Position numbers and translations under genes: made by a program
Assembly: GCF_008831285.2 (NCBI RefSeq)
Contig: NC_045146.1
Span: forward strand, 20,413,289 to 20,477,288
DNA length: 64,000 bases
Direction of reading: 5' to 3'
From: Nymphaea colorata
Taxonomy: Eukaryota; Streptophyta; Magnoliopsida; Nymphaeales; Nymphaeaceae
The notes under the pieces: generated by a model
What the model was told of the DNA's origin: nothing
What the model saw: only the letters and a program-made list of their open reading frames with translations
Databases searched by the model: none
Part shown: piece after piece, positions 1 through 64,000 of the stretch
How positions within the stretch are numbered: the stretch's first letter is position 1
How the letters are laid out: each line of letters starts with the position of its first letter

Positions 1-774
1 CAATTACGACCTCAATATTTATCCCTTTCTAAGATCTCTGCCAAAATAAAAAGCAAAAAAATGATTAATAAGAGGATGAAGTCAAGGATTTGTTTGAAAG
101 CACAGGCGCAGCACAAGATGTTCAAAACTTTGACCCCTGGAGGAGCATTAGCATACCATCGGGCGTTAGGCAGAGCAGAGGGCGGTGGTGGGCCGGTGGC
201 GGTGGCAAAGAAGGAAAATGAGGAGGAAATGCAGACAGTGGAGCTGTCGTTCACGTGCTTGTGCAGACCCTGCGAAGGTGAGTCTGTGAGGATGAGGTGT
301 CACCGTGTCACGGACTCACGAGAGTTTAAGAGAGAGAGAGGCAAAGAAAAAGCGCATGAAAAAGAGGGGAACATACCTGGTGCTCACACAACAAGCGTTG
401 CCAATCTTTTGGGTCGTCTCTGGATGCTCATTTGTGTTCTTTTCATTGTGTGGACTGTCGTGGGGAGCCTAAACGAAACGCAGACGGCAGGCCGGATGGT
501 GGAGCTGGTGGTTAGATGTTGAATGCCATTGCCGGACGGTGGAGCTGGAGCCTGGTGGTTAGATGCCAAATGCCGGCCGGTGGTCCGGTGGAGATGGTGT
601 GCGGCGGTGGCGGTCTGGGCCGTCTGGCGGAGAGGAGAGGACTGGATAGATAGTCGACGGAAGAGAGAGAAAAGGGGAAAAGAACTTATAACCGATCAAT
701 TTTTACCCTAAACCGGTGAACCGGTTTTGGTAAATTTGTGTTATCGGTTTTCAAAATTTAAACGGTTTTATATA
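1..774. other. Non-coding edge region with a short internal duplication
   Basis: No gene is recognised here. Open frames exist on both strands (for example 61-522 on +), but they overlap each other and show no known domain. A unit of about 40 bp is duplicated side by side at 491-527 and 531-574; both copies share a GGTGGAGCTGG core and a GGTGGTTAGATG core. The stretch from 480 to 620 is rich in GGTGG motifs. The region may be interior sequence of the hAT-type element ending at 955, but no left end is visible. Confidence 0.4.
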
Positions 775-955
775 AACGAGTCGAGTCGAGTATAAACGAG
801 TCGAGTTCTTAAAACTCGAACTCGACTCGTTTACTCATTCGAGTTTCATTGTAAGCTTGAACTCGACTCGTTTATAAACGAGTCGAGCTCGAGCTGAGTT
901 TAACCGGGCGAGTTCGAGTCGAGCCCGAGCTGGCTCGACTCGTTGTGCAACCCTA
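775..955. mobile_element. Terminal segment of a hAT-type DNA transposon
   Basis: This stretch is packed with short direct and inverted copies of ACGAGTCGAG / CTCGACTCGT, the kind of subterminal repeat found near the ends of plant hAT elements. It stops at GTTGTGCAACCCTA, which read on the minus strand begins TAGGGTTGCACAAC, a hAT-like terminal inverted repeat. No matching opposite end was found, so this is either one end of an element extending left of the window or a truncated remnant. No transposase coding is visible. Confidence 0.5.
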
Positions 956-1202
956 ATCTACCTTTAGTAACTAGCTAGGATAAGGCAGAGGAGTGTGGTA
1001 CATGCATGTGCGGACCATAAAAATAATATAGGAGTCATTTAGTTGGGAAAGCATATCATACTAGAGAGGGTAAGATGGTGATGAGTTGTAGGAAGATCGA
1101 TTGTGCATGTATCATAACAACCCTGCCCACTCGGACAATGGGCTTCGGCTGGTAGCTGGTGGATTCCAACCGACCTCCTAACAGCTTTGGTTTCAACCCT
1201 AA
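956..1202. other. Old repeat sequence flanking the inserted element
   Basis: No gene seen. Motifs at 1001-1016 (CATGCATGTGCGGACC) and 1110-1130 (CATAACAACCCTGCCCAC) reappear in the same order, in diverged form, on the far side of the 1203-3685 element (about 3809-3875). The element may therefore have landed in or between copies of an older repeat. Confidence 0.3.
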
Positions 1203-1222
1203 GGGCCCGTTTGATGGGCGGG
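1203..1222 (+). repeat. Left terminal inverted repeat
   Basis: This 20-bp sequence is perfectly inverted relative to 3666-3685. The TAA just outside it is repeated outside the right end. Confidence 0.8.
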
Positions 1223-1328
1223 GTAAATTGAGAGGAACGGTTGAAAAATGTACGGGCGGATGAAATTTCACCCGCCTGACTGAAAACGTAATAAACATGG
1301 TGAAAGTTCACTCGTTTGACGTAAATGG

Positions 1329-1405
1329 GAGCGGGTGAAACTTCAACCGCTCGAAAGTCCGAGCTCGCAGCTCGGACTTTCGACCGGGTGAAGTTTCACC
1401 CGCTC
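1329..1405. repeat. Long inverted repeat (37-bp arms, 3-bp loop)
   Basis: The arms at 1329-1365 and 1369-1405 are complementary with only two mismatches across 37 positions and enclose the loop CGC. The outer part of each arm is GAGCGGGTGAAACTTC. The right arm runs into a direct repeat, CCCGCTCGACATGTTTGC, at 1399-1416 and again at 1435-1452. Transcripts crossing this site could fold into a strong stem. Confidence 0.75.
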
Positions 1406-2175
1406 GACATGTTTGCCTTTTCACCCCAATTCCTCCCGCTCGACATGTTTGCTTCTTCACCCTTCTTCCTCCCTCCGCTGCTCCTCCTCCCTCGCCGTCG
1501 CCTTCTCACCGTCGCACCAGAGGCGTCTGCTGGTTCCCTTTCTCTCTTGCTCGCAGCTCCGCTCCTTCGCTGGTTCGCCAACGCCATAGTCGCCGCTCTC
1601 AAGTAACGATTTCTCCTTTTTTCTTGCTCTGTCCCTTTCAGAAACACCCAAATCTATTTGTTCTCTGTTTTTACACATTGCTGTCGTTGTCTCTCTTTCT
1701 CTCTCGTTGTTGCTTCTATTGCTCTCGTTGCATGTAGATTCCATAGTTTATAGAGAGAAGGAAGGGGACGGTAGGTTGAGCTACGTGGGAGAAATCTGTC
1801 TATCTCTCTCTCTCTCTCTTTCTCTGTTGTTGAGGTCCAGATTTCTTAGACGTTTCGTGTTTTGCTTATTAGTTCAAGATTTAGTTCTTCGCTGACCTTT
1901 ATCTACAGTCGGGGATTCGAAGAATTTTCTGTTTAGTCCGTGTTTTTTTTGGATCTCCAGTATAGTAATTGTCTGGATTTCCTGAAGAGTTGCTGATTGC
2001 TTTCTTTGGTGCTTCTTTAGGTGCGATGTCCGCCTCTGCTTCGATTTTTTTTCTCCCGCTTCTTGCCCTAAGTTCTTCTAGATTTGGGCATGTCATTTGC
2101 TGAGGAGTCTCTGCGTCCCTCTTTGCCGGCTTGATGTTTTGTTCTGCATAAACATGAAATCTTGAGGAGAAAAAC

Positions 2176-3010
2176 TTGATTTGGGCGTTTCATTTGCTGC
2201 CCTCTGTTACTGCCCTCTCCACCGCCAGTTGCTCCTTATGCCAAACAGTTGCATATGTGCCCCTTGTACATATACTAGAGGACAAAATCAAGCATCAACA
2301 AGGTAAACTAGTTGAAGCAAATAGACGTGCTAATGCTTCATTTGTTTTTGCTGGTTGGCTACTTAGTATGAATGTCTTACAGCAGAAGAATAAAGAAGGG
2401 GCACATATGCACAAACCTATGATGGACACCTTACATGAAAGCATTTCGAAGTGGAACCAGAACAGTGAACTTTCTGAAGCAGTTTTATATATTCAAAGCA
2501 TGCAAAGACATACGGAGAACCTGGAGAAGGACGTGGAGGATATCTCATTCTTTTGCTTGTCTGTTTACATGAATTCTCAGTGTGATTGATCTCAGGGAAC
2601 ATGCAAATTGGTTATACACATCATTCCTGATACATATTGATCAATGATTTTTTTATTGTTGTTTTACTTTCCTTTTTTTGAGTCAGACCATGTACCTTGC
2701 TTTGTTATTGTCCTCATTCCTTCTAAAATGCTTGTTACATTACAACTGCCAATTCTTGAGTCAGGCCATGCTGCATCCTTAGGCCATGCTGCATCCTTCG
2801 CAGTGCAGCTGAAAGAAGCAATGAGGCCCAATCTCTACTCATGAAATTTGGGGAAGCACAAGAAACCATGAAATAGGCAGATGATGTGCTCAATGCATTG
2901 CTAGATGCCTATAAAGCTGCTAAGCATGAGACGGTAAGGTGGAAGAAACTTGGGGAAGATTTGATGGTGGAGAAGGCTGCCCTCTTTGCCGGCTTGATGT
3001 TTTGTTCTGA
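2176..3010 (+). pseudogene. Captured, broken host gene fragments (coiled-coil-like)
   Basis: Short plus-strand frames lie inside the transposon. One (roughly 2270-2570) has charged, helix-prone residues including ILEDKIKHQQGKL, EANRRANAS and MQRHTENLEKDVED. A second (about 2886-3000) reads LNALLDAYKAAKHE, then RWKKLGEDLMVEK. The frames are interrupted by stops, and stretches such as 2590-2760 look like intron or degenerate sequence. The second frame faintly recalls the coiled-coil tail of plant kinesin-12 proteins, but this is from memory and weak. The preceding CT-rich stretch (1470-1900) resembles a plant 5' leader, so the transposon may have picked up a leader plus several exons. It is also possible that these are chance frames. 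Confidence 0.35.
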
Positions 3011-3460
3011 AGCTAACGATTCACTTTCATTGTTTGAAACAGTGTATATGCATTCTGTTCTGGTTTCATGGCCGACGATATGCTTTTATTTGGTAGTATT
3101 GTATACAATGAAATGAAGTGATAATTTATTGGTAAACATATGTTGGTAGTATCTTACTGAACCTTGGGTTTTATGAATGCATCAAGTTCTGAATCACTCT
3201 ATATTCAGTTAAGGTTTTTGTTGATTATGCGTTCGTTCTAGATGTGTTTAACTAAATTAATGGTGCGATCCATGAGATGGAAGAGAGGCTTTTTGAGGAA
3301 CCTTGATGTATTGGTCTTGAATGGATTCTGAACTATGAACTATCGATATGGTTTGATCTTGATTTCTTGAATGCATAGACAAGAAAGAGCAACCTTTTGA
3401 TGCCTTCCTTTGTCATCTCCCAAGTCAGATTTGGAGAGGAGAATACACAAAAAAACAACA

Positions 3461-3586
3461 TTTACCATATTAAATTCTTTCTGTGCATCAAACAAGGTTA
3501 AATTTACCATGTTAAATTTTTCATGTGCATCAAACATGGTTAAATTTACCACGGTAAATTCTTTCCGCCCATCAAACAGGGCCTCA
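3461..3586 (+). repeat. Three tandem 42-bp units resembling the terminal repeat
   Basis: Units begin at 3461, 3503 and 3545, each starting TTTACC and containing CATCAAAC near the end. A related unit beginning at 3647 forms the actual right end of the element, where the same CATCAAAC lies inside the TIR. The period is exactly 42 bp, with scattered substitutions between copies. Confidence 0.75.
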
Positions 3587-3665
3587 GATTGGAAGAGGGA
3601 GAAATTTCATTCTGTAAATTTTTCCAAAAAAATTTAGCATGGTAAATTTACCGCCTTAAATTTCA

Positions 3666-3685
3666 CCCGCCCATCAAACGGGCCC
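3666..3685 (-). repeat. Right terminal inverted repeat
   Basis: This is the reverse complement of 1203-1222 over all 20 positions. TAA follows directly at 3686-3688. Confidence 0.8.
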
Positions 3686-3688
3686 TAA

Positions 3689-4737
3689 AAGACATATGAA
3701 CCATGACAATCAGTTATTTAACAACTCAAATTCTCACAATCTTAAGCACAAGACTAAACTTTTAAAGTGAGCGTTGCAGTCTACCCTCCTGAAGGTACAC
3801 ACGCTCATACATGTGCGGGACCTCAAGTCCAAGTGTTAATCGATTTTGATACTACTGTAACAACTCTACCCACCCATACACCGGGTTACAAGACTAAACT
3901 TTTGAAAGTGAGTTGTTACTTAGTTTGAAATCGTCTAATTTGTAGTGTCTCCAGTACCTTGTCTTCCTGCTACTAATTGGTCGCTACTATTAATAGCCAA
4001 CTGCAGGTTGTTCTGTTCATGTTTACCCTGTTTTGTTTTGTATTGCTTGATGCTTTTCATCCAGTTTATTTTGGTTTTTCTTGTTTTTGGCATATTCTTC
4101 TTGTTTACCCTGTTTTTGTCTGCATTGGAAGGCAAGATAAAAGATAAAATATAAGCATGAGAGAAAAATATGGGTAATTATATAAGGCTGAACATGTGAC
4201 TCAGGTTTTACCAAGTATCCTTAGGTACAACCTCTAAAGCTTTTAGTCGCACTTACAAAAACAATCATCAATTTCTGGTTTGGATGATCTAAACCACGTT
4301 ACAGTAACCATGATGAATTATAAATAATACATGCTATCCTTATAGGTATGGGGTTCATAGTATTAGTTATGTTATTTACCTTCAAATTTTTTCCACGGTT
4401 TTTTCCAATAACAATGCTTCTTGCAGCATACATTGAAATGCATAACGTTTACTTTTCATCATCCATATAAAAGTTCAGATGGAACCATAATTTAGCCGTT
4501 GATGTGAGATAAATTAGTGTTGTTATTAAGGGTACGTTGATGGGCCAGACAACTTATTTTATGAAAGAAGTTATCTCTTTCGTGCACATCGACCACCTTA
4601 TTATAAGCAATTATGTGTCAAAAAAATAATAATAAAGAGCCACTGTTTTGTATGTCTAGACGAATTCACCATTGTGATATTACCATTGTGATATAGTCAA
4701 GGACAACAAATGAGCGAGCGTTTAAAGTGTCTGACTG
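3689..4737. other. Non-coding spacer with old repeat traces
   Basis: No gene is recognised. Around 3800-3900 there are motifs shared with 1000-1130 (ACATGTGCGG, then CTGTAACAACTCTACCCAC), consistent with an old, probably LTR-derived repeat. The remainder is AT-rich. Confidence 0.35.
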
Positions 4738-4820
4738 GCTATGTCACAATGGTACAGGTACAAGTGCTGGTAGGAGTACGGGGTTACGGGTATGGCGTTT
4801 TTATAAATCTTGGTACGGTG

Positions 4821-4825
<5 letters not shown>

Positions 4826-4854
<29 letters not shown>
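4826..4854. repeat. (AT)n microsatellite
   Basis: An uninterrupted run of alternating A and T inside the MITE-like element. Confidence 0.8.
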
Positions 4855-4861
<7 letters not shown>

Positions 4862-4981
4862 TTTAATTCAAAAAATTTAAAAAACCAAATGATGTATCAC
4901 ATTACAATGTTCCTTTCATAAATCTATAGATAATCTCATAAATAAAAAAAACAAAAACAAAACTTTTTAAGTTATAATATA

Positions 4982-5018
4982 GTTTGGATCTAGTTTCGAC
5001 CCGAAACTAGATCCAAAC
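4982..5018. repeat. Perfect inverted repeat, 17-bp arms, 3-bp loop
   Basis: The arm GTTTGGATCTAGTTTCG (4982-4998) is followed by ACC and then its exact reverse complement (5002-5018). It sits near the right end of the MITE-like element. Confidence 0.85.
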
Positions 5019-5238
5019 GTACCGGGCCATACTGCTTACCGGTATGCCGGTACCACGGTGACATAGCTGACCGGTAGAGAAATTATTGGGACGTCATATT
5101 GAATATGACGAAGGGTTTATCGGACACATAAAGGTGGACCAAAACCCTGTCAATCTGTTGAATAGTAAATCAACCAAGTCGGGACTTAGTATAGTCCTTT
5201 ATCTAGTCCAAGAACAAAAAGAGGGCATTTGAAATTAA

Positions 5239-5598
5239 TGATGTAAATGGATCGGATTTAAATTGGATATTTGATTAAACCACTTCAAAAAGAACTTGAT
5301 ATGTCAAGAAATTTGACATAACTATTAACTAGGATCAAACTTGGTTTTAATTTAAGAAATGACATCCAGCCAGATTTAGATTTAAATTAAATATCCACTT
5401 AGATTCCAATTCAGCTCTTGATAATCTGGTTGTGTATTTAAAAACCAAATTCAAAATTGAGTATGCAAATAAAAGTCGGTTTTGGATATAATATCGATTT
5501 TCTTCGTTCATTTCCGGATACTAAGATCGAATATATTAACATCCGATGAATTCGGATTTGGTAAGGGATACCTCCAATCCAAACTGTTGACATCCCTA
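5239..5598. mobile_element. hAT-like MITE, copy 1 of a dispersed family
   Basis: The right end GTTGACATCCCTA, read in reverse, gives TAGGGATGTCAAC, a common hAT-type terminus. The left end, TGATGTAAATGGATCGG, is a diverged version of the same. The interior consists of GGATCGGATTT, GGATATT and TTTAAGAAATGACATCC motifs shared with copies near 40.6-40.85 kb and 52283-52738. No coding sequence is present. Confidence 0.5.
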
Positions 5599-6171
5599 TT
5601 CTGAATGTTGGTTCTTAGTCATCCACCGACAGGAACAAGAATTAACAAACGGGGCCGGGAGATGGGCTGCGTTTGCATGGATGATAACGTGTTTGCCATC
5701 CATGAACAGTGAATCAAACGGTTCAAGCCTTACTGTATTTTCTTCCTAATAATCAAGAAAATCTCATTTTCTGGTCCGGTTTTCTCAGAAAAGGGAAAAT
5801 CATACTTTTATATATATATATATATTTTTTCCGAAGCCCTCCTTCTCTCGTACCAATTTTTTTAATGGCGTTTTATTGCATCTCCATATTTGAATATTTA
5901 ACTTACTTTTTGCCATCGCATCATCTGGACGTTTTCGTAAATAAGGGCACGCAGCGTGTGCCACGCTGGCTCAAATTCGAAACGGGACTCCTGAGTGGCT
6001 TTTACGTTATTTAAATGAAAAATAAGGCCCAAATTGGAGATTGCTGCTGAAATTTGAAAACTCATTCGCCTCCCGCTCCTTCGACAAAAGAGACACTCTC
6101 CTCAGCCCCCTTCATCCCTTTCTTCTCCCAAGAATCCTCATCTCCTCTCTCTCTCTCTCTCTCCCTGTGCA
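5599..6171 (+). promoter_or_regulatory. Upstream region and leader of the kinesin-5 gene
   Basis: AACGG cores at 5648-5652 and 5717-5721 (the second in the context CAAACGGTTCA) resemble the MSA element bound by MYB3R factors in G2/M-phase plant genes, although flanking positions do not fully match. A CT-rich tract immediately precedes the ATG at 6172 and is typical of a plant leader. The transcription start cannot be fixed by eye. Confidence 0.3.
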
Positions 6172-9100
6172 ATGGCTGGCCGCCACGAGAAGGAGAAGGG
6201 AGTAAACGTCCAGGTCCTCCTCCGCTGCAGGTATGGAAATGGCGTCCATCTATCTTTCCTCCTCAAATCAGAGATCGATTTCTTTGCTTCGCCTCCTGAT
6301 TTTCTTTCTTCCCTTCTCAAATTTCAGGCCATTCAATGAAGATGAGTTGAGAAGCAATGCCCCTCAGGTCATCACTTGCAATGAGTACCAGCGCGAGGTC
6401 GCCGTCTCTCAGAACATCGCCGGCAAGCAGTTCGATCGGGTCTTTACATTCGACAAGGTCTACTTCCCCTTCTTTAAGCTTTTCCCACACTTTTCCATTA
6501 GATAGATCTGTCTGATTTAGTTTCTGAATTTGGGAGCATCCGATTACCCTGCTTCAATTGCATTCTTGCGTAATGGTTCAAAATGTCGCCATCAAGTGTC
6601 TCCCTTGTGTTCTTTCGCCCCGTTGATTTTCTATTTGTTGATTCCTAAGATTATGTCAATAGATGACGGATGTGAAGCAACGAGGATATAGTTCTTACCG
6701 GGGTCGAACTTTCAAAGATTCGATTTGAAGAGACGATCTAGTGAAGGCCTGTTATTAGTCGGGTGGGGTTTGCTGCAATCACCTTTAATTTTTGTCTCCG
6801 TGTCATGGCACAGGATTTTTTAGGAGATTATTTCCTCCAATGTGCGATCTATAGTTGCACGAGATTTGTCAAAGCGATCTGCTCTGAATAATTTCCTATT
6901 TCTCGAGCCTTTCCTGGCCATTGTGATGGTAATTTTGGTTCAGAAGCGGGGATTATCTGATAAAGGTTGCTGCTCCTGCATTGTTAACCTTTGTTCGATG
7001 GAGATGGAAGCACATACATAAAAATAGAGATATCTCTATTCCGGTATATCAATAGGAATTGCTCCACGACGCACCCGTATATTTTTCTACTGGGGAGGTC
7101 TAGAAAAAAACATGATTGTTTGTCTCCTACTGGTTAGGTATGAGTAGACTAGATCATAATCTCGGAACCCTGTTTACGTTTGTTTATGCTGTAGGTTTTT
7201 GGTCCTGGTGCTCAGCAAAAGGACTTGTATGATCAAGCAGTTGTGCCTATAGTGAATGAAGTTCTGGAGGGATTCAACTGCACAATATTTGCGTATGGTC
7301 AGACGGGAACCGGAAAGACTTACACGATGGAAGGGGATAGCAAAAAATCAAAGGTGATCTTTTTCTGAAAGGCCGCACTGTCTTCATTGATCCTCATTTT
7401 CATCTTTTCTTTTTGGTTACCTTGATTGAATCATTGAAAGACGATTGCATGGTTGTTTCCTGTTCGTGTTCAATTTAGCATCTCGACTTTCTTTTTTTCT
7501 GGGATTTCAGTGTGGCGAGTTGCCTTTGGATGCTGGTGTCATCCCTAGAGCTGTGAAGCAGATATTTGACACCCTGGAGAGTCAAAGAGCTGAATATAGT
7601 GTGAAGGTCACATTTCTGGAGCTGTATAATGAAGAAATTACCGACTTGCTGGCTCCAGAGGAACTGTCAAAGGTTACATTGGAGGAGAAGCAGAAGAAGC
7701 CATTGCTCCTTATGGAAGATGGGAAGGGCGGTGTCCTTGTCAGAGGCCTTGAGGAAGAAATTGTAACGAGTGCCAGTGAAATATTTTCCTTGTTGGAAAG
7801 GGGGTCTGCCAAGCGGCGAACTGCTGAAACACTACTGAACAAACAGTCTAGGTTTGCATATTTGATTTCTTTAGTTCTTTTTCCTTAAAGATGATTTACT
7901 TAAGCTTTCTTAATGGTCTTCAAATGCAATTTTCCCAGTCGTTCACATTCCCTATTTTCTATTACCATTCACATCAAAGAAGCAACTCCAGAGGGCGAGG
8001 AACTTATTAAATGTGGGAAATTGAATTTGGTTGACCTTGCTGGTTCTGAGAATATATCGAGATCTGGTGCTAGGGAGGTAAGCCTATGACTCCGGCAGCA
8101 TTTAAGGAATGAAGTAATTTTTCTGGAATTTGTGTCGCCTGTGTGCTTCTGATTATTGCCAGGAAGTGTGTGTTGTTTTGTAAAGTTTAAATTTATAGAC
8201 CATTTGAACTAGCTGGTTTTTCAATTTTCAAATCAGGGACGTGCAAGAGAAGCTGGAGAAATCAACAAAAGCCTACTTACACTTGGCCGAGTTATCACTG
8301 CTTTGGTTGAGCATCTTGGTCACGTCCCATATAGGTGGGTGGGTGCATTTGCGTCTAATGTGTGCATCTATTTGAAGTTTCTTCACTGATTGGTTAATAT
8401 TGAAAATTTGAAACTGTCAGGGATAGCAAACTTACCAGGCTATTGCGTGATTCTTTGGGTGGACGGACTAAAACTTGTATCATTGCTACGGTGTCACCAT
8501 CTGTTCATTGTTTAGAGGAGACACTAAGTACTCTGGACTATGCTCACAGGGCCAAAAATATCAAAAATAGGCCAGAGGTTCGGATAGATACTTTTTTTGT
8601 AAACTGCTATTGCATTTATAAATTGTTGCTAGTTGGTACTTGGATGTTTTTTTTAAATCCTGAAAGCTTTAGTGACTTTATGTTGTTTAGTTGATTCTAT
8701 TTCTGGATGGCCGGATTGGTTTTCTTTTTTCCACTATTTTTTTGGGGGTTGCTGAGGTTACTTGAAGTATCTGATGCCAATGAACATTTTCCAATACAGG
8801 AACCAAACACTGGTTCTTGGAATCCAATCCTTTATAAAATCCATCCTTAGTCCTTGCCAACTATAATGTTCTTTTGGTTGGTCTCCTGTTCTTCTATACA
8901 AACTCAGTTTTCTTTGAGAAGGAAGCCTTATTGCATGGACTACTGCACCCTAATTCGTACTGGCCGGGTTTTCCTTTCCAGTTGAGTATTGAGATGATGT
9001 GATTGCTGTCCTTCCTTGTGTACTCATACGATCCCAGGGAACCTCTGCAGCTATGTGGAACAAGTGGCTGATATTATTCTTGTTCAATTGGATGTGGACT

Positions 9101-12100
9101 AGCTCATGGTGTTATATTGCCATTTTTTCAAATTATGTACAGTGCTATCCTATGAACCATGTGCTGCTTTAATTTTTCCTTCTTTGTTAACTATAGAAGC
9201 TGTTGAAATTTCCAGGTGAATCAGAAAATGATGAAATCTACACTCATTAAAGATCTATATGGGGAAATTGATCGTCTTAAAGCTGGTAAATTTTCTACTT
9301 GTGCCATGTACCTGATGGCTCATTTTGGTATTTATTTGTTGAATTCCAGTTTAGGTATGGATACTTGTGCTATATACAGATGTGTGATGATGTTTAGGCT
9401 TTCTCCTCCATAAATTATTCTTTCTGTTTTCTATTAGAGGTTTATGCTGCTCGGGAGAAAAATGGTGTCTACATTCCTAAGGATCGTTATCATCAAGAGG
9501 AAAGTGAAAGAAAAGTATGTCATATTCATTTCTTGGCATTTTTTCTGAACAAATTAGATTTCTATGATCTTTTCTTGCAGCTTTTGGATGCATATTGTTC
9601 TTAGTTATTCTCCTGGTTTTAGCAGCATGAGGATACAAAAGTATTTGTAGTTGTTTCATTGTTGCATGTAGTTATTATGCTTCGAACTAACTTTAAAGTT
9701 TAAACCCAAGTAATCCTCTGTTGAAGTCACACGAATCTTCTTTGTTTGTGAAACCTGACCTTATTGGAGCTCTGTATGGTACTGTCTCCAAATGTCTGGC
9801 TCTGGATGTCTCCAATGCTTTTACAGTTGACACCCAAGTCCCTTTTGGAAATCTCTTGTGAAGGCTTGGTTCTTGACTTGCAACCTCAAAAGAAGTTAAA
9901 TGGGCTTGGGAATTTTCTTTTTAACACTCTGTGAAACTCAATGTATGCCAGTGTTGTTTGGTGCTTCTAAGGAGGCAATCTTGATGCTTGTTCGTTTACC
10001 TTCTGCATTTATAGATGATTAAAAACAGTAGATCCCTCGTTTTTTTCAGTTTCATAATATTTGAAATGTAATGTGAGTGGTTGCATGTACTCTTTTTGTT
10101 GGTTCTTGCTTCTCTGTTGTTTTATATTCTGTTTCTACGAATTTGTCTTTGCTACCTTGATACATGGATTCGTGGTTTGAAGGCAATAATTTTCTTGTTT
10201 TGTAACATTGGCTTGTCTGTTTGTGGGTTTACCCTTACTGATCAAGGTTGACATTACAATCTTACTTTTTGATCATGTTTTTGTTCCAGGCCATGTCTGA
10301 ACGAATTGAGCAAATGGAGAGTTTGCTAGATTCAAACCAAAAGGTGCATGGATCTACATGAGCCCTTTCTTAAGGGTTGGCTTCCTTAGAAATTTGTCTC
10401 CCCCAAACCCTACTTTTTTTCTAATGGTATATCTATGCATGTTCTGTACCTGCAGCAAATTGAGGACCTCCAAGGGAAATATGTTGCTCAAGCTCAACAT
10501 GGCGAAGTTTTACAGGCAAAACTTGATGCGACACAGGTTTTTTATTTGACTTGTTTATCTGTTTGGTTAGAACATTCAATATGCTTGCCTTTGTGAAATT
10601 AATTGAACGTATGTCATAAATTCACAGAAAGCTCTGGAAGAGACAAGGAAGTCACTTTCAGTGGCTAAGGAAAACCTCAAGAGGTCTCATTATACTATCC
10701 GGGAGAGGGAGTATGTTATATCCCAGCAAAAAAAATCAGGTTCTTGATTTTGGAACTTATATGATTAAAAATATCTAGCTTAAAAATGTGTGGACTGGAA
10801 ATAAATTTGGCTTCAAATATTTTTGCAGAAAACGATCTAGCTCATCAAGCTTTCAGCTTGCGCTCTGATTTGGAAAAATCTGTTCGAGATGTATCTGCAT
10901 TGTTTGCTAAAATAGGTCTGTCTTTCTCTGAAGGTGATAGGTTCTTGTACATTTGAGATTCCAATATCCTAAATAATTTTTCGCTATTGCATTTTTGCCA
11001 GAGAGAAAGGAGAAGCTAAATGCCGGGAACAGATCATTGGTTGATGAATTTAAAACAGAGCTCTTTGAAAAGCTTAATGTACTCTCAAATATAGTGGACA
11101 TCTCAATGAGCCAGCAAATTCAGTATCTTGAAGCTGTTGAAAAACAGTGTAGTTCTTGCCTAGATTTCCATGACAAGGTTGTCACTTATCGATAAGATAA
11201 GCTCTTCTATGAACCCATTGCAGTGTCTTGATATCTGTAATATTGATGTGGCAGTCTCAACTGGAGTTCAAGAAGAAAATGTTGGCAATGAAGGGTTTGT
11301 ATTCCTGTCATCTAGAAACATTGCAAAATGTTGTCCGTCTGCATAAAGCAAATGCAAATGCAAACTTAGAAGAGGCTGTCTCGTTGTGTGCCAGCGACTT
11401 CTCTTCCCTTGAAGGGGTAGGCTGTTCTACATTTTAGGTTTTCATTTGCCATGTGATTTCTTTCCCTAATGAAACTTCTCTCTTTCCCTGTTTTCCCTTT
11501 AGATGGTTAATGCAGAGGCTGGAGAAGCAGAAAAGATGTTCAAGGATATCCAAACTACTTTTTCTGATCAGCAAAGAGAAATTGCCGATTTTGCCCGAGA
11601 ACTGAAGGAGGTGAAGGCAATTTGGCTGCCTCTTGTCATCTTTATCTGATCATTGAGTTTTCCTTTTGATTTTCTATTTGACATTATGGTTGTTGGTCAA
11701 CTTCTCTGCATAATTGGTGTACTGTTCTTTTGTTTGTTTATAGAGATCTCGTATAAGGATTGAGTTTATGAAAGAAGTTTCTCTGACTACTACTGGCTTT
11801 TTTGAGAAGCTGGGCGAAGAATCAAAAAAGCTCCAAACCCATCTGTACCAAACACATGAGGTTTGTGTGCAAAGTATTGCTGATTTTCAGAAGGCATATG
11901 AGGTATTAAATTTGCTGGTTATACCTTCTTTTGCTTACTTGATTTACATCTTGATATTGTCTAACATAATGTTTTTTGATGTACAGGAGCAATCAAAGAT
12001 GGATGAAGAGAGACTTTTACAGGACATTGGTGCTTTGGTGTCCACGGCCATGCATAGGAAAAAGGAATTGGTATGCAGTCAGCTGGAATAACTTTTTTGC

Positions 12101-13673
12101 AGGAATTTGCAGAACTGATTATTTTATTGTATTAGGTAAATATGCGGCTTTTGAGTTTGAGGGATGCTGTTTCTGAGGAACAGCTGTCATCTCAACAGCA
12201 TGTGTCTGTGATAGAGGGTGTCACACATGATGCTAAAAGAAAATGGGAAGAGTTCTCCGCCAAGGCTGATAATGATGCGAAGGACACTGCAGATTTTTCT
12301 GCAGCCAAGCATTGTCGATTGGAGGACTATCTTCAAAAGTGGTTAGTGAGATCAGGACTTCTATACAGGCTCCTTCTTCATTCGTTCGGTTTTGCCCTCA
12401 AGCTTACAATTTATTTTCGAGCTTCTCTGATTTTTTTGATGTGGTGCCTGCAGTGTTAAGATGACAGATGCTGCTTCTGCCCATTGCATGAGAACTTACG
12501 ATGCTGTAAGGGGGATGGGGAAACAGCATGTTGTAGCATTAGAGTCTCTTGTTAGGTTGGTAAATATGCCTGCTAGAGAAGTTTTTCATTTTACTTCTGT
12601 TTGCTGCTTTCATGTTTTTGATTTAGTTTGCTTGCAAGAGCACGCTTGAACGGTTTATAGAAGGTTCATTTTTTTAGATTCAGGACACCAAGGTCTGCTC
12701 TAAATAGTCAAATGCCAAATGGCTTGCTGAATGTTGGCAAAGCATATCCACTGCACTTATGGGTGACAAAATTTGCTGAAGCTACACTCATGTGATGCTC
12801 GCAATTTTGGCAAAAGAAAAACTGAATGAGATCACAAGAAAAATTTGCCATTTTGCCAGATTTTGTCAACTTCAAATGCCTTTTTTTAGTTAGACTACCG
12901 CTGTTGCATTTGCATAAGTTTTGAGCAATGACACTTATTTGCTAAGCCTATTTCAATATTTAAGCTTTTTTTATCGTTGAGCAGGGATGCAATCTGCTGC
13001 AATGAAACACATGATGCTGAAGTAGATGCTAGCCGAATTGCTGCCAGTGAAGAGATTGCTCAAGAAGCTGAGAGCCTTGTCCAACATGTAGAGGGTAAGT
13101 GCTTATTTTTTGCAGTTCTTAGGATTGCACAAAAATTAATGGTATTGTGAACAGGTGTATCTGAGCGTGAGCGTGCCTATCGGGATGATATATTGTCAGC
13201 TGTGATGGCTCACTCAACTGCTCTTACAAATCTTCGGGATGCACATTTCTGCCAAGTTCAGGACATTCAACAGCAATCAGGGAGATGTTTTGATGAAAAA
13301 TATATGGTTAGTTATGATTAAAAGACAAACTCATGCTGATGATTCACACACATACATGCACATGTATGCAAACACATATGCTCATTTGTTTCTTTTGAAT
13401 GAACGTTAGTTTTGATGACTTGTCTTTCTATTGAAGGATTATGAACCAACTACCACGACACCGGGAAGGAAGGAAATATGTTTGCCCACAAAAGAGATGA
13501 TAGAAGAAATGCGGATGTTGCCATTAGAGATGCTGGTAAAGGAGTTTAGACAAAAAAGTCCCTATGAGGATGGGGAAGATATTTCTATAGATGATGTGCT
13601 CAAGGAGACAAAATTTGTTCAAAGTTTCACAAGTATTCTTGATTCCCGATCTCCGCTGAAAGAACTAAACTAA
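6172..13673 (+). CDS. Kinesin-5 (BimC/Eg5-type) motor protein, KIN-5C-like, 23 exons
   Basis: This is a mitotic tetrameric plus-end motor that cross-links and slides antiparallel microtubules in the spindle and phragmoplast. Exons: 6172-6230, 6328-6457, 7195-7353, 7511-7851, 7939-8077, 8237-8334, 8421-8577, 9216-9285, 9438-9514, 10290-10343, 10456-10536, 10628-10739, 10829-10915, 11002-11177, 11255-11416, 11503-11610, 11744-11902, 11987-12070, 12136-12341, 12454-12555, 12985-13094, 13155-13306, 13437-13673. All junctions are GT..AG, phases agree, and the total of 3,060 nt gives 1,019 residues, normal for plant kinesin-5. The motor (about 10-360) has the P-loop GQTGTGKT at 98-105, switch I NKQSSRSHS at 226-234 and switch II DLAGSE at 262-267. 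A long helical stalk follows. The tail has a BimC-like box (TTTTPGRKE) with a Thr-Pro near 949-950, a likely CDK site. The start [14 protein letters not shown] lacks the 30-40 residue extension of some paralogues. Nothing suggests a pseudogene. Confidence 0.95.
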
Positions 13674-16600
13674 GTGACTGCAGTTGCTTCTCTTTGTTGA
13701 GGATTCGCTTCAATTGTGTGTGTGATGGCATAGTTCTGCAACTAACACCGTTCTCCGAAGGAATTATTGTAAGAGCTGGTGTACAATTATTATGTATTTT
13801 AAAGAAACATGTAACATAGCTTTTTGGTTGAGGTTTGGATATCTGGAGTGCCCATCTGCAAGAAGATTATTGCTGCGGGTGCAATTTGGATGAAAATCAA
13901 TGGAGAACCTGTTGATATTGTTGCAGGATTCATATACATCAATATTGTTGATGTTTTGACAATTCCACAGAAGTGCCTGTTGTGTCTGTTATTGGTCTAT
14001 ACTTACTTTTGGTATTTAAGATGTAATCAGCTTAGCTCTTAAATGAAATCTTTAGATGTTTTTTTCTCCAAACTTTTGAATCTTATGGGAGTATGAGACG
14101 ACATTGGTGATAGCGTACTTTTGGTGCTGTAGGAATGCTAGTGCATATTGATACCTGAGTTCAGCTACAGTTTGACACGATTGAACTATAAATGAAAGGG
14201 CCAACTTTTTCGGTATTATTAGCTTCTTCATGATATGGCCAATGTGGTTGATTCTTCTTATCAATGAGTATCTGATAAGCGTATAAAGGATTCAGACGGG
14301 AAGAGAACCGAAGTTTAAATCTATTCAAGGTCTTTGTATCATTTATCGGTTAACAAATCATCCTTTCTTTGTCGAAATGAGTTCTCTTCACTTGGGGATG
14401 TTCTTACAACAGTCATGGAAGTCTATTTGGAACTCAACTGGGGATGTGCTTACAACAGTTATATGAAAGTTAGTTATCCAATAATGCACCACGATTGAAT
14501 AAACGGACGAGTAACGTACTGCCTCCCTCGACGATTCAAGTGAAGGGTCCGAATCTCATAACCGAACGATAAATTGTTAACAGGCCGTGGGATTGCTTTT
14601 ACTGAGAATCTTCCTCTCCTCATGGCTTCTGTCGTGTATTGAGCTAGTCGGACCAACTTCTCTCTGTAAGAAGAAATTTTATCAATATCCTCGAGAAGGT
14701 TGGTGAGACGAACTTGTGGGCTTCACTTATGTGCTCATCAGTGTAAAGTCAATCTGCTGAAATCACAGGCCCAGAGAACTTAATCAGGTGGACCACTTCT
14801 GGGTAATTTAACATTTACTCAAGCTGTGAGTAGCTGTGCAGACGCGTTCACAAAGCTTGGCACCTAATTTCCTGCCATTGAACGCACAACTATTGCTGTT
14901 ATCGTTATTATTTGTTTTGAAAGGTTCCATTAATTGAATCTGGAAAGCAAACATATTCGGATGAACCGTTCATATTGGTCATGGTGGAATCAAGTTTCTG
15001 CCTTTTTGATTGAGCTACTTGAAAAGTTGATCTATCTTTTGAGATGTTGTCCTTAAAATCCAACCGATGGTCCAATACTAACTCCCGTTTACACCTCGTT
15101 GCATCGTTTAGAGCAATCATCATCGAAGTTGCAGGGAATGATTGGCAAGACTGATTTCGGGTTCTCATCCAGATTGAGCGAGCAAACTTTGTAGAGAACC
15201 CTTTTCCCGAATTCCATGCTGCTTTTTTCGCACTATGGTGGCTTATTTTCTTTGATTTAGTGTGAGCAAAGAGGTTCATTTTTTGGATGAAGACATTATC
15301 TAGTAATCACCTAAAATTCGAAGTCGGTACCTTCATCTCGTAGGCAGGTAAGTCTTTCTATGGCCTACGAGCGATAATTCAAACGCTTTTTGAGTATGTC
15401 GTCCGACTAGTATCCTGTTTACATGATGAATCCAAAAGTACCCTACGGTTGCCTGATCACATCAACACTTTCACGCTCATCACCATTGGGCAACTGCATT
15501 CCATTTCTAGAATCATGACAACCATTGACTAACCTTCGATTCTCTGCGAACATATGGCCAATGTTGCGATGCAATTGCTTTTGTCAACTTCCGGCCCTGT
15601 CCTGTTGGCACATCCCAATTCCCCTGCATATTCTTTGAGACGCAGATGCACATATCTCCAGGAGATCACTCTCTCTCTCTCTCGCTAGATAAATAAATAA
15701 ATAGGTGAAGAGAAAATGAAGGCCACCAAATAATGATCACCAAATCAATTGACAACAAAACTAGGACCTTCTACTGATGTTAAGAAAACGTCAATAAGGG
15801 TGGTCAACCGGTTTCCATGACAAATGGTGTTTACAACTAAGATTTAGTTTCATTCACCACGTCAATCAGTCACTTTTTCTGTACAAAGCATGAAAAGTTT
15901 TTTTAGAGACCAAGAAGGGCGTCGATGAGTGAGGCTAACAGTCTCACTGTCCGTGTTCGGGGCTTCAATATGATTTCAATGTCGCTCCGTCTCGTCTGGC
16001 TGAGATGATCGAACAGATGAAGAAGCTTTTTATAAAGCCTTTTGGTGTTGGTTCGGTGGTTGATTGAATCTTTTCAGAAGAGTTGCAAGCACCTGCCTAG
16101 CCTAAATTGCATGCAACACACGCATTCGACGATTAAAAGATACGATTGCCCAGAAAAGTAATGGACTTATAAGGCAGAGGAAGAAGACAAGAGAAAGCTG
16201 GGGGGCAGAAAAAAAGAAACTGATATGAATCCGACGTGAAATTGGTTCACTGAGAGGGGAGTTGTGCAATTTGGAGCGATTCGTGGAGACAGAGACATGG
16301 TGAGGGGGCTGTTGTGCTGGCAGATGCACCTGGACCAGGGCCGCAGCAGCCATCGTTTCCGCTGCTCCTGAGCCTTTCGCAGCATGAACCCAGAAGGTTG
16401 GCGGGTCACCAATTAAGCAGGCAGAGCCTGAACCTGAGCCCGTGCCTGCGCCTGCTCTACGGACCCGAACTTCAACGGGAGGTCAAGGAAATTAAATGCA
16501 ACGAGCGACATAACATTGGGACGGTTTCATAAATCATAATGGCAGCTCATAAAGGAGGAACAGGCAGGAGGGGAGAGAGAAGAAAAAAAAAAAATGGAGG

Positions 16601-19600
16601 AAGGCGCAAAAGAAGTGATGGTGGTGGCGCTGTACCGTCTTTCCTTTCTTTGTCTTTTTTACCTGATTTCCGAGGCGACGAATCCCCCAGGCAAAGAAAG
16701 AAAACAATGGGAAAGGACGATAGCCATCGTATAATGAGGACAACCTTCTCTAGTTTTACAGGTATGACATTTTTGTGCCCCTCCAAACTCCCATGCTTCC
16801 TCAGAGAAAGGGAGGGAGAGATACGGACCTGGATCTTTCTCATATTTCATTCGATGCTTGACAAGTTGAAAGCTGCAAACAATGCGTTCACGGCACATCA
16901 ATCCATTGGGGATCATTTAAGAAGGTGAATCAACCGGATTTGGAATTTCTGACATAAACAAGTATGTTAAAGGTGCCAATAAAATTTATACTTAACAATG
17001 GGTGAGATAAAAAATTCTCTCCTTGAAGCACAGAAATGTACATAAATAAATAAACAAATATATATGTAAATAAATACAATGTTGTCAAAAGTGCCTTGAA
17101 ATACCAATTCAAGCGCATTAATGAATTTAATAGTATAATTCATCCATTATTATAACAAAAAATTGTATCTCCCAGAAAAGGTTGCTGGACAAAGATGGAC
17201 GGCCAATTTTTAGTTCGAATTTAAAGATGGATTTTAATGTAATGTATGCTGTAATAAATTTTGCATGACCCATAAATTTTCTTCATAATCCTCAAATTAT
17301 GACGGACATGTGATTCTTCTTACAGTCCAAAGAGCATTTGCAGATAAAGAAGAAGAAATGCATAATGCATATTAGAATTTTGGCTTAACCAAAATGCGGC
17401 ACCTGCTGCAGACGTGTATGTATATAGTTGACAGGATTGAGTTATCCTATATGTACTGAAATATACGTTAATACAAAAAAATGTATAGATTGGTCATGAT
17501 GTAGCCAGGCCAACTATGGATTTCCATTCGACGCTATCTTCCTTTCTTATAAGTGTCATGAATCTATACGTGGGGAGCGATTTTTATAGAAAAAGAAAGC
17601 GGGTTTCAAAGCAAAAGTTCAGAATCAACAATTCAGAGCTGCGTACTCAGAATTTTCACATGTCATGTGTTGGGGAATGGCATGGTCGAAGATGCGATTC
17701 TTAGTAAATGCAGCAAGCTCTGAGCAGATATATTAGGTCCACAGTATTTATTTATTTACTTATTATTTATGTTATATTTAGGAATCTGACCTTGAAATTT
17801 ATTGGATTCCTCGAGATCTGCGTGATGAGCAGGTTTTCAAGGGGAACTAAAAAATTTAGGAGCTCAAAAACGATCTTTCGGAAATCAATTCAATTCCTGA
17901 AAATTGTGCTCTAGATGAGAGAGAGTGGAAACTAAAAGGGAAAATTTTAGTGAAACAACTGGATGCCTTTTTCAGCAAACGTGCGAGTCATGCTGAGCAC
18001 ATCCATGACATCTTATTTAGCAATTAGCAAAATGTAGCTTGCAGCTGGTTCTATGAACTGAGGAAGTGGTTTAATCCTTCAAGTTTAACCACAAGCGTAT
18101 ATGTTCTTATGCTTCAAATCTTAAAATCGCTGTCAGAAATTATAAGCTTCAAGGCTGAAAATTAAGTGGTCGAACATGCATGTCCACTTTAATATATGAA
18201 CCGATTTAGTATAAATGGGACAGAGTTTGTAAGACCATATGCTCACATGCCCAACCACAGCTGTCGCAGATACATTTTGCGTATAAATATGAAAAACAAC
18301 TGCCCTAAAAGCTATACATTAATATCCAAAACTCTGAATGAAAAGGTAGAAAAAATTGTTGCTTCAAATACTGGAAAGGAAAATATCGTGGGCTATCGTT
18401 AGAATCTCGTCTTCTCATCTGTTATGAAACCTAGGGAGCACATGGTACCGTCGACATTTTGAACGGAAGCTCAAAGTTAAGTTAACTTTGTAAAACACAA
18501 TGATACGGTTCTTGTGCAATTACAAAGTTGTTTTGAAAAAAATCCAAGGAGATGCAAGTCATTCTTCTCTTCTGGCCACCAAATTTGTAGAATTTCGTGC
18601 ACAAAAAGAAATAACTGCTTTACCTTTTCCCGAAAAAGTCTGACAGGAAAACGCAGGTTGCTGACTGGAGGCACAGTGGCGTAGAGTTGGGAATTGACGA
18701 GCGGATCGTTCGGGAATTCAAGTAATTGCAAGAATACCAGACTTGTTTGTCGGATATGCAAATTAACCTCCTTAATTAGATTAGATTAGATTATATTTTG
18801 ACACGAACACACGATCATTCCGTTTTCATGGCGGTGACACTCTCTCTCCCTCTCATTCAAAGAAATGAATCACAGCCTACCCCTTTTTGTTGTCAAAAGA
18901 GTTTCTTTATGTTTTATTGTGTTTTTCCGTTTTCTTAGTTCCATATGTATGCAATATTATCCAGATGGGGTTATGTTGATAGAAGCAATCATAAGATCAT
19001 CCAGATACTAAAGCAACTGTAAATTCCAGGAAGAGGAAGGAGGGGAGAAATAAGTTAGGCAGTTTCAATCTCTCAACGAATTGCCAAGAAGTTACCCACC
19101 ATAGAACGCTTGATATCTAATATACTGACATGGTGTTGAGTGAATTACACTTGCGTTTAAAACAGGATGCCTCCAATCGAGAAGGAGAGGAAAGAAAAGA
19201 CGGAAAGATTGTGAGTAGAAAGCAGCAGTTCTTTTTTTCTTTTTCTTTTTTCCTGCGTTGGACATGTGCAAATATTAATGCGGCAAATGACAGACGAATC
19301 CTAATTGAAGGGGAAGGCGAAAAGGCACAAACAAGGCAAGAGAGGACGAAGCAGCAGTCAGACGAGCGAAGATTTATCTGCTCTTCCTTTTCTTTTTTCC
19401 CCGTTAAGACTAATTGAAGAGTTCAACCACTCCGCACCAAATTAAAGAACTCCCTGCTAGTCATCATACTTTTATAATTGTGTTTTGGAAGCGTCTGCAC
19501 GTGGAGGGAGGGTTAATCGCCATAGACCAGTCCTTCACCAGCACTGATAGATGAAAAGGTTAAAAGGTTAGGGACTTATTTGTGGTGGCACTGTTTAGGA

Positions 19601-19640
19601 ACCCAAGGACGCCTTAGGGTTTCCAGTTACTGTATGAATG
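13674..19640. other. Long intergenic region, no recognisable gene
   Basis: The first few hundred bases are probably the kinesin 3' UTR. Several open frames of 60-130 codons exist (for example 14908-15279 on - and 16539-16928 on +), but none has a recognisable domain. Both strands are open around 16.1-16.9 kb because of skewed composition. A short CT tract lies at about 15670-15685. Nothing else could be supported. Confidence 0.5.
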
Positions 19641-19673
19641 AGGGAGGGTAGGCAGAGAGAGATCAGAGATCAC

Positions 19674-19693
19674 GTGTGTGTGTGTGTGTGTGT
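19674..19693. repeat. (GT)n microsatellite
   Basis: Alternating GT run about 400 bp upstream of the MIR166 hairpin. Confidence 0.7.
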
Positions 19694-19858
19694 TTAGGCC
19701 AAAAGAGCAGAGCTATAGAAAGGGTTGTGGTCATTCGTGTAAACAGCACTTGGGCCTTTATCCCTTTTCGTCATTGCCTCGGGACGTCAGATGCCAATTT
19801 CTACCCCTCTCTCTCTCTTGTTACCTTCCACCACCACCTCTCCCCGGCCTTTCTCTTT

Positions 19859-19866
19859 CTATATCC
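19859..19866 (+). promoter_or_regulatory. Possible TATA element of the MIR166 gene
   Basis: CTATAT within TTTCTATATCC lies about 210 bp before the hairpin, within a CT-rich stretch. Position and composition suit a plant Pol II core promoter, but another start further upstream is equally possible. Confidence 0.25.
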
Positions 19867-20070
19867 TGCCCGCCTTGCGAGTCCTCGGTTTCCAGGTCCC
19901 TCTTCCCCCGACCTTCCTCCCGTCCCTGCGGCGTCATCACTCGTTTCATTCATATCGTGATGATGGCGGTCATCATTCCGTTGCAGGAGGGAAGCGGGAA
20001 GCTTTTTTGCAGCGACAACTTCGGAAGAAACCCTAAACTTTTAAGCGGAACTTTTGGGAGGTTTTTTTTT

Positions 20071-20218
20071 GTGTTTGTGGGGAATGTTGTCTGGCTCGAG
20101 GCCGGTCTCACGTGTATGCGAAGACAACCGGTTTCCATCTCTTCTCTTTTTCTCTGGTACCGGTGTTGTTTTCTCGTGTGGCCGTTCTCGGACCAGGCTT
20201 CATTCCCCCCAAATCCTA
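20071..20218 (+). ncRNA. MIR166: MIR166 precursor (pre-miR166)
   Basis: The 3' arm holds the mature miRNA at 20188-20208, beginning TCGGACCAGG and ending TTCATTCCCC, identical over 21 nt to the canonical miR166 as recalled. The 5' arm holds the star strand at 20081-20101, beginning GGAATGTTGT and ending GGCTCGAGG, the usual miR166* form. The arms pair as expected, and the stem extends inward: GAAGACAACCGG (20120-20131) opposes CCGGTGTTGTTTTC (20160-20173). miR166 guides cleavage of HD-ZIP III transcription factor mRNAs, setting adaxial/abaxial polarity, meristem and vascular patterning. The primary transcript probably begins upstream in the CT-rich region near 19.7-19.9 kb and may extend well downstream. 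Precursor ends are approximate. Confidence 0.95.
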
Positions 20219-21290
20219 CTCCCCATTAACGCCATGGCCCTCGAACTCCCTGAACACTCGCGGTATATAATATAGCAAAGGTTTGTCGCCATTTTTCGTT
20301 TTTATTTTCATGTTCCTACTGTTTTTCTTTTAGCTCTCTAGTCGGCAGGGGGAAATGATGGTGAGAGACCTGAAGTTTATGCAATGGCGAGATTGGTGCA
20401 ATGATGTAGGTAAAAGTTTTGCCATGATAGGGTAGGTCTTATTTCTTTGATGCAAAAACCAGTTTATCGTCCTGCGTGCACGTTTTTGTCGCCGTTTCTT
20501 TCACGATCTATTGATTCACCGACATGATCAGTTCTTTTCTTTTTCGAGGAAATAAAATTTCATCCTTTTGCAAGTTTTATTTCTCGTTTGTATTCCTTTG
20601 TTTACAATAATACTTTCTGATATGAGTCCCCGTGGTAGATCCTAATGTCTATTTGCTAAGTTGTTGACGTTAGAGGTATGGCATGACAGATTTTCTTTGA
20701 TGCAAGGATCGTTTTTAACATCGCATCAAGATCTACATCTTCAGGATCTGATGATCTTCCTCTCGATATTTGTGGCGTCGCGCAAACCGTTTTTTCCCCC
20801 CTTTAATTGGAGAATAATATTGCTTCCATCACCCAACTTTTTCCGAGAAAATGTACAGTGAGGTGATTGTTTTCTTTCTTTTTTTCCTCTGTACAAGGCT
20901 GGATGGAGTCCCTTCACGCTCTGTTGATGAAGCCTACTTGTTTATTTTCCTTGTGAACGAGGGATTAGGTGATCCGTTACATTTTCTGGTTGTGTTCCGC
21001 AGATGTGCACGTTTTAGGTAAGTGAATTATTTGTTGGAGCCTTTGGGGGCCTTGTCATCTTCATTGGTTCACATTCTATTTCTGTGATGTCTCCAAATCA
21101 GCGTCTGTACCAAAGTTTGAACCAGAATATGATATGATTCTTTGGCATGAAGTAGCTAGTTGGCTCCCTTGTTGATATAAAGAAGGTTACTAGGGTCTAG
21201 GGTGCATTATGTTGGTATCGTTTTCGTTTCCACTTCTTGTTTTCTTTTTGATTGAACGGTACGGCAAACAGCTGTCTTCTTTAGCAGAAA

Positions 21291-21313
21291 GAAGAAGAAG
21301 AAGAAGAAGAAGA
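21291..21313. repeat. (GAA)n microsatellite
   Basis: Seven or more consecutive GAA units. Confidence 0.8.
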
Positions 21314-22255
21314 CATTCTGATCTGAATTAATTTGGATGTTTATGCATTGTGTTCAAACCACCCCACAACCAGTAAAAGCGGCAATGGGCTTGCTTTCTA
21401 TTTTCGTGTATGTCAAGGTTTACATCGTGCTGCCTGAAGCACAAGCACATGCATTCATATTTCACTTGTTGGTTGATTTCTATGATCATGTATGTTCATG
21501 TTTATGCTGTGCAGCATCAAGCACACGCGCGCTAATTCACTTAATATACTTGTCCGCCTTATGGTACTCTTTTTCTAGGTTATTCTTAGCTTCTTCATGG
21601 GTGCATTTTTGCCTTCTAGAAAAACTCCTATGCCGAACATACATAGGTAATCATTGCTCTTATACCCAAGCGGACACGAAGCCACAACTGTATATCTATA
21701 CACTAGATGGGGTTAATTCAAGCAGTGTCCTTATCGTTTCTGAGCTTCTTAACAACTTCTTCTTCACAGTTTAGGCATCTCACTTTGCTCATTACACTGA
21801 TCTTTATCTAATGCGTGCAAAGTCGGCTGGAAGTGGGCTGGAAAAGTGGGGAAAAGGAGATTTGATGTGCATGGTTGAGAGGAGAAGTATCATGGTGACC
21901 ATGTGAGGAACACATGGACGGAAGATGGGGGGGAGGAGGCCACGGGAGCTCTTTGGTCCCCAAGCTGCGCACTAGCGCGGAAGATGGCCCGCTACGTTAT
22001 CGATTCTTGGTCGCTGTCCATGCATTAATGCGGGCATTTATTTGCCTTCGCCTTTTACCTTGCATGGTACCAAAAGCAAGAAAAAGAAGGTGACTAAGTG
22101 GAAGCTATCTTTGGCTCTAAATGTTGACGAGAATCAGAATTTGAAAGCCCGTTTTTTTTTTACTCTTTTGACTCTTCCGATGCTGTTGGGTGAAATTTTC
22201 TTCCTCGAAAGTTTCCCTTATTTTGTGACTGTCATGAAGGAATCTAAATCAATAT

Positions 22256-22279
22256 GAGAGAGAGAGAGAGAGAGAGAGG
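22256..22279. repeat. (GA)n microsatellite
   Basis: Uninterrupted GA run. Confidence 0.8.
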
Positions 22280-23000
22280 TGTTGAAAACGATGATGGTCA
22301 GTTGATCAGGGAACCTTTTCGAGTGATATTGCTCCTCCCCATGCTTAACTTCAACTTTAAACGTGCAGCAATAAAGGGCGTCTCTGAGAGGAGGAAAAAA
22401 CGAGGAGAATCGTGCTGTCGTACATGGAAACATTAGTTAATAGTTCTTTTGTGGAAATCGAAACGTGTTGACTTCCTCTGTGTTGATCTCAGATTAGGGT
22501 TTCTCGAAGGGGCTTTCGGAGGTAACGCGCGCAGGAAGATGAGGAGAAGGAGAGCAGCAGCAATCACCGGGGCAAAGGGGTGTGGTCCACGTTTTACTAC
22601 TGTTGCATGGGACTGTTTGGTCGTCCGCAATTCACAGGTGATGAAGGTTGGCTTCGGGCGGCAGGACATGTAAAGGACGGAGTACAGTTGCAGTGTGCTA
22701 TCCTTTGTCAGCTGCTTGGGTGGCTCTCTCTGTCTGCATGTGCCATTGAAAGCCTAACTTCTTGTTCCGAAGCCTCTGTAGGCGAATCTCCTGGCCCCTT
22801 TGTGTATGTGTGTATGTTGAAGAAGATGTGGGCTGACATGCAGATGCAGATTTTACTCAGGGTGGTTGCTCGAGTACGCAATCATTTTTATGTAAACTCT
22901 GGCGCTATTGATGGACTGGTTACTCACTCGTTGCTGAAAATGATCTGGCATCTGCAACTTGCAGGTCCTGCTGCCCGTCCATAATAATTCTGTGGTCCAA

Positions 23001-26000
23001 ACTCCTTTTTCGTTCATTTACATCTAACGAGCATGGTGGCAAAAAATGAGCTTCCACTTTTTACTGCCACCGTCTTACCCTGTTCATTGCATTCACGAAT
23101 GTAATTGTCAGGGAAGCAAAACTTGGTAGTCCATTGCTCACTTTGGTGGCACTCATAGGCGTTAGTGTCATGCAGCAGATTGCTGCCCAATGCCGATCGA
23201 TGATCTAAGTGGTAGTGTAGTTGAAATTTCCTCGAGCTTTTTCGCTGCTGACGGATCACTTTTAATCATTTCCTCAAGTTATATCATGTCTTCGATGAAC
23301 AAAGATTGGTTATTTGAAAACATACGTCCTATCCATGTAAAAGCTTTGCTTGGCACAGAAATCGTGATCGTGGCTAGAAACTTTGATCTCTGCTTGGATC
23401 CAAGAGGTACCTAAACAGTTGGTTTCTGTGAATAATTCTCCAGATGAACAGGAGGTGAAAAGCACTATATCAAGAAGTGAAAAGTGTGCTCCATACAAAT
23501 CAAAGTAGATTCCCTACCATAACAGCGAGACAAGTGGGCCTTGCTTGGCCGTTATGACCTGAATTCGAGACTCTGGATTGACCCACTGACGAGATAGGCT
23601 CGACTAATTAGGCCGCTTCACCAATTAATTGCACCGGGCCTAGGGTGGACTGAGCATTGACCCGGTCTGTCAGGTGTATGAGCCCAAAAAGGGTGGGGTT
23701 AAGATCCCCCATAAGTTAGGCAATCGACAGACAGATACACCAATGCAGCACCATCCCATTAGCCCGTAAAATATTGGCCGGTAGATAGCCGATCGTTTTG
23801 TGCTGGACCTTGCTGAAAAACCAGGCTGATCTGCGCCGCGACTGACGGGCACACTCAGACGTGGGCTACTCGTCCGTGACACTGCTGCCACCTACCATAT
23901 TAGGTTCCAGCCAAGTGATATCTGGAAAGCATAAGCTCCCAGCGCCCCCAGCTAAAGCTTTCTTTACTTTGGCGAAACTTTTGTGATGGAGTGACAGAAA
24001 GAGCGAAAAGAAACGATAATCATGCTCTCCAATGCAGACTTCGACTTCAGAAAGTCGAGAAAACAAAGCTGGCCTTCACAAAAGTGCTGCTATACCTAAT
24101 AATGGATCCTTTCTACTCACAAAACTTTTTCTTCCAAACACTGGTTCATGAAACAGTAGCTAGATTCTTTAATCACGGCGAGTGCAATCAATTCATTATT
24201 TAGTTTAACGAAAAAGACACAAAAGAAAACAAAATTTGTAACTCTAACTGACATATAGTTTTTTTTTTTTTATAGACAGTTGGTCTTTTTTATTTCACAT
24301 AAATGACTACATTGCTTGCACATTGAGACGCACCGAGATCTCCTGGCTGGCGCTTTTTGGTTGAATTTGATAGCTTCGGATCTTAGATCCGAAGCACCAT
24401 CAAAGAATGTGCTTGTCAAAATCCTCAGTTGATCTCTATAAGATCTAGGTTACACATTAAAAACAATGGATTTAAGATCCTCAGTTGCATCTTGTATCCG
24501 CAATCCTTTTGTGGAAGGATATATATGTTAATTTTTTCGAGATTTATTTATTATTTTTTTCTGAAAAATATTCACTTGATGTTCGTGTAAACTAATGAGC
24601 ATCACAGTAATCGCAAATATTTATCCGCAAATATATAAATCACGTTCAGGATTTATATAGTAGATATGCCATTTGAAAAAATGGTCGAAGGAAGCTCACA
24701 GTGATTTATGACATTGCATGAAGGGGGAGCTATGGCATCTTCCCCCTTCCGATCCGGTTTTCTTTGTAATCGATTTTGTTTCTGTTTTCATTAAACTCAA
24801 GCCAATGTTTTAAAACCCGATTACTTGGGACTCGACTCATCCATTCTTGACGAGGACTAGGACTGAGTTTTGTTGGATATTGTTTATAAAAAAGCAACAA
24901 CGTATAACTTGTGATTTAAATATAAAAAAGTTGTAAAATGTCTTGAACACATGTACAACTCAGATAGAAGCCAATCTAACATCATATCATTACTAAATTA
25001 CATTTTCTCAAAGAAGATATTAGACAATTATGCTGCTGCTCCCGTTTCATAATTGTATAATATGTAGCAAGAATCAATACATAAATGAACTCAAAATGTA
25101 TGCTGTATGTAAAGGTTATGCCAAACTGAAAGACCAAAAGTAAAGAGTCCAATGTCCTAAGAATTTGAAATAAATACATTGTAAATGAAGTTAAGCCTAA
25201 TTAATCTTAACTTTTCATTTGTAATAATCTACAAATAAATTTAATAAATGAACAACAATTCTAAATTCTTATATTACAGTAAGTTAGAAGATTCATGCAA
25301 AAAATAAAGTAAGAAACAAACAAATAAATGACCTTATTAATGACAAAATACAAAGTATATTGCAGAGAACAAGCGAGTTTCAGCAAAAAAATGGGTCCCG
25401 CTACTGGGTGGAATTGGTAGAGGGCTGAAGCAACTGAGTCAATTTGAGTTGGCGAGTTTCTAAACATTGACTCAAGCTGGATAGATCCTCTGATCCACTG
25501 GGCATTCACATGAGGCTAGTGAGCAATTCCATGTGCACCAAACACACCTTAGGAGGATACTTAAGTTTAAAAATGCATTTCAGTTAGATGAATGTTAAAG
25601 CCTTCACGACTGGGCATATCATTTTCCTCGTTGTCTTTGCTACGGAAAGTAAAAAAAGGTGAAAAGATAACAACACTTCTCTCACACCAAACCGTCGCTG
25701 TTTCGAGCTTTTTTAGATTATAGGCAAAATAGTATTTTGTCGCTCACTTAACAACAAACTTGGCGAACGATTACTTGTAGATCTTTGTGCGTGATTAACC
25801 CTGAAAGAGGCTTATGTGGACCCTAAGCTTCTGTTGTTATCTTAAGAACAAACTTTACAACTTTCTAGTTTCCTCGGAATCTCACTGTTGCAGATAGCTA
25901 GCAAATAAAATTTAATTAAAAGCAAAACTAAATAATTCAGGGCGGCTCCAACCAAGAAGAGGAATAAAGATCTGCAAGAAAGCTAAGCCTCCATTTGAAA

Positions 26001-28940
26001 CATGCATTGTACGTGAAGTACGATCACCTACAAAGATGCAAAAGGCCATGAATTTAAAAAGCAAGGTCTGAAAAAACAAAGCAATCGACAAGAAGGTCAA
26101 AGTACGGGGATGATCATATTATAATTATTTTAATCAGCAATGTATGATTGTTCTAATATTCAACACTTTAATCTTAAGTAATACGATTTCATTTGTGGCG
26201 ACTGCGAGTTCGAGACGTTAATAGAAATAGGAAAATGCAAAATATTTTACAAAGAAAAATGAAAACGCCGGATCTTTAGTTAGTATTGAAAAAAATCGAT
26301 CGCAATTTTCAACATTATATTTTTTATTAGCGCTTGCGAACGTGCGTGAAAGAATGAGATACTGGTTACATTTGATGAGATCATGAGCGAGAAAGCAAAT
26401 AATTGACTTGTAACTTTGGCGGAAGAGGATATGGTATCCAATGGAGAGTTTAGTCCAAACATGAACTTTTGAAAATGATAATTTAATTAACGAATCAAAT
26501 ACACTAAAAAGCAAATGACGATACAAAAATATGCACATGGATTTTACTACCAATGCTAATATGCTAATTTGATGCATGCATCCATGCGAATTAACCTTAG
26601 CTGTGCCATCTAAGTCATGAATACCTTAATAATCATGGTTTTTATAAATTTCTTTATAAATAAAATATGTTGAAAGATTGCCCTTATTTGATCATCTTTA
26701 TAAATATTTCTAGTGATGTGTTCATGGGAAACATCATCTTGAAATGTTACCTAGTAGAATTTCGAAAACCGCGCGCAAAGAAGTGTTTTCAGATCATATA
26801 TAGTTCATGCATGTGTTTCCCTTAGTGTCATGACTTTTCGAGGAAATACGTTTCTTACCACTTTTGATGGGAATTTTAGGGTGATTAATGTTGAGGCCAT
26901 TTTGTAAGCAACAAGTTTTTTTTTTAAGTTTCAATTGAACCGTCGTTTTTGTATACATCTGAATGACATTAAGGTTAGATGGAAGTGGTGATTACTAGTT
27001 GCATAATCTGACAACTAATTTTGCAAAGGACATGAGTTGTTTTGTCAATTCAGAATGGCTTACATGCTTCGAAAGTGGATTATGACAATGAAAAGCCTAA
27101 AAAATTCACAGAATAACAAAAATATGTTACTCGAATGTTGTAATTGCTCGCCTGGTTTATGTTTTTAATATATGTCAAACATAAAAGAGTGACTTACAGC
27201 TGAACTTTAAGAAGCATAATAGTTTTGCAACCCAATAGTTAAGCTGATACTTTCTATATGTATAAGGTATACAAGCATTTTTAATTAAAGTTACACTATA
27301 GATCATATGATAAAACAAAAGGGGGTTGTATCTTTGGTTAATTTGCATGGAAGTGCAAATATGTACGATTCAGTGCGTAGGGACAAGAAGTTAGTCATAA
27401 GTAGAGATAATGATTTTATCGAGGATGCTTTATAAAGTTGAACAAAAGGATGCAAAAAAGTATATTAATTCTGTTGCAACTGAGTTTTCAGAGAAGGAAA
27501 GATTAAAGAAATAAGAAAATAGTGTCAAATACTCTTTTTCATATGCTCCTAAAGTTCTTCCAAATTCAACTTGTATTGCTCAAAAATTACGAAGTCAGAG
27601 TTTCGATCAAGATATTTACTTAAAAATGGGTAACACTAACGATGAACATTTCTTAGTTTATTTTTGTGTGGGTTGTGAAGATTTAGGTGTTGACGAGTCA
27701 TTCCTGAAGCAAGACGAAGGAAAGCTATTGACAAATTAATTAAAATAATTAATCATGAAGAATGACATGGACAAATTAAATAAAATTATATCAATTGGTA
27801 CGAGTTGAATCTGCAAGGCTAAGAAAAAGTTAGAGCTTCTACAAACGGAAGGTCAAATCAATGTTTATGTTGTTAGTTTATAAGTCGTTCAGACTCGTTA
27901 TTTTTTCTGACCACTCCAATTTCCGATATTGAAGTGAAAATTAACAATTCCGTCTGGGATATTTTTATAGCGTTAAAATGAAATTAGCGTTAAAATGAAA
28001 TAACTTGATGTTGCCCGTTTTGCTTGTCGAAATATATCATATTTTAAAGTTCTCAAAAGTTCTTTTATGAAAAAATTGCAAGTTAGCAATAACTTGGGCC
28101 GAGCTCAAATTAAATAAATAATATCTTGTTGATTGATGAATCATCCAGCTTATTTCAAAAGCAAAGTTGGAAATGTTTGCAATTAAGTTCACTTGAACAA
28201 AGCTAGACTTTTCATTACCAGGTAATCCGTATATTAAAAACCCAAATCAACATCATTTGAAGGTGGTCATATCGCAATCAAAGTGGAAGTTCGTCATCAA
28301 GAACAATAATATAGTATTTCACGAATTTTTCATAAAGATTGAGTATTTCATGAATTTGTCCTAAAAATTGTGGCATATTAATAAAACATAAAAACATAAT
28401 GTCACAAAATTAATTTTCCTCAGTTTTTGAAACATAGTTATGAAATAAGCCCCATACAGGTCCTACAATGTTATGGTTCATTCATCATTCAAGCTTCGTG
28501 AATTTTGTACTATTCATTAGAGACGCGGCATTGAAAATCAAAGAAATGATGCAAGTTAAGTATTCCAGGGCGGTTCTTACAATATTTAATTAGCGTTTAA
28601 ATGTCAAAAACGGTTTTTACCAACAGTTGATTTTTTTCTTTTCCACTTGTGAATTCATCTTAATTGTAACCTTCCCACTTTTTAAAATCTAACACGGTAA
28701 ATAAGAAATTTGAACAATGAATTCGGGGAAGGAAACATATATTTTTCCGTTAGTGACATGTATCATGTGCTCACCAGCATGTCACGCTCGTCAAAACTAC
28801 TTGGTTAAAGAGAAGGGATACATTTTTACAGTCAAATGATCCACGGGCTCCCTTATTATATATATCCGAATGCTACACTGTTAAAGTTTACTTTCGTATT
28901 ATTGATTATTGTGAGAAATCTTTAAAAATTTATAATTTTT
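23001..28940. other. AT-rich gene desert
   Basis: No gene or RNA is recognised. The stretch from about 24.2 kb onward is strongly AT-rich with scattered stops in all frames. One decayed coding-like patch is noted at 27480-27740. Confidence 0.5.
27480..27740 (+). pseudogene. Possible decayed coding fragment, family unknown
   Basis: Two adjacent frames read like protein rather than random AT-rich DNA. The first contains INSVATEFSEKERLKK and ends in a stop. The second, from about 27520, contains NSTCIAQKLRSQSFDQD, then MGNTNDEHFLVYF and DLGVDESFLKQDEGK, ending at TAA near 27740. No family is recognised. It may be a transposon-derived or host gene remnant. Confidence 0.2.
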
Positions 28941-28944
28941 TTTA

Positions 28945-29210
28945 AGTGATCGATTGTTTTGGTTCAGAGTATTTTTTTTTTTTTGGTGAAACCAAAACTT
29001 CTAGGAGATGGGTTTAGGTTTGTTGAATAGTTGCAGTGGTATCAGAGCTCATTCAACACTCAGACATCCCACATCCATGAATCTGTGTTTTTTATTGAAG
29101 AAGAATTGTAATGCTTCAAAAGTTTAGTCCTTTATTGAGAATTGTAAAAAATTTTGAGGGGCTTATAAGGTGAGTTGTTAAGTGATCAGTTGTTTTGGTT
29201 TCTAGCCTTT
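28945..29210 (+). mobile_element. Degenerate short LTR-retrotransposon (TRIM-like) remnant
   Basis: The sequence TGGTATCAGAGC at 29037-29048 matches the common plant primer-binding site complementary to initiator tRNA-Met, and it sits one base after a CA that could end an LTR. A sequence with AAGTGATC and TTGTTTTGGTT before it (about 28945-28965) recurs after it (about 29179-29200), suggesting two very short terminal repeats. No gag or pol coding is present. Borders are unclear. Confidence 0.4.
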
Positions 29211-30976
29211 TCAATTTAAAACAAAGATTTTAACGGCGCGCACTCAGACCGGAGGCCTAAGTTTTGTATGATAGTGGGCCAAGTAGTGTGGCATAGAAAA
29301 CTAAGGCTGTTTAGTGTGGGGGAGGCCAATGAAGATGATAGGAATGTGAGACTACTTGCAGACCAAACGTTGGGGTAGAAAGGGACACATGAGTCGACAT
29401 ATCTCACCCTATTTGTGGCTCTTCTCGATCTTAATAAATGAAGCGAAGGCCCTCCTACAATCCGCCAAACTTGAATTTCCGTCGTTTGGGGGACAATTGC
29501 GTGCACTCGGAATACACCAACTGGTTAAGTGTAGCTGTTTAAGAAATTTTTTGATCGTTTATATTTGAGAAAACAGTCGCCAAATGTTCCTGCGCTCCGT
29601 ATTTTTCTTTCTGGGGATAGCTACGTGACACGAACCTCGCTTTTAAAATTTATCATTTCGTGATATGCGAGAATTTTCCGGAACTTTTAAAGAAAAATAT
29701 CTGTTTGCTTTTGGGAAAAATGGTGCGCTCAATTTAATTGTCCGGCTTGATTGAGCTGGAAAAAAACCATATCTATTGTAATATACCGGACGATTATGAA
29801 CCTGACATCCATCAACTAAAATTCTTTGCCTACATTATCTATCAAAGAAGTTTGCAGCAGTGAGAACGCATGCATGAATAACAGTACTTATCATCAGTAT
29901 CGGTACAAGATCGGGTTTTCATGTCTAAGTTTTTCTTTTTCTTTTTGGAAACTTGTATTATTTTACACTAGGTTTTTACAGCTTTTCTGCATCGGAAAAA
30001 TAAAAGAGGCCGAGTCAGCCTGAATTCAAGAGGACAGTTGATTTGCACTGGAAAGAATGTTCTCCTTAATTTGTTGGTTTGAAGTAGGTTCGATCTTAAT
30101 TAACCAGGAAGGTGAGCTCATGATCTCCTTCAAACCTTTTGAAATGACTGAACCACCAATTTATCAGTTCTAAGTAGCCTCATCGGCGACGGATCGGTTG
30201 GTTTGGAACCAAGAAGTGGGAATGTACCCGCGGGCCTTAGGTAGTCTCCAGGATGAAATATGTAGTGCTGTAAGCCTTGGTCGGTGAAAGTACAAGTCTT
30301 GTGCGGATAACTCATCGTCTTCCCCCTCAACCGCAAGTTCAGAAAACTTCAAGTACAGGTTGCGTGCCGGGCTACGGGCCACGTAAAGCACTCATGTCCA
30401 TTCAATGGTGTGGGGAAAAAGACAACAGATTTACAGGAAACTTTCTGCCGTTCTGCATCAACTTTCACTAGCCCCGAAGCAGTAGTTAAGTTGACAGTCC
30501 TGGTTCCCTGTCGTCTTTGGAGAACGAAGGAAGAAAAGCAGTAGGCCAGTTTAAGTGATGATGACCCCTTAATCCCGGCATACTTTGTGAAGAATGATTG
30601 TTTAAGCTAACGGCCTCGATATATATATATATATATTTTATAGGGAAACAAATGCAAGCCAATATTTTATGTGAGAGCGCAAAAGCAAATGCGGGTCTCT
30701 GTTTCCTCTCCACCGCTCCCAGCAAATGAGTATTGTATTTATAACTTTGTGCTCTGCATAGCAGGACCATCCTTAGGTCCACTGCGCAACCACAAATGTA
30801 AATGAAGGATTAAGCAGAAAAACAGCGAAGACCAACAGAAGTAGGAAACAAATGCGCAGAAATCCTTTTATGTCAATCCCGCATCAAGAAAAGGCTGCGG
30901 CTCCCTCTGTACATGAACTCATTCTACAACGTGACTGTACTTTGATTTCGTAAAGACTGCCACAATTACCAATCGT
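29211..30976. other. Intergenic region before the F-box gene 3' end
   Basis: No gene is recognised. Minus-strand frames at 30130-30391 are unremarkable. A short (AT)n tract lies at 30619-30636. The part nearest 30977 is likely the 3' UTR of the minus-strand F-box gene. Confidence 0.45.
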
Positions 30977-32716
30977 CTAACAAACTAGGTCGCATTCAAA
31001 ATGGCTCAACTCGAAGGAGTCGATCGCCTTCTGGCTCAATCCGGGGCAGTTCCTTAGGTTCAACGTCGTCAGCCACAACATTTTGTGGAGATGAGCCAAG
31101 TCTGCATCCGTAATAGTGCCGCCTGAAACGTCTAAATCCCTTAACTCCGTGCAGTAGAAGGCAATCACCCGCAGACAATGGCCACTCAGCCTCGGGCAGT
31201 CACCAAGGCTTAGTGACTTCAGCTGTGGACCGAAGCAACGACATATCTCAGAAATGGAAGAATCAGTTAAGCCTGTACAGCCATTTAAGGTCACCCTCTC
31301 AATGGGGCGGACTTCCAGACCGGAGCCCATCATCAGTAGGCTGGCAAGACCTCGATCCGATACTTGCTCCAGGCCAATGAGCTCCACTTCGCGCAGGTTT
31401 GAGCAAACACTTCCTATCCAATCCAGGAAAGCGTCCCCTAGCAAAACGCAGCATCCCACCATTAGGGTTTCCAGTTTATTGCAGGAAGGTGGTGAGTTTA
31501 AACCTGCCCATGATCTGCTCGTCTCTACAATGGCGTTGCATCTTGTCAGCGAGAGGCTCTTGAGGTTTTTGGCATACCCAGAAAGGAACTCCACCAACCC
31601 ACTGAAAGAAACCCGGTGGCACGCCTCCAGAGCAAACTTCTCCAATGCACCTACCCCTCGACCTATTGCCACAAGACCCTCATCGTTCAATGCCCAGCTC
31701 CCGCTAATGGATACGCTCTTCAGATTGGAGCACTCCATTCCGACGGGCCTAAACCTGGCCAAGCTCCGCAAGTCAGGAGAGTCGAGGAAAGCAACATCTT
31801 TGTTCTCCACGTCGGCGCCGCTGGCATTCTGGGTTGCAACGTCGAAGGAGTAACCTTCGAGAGAGAGCGAGGCGAGGGCCCTGCAGTGCCTCACTAAGGC
31901 CAGCACAGCGCGAAGATTCGCGCGAAGCTGTGCGAGCTTGAGCCTCTTGAGATTCGGTAGTCCTGCGAGAATCGCGAACACGCCTTCGTCGCCGACGAGC
32001 CGGCAGCCCTTCACGGAGATGGAATGGAGGGTGGGAGTGTAGGCCCCGAAAGCCTTGAGGCTGCTGTTCCCGATGTTTCTGCAGGACTCGACGCTTAGTG
32101 TGGTCAGCTTCCTCAGCCCTCTCGCCACCGCCACCATCCCCTCGTCCGTGATCAAGGGGCACTCGCACAGATCGAGTTTCTCCAAGAGAGCACAACCTCT
32201 GGACACGCAGACGAGCCCCCTGTTGGTTACGTAGAGACAACCCCAGAGGGCGAGCGACTTGAGGCAAGGGAAGCCGGAACCGACGATATCGAGGCCACAA
32301 TCGGTCACCCCATGCGGCACTCGAGTCGAGTACGACGCCGCCTTCCGGACAAGGAAATCCCCCCTGATGCTCAGATCGCCGACGATCCCCTTCGCCCACT
32401 TGCAGACGGCCATGGCGGCCAGCCTCGTGTCCATGGCATGGCTCCCCTCTAAGCACCTCTTCATTCGGTCTCCCGCGCCGGACTGGTTGGCCGACTCCTT
32501 CACCTTGAAATCCGATATCTTCATGTGAGCTTGCAGTAGCAGAAACTTCTTGCACACGGCGGCACACAGCCATCGATCCGTAGGGTCGGGGTTGTAGCTG
32601 AATATCTCCGCGATGCACTCGTCCGGCAGACGATTAAATGGGTTCTCCCTGTCGTTACCTTCTCTCGGCAAACCCCTAGTCTTCTTCCTCCTCCTAACTT
32701 CTGCTGCCACCACCAT
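30977..32716 (-). CDS. EBF1/EBF2-like F-box / leucine-rich-repeat protein, intronless
   Basis: This is the substrate receptor of an SCF ubiquitin ligase; EBF1 and EBF2 target EIN3/EIL factors in ethylene signalling. The protein is 579 residues. An F-box spans about 26-66 (NPFNRLPDECIAEIFS, then RWLCAAVCKKF), followed by the DTRLAAMAV stretch and LSIRG motif seen in EBF proteins, then roughly 14-16 cysteine-containing LRRs (GLVCVSRGCALLEKLDLCEC, ITDEGMVAVA, VGDEGV). The C terminus, HFECDLVC, parallels the EBF ending. The ATG at 32714-32716 is chosen because a TATA-like CTATATAG lies only 60 nt upstream; the longer open frame to 32878 crosses it. It is shorter than typical EBFs, lacks their N-terminal region, has no intron and is quite diverged, so it may be a paralogue with another target. 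The 5' half is GC-rich. Confidence 0.85.
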   Translation of the reverse strand: MVVAAEVRRRKKTRGLPREGNDRENPFNRLPDECIAEIFSYNPDPTDRWLCAAVCKKFLLLQAHMKISDFKVKESANQSGAGDRMKRCLEGSHAMDTRLAAMAVCKWAKGIVGDLSIRGDFLVRKAASYSTRVPHGVTDCGLDIVGSGFPCLKSLALWGCLYVTNRGLVCVSRGCALLEKLDLCECPLITDEGMVAVARGLRKLTTLSVESCRNIGNSSLKAFGAYTPTLHSISVKGCRLVGDEGVFAILAGLPNLKRLKLAQLRANLRAVLALVRHCRALASLSLEGYSFDVATQNASGADVENKDVAFLDSPDLRSLARFRPVGMECSNLKSVSISGSWALNDEGLVAIGRGVGALEKFALEACHRVSFSGLVEFLSGYAKNLKSLSLTRCNAIVETSRSWAGLNSPPSCNKLETLMVGCCVLLGDAFLDWIGSVCSNLREVELIGLEQVSDRGLASLLMMGSGLEVRPIERVTLNGCTGLTDSSISEICRCFGPQLKSLSLGDCPRLSGHCLRVIAFYCTELRDLDVSGGTITDADLAHLHKMLWLTTLNLRNCPGLSQKAIDSFELSHFECDLVC

Positions 32717-32729
32717 TTCATAGACAAAG

Positions 32730-32747
32730 AGAGAGAGAGAGAGAGAA
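32730..32747. repeat. (GA)n tract in the F-box gene leader
   Basis: Read on the minus strand this is a CT run just before the ATG, typical of plant leaders. Confidence 0.7.
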
Positions 32748-32775
32748 TCGAGGTGTAGGGAGGCAGTAGATGTGG

Positions 32776-32783
32776 CTATATAG
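32776..32783 (-). promoter_or_regulatory. TATA box of the F-box/LRR gene
   Basis: CTATATAG, in the minus-strand context CCCTATATAGCC, is about 60 nt before the ATG. A start near 32745-32750 would give a short CT-rich leader. It supports the 32716 start over the longer open frame. Confidence 0.5.
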
Positions 32784-32790
32784 GGAAAAG

Positions 32791-35700
32791 GAATGGTGCA
32801 GGATTCATTATGAGCCAGGTGTGTGAGGGAGACTCCCGGGAGGGAAAAAAAGAAAAAAGAAAAAAGAAGAGAGAACAAAGACGGGGCTGGGAAGGGGGAT
32901 TATAATTTCTGAAGATTTCAGAGAAACGTGGGGATCAGAACTGGCAAAAAAGCTAAACGTGGATGGTCATGAGCGCACGGTTTTCAAATTCATACCCCAT
33001 CTTTGGCACATGCATTGAGTGCTCTCAGTAGCCTTGTCTTTTTGTTATCGTCTTTCCTTTTTCCTCTACCACAAGGTGAAAAAAATACAAGCATGATGAG
33101 ATTATTCATCTCGCCCTGCGATCCATACAACTAACAAAGGATGGGCCTTCAATGTTCCGTTCCGGTTGCTTCCTGCTCTTGAATTCTGTCCAAATGAACA
33201 AGTACTTCGCCCCTTAACAAACACTTTTGACACATTAGAGTCCACAGGTCCCACTTGTTAGATGGCATTTCGGACGTCCTTTCGGCGCATTCCCGGCTCC
33301 ACTCATCACGTTCTCCAAACTCAAAGTCAAGCGATCTCGGTCCACCCTCATCCTGACAACCCATCAGTCTCCTTCTCAAAGTTTTCAATCCATGCATCAC
33401 GGGCCAAAAGTCTGTTATTTATTGCGAGTCCGAATAAAGAGCTTGCTGAGCGGCTGACGCAGTGTTATCCACACCAGCAGACGAACTCTTCACATATATA
33501 GCGAACACAAAAGCAGGGTCTAAACGCCTATCTACTCAAGCCTGCTCACAATTTATACCTATCAATGCTTGACAGCACTCGGTTTTAACTTAACGTGGCC
33601 TCGCCTGAGCTCCGTTCACGTCGCTCATGAAAAATGCGGGCGTCGAGTTCAGATCACACAGAGGATCAGCTGGCGCACTGATTCTGTGGGACGACCTAAC
33701 TAGCTTTCCATCTACCTGCTGTCGAGAACCATTTTCCGCTTGGCTATATGGTATCTGTAATCATCTCTACAACGAATTACTCTCCGGCAGCCCGGGTAGA
33801 TCCCCAAAACCGCGTGAATAGTGTCGGAAGGGACCGACCTGAGATGTTTGACCGAGACGATACAGCCCATCGGATTCTTCTTTTAGTTGTTATTTTAAAA
33901 GATTTTCCGGGCATGAGCCAACTTGAACAAGTGGATTTCATTATTCAAAGTGGTGTCGTCTCAAAAGAACCACTGGAAATGGCATTTCCTTCCCCCTTTC
34001 TTTTCGCAGATTGCAACTTGGAGGATTCCCTGTCGAGAATTATGGGAGGCTGGATAATAATGATCTATAGTAGGTAGATCTCGGAGAAAAAGAAATGGAA
34101 AAAGGAGAAAAGTATTGTGGGCATGAGAATTTCAAAACTAAGAGAAGGTTTAAGATAACAGAGATATCAACCAATCATTTGGGTCGGCAGATTTCATGGA
34201 GTTTCCAACAGTTTTCGTTCGTAGACAAGGTGCTTTTGATGAGTGAACCTGCGTTGGGCCAAGATTTAACGAAATGAGCACGGACTACAGTCGGTTTTTC
34301 TTCACACATAAATATATGTTTGGACCAATCTCGATACTTTCCAACTTCCAATGTCGTTTACGAAACATAAAACCGATTTGATGCATAAAATTCCAATTCT
34401 CATCCTTTTGAGATTAAAATGGTAATCTCTCTACAATGGAAAACAAAATATATAATTGGAAGGAGCGGAATTGTGTTTAATTGAACATCAAGCCGACACG
34501 GGGACCGGACTATATTTCTGTGTGTAGTCGGAAATTGGTCAGGAGAATTAAAACTTGATCAAGTTACATTTGGGCAATCTGCGTCTACCAAACTGGGTCT
34601 GGAGAGGATTGACTAGGCTTCTTCGCTTGAGCGGCACTGCGTTCCGGAGTAACGCTTCCGACTTCGCTTACTGCCTTTGATCGCATCGTCAGCATGTCAG
34701 CCGTCGCTCAAGATTCATGCAGCATAAGTACGACTACGGATACCAATGATCAGTACTCTCCTCTTCTTAATTCTGCCTACAAATTATTAATGTTGGACTT
34801 AACAGACTTGAACTAGTCGCTGCCTGGGTCAATCCACCGGTTTTTTTTTTTTCCTTTTCCTTTTGTTACATTATGCACTTGCCATAATTTTTTTTTGCCA
34901 ATAACAAATGCATTTCGCTGAAGAATTTAGGGTTCGCCAAACATCGAGATTCTTGCCATTTCGATTTTATTCCCCTCCCTCCGATAAGCCTAATGAACGG
35001 CAGCCATTGAAGATTCAAAACTGAACAACAGGAGAGAATGGGATTGATGACATTTCTTCTTCTCTTCCCTCCATTTTCGTCTTATTCCGAGCCGGAACGC
35101 CCTTACAGCCACAGGCATCCTTCATTCTTAAAATAATATTATATTTTGTTGTTGTATTCCCTTATCACTCTGCACATACACTCGATTTGTCACAAAAGAC
35201 AAAGCAGCATCCACGGCAAGGAAGTAAATGAGACTGACCGACTTCCGCGCATAAAGCTTCGATGCAGAGAGTCCTACAGTGGCACGCTGTTTGGCCGCGT
35301 GAAGGCCCCCGGCCAGAGCCCCAGCTACTCGATCAAGAACACCAATATTCTATCATCGCCTTTACGCCTTCCACCATCCCTCCTACATGCACTTGGCCCT
35401 TATGTGTGCTATTCTGCATTTATTGATAATTCTGCAACTTGGGAGACAAGCCAACTTTATTCGAGCTCTAGTTGGAAGAAAAGCATTTATTCAGTCCTCC
35501 TGTCGTCACATACTATTGATCCCTGTAAGAAAGATGAGTTTGGTTTAATTTCACCTTATTCTCGCTATCGAAATTAATAGCGTTTACTATTGTTATCATA
35601 TGAAGTCAAGGCCAGGGTGAAACGACTGGCCTGCGAAATGTTCTCCTCATCACGCTGAAATCAGAGCTTGAGATGGTGCACGCAGATTATTTGATGCGCC

Positions 35701-36255
35701 TCAGAAAACTTTGTGAGAAGGTTGCCTGTCAGGAGAGGAAAGCTTCTCCTTCATCTTCTTCTTCTTCTTAGATATTATCTATATATACCACTTTGTGGAA
35801 TATGATAAAGAAGATCTCCTTCATCTACATCGTATGTATATGCAGATCCGATCTTTGGCTTACCGAAGGTCTGAGATTTCCCCCCCGTATTGTTAGCATG
35901 ATGGAATTACCAGAACTTTCAACTTTGTATCAAGATATGCAGTGTATCGACCTTCGAAATTCCAGGGTCGCCAATGGAGTACTCTGTGCCACTCACAAGT
36001 TGAACATACATCCTTACTGTCAAATAAATTTCAAAATTCCTGCTATTTGAGTCCATGAACTTGTGTTTTTTGTTATAAAAATTACCGCTGCTATTTTCCT
36101 TTTTTTCTTTTACCAAAAAAGTGAGTCTGTTTAGCAAAACTACCATTTTAATCATTATTTTTTGCGTCCTAACAACTTCATTTCACTTGTTGCTTCTAGT
36201 GCACTTCTCAGTTCTCATAAGACTTCAAAAGATCTTCTTCTCTTCCAACCACCCA

Positions 36256-36257
<2 letters not shown>
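32791..36257. other. Intergenic region, no recognisable gene
   Basis: Open frames such as 33262-33501 (+) and 35146-35577 (+, 143 codons) show no recognisable domain, repeat or signal sequence. A T-rich run lies at about 34840-34860. Confidence 0.45.

Positions 36258-36296
<39 letters not shown>
36258..36296. repeat. (AT)n microsatellite
   Basis: About 39 bp of alternating TA. Confidence 0.85.
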
Positions 36297-36299
<3 letters not shown>

Positions 36300-39200
36300 T
36301 CTCTAATTCGTAAGGACTTTCTGCTTGTCGGATGCGTCTCCTGTCCTTTTCTCATTTTTAATAATTTAAAATTAAGTAACGTCTGCATCTGCTCTCTAAA
36401 ATCGACAATTTGCTGGTTTGTTTTCCTTCATTCTCTTACAAAATGACTGTAATCTGGGGTAATGTAACCTACCACAGTGCCGGTCTTGTCCTCACATGCT
36501 TGATCTGAAGGGGACCCATCTCTGATTAAATTGTCAATTTCAACTTCTAATTGATTGAGGGACGTGTATATACTTAGATATATATGCCCCTTCCTTCCAA
36601 ACTGATGTGACAAGCCAATGTCGTCGACGACGAAAATGACCGAATTCATGGCCTGTGTTAAAGATGCATGTCTCACGACGTACCCCTCATACTTTATTCA
36701 AACACATCGTTTGGTGCATCTGAATATCGAGTGCAGCCTGTCGAACGGTAAGGGATCTTTGATAAATCTTGGAATACAGAAGTAAACCATAAAATTTTTA
36801 ATTTCATAATTTTCTCTTGTCGTTAATTATTAGGATTTTTGTGACAAGGAGTTAGATCTCGAGAAACTCTTTACCTATTAATTCTTGCTAAAGAGTGGGG
36901 ACAAGCATTTAAAATCAAGCCAGATTGCAGAGCTTTGTTTTGCAAAAATGAATAAAAAAAAGTGCAACTGAAGAAACAATTGTTTCTAATGATCAGTAAG
37001 TTACATGCTTATTTAAGAAGAAAGATTTTAGAAATACGACACGAGAGGGTAATTAGAACGCAAAGTCCCTTGTATAGGAATAATTGTGCTAGTTTGGAAG
37101 CAAGAAATTGAACGTAGTATATTAGAGCGAGGAGCATTATTTGAGGCCGCCTTCAAGAGTTGCCTTTTCTAACTGGACTTCACAATAGTGCCATAGATGC
37201 CCACAATGAAGATAAGTTTGGAGGCAAAAATTTCAGAACTGGAGTGTGTGGGACAGATCACTTGAAAACGAAACTCAAACATATCTACGGAATTCAAATT
37301 GTGCGTGTCCTTTGACAGCCAGTCCTTTTCATCCGGTGGCTACAAATTGTTCAAAGTGAGAATGAGCAAGGCAAGACGATGGGAATAATTAGCATAACTT
37401 TAATTCAAATAGCATACCCGTTCTATCACAGCCATCGATATTGATAGGCTTTGTTTATGTATACCATGCAAATTCATTACACAAATGTCCTTTTTATGTT
37501 CTTTAGATATAGAATTGTTGTTAATACCTTTATCTCCTTTTAGAAAATCAATCGCCTTGTCGATTGAGGCAATCTCTTAACTTCTTTTGCTGATAATGAT
37601 TTCGCTTCTAACAGCAATGATCTTGCGCTTTTAAGCATTTCCTTCCCAATTACGATAATCTTGCCCCGCTTTTTACTTTTATCTCTCTCAATCTGGATGA
37701 AGAATTGTTAAGTCTTACCATTCTTTATGAGAGAAGATTGCTTTAGGCTCACTTGGCATTAGAATAATTCCTTCTCTCGTTAAAACAAGTTGCAATGATG
37801 CCTGCGAAATATTTCTTGAGACCGTGTAAATAGAAAAGGTGCAAAGTTAATGCACTCAAGGAGAAAATGTTCAAACAAAGGAGCAAAGCTGTCGTAGATA
37901 AAGGGAAAATCATTATCGACAAAAAAGGCAATAGATTGTCTCAATCATAAAGGAGATCGATATCCCAACTTGCAAAAAGAATCTAAGAAGCATTCGCATC
38001 AATTCCGTAATAGAAATGCAATCATATTTAAATATCTTTGTTGAATAGATTTGTATTATATAAATGAAGCCTATACTAAAACCAGCTAACAAGGTTGATA
38101 GCTATGGCCTTCCATGATGAAGGTCGAGATTTTCACCTGATTGTTAGGATCATCTTCCCCAAATTTTAGGGTCGTTTGAATTTGTAATTCTTTAATTTTG
38201 TGGCAATAAAATGGGATGGTAGACCACTCTTCCAGCAGGCTTGCATTCGAAGGTTGATAGATACGACCTTCTGAGGTGAAGATGAAGGTGGAGATAAAGA
38301 TGAAGATGGAAATTTTACTGTTACCACATGAAACCCATTCTCTTTTCTAACTTGTTCTCATTTTTCATATGAATACGGAGCAGGGCACTTCCGAAGAAGA
38401 TCTAAGTTGCAAATGGGTAGTCTGCAGATTCACCAATCCATGGATGTGAGGTTCATCGAAGGTAGCCTGTAGGGGGGCCGGAAAAGCGCATCACATACTG
38501 ATTACGTTACGCCCAGGACAGGACAATTGGTGGCGTGCGTTGAATGTCACTAGGTTTGGTCATATTAAATATGACGAGATGACTTGTCAAACTTTATCCA
38601 GTACTTTTAGAAGCAACAGTTTTTAACTTTATGGATTGTCCGAACGTCGTTGGAATTGAAGTAATGGAATGGGATACTAAAAGGAAATCTGGGAATAGCC
38701 TGGAAATATAGATACTGGATAGCACCATCTCGCTTTTTCAAGTTTAACTATTTTAGAAAGTTTCTAAGCCGGCCACATGTTTACAAAAAACATGATTTGT
38801 GGAAAGTTGGTAAAAACCAGGTACAAAATCCAAGCCCATTAAGATTAGTTATTAAAATATTGTTTCTGCAATCTAAATAATCTTATAGATACTATCTTAA
38901 GGGTGATTTTAGTGAGAAACATATATTAAGTTAGTCGTTTTCATTTTTTTTTTACTTTAACAATTCCTTTAAATAATCGAGGAACGAGCTACCCTCTAAC
39001 ATCAAATTTTATTATACTAAAAAAGTCAAAAAAAATTATAACAATAACATGAACTAAAATATGATTTATATAGAATTAGTATTTAAAAACACGAGGAGGT
39101 TCATATTTTATTTAAAATATGTTTAACAAATTTAAGAGGTTTGGTTTTTATCCCTTTGATACTTACCAATTAGTCCAAGATTTGTACCCAAAGGTTGACT

Positions 39201-40589
39201 GTGAAATAAGTTGATAAAAAAAAAAATTGTTTCGATGTGACCATGTGACCCTGTCATCTGGCTCAGTCATCAGCCAACCAGAGACACACCAGGTAATAGG
39301 TGAGCCCGTACTACAATGACTTGGAAAAGACACGGGAACTTCACTTGAGGAATTTGCATTGGATCCGATTGACGGGCAGCTACATGGCAGAGTTAAAAAA
39401 ATTATTTCAAATTGAAACATTTAAGCCAATGAAGCACTTTCAGGAGCAATCAAAGGAAGAATTCTTCCTAAGGACATTGCAGTTTGGGAAAACTCTATGT
39501 TGATCTTTCTTTTCCCCAATAAATTCTTTCATCCACCACCTTGACCATCGAGCGCAAGGGCGGCAGAAGGCATTTGGAGATGTTAATACCTAGCAGTAAA
39601 CTTGTTCAACGCTTGAGATGTCATTAACTGTTATATTCCACACTTTGTCATAATCACAGTCACCCACATGCATGAAAATGACGTCGTCAGCTCTAAGATA
39701 TTCCACATTCCTCAATTAGAATTGTGGCTAATGAAGGTAATAGAGGCAATAAACAATAAGTGCAGGAATGGTCATGTGATCATTTGCGGTTGTTTTTATT
39801 ACCGTAATCGTTGATCTTCTTTATCTATCAATAATAGTAAGCTACATAACAATCTAATCATCTTCTGCGTATTTCAATGGTTATATATTTTAAATATGGA
39901 GCAAAAGATTAGGTTTGGGTTCTATGTATGGGAGTCATGATGAGCAGTACTGGGAGCCCACATGGTGATTGGGGAAAGCGAACATACCACGAAAGAGAAA
40001 GACGCCAAAACCGCCCGTTGTTTTACAGAATCCAGGGCCCTTTCTCTCGTCCCCCGTCGCGTCCTTATCCAGAGATACCGCGAAGTGCCTCCAACCCAAA
40101 TGCGACGAGAAGCCCCCAAAAGATTTTGCACCTCAGGCTGGAGAGAACGATTTAATTATGTCCTCTGCCACTCTCATCCTCTGGTTCTCATGGCTGGGCC
40201 GCCGTTGTCGTCCGGGCCATCTTATATATGGCCGGCGAGTGTTTTGTCGCTTGGACAAAGAGTGGAGCCGGAGGGCAGACGCAGACGGGATGGGGGGTCG
40301 GCCTTTCCTTTCTTTCTCTTACGATCGTCACCACAACTGAGCCATTTGCAACTGCCTGCAGGCAAGTGGGTACAAGGGCAAGTGGTCTCCTGGACTCTTG
40401 CCTGCAGACTCCCTCTTCTTCAATCCCAAATCTCTCTCTCTCGCGCTCGTCATGCTTGTGTATCGCTGACGCAATCCACTTCACGGTCACCGTGGAAAGT
40501 AGCGCCTGCGCCGCCCTATAAACTCGATTTGGATCTATTATCCAGCACATCTGCTTCAACACATCAGCTCAGATAAGCAAAAATTGTCA
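36297..40589. other. AT-rich intergenic region
   Basis: No gene is recognised. A GTCATATTAAATATGAC palindrome at about 38557-38574 resembles one at 5092-5109 and may be a transposon trace. Around 39.9-40.56 kb the sequence is GC-richer, open in several frames, and has a TATA-like CCCTATAAAC near 40514 followed by leader-like sequence, but no coding exon follows. It may be an orphan promoter cut off by the repeat that begins near 40590. Confidence 0.4.
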
Positions 40590-40850
40590 TCATGTTAAGA
40601 AATAGGATCCGATTCAGATTTAAGAAATGACAAATGGCTTGGATGGACTTAGTTTTAAATAAATATCTTATACCCAATGTTCATACATTTTGAAAGTCCG
40701 TTTAAACATATCATGATAATGTAGTTCAAATTCAGTTTGAAGGTCAGATTGGGATTCAGATGTGCATTTGAAAATCAGCTTTGGATCGAATTCAGATAGT
40801 GAATTTAAATTTGGATTCAGATAATCAAAGATATCATACAGCCCTCACAA
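40590..40850. mobile_element. hAT-like MITE, copy 2 (degenerate)
   Basis: Shares GGATCCGATTCAGATTTAAG, AAATGACA and repeated GGATTCAGAT-type motifs with 5239-5598 and 52283-52738. The ends are worn and the borders approximate. Confidence 0.4.
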
Positions 40851-43800
40851 TATACTTAGACCGTGCCCTGTAGGACATATCTCAGGGATGCGTTATAAAG
40901 ATGAAGATCATACATGATATACACATCCAATATAATGTATTTGAAAAAAAATGAAGTTTTAAATTATATTATTTGGACATAAAACATGAAGTGATATCTT
41001 TAAAAATCGGGACATTGCGAACCACTGACTTTTCTGCGTACAAATTACTGTCATTCACGCGATCTAAAACTTGTTCTCCGCTAAAATGTTTGTGAATCAT
41101 ATATAAAAAGTTGGATGAACTACCGATCTCATCATTTTTGAAAAGGTCATAAAACTTTTATCAGAAGGTATCGGCACTCCTAATAGCACCTTTTCCTTGC
41201 TATAGTGAAACTAGTTTTACCAATAAGTACTTTATGAAGCAATTTACAGAACTCGCTCTAATATTTCTCTTTTAATGAATATTCACTTCTGAACATTCCA
41301 CAAAGAACAAGATTTTTTTTTAAAAAAAAAATCAAATATACTAAATCACATACTTTATGTAAAACAGAGTTTTTGATTAGTCTTTTTTTTGTATCCATGA
41401 GCTTAGGATGTCCTTTTAAAGAAGTCAGTTTAAATTCGACTAAAATATCTGAGAGATCATCTTACTCTTAACAATGCAATTGACATGAAATCGTAGACCA
41501 ACTAATAGAGCTCATGTCTTTCTACTAAATTTCTTAATGATAAGCTCAATATATATGTGCTCTTTTAGGGTTGAATGATTGAATCATAAGCCAGACAAGT
41601 TCCTGATAATTGGATTTTTTACTTCCCACTATTCCCATTACTTACGACCAAACCAAGTTGTGAATGGACATATATATAAACTTAGACAAGCATGGATTGC
41701 AAGCCGAATCGTTCACCTCTACCATCGATACATGGAAATCGATCCAATATTTGGGAGTTGTACATGGATTCTGACCAACGTTCTTAAAGTTGCACTCGCA
41801 TGTGCCACATACGAGCCCAAATCTTATTGGATAAACAGCTTCATATTTCTTGTGGACCTCTTCATGCATCGATTTGATCTATTTGTATCGGCAATGATAC
41901 ATGTGCCGGAGCACAATAATAATTGCTAGATTGATTGTAGTGAATCCTAGCAAAGTGGTTGTAAGCATGCAGCCGTTGGTGATAACATTAAGGGCTGGCT
42001 AACATGGAGATGACGGCCACACCTTTTGTGGGGAGAAACCCAAACGCGCGGAACACTTCCCCTCTAAGGAAATTCAACAAACACTTTGTATGCACATATA
42101 ATAAACTCTTGAAGAAAGCACACGCCAAACATCCATCACCTCAATCGATGAGAATACAATACGAGACCAACAGCAAACCATAAAAGAGATCAAGCAAATG
42201 AAAGAGAAGAGAAATGAAATTAATGTGAAAACCTTCTTTGGAACAAGAGGGGAAAACCACAAGCTTACCGCAAGAAATGCACTGTGAAAAATGTGAACAA
42301 TAGATCTTCTCAAGCCTTCAAACTTGAACAATCACCACTCTATTTGCAAGAGTTTCTCTTTCTCAGTCTCTCTCTCACGCCAACAAAGTCAAAAACTTCC
42401 AACCCCTTTCTAGGAAACAAAGATATATAAAGGAATTCACACGATATAGACAAGTTTAGAACACCTGAAATACGAAGATGACTCAATAGAAAATGGATCC
42501 TCGCAAACAAGGACGGACCCAAATCCAACATCCATGTGCCGTTCATAAGCCAACTCTTTACGAGCTGTTTTTCACGCATGGAACCTTCATGATAGATTTA
42601 TACTATTAGTATCGCCTAAACATGGAAAGGGAAGAAAAGGGAAGAAAATTCAATTCGGAGGTGTGAATCAGATTCGGCCGATGTACAGAAAAATAAAACT
42701 TATGTTTGTCAGTTCATAAAATATGATTCCTTTTCGAAAAAACTAGCTACATTTTGCATAAAATTGTTGTCAAAATGGGATCCGTATATTTTCGAAATCC
42801 TCATAGACAAGGTATGTGGCAGATATATATCTATGTTGGCTAATTATTCTCGATTTTATTTACAGGTAATAGAAAACCATTTCAAGCTAAATAGGAATTA
42901 GATATTTTACGTACCATTTTAGACATTCAGCCTTGCTATGGATTTCCGGGAAACGAACAGAATTTTGGGAAAAAATTTATATGAAGTACAAAAACTGCGA
43001 ACCAACCAGGCGACCATTATTAATTCCCACAGTATGGTATTCTGTCATAAAATATATATATGGTCTACCATTGTTTGCCGCTTTGCAGAATTTCGTGCGG
43101 TTTTGTCGATTTCAGTCATGAACTTTTGAATGCACAAATACGTAATCAGAAAAAAAATCATTGAACTCCAACTTATGAGTAAACTATTTGAGCCCCATGT
43201 TTTGTTAAATTTAAGTCAATGTAAAACGATTGTTTTGAAGCTTAATAAACCAATGCGTCATCAGATTTGAAACGTTTCTTTTCAGACAACCCACGATATG
43301 GACATGATAAATATCTGGTGCCAAATTCCTGAATCCTACACACACACACACACGATCCCGCCACCCACTTTGCTTATGCATAATTGCCGTTCCTGCTTGT
43401 CTTTTATTTTCAACTTCCTTTTTGTACAACAGTACACATGAATTCTTCATGCTTATAAGTTCGTACGGCTCCAGGAAGACATGAAATCTAATTTAATATG
43501 TGTATAGATAGAGGTGTGGTGCGGATGCGTTTTACGTACATAGCGTGTCACCATAAAGAAGTGCCAATAGCTTGGACATGATTTACTATTAGCTTTGATC
43601 CACGTATGGTGTTGGCAATAAAATGCAGGATATAATGTAAGTCCATTGCCCGTCAGTTGAGAACAACCTGATGCCTGTACAAATGGCGAACACTATGATA
43701 GGTGCTACTGAAAGTTATCTGGCAATTGGCATTTTGATTTTGAGCTGAACACTGGCTGTGCTAGTTGAAAAGACAGATTTTTGGGTGAACAAGGGGTATT

Positions 43801-44375
43801 AATTCCACCGCTCGAAAAAGGCCCGAAGGCTCCCCCATTCCTCCTGCCTCTGGGGTCCTGCAGCAATAGCAACGATGCACCCTTTAGCTTAGATGTCGCA
43901 CCCTACCGCCGTTGAAAAGACAAGATTTGGAATAACTAGAGTTCATCTAGATTTCCATTTCAAACTACCAAACTAAAAAAAACTCTACCATTCATCAGAT
44001 TGCAAATATAAGAAAGGTGATTGTCCGTCCAAGCTGATGCCGATGTTGGCGACGTCGGAAGGCAACAGTTGGGACGGTTGGAAGAGATGGAGAACCGCAA
44101 CCAAAGTTTTTTCTTTGGACCCAAATCCAAACCCAGATAGGTTTGCAGACCCAGGGAATTAGGAACAGAGATACACCGTTTCTTCATACGCACCAAAGAA
44201 TATTATTATACAGGACTGGAGCTCGCCAAAATCAAGCAAAAAATTGGTACTTGCTTGGGGATCCCGCCCCCCCCCCCCAACCCAAACCCTCAAACCGGAT
44301 CCAAACTCGTGATCGGTCCACGACGGCTCTGGTGTTCGGTCTTTCTCCCACTTGGGGTGGGCGGGCCCCGCGAGA
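40851..44375. other. AT-rich intergenic region
   Basis: No gene is recognised. A plus-strand frame at 41579-41929 and an opposing minus frame at 41642-41869 are unremarkable. The last 100 bp, with a C-run at about 44268-44279, is likely the 3' UTR of the minus-strand membrane protein gene. Confidence 0.45.
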
Positions 44376-45398
44376 TCATCCCTGAGTGGGTCCCAGCAAG
44401 AGCTCCTCCCCGTCGTCCTCGTCCTCGTCCTCCGGGGAGAGGCTGCCCATGTGGAGCACACAGGCGTGAGGCGGCTTCTTCTCCGTCCCATCGTCCGCAG
44501 GGATGAGGGAATCGACGGCCAGGGAGTCGGCGATGGGCATGATGACGAGGATGATCTGGGCGACGGCGGAGCAGACGCAGACGCTGAGGAAGCTCAGGAA
44601 GGCAAGGATCTGGAACTCGACGTCCTGCCCCTTCCAGAACACGGAGACGCCCATGGCGCAGACGTGGACCGCCGGAGAGATGAGGACCGTCAGCGAGAGA
44701 CCGTACACCCGAACCCCCAGCCTTCTGTTGATGACCATGTCCATCATCCTCCAGCTGAGCGACAGAAAGTAGGGGACGAAGGCAATGCCGGAGGCGGCGG
44801 TTATGATGGTGCTCAGGAGCGGGAAGGAGCACCAGACGCCTGTGGTTCCCCCGCCGTGCCTCGGCCGGCCGAACGACTCCACGAAAAAGTGGTCGAGGTA
44901 TCTCGGCCTTCTCAACTGCGGGAGGCCAAAGGCCACGAAGGAGTGCAGCGCGAGGGCCGGAAGGCACGAGGCCATCGTCAGGAATGCCGCCCACCGCCCG
45001 CTCCCCTTCCCGGCCTGCATCGATCCCCTGAGCAGCGATACGGCGGCCAGGAAGAAGCAGGGCTCGGCGAGGCCGAGCGACGCGGCGACGTGGAGCCTGC
45101 AGAGGCCGGCCTGCTGCGATGAGCCGAGCCGGTAGAAGAGCCAGCCGCGCTGGCGGAGGAGCGGGAGGCGGAACAGCTCAGAGAGGGCCCACAGGAAGGA
45201 GGAGCCCACGAGGATGATCCTGACTGGCCAGAGGGAGTTGAAGTCGCGGAGGGCGAGGAAGCGGCTGCGCTGGGCCTTGAACCGGAAGCGGAGGACGAAG
45301 GCGAGGGAGAGGAGGCCAAGGAGGAGGAGGGCGGAGGCGAGGAACAAGGTGACAAAGCCGAGGAGATGGGTCGCATCGGGCGGCTGGAGGAAGACCAT
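44376..45398 (-). CDS. Plant seven-helix membrane protein of unknown function, intronless
   Basis: Seven hydrophobic segments are visible in order: around THLLGFVTLFLASALLLLG; PVRIILVGSSFLWALSEL; LHVAASLGLAEPCFFLAA; FLTMASCLPALALHSFVAFG; LLSTIITAASGIAFVPYFL; GLSLTVLISPAVHVCAMGV; ILAFLSFLSVCVCSAVAQI. Basic residues follow helix 1 (LRFRFKAQRSRF), and the C-terminal tail is acidic (SPEDEDEDDGEE). The first in-frame ATG is at 45396-45398, giving 340 residues. The frame stays open for 20 more codons to 45458 with coding-like sequence (AEKAEEKEEAPAAVEAEG), but that extension starts at GTG and a TGA lies eight codons above it. An ATG at 45484-45486 is in another frame. Composition is strikingly GC-rich against AT-rich surroundings. 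It resembles uncharacterised angiosperm multi-pass proteins; it could be distantly THH1/TOM1-like, but I see no clear signature. Function is not assigned. Confidence 0.75.
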   Translation of the reverse strand: MVFLQPPDATHLLGFVTLFLASALLLLGLLSLAFVLRFRFKAQRSRFLALRDFNSLWPVRIILVGSSFLWALSELFRLPLLRQRGWLFYRLGSSQQAGLCRLHVAASLGLAEPCFFLAAVSLLRGSMQAGKGSGRWAAFLTMASCLPALALHSFVAFGLPQLRRPRYLDHFFVESFGRPRHGGGTTGVWCSFPLLSTIITAASGIAFVPYFLSLSWRMMDMVINRRLGVRVYGLSLTVLISPAVHVCAMGVSVFWKGQDVEFQILAFLSFLSVCVCSAVAQIILVIMPIADSLAVDSLIPADDGTEKKPPHACVLHMGSLSPEDEDEDDGEELLLGPTQG

Positions 45399-45486
45399 CA
45401 ATCCCTCGGCCTCCACCGCCGCCGGCGCCTCTTCCTTCTCTTCGGCCTTCTCCGCCACCGCGTGAGTATGGCCTGATGATTTTCAT

Positions 45487-48400
45487 TACGAACCTCTCTC
45501 TTTCCTGTTATCTCTTCCCTTTCCTCCTCCTGTTATTTTTTTCCTTTTTGTGTCCCCTCTTCCTTTTTTTTCTCTCTTTTGGAGAGGGGTGAGGGGTGGT
45601 GTTTCTGCTAAATTTTCCTTCCCTATAGATGAGTAAGGAGCGTGGAACAACTGCTATTTCTGTGCTATGGTTCCAAAAGGAAGGCCGATTCCCCAGGAGT
45701 GGTTGGAACTCTGGCATCGTAATCGCCGCGGAATTTGCTCCTCCTTTTTTACGTTTTGTAGCGCGATCCTGGAAATAGGAAGCCCTCCACGCACGCTCTG
45801 CAATTCCTTCTGTCCTTTTGATCGTTCATGGTGAGAACAGAGAGGGAAGGTGGCTCGGATGCATGTATGGAACGCGTGAAACGTGGATCCAGGTGTAAGT
45901 CTTCTCATCCAACCGACCGACCTTCTTCTTTTTTCTAAAGCGCCGTGTGCTCGGCCCCTCGCAAGGTCATCCTATCCGGAGTATTTTGGTATCGGTAAAA
46001 CTGTTTTCATAAAAAAACGGATCTGCTTCCAAATTATCTGGCAAAGAACGAATATATGCCAAAAATCATTCAGTAACACAGGGCAAGGCTTGCACAAACA
46101 CCTGTATATTTTACTGTGTGGATGAAATCCGAGCACACTGTCAGGCAAATAACAAATTATAATGACAAGTTAAGTAAAACAACACCCATAAAGTTTAATA
46201 GTAAAAATGCTCAACTTGCTGCTGAAACTCTTTTGAATTTGAAACAAATGGGGCTACGGGAAAGGTCAGATTACATGAATTCAGATTTCATGTGCACCAC
46301 TCGCTAGGAAAGCCAAAACGGGCATAGGATGTTGGCAAGGATATTTTCCATGCAGATGTTGGCCACGGGGTTTTCTTTACTAGGGCCTCACCTTAATTCA
46401 GAGCGTGGCTTCCTCATCTCTAGGGCCCAAGCAAGAACATGGATTGGATGTAGTTCGGCATTTAAGAATCTAAATGAACATCCAGTTAGTGTAAGATTTC
46501 CTTACTAGAAAACAGGAACATTTTTTGGGAGATTTAGTTCATCGTCTATATGTCATCAGCGAATATGAAAAGATTGCTCAAGTTTTTTCAAGAATAATCA
46601 CTAGGGATCGATCCGCAGGAACAAGTTTAATTAATTTGTTTGTTTTTTTCAATTTCGTAAATCCCTTCCGCAGCCAGCCCCACTAAGATGATCTTCAAAG
46701 ATAAACGAAACGATCACCAACTCCCAGCCACTGTACTTAACGAGGACCATGCCTTGCTCATATTTCGTTGTCATGACAAGTTTCGTTGCACACTCTGTTC
46801 AATGTATTCATACATACATGTGTGCCCGTTTCCTTTTCAACATACATAACTCAAAAGTCACGTTGCAGTGAAAGGAACGTCAAATTAATGATGGAACAGA
46901 TTACATGTTTTTCAGATTGCTGAGAGATTTTTTTTATTTTCAGAAGTCTTCAACTTCCAAATGTGCAAATTTAATTAGGATTTGAATTTTTCCAACTTTT
47001 CTTTGACGGGTTGTTTGGGTATCGTATGAAACGATAGATGATGAGTCCGATGGATGATACCTTCCGTCTTCTCTGTAGGTTGTTTCTGTTGGTATATTAT
47101 ATACTCTCCTGATTTAGTTTAGAAGTTTGCTAAAAACTAGTGTGTGATTTTGATCTTCTTACTGGATGTTTCAGACCCTCAAAAGATTGAGAGAAAAAAT
47201 AATTTAACGATGATGAGGTTCTGAAAAGGGAACAACGTAGTGCAAAATGGTCAGTATTGGGAACATGACAGGCAACAGGTGCTGAAGTTCTTCTGCCCTG
47301 CAGCCCTCCGAGGTTTTATTTCAGCCTTTTGTATAAATATGACAAAGTAAAGTCGCCATCTGACTTAGCCTGAAGAGAAGCAGTCGCATAACAGGTGGAC
47401 TCTGTGCAACTCCATCCATTGCATCTTCCTTGCAGGGAAACCGGGATGAGGTAATTGTGTTTGCTATGAGAATTACGTTTCATTTTTCGGCCAAAAAGCA
47501 GAACATGGACAAAGTTTACAAGGATTTATGCCATGAGCATGTGAAGCTGATATTGCATACAGATGCACAAAGGAGCGAAGTTTTAAACTACTTGAAATTT
47601 GAATGCCAGCGGTGGCTACATAAGAACATCAACCATTAGTCTTCTTTTTCCATGTCCTCATGGAACATTTCTAAAAATAACGAACCTTCTGCTATTCCAC
47701 TTCTTGTGTTCGCACCGTTTTAATTTATCTGAAAAAATGGAAGCCGCTGAGGTTTATCAAAGGCTAATACTGTTACAAGAAAACGAATATATAGCACATT
47801 GGAAATTTCTCGCAATCCCCGACATCTCTCGTTCTTGCTTTTCGATTCACAAATTGATCAATGCCACGGATGTGAGAATATGCCGCCCGCAAATTACTAT
47901 TTTCCAAAGAGGAATAGAAACCGCACCAGGAAAATCACGCATGCAAATACGGTGGCATCTCTCCCGGAAAACCTTGCCGTTTCTCATCCCCCGTCATTTT
48001 AGTTTCCCAACTCATGATCATCATCAACCTTCCTCGAGCTTGAAACCCGAAGGTGTGTAATGTATAGGAAAAAGAAAAAAGATGATGCAAAGGCAATCGA
48101 TAAGGGCCACGTGCAATGCAGATTACGTTACGGCCGCCAGCTCAAGCTCATAATATATACAGTAGCATCGCACTTGTGCCGGAGGGCCTGTGGGGGGAGA
48201 GAACTTCTTCATATTTTCAATATTTAGAGCTTCTGGACTTGGCATTACTTGGGGATTCCGATTCAAGTTGGGAGACCACACATACATATCTGCTCCTTGT
48301 GTCAGTGGCCTGCTGGCATAGTACTGGACAACCACCAGGCACTATGCCACAGTGAGGGCCAAAAATTACTTATAATAATAACGAACCTGAATCTCCTAGG

Positions 48401-49216
48401 GCGTACTAACGTCTACGTATTGTCGTTCATAAACTATATCCACGCTTTTGCAAACACAATATTCTTTCACACAGAGAGAAATGAACAGATTGGCTCAATT
48501 TTAATGGGGTCGTGATCAATTCCGCAAAATGACGCACCTTTCTGTCTCACAGAAAAGGCTATGCGGTCACTGATTTTCTTGGTTAATATCAGAGAATTCT
48601 GTACTGCGCATACCATAATAATGATTCATGTATATGGTGATCCATCCTTACGAAATTAACAAAAACGATGCCACATCAATTTGTGGGGTCGATTTCTTGA
48701 AATAAGACAGAATGATGAGATCATGGATGACTAGCTAACGCTTACAACGGATCGGATGCTAGTTTGGATTCAAGTGTGATTGCTTAGGGGAGGAAAGAAT
48801 CCCAATCTGACCAGGATGATCAAAGGACATTTTGAATTTAAAAACCTTACCATGCACGAAATCTAACGATTTGGAAATGAGACTTTGCACCTATCTATCC
48901 CCATACCCTCGGATCCAGGCTCGAGTTGGTAGGAGATGATCGGATCATGTCAGCTGAATCTCAACGGAGAGCCCAGCGAAACATCCTGACGTCTCTCACT
49001 GAGCTCATGCAACGTGGCAAGTGGACTCAGCCACTTGAAGCCCCCACACACAACTTCCTGAGAGGCGTTCCGTTCGAAAAAGACCTTCAAAGAAGCCACA
49101 ACATCGCAGACGCCGCTCTGGAGACCCCGTTTGTGGTCGCGTTCCCGTCCATCACAATAAAAGGCAATTTAAAAATCATTCCTTGTAAAATGAGGCAATT
49201 GCTCGGGTACAAACTA
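45487..49216. other. Intergenic region between two divergent genes
   Basis: The part near 45.5 kb is promoter and leader of the minus-strand membrane protein gene (CT- and T-rich runs). Elsewhere no gene is recognised; open frames at 47430-47639, 47599-48060 and 48926-49222 (all +) show no known domain. Confidence 0.45.
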
Positions 49217-49224
49217 CTATAAGG
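49217..49224 (+). promoter_or_regulatory. Likely TATA box of the SAUR gene
   Basis: CTATAAGG lies about 300 bp before the SAUR ATG and is followed by a CT-rich leader-like stretch (49283-49306). It predicts a transcription start near 49250 and a leader of roughly 275 nt. Confidence 0.4.
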
Positions 49225-49308
49225 GATGGGAAGGAAGACGCAGTTACCCCTCACCTATTCCAGGAAGAGATAACAATCCCCTCTTCGCTCTCTCTCTCTC
49301 TCTCGCTC

Positions 49309-49386
49309 ATGCGAATCTATATTCTTGGAGATTATCAAATCTCAGACGCCATTTATCATGACTACCATCTTCAACTCCTTGAGTGA
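49309..49386 (+). CDS. Upstream ORF in the SAUR leader (25 codons)
   Basis: ATG at 49309 begins a short frame (MRIYILGDYQ...) ending TGA at 49384-49386. A second upstream ATG at 49358 opens another frame ending TAA at 49457-49459. Both stop before the SAUR start. They matter only if transcription starts upstream, as the TATA-like site suggests. Confidence 0.3.
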   Translation: MRIYILGDYQISDAIYHDYHLQLLE

Positions 49387-49526
49387 CTCTTGTTCCAACC
49401 TTTTCGTTCTACAGATCTCAGGTTTTCAGCCCTCGTTTATGTCCGTTCTTCTCCTTTAATAGGACCTCCTCCTTCTTCTTTTGTTCTAGTTGTGTGTTTG
49501 GTTTCGTTCTTCTTGCTTGTTGTTTG

Positions 49527-49859
49527 ATGGGTCGCGAGGGAAACATGACCGGGTTTCATCTTCATTTACCCCACCTCCACCACGGGAAGAAGAACGAGGC
49601 GCTGTATAAGGACATCCCCAAGGGATGCTTCGCCGTGCTGGTGGGTCAGGGGGAGGAGCAGCAGAGGTTCGTGGTGCCCATCATATATCTCAGTCACCCT
49701 CTGTTCATGCAACTCCTCAAGGAGGCGGAAGACGAGTACGGGTTTGATCAAAAGGGCACCATCACCATCCCTTGCCATGTAGCCGAGTTTCGCTACGTTC
49801 AGGGATTGATCGACAAGGAGAAGCAGCAGCCTCACCATGTCGGCTGTTTCAGAGCCTGA
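49527..49859 (+). CDS. SAUR32-like small auxin-up RNA protein
   Basis: Encodes 110 residues, usual for a SAUR, with no intron. SAUR proteins inhibit PP2C.D phosphatases, releasing plasma-membrane H+-ATPase activity and promoting cell expansion. The N terminus is His-rich (GFHLHLPHLHHGKK), then the SAUR domain (about 27-98): DIPKGCFAVLVGQGEEQQRF, VVPIIYLSHPLFMQLLKEAE, EYGFDQKGTITIPCHVAEF. This is closest, from memory, to Arabidopsis SAUR32, which has the same His-rich start and GQGEEQQRF. The ATG at 49527-49529 is the first in frame with the domain after two upstream short ORFs; the open frame above it is only leader. A (GA)n tract follows in the 3' UTR. Confidence 0.9.
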   Translation: MGREGNMTGFHLHLPHLHHGKKNEALYKDIPKGCFAVLVGQGEEQQRFVVPIIYLSHPLFMQLLKEAEDEYGFDQKGTITIPCHVAEFRYVQGLIDKEKQQPHHVGCFRA

Positions 49860-49927
49860 TTGATTGATGGCGAATGATGACGACGACGGCGACGAAGACG
49901 ATAATCCCACCCTTCAGCTCTCCGCTC

Positions 49928-49930
<3 letters not shown>

Positions 49931-49959
<29 letters not shown>
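49931..49959. repeat. (GA)n microsatellite in the SAUR 3' UTR
   Basis: Uninterrupted GA run about 70 bp after the SAUR stop codon. Confidence 0.85.
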
Positions 49960-49961
<2 letters not shown>

Positions 49962-52282
49962 GAATTTTAGAGCTTATCTTCTTCTTTTTCCTCCTTTCCT
50001 ACCGCCGCTACTACGTTTAGGCGAATGAAATTTGAAGAGGAGTAAAAACTCGATCGATGAAGTTATGAAGGAAATGAAAGGATGGTGATATTCGATTTCT
50101 TGTTTTATTTGCTAATATGTGGGCGTGTGTGGTTTGGTGGTCGTGTGAGTTTTGAAGGAAAATGAAGGCTGGATTTTTTGTTCAATTCCTTTGGTTTCTT
50201 TTAGCTGCCTCTACATACACGTTCGCAGAAGAAGATGTGGATGCAGTACACGGTTTGGTGTTTAGCCGTGGGAGTGACGGCAACGCAGAAGGGAGGGGAC
50301 AAAGTGGAGGTGGCGGGTGAAGGGCCATGTGGACATTAGCGGCCATGGAGGGCCACCCTTGCCCTTGCTTGCTAGCCATTAACACACACTCTCTCTCTCT
50401 TTCCAGGCTCTCTCTAGAAGAGATGACCTCCGCCTGCCATTTCCCTTGGGAAGAAGGTCGGCCTCCTATAATAATAATGCCATTAACAAAGTCTTGACAA
50501 ATCCAACCAACCGAAAATTACATGTTTGTTCTCACCTCTGTCGTGGCACCGGAGTTGTTGAGACTTCCGTGTGAGTTTGGAACAAGTGAAGTAATTTTCG
50601 GAAAGCTGCTTATATTGTTGGATTTTCATGAAAAATCTACATGTCCATGTCCTTTCCGCCGGAAGAACTGAACTAGCGGACATTTTCTCGTCGTGGCTGT
50701 CAAAAGAACAAGGTGATGGCTCCAATGTTACACACGATTAAACAAGAAAAAACGGAAGATTTTTTTCTTTTTCTTTTTTTATAAGGTCATTATGACCCAA
50801 TGGAAGCCAAACAATTTCATACCCACACCCACATAGTTAGTATAGCTAGCACACAGCACGATCTCTTGTTCTAACAGTTCATGTTTATCTATTGATAAAG
50901 ACAGTACTTTATACACATGTCGGAAAGCCATGGCTCTCAGATCAAAGTTTCAAACAACTGGTGGGATGTACATATATTAGTAACTTCTGTTTCCAAGGAC
51001 TCAATTGGGTACTCTTACCATGGACATAGGTTGCTATAGCTGAGAGGGGGGAGGGGAGGTAGCTTCGACACATATGTAGAGTTCGTTTGCTGGGTCTGCT
51101 TGTTTCGACCCAAGGTTCAATTAAGTAGAGTCAAAGTTCTTGTTGACAGCACAGGTTCAACCCCCTTAGTTATTGGATTGAGTCTAATCGTCAACTTTAT
51201 GTCAATCAAATACTCGCCCCGATGTATTTAAAATCATTGGCATGTCCATTCTTGTTTGAAATCATTGGCGTTTCCTTTTCTAATACCTTGCAAACCAATC
51301 TACCGAGAGCTTAAATTTTCTTAAGAGAGAGAGAGAGAGAGAAAGTGAGTTTCCATACGAAGACGAACGACGATTAAGAAAGGAAGCTGGGTAGCTGACT
51401 GGCCGTCAAGTATTTAGTCCGTTGCCCATCCTTGCTTGATGGAAATGGTGGGCTAAGTTTAAAAACATGGGCTTAAACTTAGTGCTATGACATGAACGCA
51501 TCAGCGTTTCAAACAGTTTTTTTTTTTTTTTTCCTAAATGTTGCGTCTAATTCTCCCAATGAAGCCTTGTGATAACAGCGCAATGCATCAGATTTATATG
51601 AAGATCAAGGTCTTCCCACATTAATGAGTCCCTTTGCTTTATGTTCCATCGACATATTCATGCCTTCCCTTGCCTTAAAGCTACTGGTGAATCCATTCTA
51701 CCTTACGTGTTTTCAATTAGTTCATGAAGTTGGTAGAAACTATAAACTCATTCTGTCAACAGCATGACTATAAAGCGAGGCAGCCAGCTCTAGTGAAAAC
51801 AACAAAAAATGAGTTTGTTTAAACAGTGCAAACGTGGAAAAGGGACTTGCCAAGTATAATAAGGAACCAGTAATATCATCTTCGATGACGGCAGCCCATA
51901 TATTGCAATCTATACCACCACAAAGTTAGTGGACTAATATACTTTGAGTTCAAATCCCAAAGAGAGTGCCGCTCGCCTTTAAGCTATATTGAGTTTTTAT
52001 CGATTCGAACGTAAAATGCTATTTGGACTAAGCATCGTGCTTGTCTTACAAGACGAATGTAGATCTGCGCTAGATTTATGAAACAGTTTGTTACTGTTCT
52101 AAAGGGCTCCAAAAAATTGCCCATCCATACTTCCATTTGCTTAACCAAAAAGTGTAGTCTTCATTATTGCATATAATAGGATCTGAAAGAGAGTTTAAAA
52201 ATCTGAGGGTCCCAACTTTTCTAGCTCATTATGGGGAAAATGATTTTTTTATAAACCTTGCCTTGTCAGCCTTTCCCTTTCC
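49960..52282. other. Intergenic region, no recognisable gene
   Basis: A minus-strand frame at 50182-50385 contains an ATG after a GA/CT tract and encodes a Pro/Ser-rich peptide without recognisable features. It might be a small gene, but nothing else supports it. A (GA)n tract lies at about 51326-51342 and a T-run at about 51516-51532. Confidence 0.4.
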
Positions 52283-52738
52283 TAGGGATATTAATAAATC
52301 CAACTTGGATATGATATTAGACCCAACCGCATAAAAAATTCAGATATATGATAAAATTTTGATATTTTTGTTTAGAATTTGGATCGGATTTCAATCTAAG
52401 AAATGTCATCCTATCGGATTTGGATTTCGATTCAGATTTAAGTAAATATTGACGGGATATTGATTGGGATCAGATATGGTTTATAAATAAATATCATACA
52501 ATCAATTATGTCTATAATGTAGTTTGGACTCAGTTTAAAGGTCGGATTCGGATTTGGATGTTAATCTAAAAGCCAGAATCGGATCGGATTCTAATTATGA
52601 ATTCAGATTTTGAACTTAGATATGGTATAATTTTTTTTCTCCCAAGTTCGAATTGGAATCCAAATATATAATATCAAAACAATTTATATTACAAAATAGA
52701 CATTCTATTCGAACAAATATGATCGGTTGACATCCCTA
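52283..52738. mobile_element. hAT-like MITE, copy 3
   Basis: Left end TAGGGATATTAATAAATCC and right end GGTTGACATCCCTA are imperfect inverted repeats of the TAGGGATGTCAAC type. The interior is built of GGATCGGATTT, CTAAGAAATGTCATCC and GATATTGATTGGGATC-like motifs shared with copies at 5.2 kb and 40.6 kb. No coding capacity. Flanking octamers do not match, so the target duplication is lost or the borders are slightly off. Confidence 0.5.
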
Positions 52739-55700
52739 CTACTACTCCCTCTTTCATTTATTTTCTTTTTGTTTTTCTTTCCCTCCCTCCACCACGTACC
52801 CTCAGTGATGGGGAGAGGGCACGTGGGTGGGGGAAAGAGAGAACAGAAAAGTCGAGTCGAACAAATGAACTTAGTCTTAACCTGCAAGTATGAGCTCCAC
52901 TTGAAGCTTCAACAAAAATATCTCCTTCTCTACCAACCCTAGCGGAGCTGAATTTAATCGAAAAAAGGTTGGATTGGATTGATGAAAGCTTTCCGCAGTC
53001 GATTTTCACAATTGGTGATCATCGAAACTACATCACGTAAACATTTTTTGGTAAATATTAAAAAGACACGAACCCCAGGGGTTGGAAAAAGAAAGCATCT
53101 TTCTTTAATTCGGACGAAGTTTCTTAGGCAACCGCGATTGTAAATAAGAAGTTGCAATAGTTGTTGCCCCCTGACATAAGCTGCTTGATTAATTGCAGTA
53201 AAAAATTAAGAGAAAAGCTGTTGTTCATCTAAAGGGGATGGCTCCAAAAGTGGCTGTCCTCACTTTGAAGTTGATATATGTTCTAAAAAAATATGCGGGT
53301 GGCTTTCCTTCCCTTCTTGCTAACCTTTTCTTCTTCTTCTTTCTTTTGTCATTAACTAGATGTTATGGACGAAGCCAGAAAGGTTTTGATTTCACTCAAT
53401 TTTAGTGAACCTACACATCTCTCTCTCTCTCCTGTGCTTTATAGGAGAACGTATATTAATTGATAATCATAAGTGAGAATTCATCTGTAGAATTCCTCCA
53501 ACACCTCCCTCATCTTATCAATATATTGTCATATACTCCCTGGTTAGTGGCAAAAGTTTAAAGCTTTATACGGAAGAATTTCGCGAGGTACAAAGAAAAG
53601 AAAAGGAACCGTTATGTCTTGTCGGCCAATAGATTCATACAATTTACAGTAATATTTTTGAAATAAATTAAGAATTTAGACGAAAAGGAAATCGACAAGT
53701 CATCTCAATTTATTTTTTCAATCATTTCTTCAGGTTAAATAATTTGATATACTAAACATACGAAATCATAGGCATTGTTGTTTCTCTATTGCTTGACAAG
53801 TTGAGACAATTATATATTTGTACTATATTATTCACCTGATTTTGGCCTCCATGCATATTTATTCATTATTGTCCATGTCTTAATTTACGTACTGCATGCT
53901 GCTTAATTTCACCAAGTTCCAGGCGCAGCAGTTCACAGCTCAAATTGGCTGAGTTCGACAGAACTGATCACTTGAATCTAAGCTGAAAATCAACTGCTAC
54001 CGTCAATACACCTTTTGTGACAATTTTTAGTAACACAAAATAAAATTAAAAAAAACACACACACACACACACACTGTAGCTAATTTCAAATTATGTGTAT
54101 ATAAAGTGATATTTATTAGTATTCTTTCGTGTGGCATGAGAATCCTGACTGGAAGATATTTGGTGGGACCCGGATATCACAAAAGGGATTCATACCCCTT
54201 CAAAATCAAACCATCACCTATTTTTAGGTCCAAAAAAATGAGCTCCTCATCCATAATGATACCAACACCTTCCCGTCACCTTATATTTTCTTTTTCCTTC
54301 TTTCCGGATAGGCATGTCTGATGGTCCACCTAGTTAAGAGCCGTGTGATCAGAGAAATTTAAGTTTGAATCTATTCGGCCAGGATGCAAATTCAGTGGAT
54401 CAACTGATTCAGCGGAATTAAAAAAAATCACATATACCCTTTATTATAATTAAAATAAATATAAAAAATAAAAAATATACCTCTCGCATGCACTAGAGAG
54501 TAACTTGTTTTTCTATGACCAACGGAGCTTTTCCCTTTTTTTCTCCCCCTCTTTTTGACCGTCAAAAAGCCACCTAAGTGCTAGAATTCATAGATGACAT
54601 GTACAACCCCCTTGCTTGCTTAAGTCACTTCTGCTTTACTTTATTCTTTTTTTTTTTTTTTGGGTTGTTTTTCATAAGCATTATTGTTTGTAAACATATC
54701 TTGCCTCCCACCTCTCAATGTTTGCGGCTTTTTCTCCAGATTCTGCTTCCTGTTGCTGCCTCTCGTACTCATTTGGCACTCGCAACTTTTCATGACTTTT
54801 TTTCTTTTTCCTGAATACCATCTCGCTTAAACATCCGAACCTCTTGATTTTGAGGCAACGACCAGCCTTAAATATGCAAATTGACCCACTGCCTCGTTGT
54901 CGTTGGAGGCAGGAGATGACAGGAAGCGGCACCCCCTTTCATCCACATGTCGTGACCACAGTGGCGGAGCCAGAAAAATCGGGGCAGTTATATGTAATAT
55001 GCCTAGAGAAATTTTAAGGAACGGCCGACCTTAAATATGCAAATCTGACCATGTGGCTGCGTGACCTGAACGATCTAAAATCATTCGCCCTAAGTAGCCC
55101 TTTAAAGTAACGTTTGCATACATGGTACTAAATATCTCAGTGCTATGCAAGCTGTAACTGCGAGAAAAATATTAAGATACTAAGTCTGGGTGGCTCTCAA
55201 GATGATGACCCTGGAACCTTTGTTCTAGGCATTTTAGTTTTATGTATGTTTGTGTATGGAAGTTTTCTTATGCACATCTTGATGTACAAACAGAGATGAA
55301 AAGCAACGGTTAACGAATTTTACCTGGGCTTAAAGTTTCACTTGTTTAGGTGAAACTTATTCCTAGTACTAAAGTTCTAAAGCCTGTTAAAAAGTTATGG
55401 CGCATGAAACCTTCCACAAAATCTGAATTAAAGTTCCACCTCTACACTGGAATACAACATATTCAATAAATGCAAGTGCAGCGAAAAGATATCAATGATT
55501 AATAATCCAAGTCTATATATATATATTCCGTCTGTCCTAAAAAAAAAAAAGCATAAAGCATTGCATATATGCAAGAAATGCATCTCCAAGTGGTCACTCG
55601 GGCACCCCTGCCCCCTTTTCCCAGAGAGAGAGAAAGTGGGCTTGGTGGTCGTGCCTACCCAAGGGCATTCTCATCACTTGATCCCTCTCCCTCCGTCTGT

Positions 55701-56146
55701 GTCGTATTGTCTTCTCCCGACAAAAGCCGCTTTTAATATGCAAAGCGTTTCCTCGACAGGCATCCAAGCAGAAGGCTTTCCTATTAGATTTAATATTTCT
55801 ACCTACCAAACCGAAAGATATATATCCACAATAAAATTGTAAAACTTACTAATGGAAGTTTTCCGTTTCTGCAATCTAATAATGTTTTGATTTAATATAA
55901 CAGTGCCAAAGTGGATATGCTCGACATGATAAAAAAAGAAAAACCTATATTTATTTTTTATGCTAAAAATACGCTTTATTAAACGTAATTTTTTTTTTTA
56001 TAAGCTTTCAGCTGATGATTTTTGGATCCTCCAAAACACCTTGACACAAGCTTCATCTCCACCGAACCAGCCCCACGGATCACATATATAAGGGTGGATT
56101 TAAGAGAGAACTATAACAAGTTTACAAAGCATTAGTGTAATGGTCA
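52739..56146. other. AT-rich intergenic region with repeat traces
   Basis: No gene is recognised. It contains a (CA)n tract at about 54055-54074, a duplicated segment sharing CCTTAAATATGCAAAT (54867-54882 and 55030-55045), and a CAGTGGCGGAGCCAGAAA motif at about 54959-54976 of a kind common at ends of degenerate plant transposons. Confidence 0.4.
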
Positions 56147-56568
56147 CTAGGCAATAGCCATATTATGCATTATTTCATGACATGTTCTAACCATGGTGTG
56201 AGGACCAACCGGGACGATAGCGTGCCTAGTAGGAAACGACAGACAGAAGCTCCCTAGTTCAGCATGGGGATAATCACACAGAACAAAAAAATTACGGAAG
56301 GATGAGAGAGTTCGGCCTCGAGAACCAGTCCAACCCAAGGCTGAGTATTCTCGACGGAAGCCTTTCTGAAATGAACACTTAACCATCGCCGTCCTAGCAC
56401 GGTTGAACACTGTTGATAGACTTGGACATTTTATACCTGGTGCAATCCTGATGCTCCTCACCGGAAGAAGCGGATGTTCAATGACTTGCTCAGAAACACA
56501 TTTTGGACGAAACTTCCTACTCAGAAAGAGCGCAACAGAGGCTCCCCACCTGGCCCTGTTAGAAATCT
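56147..56568 (-). other. Open coding-like frame of about 140 codons, unidentified
   Basis: After a TAG at about 56569-56571 the minus strand stays open to a stop at 56147-56149. The peptide reads ARWGASVALFLSRKFRPKC, then CVSEQVIEHPLLPVRSIRI, ending HEIMHNMAIA. It has no early ATG and no family is recognised. It looks like translated repeat DNA, perhaps part of an LTR or retroelement untranslated region, but an exon cannot be excluded. Confidence 0.25.
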
Positions 56569-56571
56569 AGT

Positions 56572-57331
56572 TGCTACCTAAGCAAGGAGACGGATATATA
56601 CTAGATAGTCCTGTGCATTGCTGATATACCCAACTGAAACCTCGAGATTTGACATCACACACACAAGAAATGTACCTGACGTCACCTTAAGAATCAATGT
56701 GGCGGGATCCTCTCTGTCATTTAGAAGGTAACCCTCTCATAAGTTAACAAACTTGAATCTGTCAATCGTGCAATTATGATGACCATGAGAATCGTACTTC
56801 CAAAATGAATCAAGTGAAGCAGCCGGCTTACATCGTACATGTGTTCATGGAGGCTTGTTCATACATATATGCATTTACATGAACAAGAAAAGAACCTGCA
56901 AGTAGGTAGAAGAGATAACCCATACTGCCTTGTCAAACTCCACTAACGCCAGCACTTTTTGTCCATTCCCGCCATATGTGCCCATAGTTAGAAATACGGA
57001 GGGATGGTGGGAAGGAAAGATCCATAAAGGTGATGGTACAAATTCATGCAATGGATGGATCATTAGTTTAGCAAAAGGAAAGTACGACTGAAAAGAGTTG
57101 AAGTTGGAGGCATGAACTTCACGATCTGTTAGTGAACGATTGCACCTTCAGGGAAAGAATGTCGTTGTCAGTGGTAGCACTTGTGGTCTAAATATCAAAA
57201 TAAATGCCCTACAGATTTTTCAGTCAAGGACACCAGGCAAGAACATATTACCTGATGGGTTTTTTTATTTGTAAAAAGGTTCATGAGAACAGTTGGTTTT
57301 TAGGTACGCTTCCCTAGAACCCATTTCCAGA
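56572..57331. other. Non-coding; distal part probably GIF 3' UTR
   Basis: No gene is recognised. The 200-300 bp before 57332 would form the 3' UTR of the minus-strand GIF gene. Confidence 0.4.
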
Positions 57332-60300
57332 CTATGCTTTAGAATCTATTCCACTAGTTGAACTCCTAGGACCATTACCTGATTGGTTATCAGAGCCAGT
57401 TGCACCTGCTTCTTGTTTATTACCCTGTGCATCACCAGTCAATCCGCCTGCCATTTGCATGTTCTCCATTGGGTTGCTGGAGGATGATCCTACAAGCATT
57501 GTTCCAGCAGATAATTGCTGTGCTGCACTACTTGCCCCCAACGCAACTTCTGGACGAACCCCATTGCTAGACCCAGGCCTCATGCCAAAGGGACTCTGAG
57601 CAAACTGTTGTTGCTGATGCAACATTTGTTGTTGGATGTGTTGCTGGTGATGTTGATGCTCCTGCATTTGTTGTGGACTGCTAAACTGCATTGGCACCCT
57701 AGGAGGAAATGGATGTTGCTGTGTTGCACCCATTGCCTGTGAATGCTGCATAAAATGCCCTTCACCAGCTTGAGTTGCTGAATGTGGTAACCCCTGTTGC
57801 ATCTGCCATGGTGAAGCTCAAACATTAAAATTTGATACTGGAAAATGAAGCGCAAAAAAAAAACATCTGATCACAAGTGAGTACCTGAGCAAGCTGCAGA
57901 GCTTGCAATTGTGGCTGTGCGTCAGCAATGGCAGCCAGATAAATAAGATTCTGCTGAAGCCTGTTCTGCAACCTAAATCATCCAATGGCAGACAGAACAA
58001 ATGCATAAATATCAATCTTGAACCGTAATTTCATATGGTTATCAGATGCTGGTACATGCATGCAATGCAATGTGCAGTCATCCTAGCAAAAAATAAGAAC
58101 AGAGCAGCAACTTCAGACCCTTGTCATGCATAAAGGCCAGTCTCGGATCATGCACAAAGGTCACTTAAAGATGCTCTATTATTGTAATTCACAGCCCAGA
58201 ATGCTTCAAATTCATGGCAGCTCCATTTTGAGAAAATATCAACCCCACATAAAATGGATAGAAGCTCAATAATAACACAAGCCTGATCTCAATTTCTTGA
58301 CCTTTGGAAAAACAAAGGAGATGGATCCTAGTCCCAATGCTATCTCATGTTGATATTGCATGAAAAATAACACACCAATCCTGTATGAGAAATGAGTGCA
58401 ATTCAGGAATTGAATGGGGAATACACAAACCAGTTCTTGAGTTTTACATAGCCATAGCTCTACAAGGTTTCTATAAGTTTTGAAATCTCTAGATCTCATA
58501 TAGGCTTGTCGGTACTTCGGACATTTCAGGTTATGTCAAAACTTCAAAGTTCAAAATCATGAGTGACACATTTTTAAGAAAGATTATCATTGCCAACATC
58601 AATATAAAATAAAATCTCAGGAATAACAAAGTTGGTACATAGTCCAAAGAATGCTGGCAGGACCACAGGTTGCATTGATACTGCCAACTGCCAAGTGACG
58701 CAAAATGATAGGAGGAGAGGCAACATCCATAGACAAGAACCATTCTGTAGCAGGAGCTCTGATCTGTTCCACAGAATGCATTAAAGTAGAGGATCTGGCA
58801 TAACCGCAGGAAATCACAAACAAGCTTGCCTTAACCAGATACCGATGCAGATCCAGAAAGAGAAAAACATCTTCAAGTCTACTATACAGTATAAACCATA
58901 GCTGCAACATCGTTTGTTGAGGTTTTAAATGGCAAGGTTTTATGGGGTATAATACGGTAGAGTTGGTTTTCTTGTGAAAACCTTGGCAAACTTTAAAATA
59001 ATTAAAAAAATCCTAAAAATAAAAGGCAAAAAAGGTAAAAATAAAACTGTGGTAATAGAAAATGTAAAAAACGAAATGAAAAAAGTGCAAAAAACAAACA
59101 AAATGCGAAAAACTGGGCTTTTCACGTTTTTTCCTTCTAGCGTCTTTTTCAAAAACACATGTTTTTTCCTGTTTTTCAGCTGACTTGTTCTTAACACGTT
59201 TTTTCCAAAAATACACATTTTCTGTGACTATGCTAGTTTAAACAAATAAACTTAAATTTCTGTTGCCAATCCTCTAAAACAGATAGCAGCAAGGTTTTAT
59301 TGAAGACTGGTACTAGCCTGGGCTAATTGGATGTCAGATGGTTCCCAACTTCAACTTTACTGCACAATGTTTTTCCCCTTTTCATTTTTATTTACTTACT
59401 CCCTTCACTTTGTAATCATGATTCCTCTCCATAAGATGACTATAAAGGTAAAACTGCATATCGGCATTGCACTTCCTGTCAAATAGATGATGCATTTAGC
59501 AAATACAATGCCCATCAACAACATAGATCCTGGATGATTCATGACACATTAGGCACATGGTTAAACCAATAGTGCACATTGTCAATGCATGTCATTAGCT
59601 TTACCAATTTTCCTTTATGACCTTGATTGCCTTTTTCTATGCCATTAGAATAAAAATCTATTCTCAGATGTATTTGGCTTTCAGCTTCAACTTAACTTAA
59701 CAATTTTACGCTTCTTCTCTAGATGTAGAATTTAATAATTTTATGCTTTCACCTCTATAAAAATAGAACTATTGTTCAAGAATCTGTCCATGACAAGATA
59801 TTAACAGTTTGTAGCTCAACGTTAAAGATTATATTTGCATCAGTAGTAAAGTTCCTACATACTAAGCTGAGAACTGCCATGATCAACAGCACAAGATCCT
59901 ATTCCCTCATCCACGTCCTTGCAAAACTTGTTTTTCTTTACCTTCACAACGATGTAATGGCATCAAGAAGAAACCACTCCATGAACATTCCAATTAATGC
60001 GCCAATGATAAACTAACTGAAGATATTGGAACTTGCAGGTGGAAGTAACCATGTCAAGGACTAAATATTTTTCAAAAAAACATATCAAATTTGGATGTGT
60101 CGTGAAGTAAAGTCATTCATTCACAAATAGTCAACATTGTGTAGTGTTAGAATGATGTTTAGAATCTAAGTAGGACAATCAATAGGAAATCTAACATGAA
60201 ATATGCATAACTATTGACATCAAGATTTACACCATCAATTACAGATATTATTCCCCGTTTACACCCTGTGGTTAACGATACCACAGAATTTTAAAATAAC

Positions 60301-60547
60301 AAGGATTCTACAGAAAAGCCATAGGGACACCTAGAAGCCAAGACATGACCCAACATGAGTGTCACCATTAACAACGTGCAAGTATTCATCATCCAAATAG
60401 ACATATATAGAATCAAATCATGCACACTAGTTAGAAAAAGAAAAAGGTCCAAGATTCAATAATTACTTACTGAGCAACGTCAGCCACCTTGCCAAGGTTC
60501 TGATTTTCCAAGATTGCCAGAATCAATTGCTTGTTTTCATCTAAACA
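57332..60547 (-). CDS. GRF-interacting factor (GIF/AN3 family, SSXT domain), last three exons
   Basis: This transcriptional coactivator binds growth-regulating factors and SWI/SNF chromatin remodellers to promote cell proliferation in organs. Minus-strand exons: 60547-60471, 57972-57885, 57802-57332; all junctions are GT..AG and phases match (2, then 0). Together they encode 211 residues. The first two carry the SSXT/SNH domain: CLDENKQLILAILENQNLGK, VADVAQLQNRLQQNLIYLAA, IADAQPQ. The last exon is Gln/Met/His-rich (HFMQHSQAMGATQQHPFPP, QFSSPQQMQEHQHHQQHIQQ) and Gly/Ser-rich near the end, like GIF2/GIF3. Family members normally have YLDENK; here Tyr is Cys (TGT). The usual first exon, encoding about 25 residues ending in an EQIQ-like motif, is not seen downstream of 60548; it either lies beyond 64000 or has been replaced by a minimal exon at 63860-63871. 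Intron 1 and the 2.5-kb intron 2 hold repeats. Confidence 0.85.
58930..59230. repeat. Low-complexity, strand-biased block in GIF intron
   Basis: From about 58980 to 59110 the plus strand is very A-rich with few C, giving a U-rich stretch in the GIF transcript. It then switches to T-rich sequence to 59220 with repeated CGTTTTTTCC and TGTTTTT motifs, giving loose inverted symmetry that suggests a decayed DNA transposon. Confidence 0.3.
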
Positions 60548-60757
60548 CTGCCAATGAAGTGAACATATCAAAAGATATTCCACTATCATATCTATGAAAA
60601 ATAAATTCACTGTACAGAAAAGAAGCCATTGACTAACAACATTTCAAAAACAGACACAAATTAACTGAATTAAAAAAAAAGCAAACAATAGAACTTATGG
60701 ACAAAGTAATATGTTCGTTATCCATAAAAGCAAAAAACAGTACGTAAAGAAGCATTT

Positions 60758-60855
60758 AAGTCACATGGATGGGGGAACGGATTCGGGTATGGGGATGCGA
60801 GTACGGGCACAGTAATTTTAGAAAATGTGGGTATGGGTTACGACAGGGTTATATT

Positions 60856-60907
<52 letters not shown>

Positions 60908-61137
60908 GTATGCATATATATCATTTGTAATATAATTATTCAACTGTTTAGTAGCCTTATTTATTTATATTTACATATAATTTTTTTGTATTAGAGCAAG
61001 TTTAGTCAGGTGTGCATTTAAAATGGTCAGTTTTGGCCTGATTTAGCTGACCACAACAGACTTGTGTCGGAGAAGCACCAGCACCAGTATCGACATGGGG
61101 TGCAGCAGCCGTTTAGCAGCACCCATGTGACATAGCT
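60758..61137. mobile_element. MITE-like element related to 4738-5067, with embedded (GT)n
   Basis: The right end CATGTGACATAGCT (61124-61137) is the inverted partner of the left AAGTCACATGG (about 60758-60768) and matches the ends of the 4738-5067 element. Inside are GGTATGGGG and GAGTACGGGCAC motifs. It lies in the region upstream of the GIF exon at 60471-60547, within its first intron if the gene starts further upstream. Confidence 0.45.
60864..60906. repeat. (GT)n microsatellite
   Basis: About 43 bp of uninterrupted TG repeat. Confidence 0.85.
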
Positions 61138-61295
61138 AGAGAACATCGCAAATGGTGTGCTCCATCGCTAAAACTGTAGCCAAGCAAGTGCTATCACAAA
61201 TGCATCTTTTGTGATGGTTTTTAGTAACACAAATAGGAAAAATGACCATCCGGCCACATAGGTAGCTGGCTGGTTTCAATTCCTTTGTAGTTTGT

Positions 61296-61356
<61 letters not shown>

Positions 61357-63859
61357 ACAAAAAATATTAAAATGTACCAAAAAGGTACAAAAATTTAAAC
61401 TGATGTGTCCTGTAACTGCACACGTGTTGGGCCGTGTTGACCAGAGTACTTCTGCCTTTTAAAAGTGTTTTGTGTGACTTAGACTCCAATACATGCTTCT
61501 TGGACAGACATCTGGCCATGCATGTCTGACCATGTCGATAAAAGTGCAACTGCTCAGTATCCTTTTCCACTTCACATAGACAATATAGTGCACAGCACGA
61601 TGCTCAATGGTAAAGGTGTCGTTGTATACAAGCTAAGCAATCATGACACTTGGATTTGAACGTGCTTTGTGGATCAACATGATACAACACTAGAAACTTG
61701 TAATCAATAATCCCTAAGTTTCAATTTTTCTTCCTCTTGTCTCAATTGTTTATCTCATATCATCTGCACAATGCTGAATAGAAGAACAAAAACTGTTGGA
61801 TCTATAACTGAGCCATCTTAGAGATTGCCCAAGACTGAGGTTATGTAGCTAAATTGTCATTCTGGGCCCTGCCAGTAATGTTTCATGAGGAAATTGACAC
61901 ATAAAGGTAAAATGAACTCAAAAGCATCATGCACCCACTGGAACGAAGTTGATCCATTGAATGGCGGATCGACTTCGCACTGTAAAAGAATGGTTGACAT
62001 TTCAAAAGTCCATAGAAATGAGGCATCTCTTATATGCATCAATACTGGTATCTCTTAGACAAGAGATAAATGATTTTGGAGACTGATTAAACAAAAAATC
62101 AATGAAAAAATTGGCAACATTTTTCAAGGACATGAACATCGACTACCTAATTTTGACAATCTTGGTGGTGATGAACTTAGTAATTCCCTAAGGGAGCTTC
62201 ATAATATACAACTTATCAGATGAGATCTTGCATTCTAGAGATGTATAATCAAGATAACTGTTTATTCTAGCGATGAAAGAAGAGGTTCAAGCTCCAAAAA
62301 GTTCTTTCAGAGTAGATGATGACAGTCTTTTAAATGGAAATCCCTATACCATTACTAAATGCTGGAATTAAACTTCAGGAATCTTGGACATAAAGGATGT
62401 GTTAGTTTCAGTACTCTTGGAAACTTAGGAAACCTCATTAATAATGTCCTCTTTCACTCTTAATAAATTATTTTCTCATTTTACTTTTTTTTTTTAATTT
62501 CATCATCCTACAAATTAAATGGCAATGGGTATTGTGTCCCAATTACCAAGACATCCCATAACCACACATCATGGAAGCAAGGCAACGCAACATACCAACA
62601 ATGTGTGTAACCGATCTCAGAACAGACAAGGATAGGCCCCAGCTGACATAGGTCCAGGAACTGGTAGAAGGAACAACATGGATATTTGGAAGAAAGGAAG
62701 TCTGTGTATAAACACATAAGAGTATGCAAAATATTTATAAAAAAATGCACAACTAAGCTCACTGCAAAAAATATATGCCAAACATTGTCTTAATGGAGAT
62801 GGAGGAATGTCATAAAGGGTCTCTGAGCAGGCCTCCCCTAAGAGGCAGAACATGTATTACGAAGGGCACTGAACACAATTCTATGGAACTTTCATGAAAA
62901 AGTCAGATGTACAATTGCCAGTTGTACAGAACGAGATGTTTCTATGACTCCATGCTTTATTTAAGGGAGCAAATTTTGATCCGAACATGGAAATATGTAT
63001 CTCATAATATGATATAACTATGTTTTTGTGTACAAATTAAGTTGATTAACCAACAAAAACCAAAGGTTAACATGATACCTAGGCACACAAGGCAGATTTC
63101 GACCAACTTATTTCTCTCTGTCTCCCTCTAAATGACAATCTGCTACTCACCACAAAAACCGGAGATAGATGGACGATGATTACAATCAAAACGAAATCAT
63201 TCTAATAAAGTGAGTATGTCCTATACACAAAAACGTAACAAACAGAGACAGAAGAGCTCATCAGTGATATATGCAAGATAATATCATTCTCGCCAGAGTG
63301 CCTAGCATCTAAAATTGGAAAAAGGAAAATTCCTCGATTAGTATTCCTTCTAACGTGCACTTCATAATCTGTCGTACTACGTCATTAACCCACAATCATA
63401 TATCTATCAGGATTAGACGTTTAATCCTGGCTTGATCCCTTTAATTATTAAGAAGTCATAGTACTCAGCTAGGTCAGCGAGATGGATGGTCACAATAGCC
63501 ATGGGGAAAAACGCACAAAAGCCACTAAAAAGATAGCCGCTTAACGAAAGCAGGTCATGAATTAAATCTACGTCATTATATCAGCAGTTTCATGTTGAAT
63601 CCTTCGTAATTTGCGGGTATTACTTGTCACAACGAGAAGCCACTAACATCGGAATAAATGCAGCAAAAAAAATTGTCTTAGATAGCATTCTCTAGCACAT
63701 TTCGACAGAGGTCACGTTCACGAACAAAAAAAATCGAAGACTATATAAAAAGAAACACTTTTTCCACAAATAAAACAAAAAGAAGGAAAAGAAAGAAAGG
63801 AATGTGATGAACAGTAACACCAGAACAAGAACAACTCCCCAGTCACTGGTATTACTCAC
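61138..63859. other. Probable GIF intron 1 sequence, no other gene
   Basis: AT-rich, with no recognisable coding exon on either strand. A search by eye for an exon ending in an EQIQ-type sequence before a GT donor on the minus strand found nothing convincing. Confidence 0.4.
61296..61356. repeat. Compound (CATA)n(CA)n(TA)n microsatellite
   Basis: CATA units pass into CA repeats and then TA repeats. The CA part is complementary in orientation to the (GT)n about 390 bp away. Confidence 0.85.
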
Positions 63860-64000
63860 TTGGAATCTCATTTATCAGACGAAGCAATCACAGACTCGTT
63901 TTAAAGGCAAAAAAGGGGGTTGGGAGAAGAAGCAGAATAGAGACGGAGGAGGGCGATTATTGGAGGGGCGTGGCATACCAATTGGATGTGCTCAGTAGAA
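63860..64000 (-). other. Candidate first exon of the GIF gene (leader plus four codons)
   Basis: On the minus strand a CT-rich leader-like stretch runs from the window edge to an ATG at 63871-63869. ATG AGA TTC CAA is followed by a strong donor, GTGAGT (from 63859). The phase is 0, so it joins in frame to the exon at 60547. TAA lies immediately upstream in frame, so the ATG would be the start. The resulting protein would lack the usual first-exon residues of GIF proteins. It is a hypothesis; the true first exon may lie beyond the window. Confidence 0.3.

Follow-up and report, generated by a model that had tools for sequence, protein, structure and literature searches.

Capture of host-gene DNA by PIF/Harbinger elements is already known. 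A Harbinger element with two host genes is in print, and the kind of shuffling is known as well. Pack-PIF and Pack-TYPE elements of maize and rice are non-autonomous PIF elements with mostly TTA or TAA duplications, gene fragments and multi-copy clusters, according to the available portions of the source (PMC8903248). Turmoil-1 of C. elegans belongs to the Harbinger superfamily and carries fragments of two host genes that are unrelated to each other; one of these genes contributed exons with an intron (PMC2572040, in excerpt). Pifvine-3 of grapevine is a PIF element with host exons and introns, some of which are common to several copies (PMC2528002, in excerpt). Rice Pack-MULEs contain captured and amplified gene fragments, too, and differ from the element studied here in superfamily. 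About a fifth of them are said to combine several loci (PMC12030055, available portion).

As to uptake, fusion of neighbouring insertions was proposed for Pack-CACTA elements and extended to PIF (PMC8903248, same portions). A 2026 review also describes this fusion and, in its available part, considers another, undiscovered uptake mechanism possible for unlinked gene pieces (PMC13317346).

Structure of the element

Positions 1203–3685 of the window (the whole stretch of 64,000 nucleotides that was analysed) form a complete element of 2483 bp, located at C9:20414491-20416973 of the genome searched (407.8 Mb, 783 contigs), evidently a plant genome by its gene content. The terminal inverted repeat (TIR) GGGCCCGTTTGATGGGCGGG at 1203–1222 matches 3666–3685 in inverse orientation at 20 of 20 positions, and TAA duplications (1200–1202 and 3686–3688) flank the element. 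When the window was scanned for perfect inverted 20-mer pairs 0.3–8 kb apart, the TIRs were the sole pair outside (CA/TG)n dinucleotide repeats, which yielded other pairs near 54.05, 60.9 and 61.3 kb. No transposase frame was recognised in a six-frame reading. The original prediction of a 2.48-kb element with perfect 20-bp TIRs, TAA duplications and no visible transposase was thus accurate.

Both a CT-rich leader and broken coiled-coil frames are present, and ~56% of the element is host-derived. Two peptide fragments of the window matched no Pfam family. Searched against PDB, the same fragments gave five Sec24A matches (E 1.1–1.3), which were taken as chance. The features are, in window coordinates:

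1200..1202, no strand: target-site duplication, left (TAA)
1203..1222, plus strand: left terminal inverted repeat, 20 bp, perfect (repeat scan)
1203..1751, plus strand: the transposon's own 5' end and CT-rich leader, common to transposase-bearing elements (sequence comparison)
1329..1405, no strand: hairpin with 37-nt arms near the left end (27–29 of 30 paired in nine of 14 elements)
1747..2058, plus strand: captured DNA that, in an amino-acid-transporter gene (C3), lies directly upstream of the coding frame
1747–1751: microhomology TTTAT, 5 bp, at the left edge of the transporter capture
2059..2254, plus strand: segment common to other non-autonomous family members, for which no source gene was found
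2250..2265, plus strand: 16 bp at the left kinesin junction that recur inverted, without mismatch, at 2396–2411
2255..2540, plus strand: captured kinesin fragment a, exon-internal (C10)
2541..3039, plus strand: captured kinesin fragment b, intron end (open-frame reading) and start of the next exon
2980..3009, plus strand: private patch of 30 bp, identical to 2117–2146
3040..3334 (at least), plus strand: captured 3' region of an acyl-CoA-binding-protein gene (C1)
3395..3685, plus strand: 3' end belonging to the transposon itself, with subterminal repeats of 42 bp that resemble the TIR
3666..3685, minus strand: right terminal inverted repeat
3686..3688, no strand: target-site duplication, right (TAA)

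The left-end hairpin was present even where the rest of the left end had diverged to ~71%, and it was missing from L018, L019 and three other elements among the 14 compared. At the right end (3460–3687), a 42-bp repeat occurs four times, and every unit contains the terminal repeat in a state of greater or lesser decay. One inner TIR-like copy at 3568–3583 has two mismatches. Elsewhere in the window, a mir-166 precursor (20074–20213; Rfam RF00075, 76.8 bits), an F-box/leucine-rich-repeat frame (30980–32899) and an auxin-responsive-protein frame (49383–49856) were seen.

The family and its transposase-bearing members

A DNA search with the element gave at least 63 matches, with the best 40 of 839 candidates scored. 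From fetched loci similar to the window element, 14 elements were defined in the same genome. Matching 3-bp duplications were found in 13 of them (12 TAA or TTA, one CTA); in the remaining one, the left end has been lost. L018 (5.25 kb) and L019 (5.24 kb) contain long open frames. Both are among the 13, but as their flanks are identical, they represent one insertion duplicated together with its surroundings.

One of the L018 frames matches DDE_Tnp_4 in Pfam (8e-18). A PDB search with a piece of the transposase gave no match at E 0.01. Autonomous PIF/Harbinger copies have a second gene, ORF1, for a Myb-like protein. At the ORF1 position, L018 has a frame of 197 codons, whose sole Pfam hit was PF24769 (0.039), below the cut-off. 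Downstream of the L018 transposase frame, an RNase H1 N-terminal domain was seen (5348–5695; Cauli_VI, 2.5e-13), possibly another captured host piece.

Searching with the transposase frame gave at least 150 matches (the best 150 of 397 candidates scored), and the top 32, query included, had at least 82% identity over at least 137 of 157 residues. The transposase-bearing set comprised 16 loci: L018 and L019, which also belong to the 14 elements, and fourteen fetched around transposase matches. With up to three mismatches allowed, both ends were located in nine of the 16, and one or both ends were not found in seven. The 3-bp flanks match in all nine (eight TTA or TAA, one CAA). A second subfamily consists of L020–L024. 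Its interior (980 bp, L021 3004–3983) was found in these five copies, 98–100% alike to the query over the matched parts, and in pieces at 14 other places (19 of 19 candidates scored).

Many relatives with these ends occur in the genome, and several of them (5.0–6.1 kb) encode a PIF/Harbinger-type DDE transposase. Hence, the window element is classed as a non-autonomous PIF/Harbinger element. Pack-MULEs have target duplications of ~9 bp and MULE transposase relatives. Membership in that group was rejected because of the 3-bp duplication and the DDE_Tnp_4 relatives. Lacking a transposase, with intact ends and a duplication and an interior that corresponds to host genes elsewhere in the genome, the window element belongs to the Pack-TYPE elements of the PIF superfamily. 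The kind is known, and this example of it is resolved unusually well.

Across the 16 transposase-bearing loci, only element bases 1–549 (79% identical to L018) and 2193–2483 were covered, and bases 550–2192 had no match (E 1e-4, same strand). The interior is hence not explained by an autonomous relative; such an explanation was one of the outcomes that, by the original prediction, would have spoken against capture. An ordinary deletion derivative, with decayed transposase or accessory-protein sequence as its interior, would agree with the likeness of the first 549 and last 291 bases to the transposase-bearing loci. However, none of the 16 is matched by bases 550–2192, the greater part of which corresponds to three host genes. 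This explanation is refuted for the host-derived stretches, and for the element as a whole it is scarcely credible.

The leader query gave at least 43 matches at 40 places (best 40 of 86 candidates scored). For at least 18 of the 40 places, a transposase or right-part place was among those listed within 6 kb. Seven of the 22 others were fetched: five have a family end (up to four mismatches), L051 contains inner family sequence only and L047 is a host gene without ends. The likeness to L018 had suggested that the whole CT-rich leader was transposon-own. This was rejected, as the leader search showed a host origin of the second half. The leader is composite, with the transposon's own sequence up to 1751 and host-derived sequence beyond. 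Of the host-like leader in the original prediction, 1747–2058 stands and 1203–1751 does not.

Host-gene sources and junctions

The original prediction had proposed gene-fragment capture by a PIF/Harbinger-type element, to be checked by a search for an intact parent gene and for copies with different interiors. Three host genes were found on three chromosomes (C3, C10 and C1), in addition to the transposase-bearing relatives, which confirms the capture. Copies with different interiors occur among the 14 elements, so one identical interior in all copies is not what is seen. The third host fragment (3040 to at least 3334) had been missed.

In the C1 gene (L026), a 186-codon frame matches ACBP (PF00887, 2.3e-8, above the cut-off). 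Elements C4a and C2a follow the gene colinearly for ~0.8 kb (90%), and the window element matches 295 bp of it (92%). Judging from the C7 sister, this capture may continue weakly to ~3361. Element bases 1838–2136, shared by many copies, had been considered transposon-own. This was rejected, as they match the acyl-CoA-binding gene.

In the parent gene on C10, probably a KIN-12 kinesin, there are long coiled-coil exons with open frames and a motor region, of which three frames were scanned and two matched PF00225. When the parent exon was used as a protein query, with all nine candidates scored, the hits were the open 670-codon exon on C10 itself, just four elements and a single remote match (26%). 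Kinesin sequence is absent from the other ten of the 14 elements. The four carriers lie at four places, two with a TAA duplication, one with CTA and one whose left end is lost, so the cargo-bearing element has moved. A few kb downstream of the window element, at 7430–8691, another kinesin motor gene, presumably kinesin-5-like, is represented by exons (PF00225, 4.8e-25 and 1.4e-18).

All four carriers join stretch a (exon-internal) to stretch b (intron end and start of the next exon), and 1348 bp of the parent are skipped. This skip starts in an exon and ends in an intron (open-frame reading) and is thus not the result of splicing. The 16 bp at the left edge recur in exact inverse form 130 bp deeper in the element, a length reached by none of 5000 shuffles; in an earlier run with the query cut short, the match was 11 bp and was reached by four of 2000 shuffles. 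The two arms match imperfectly in the parent, one of them having six extra and two fewer bases, a pattern that would be expected from copying templated by a hairpin. No microhomology was found at the middle and right kinesin junctions.

In all four carriers, the kinesin piece abuts the acyl-CoA-binding 3' region (element base 1838 in the window copy). As the two are joined directly, most of the earlier capture seems to have given way to the kinesin capture. At 2980–3009, a templated patch of the window copy, 22 bp replace 88 bp that the three sisters and the parent have kept. Two further features of this copy are an 18-bp tandem duplication, absent in the sisters, and, in the second exon piece, a stop.

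Compared with the parent, exon a shows 9–12 amino-acid-changing and two or three silent differences per copy, with one changing site at the junction edge. Exon b shows one to three changing and six or seven silent differences in three copies, and seven of each in the window copy, whose count is distorted by its patch. Exon a gives no reading of constraint, and the silent differences of exon b may be changes on the parent's side. Of the four copies, three contain a stop or a one-base insertion in the kinesin stretches. Most probably, the cargo has decayed and encodes no protein.

The C3 gene (L047) matches element bases 545–775 at 89% and 767–856 at 98%; its match to the C3 sister is fuller (94% and 97%). 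The region of similarity stops ~0.1 kb before a frame that hits Aa_trans (PF01490, 5.5e-20). TTTAT at the left edge is common to the element, the host gene and the composite. In a separate search with the transporter fragment (six of six candidates scored), the C3 gene was the only full host match; besides it, the fragment occurs in three elements, and two further matches are minor (136 bp at 83%; 35 bp).

The same sequence pairs would result if the transfer had run in the reverse direction, i.e. if the host stretches were remnants of transposon insertions in three genes. Yet the shared stretches include in-frame coding sequence of two parents (the kinesin coiled coil and, in C4a and C2a, the acyl-CoA-binding domain), and the frames continue past the shared part. 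Moreover, nothing close to the family end was found at the parent loci: the best match to its 16 bp had 4–5 mismatches in all five loci (5 in L026). The 16 transposase-bearing loci do not contain these stretches either. The in-frame argument does not extend to the non-coding transporter stretch, to which only the missing ends apply. Taken together, a reverse transfer is very improbable.

Order, mechanism and comparison with known elements

Nesting was compared in 12 non-autonomous elements, chosen as similar to the window element. The acyl-CoA-binding piece is present in 11, the kinesin piece in four and the transporter piece in three of them. Every kinesin carrier has the acyl-CoA-binding piece, and every transporter carrier has both. 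This nested sharing, and not the divergence values, suggests the order acyl-CoA-binding gene, kinesin, transporter. A clean age order was looked for in the divergence from the parents and not found. The kinesin part differs from its parent by 0.067 in the window copy and by 0.042–0.045 in the sisters (0.020–0.023 among the three sisters), and the acyl-CoA-binding part by 0.063–0.083 (eight copies). For the transporter part, the values by segment are 0.033 and 0.028 (C3 copy), 0.063 and 0.023 (window copy) and 0.099 and 0.058 (C7 copy).

According to the proposed course of events, the end of the acyl-CoA-binding-protein gene would have been acquired first. In one descendant lineage, two joined kinesin pieces would then have replaced most of this capture. 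Finally, the stretch upstream of the amino-acid-transporter gene would have been added along with a new left end from another subfamily. The transposases of the full-length relatives presumably move the element in trans. Judging from the scars, the kinesin capture may have occurred by DNA copying with template switching during break repair. Microhomology, templated filler and the skipped stretch would fit copying of this kind. The parent genes, the boundaries and the sharing among copies are seen directly in the sequences, and we are highly confident that the element is a non-autonomous Pack-TYPE PIF/Harbinger element with at least three successive acquisitions of host DNA in the order proposed.

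The transporter capture possibly arose by fusion of two neighbouring insertions. Its left end is L018-like, and its remainder continues as a C9-sister-like copy without the first 226 bp; as the two come from different subfamilies, fusion also fits this junction. It is conceivable, if doubtful, that all captures arose in this way, i.e. that neighbouring family insertions fused around host DNA, lost their inner ends and were re-mobilised as one. The kinesin piece argues against this: 1348 bp of the parent are left out of it, one of its edges is inverse-templated, the sequences on either side of it resemble elements C4a and C2a, and no inner TIR remnant was seen at its junctions. These features would also be compatible with a later deletion after fusion. 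For the kinesin piece, copying with template switching is preferred.

The host pieces are all in sense orientation and ordered like a gene (5' region, internal exon, 3' region). This arrangement was noticed after the fact and would occur by chance in one of 48 cases if orientation and order were random. That the three pieces are retained jointly as a stable chimeric transcript, a predicted one driven by the transposon leader, is improbable.

In the titles and abstract openings of the literature searched, no search being aimed at that alone, no three-gene PIF element was found. In cotton, MIR482/2118d is a further case of PIF/Harbinger capture and spread, with a microRNA gene instead of fragments of three protein genes (PMC12030055, available portion). 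Turmoil-1 keeps its transposase and has the gene pieces in long terminal repeats (PMC2572040, as excerpted), whereas the window element is from a plant, has no transposase and contains pieces of three genes inside. In Pifvine-3, host DNA forms a long additional 5' region in a family with ORF1 and transposase, as far as the excerpted source goes (PMC2528002); the window element has no transposase. For Pack-PIF cluster 18, the available portions of the source give one maize gene match and a second short region (PMC8903248), whereas for the window element three parents are identified and an order of capture is proposed. Hence, one genome offers a readable series of three PIF captures with parents, intermediates and junction scars, and the copies allow a capture-by-capture comparison of the two main uptake models.
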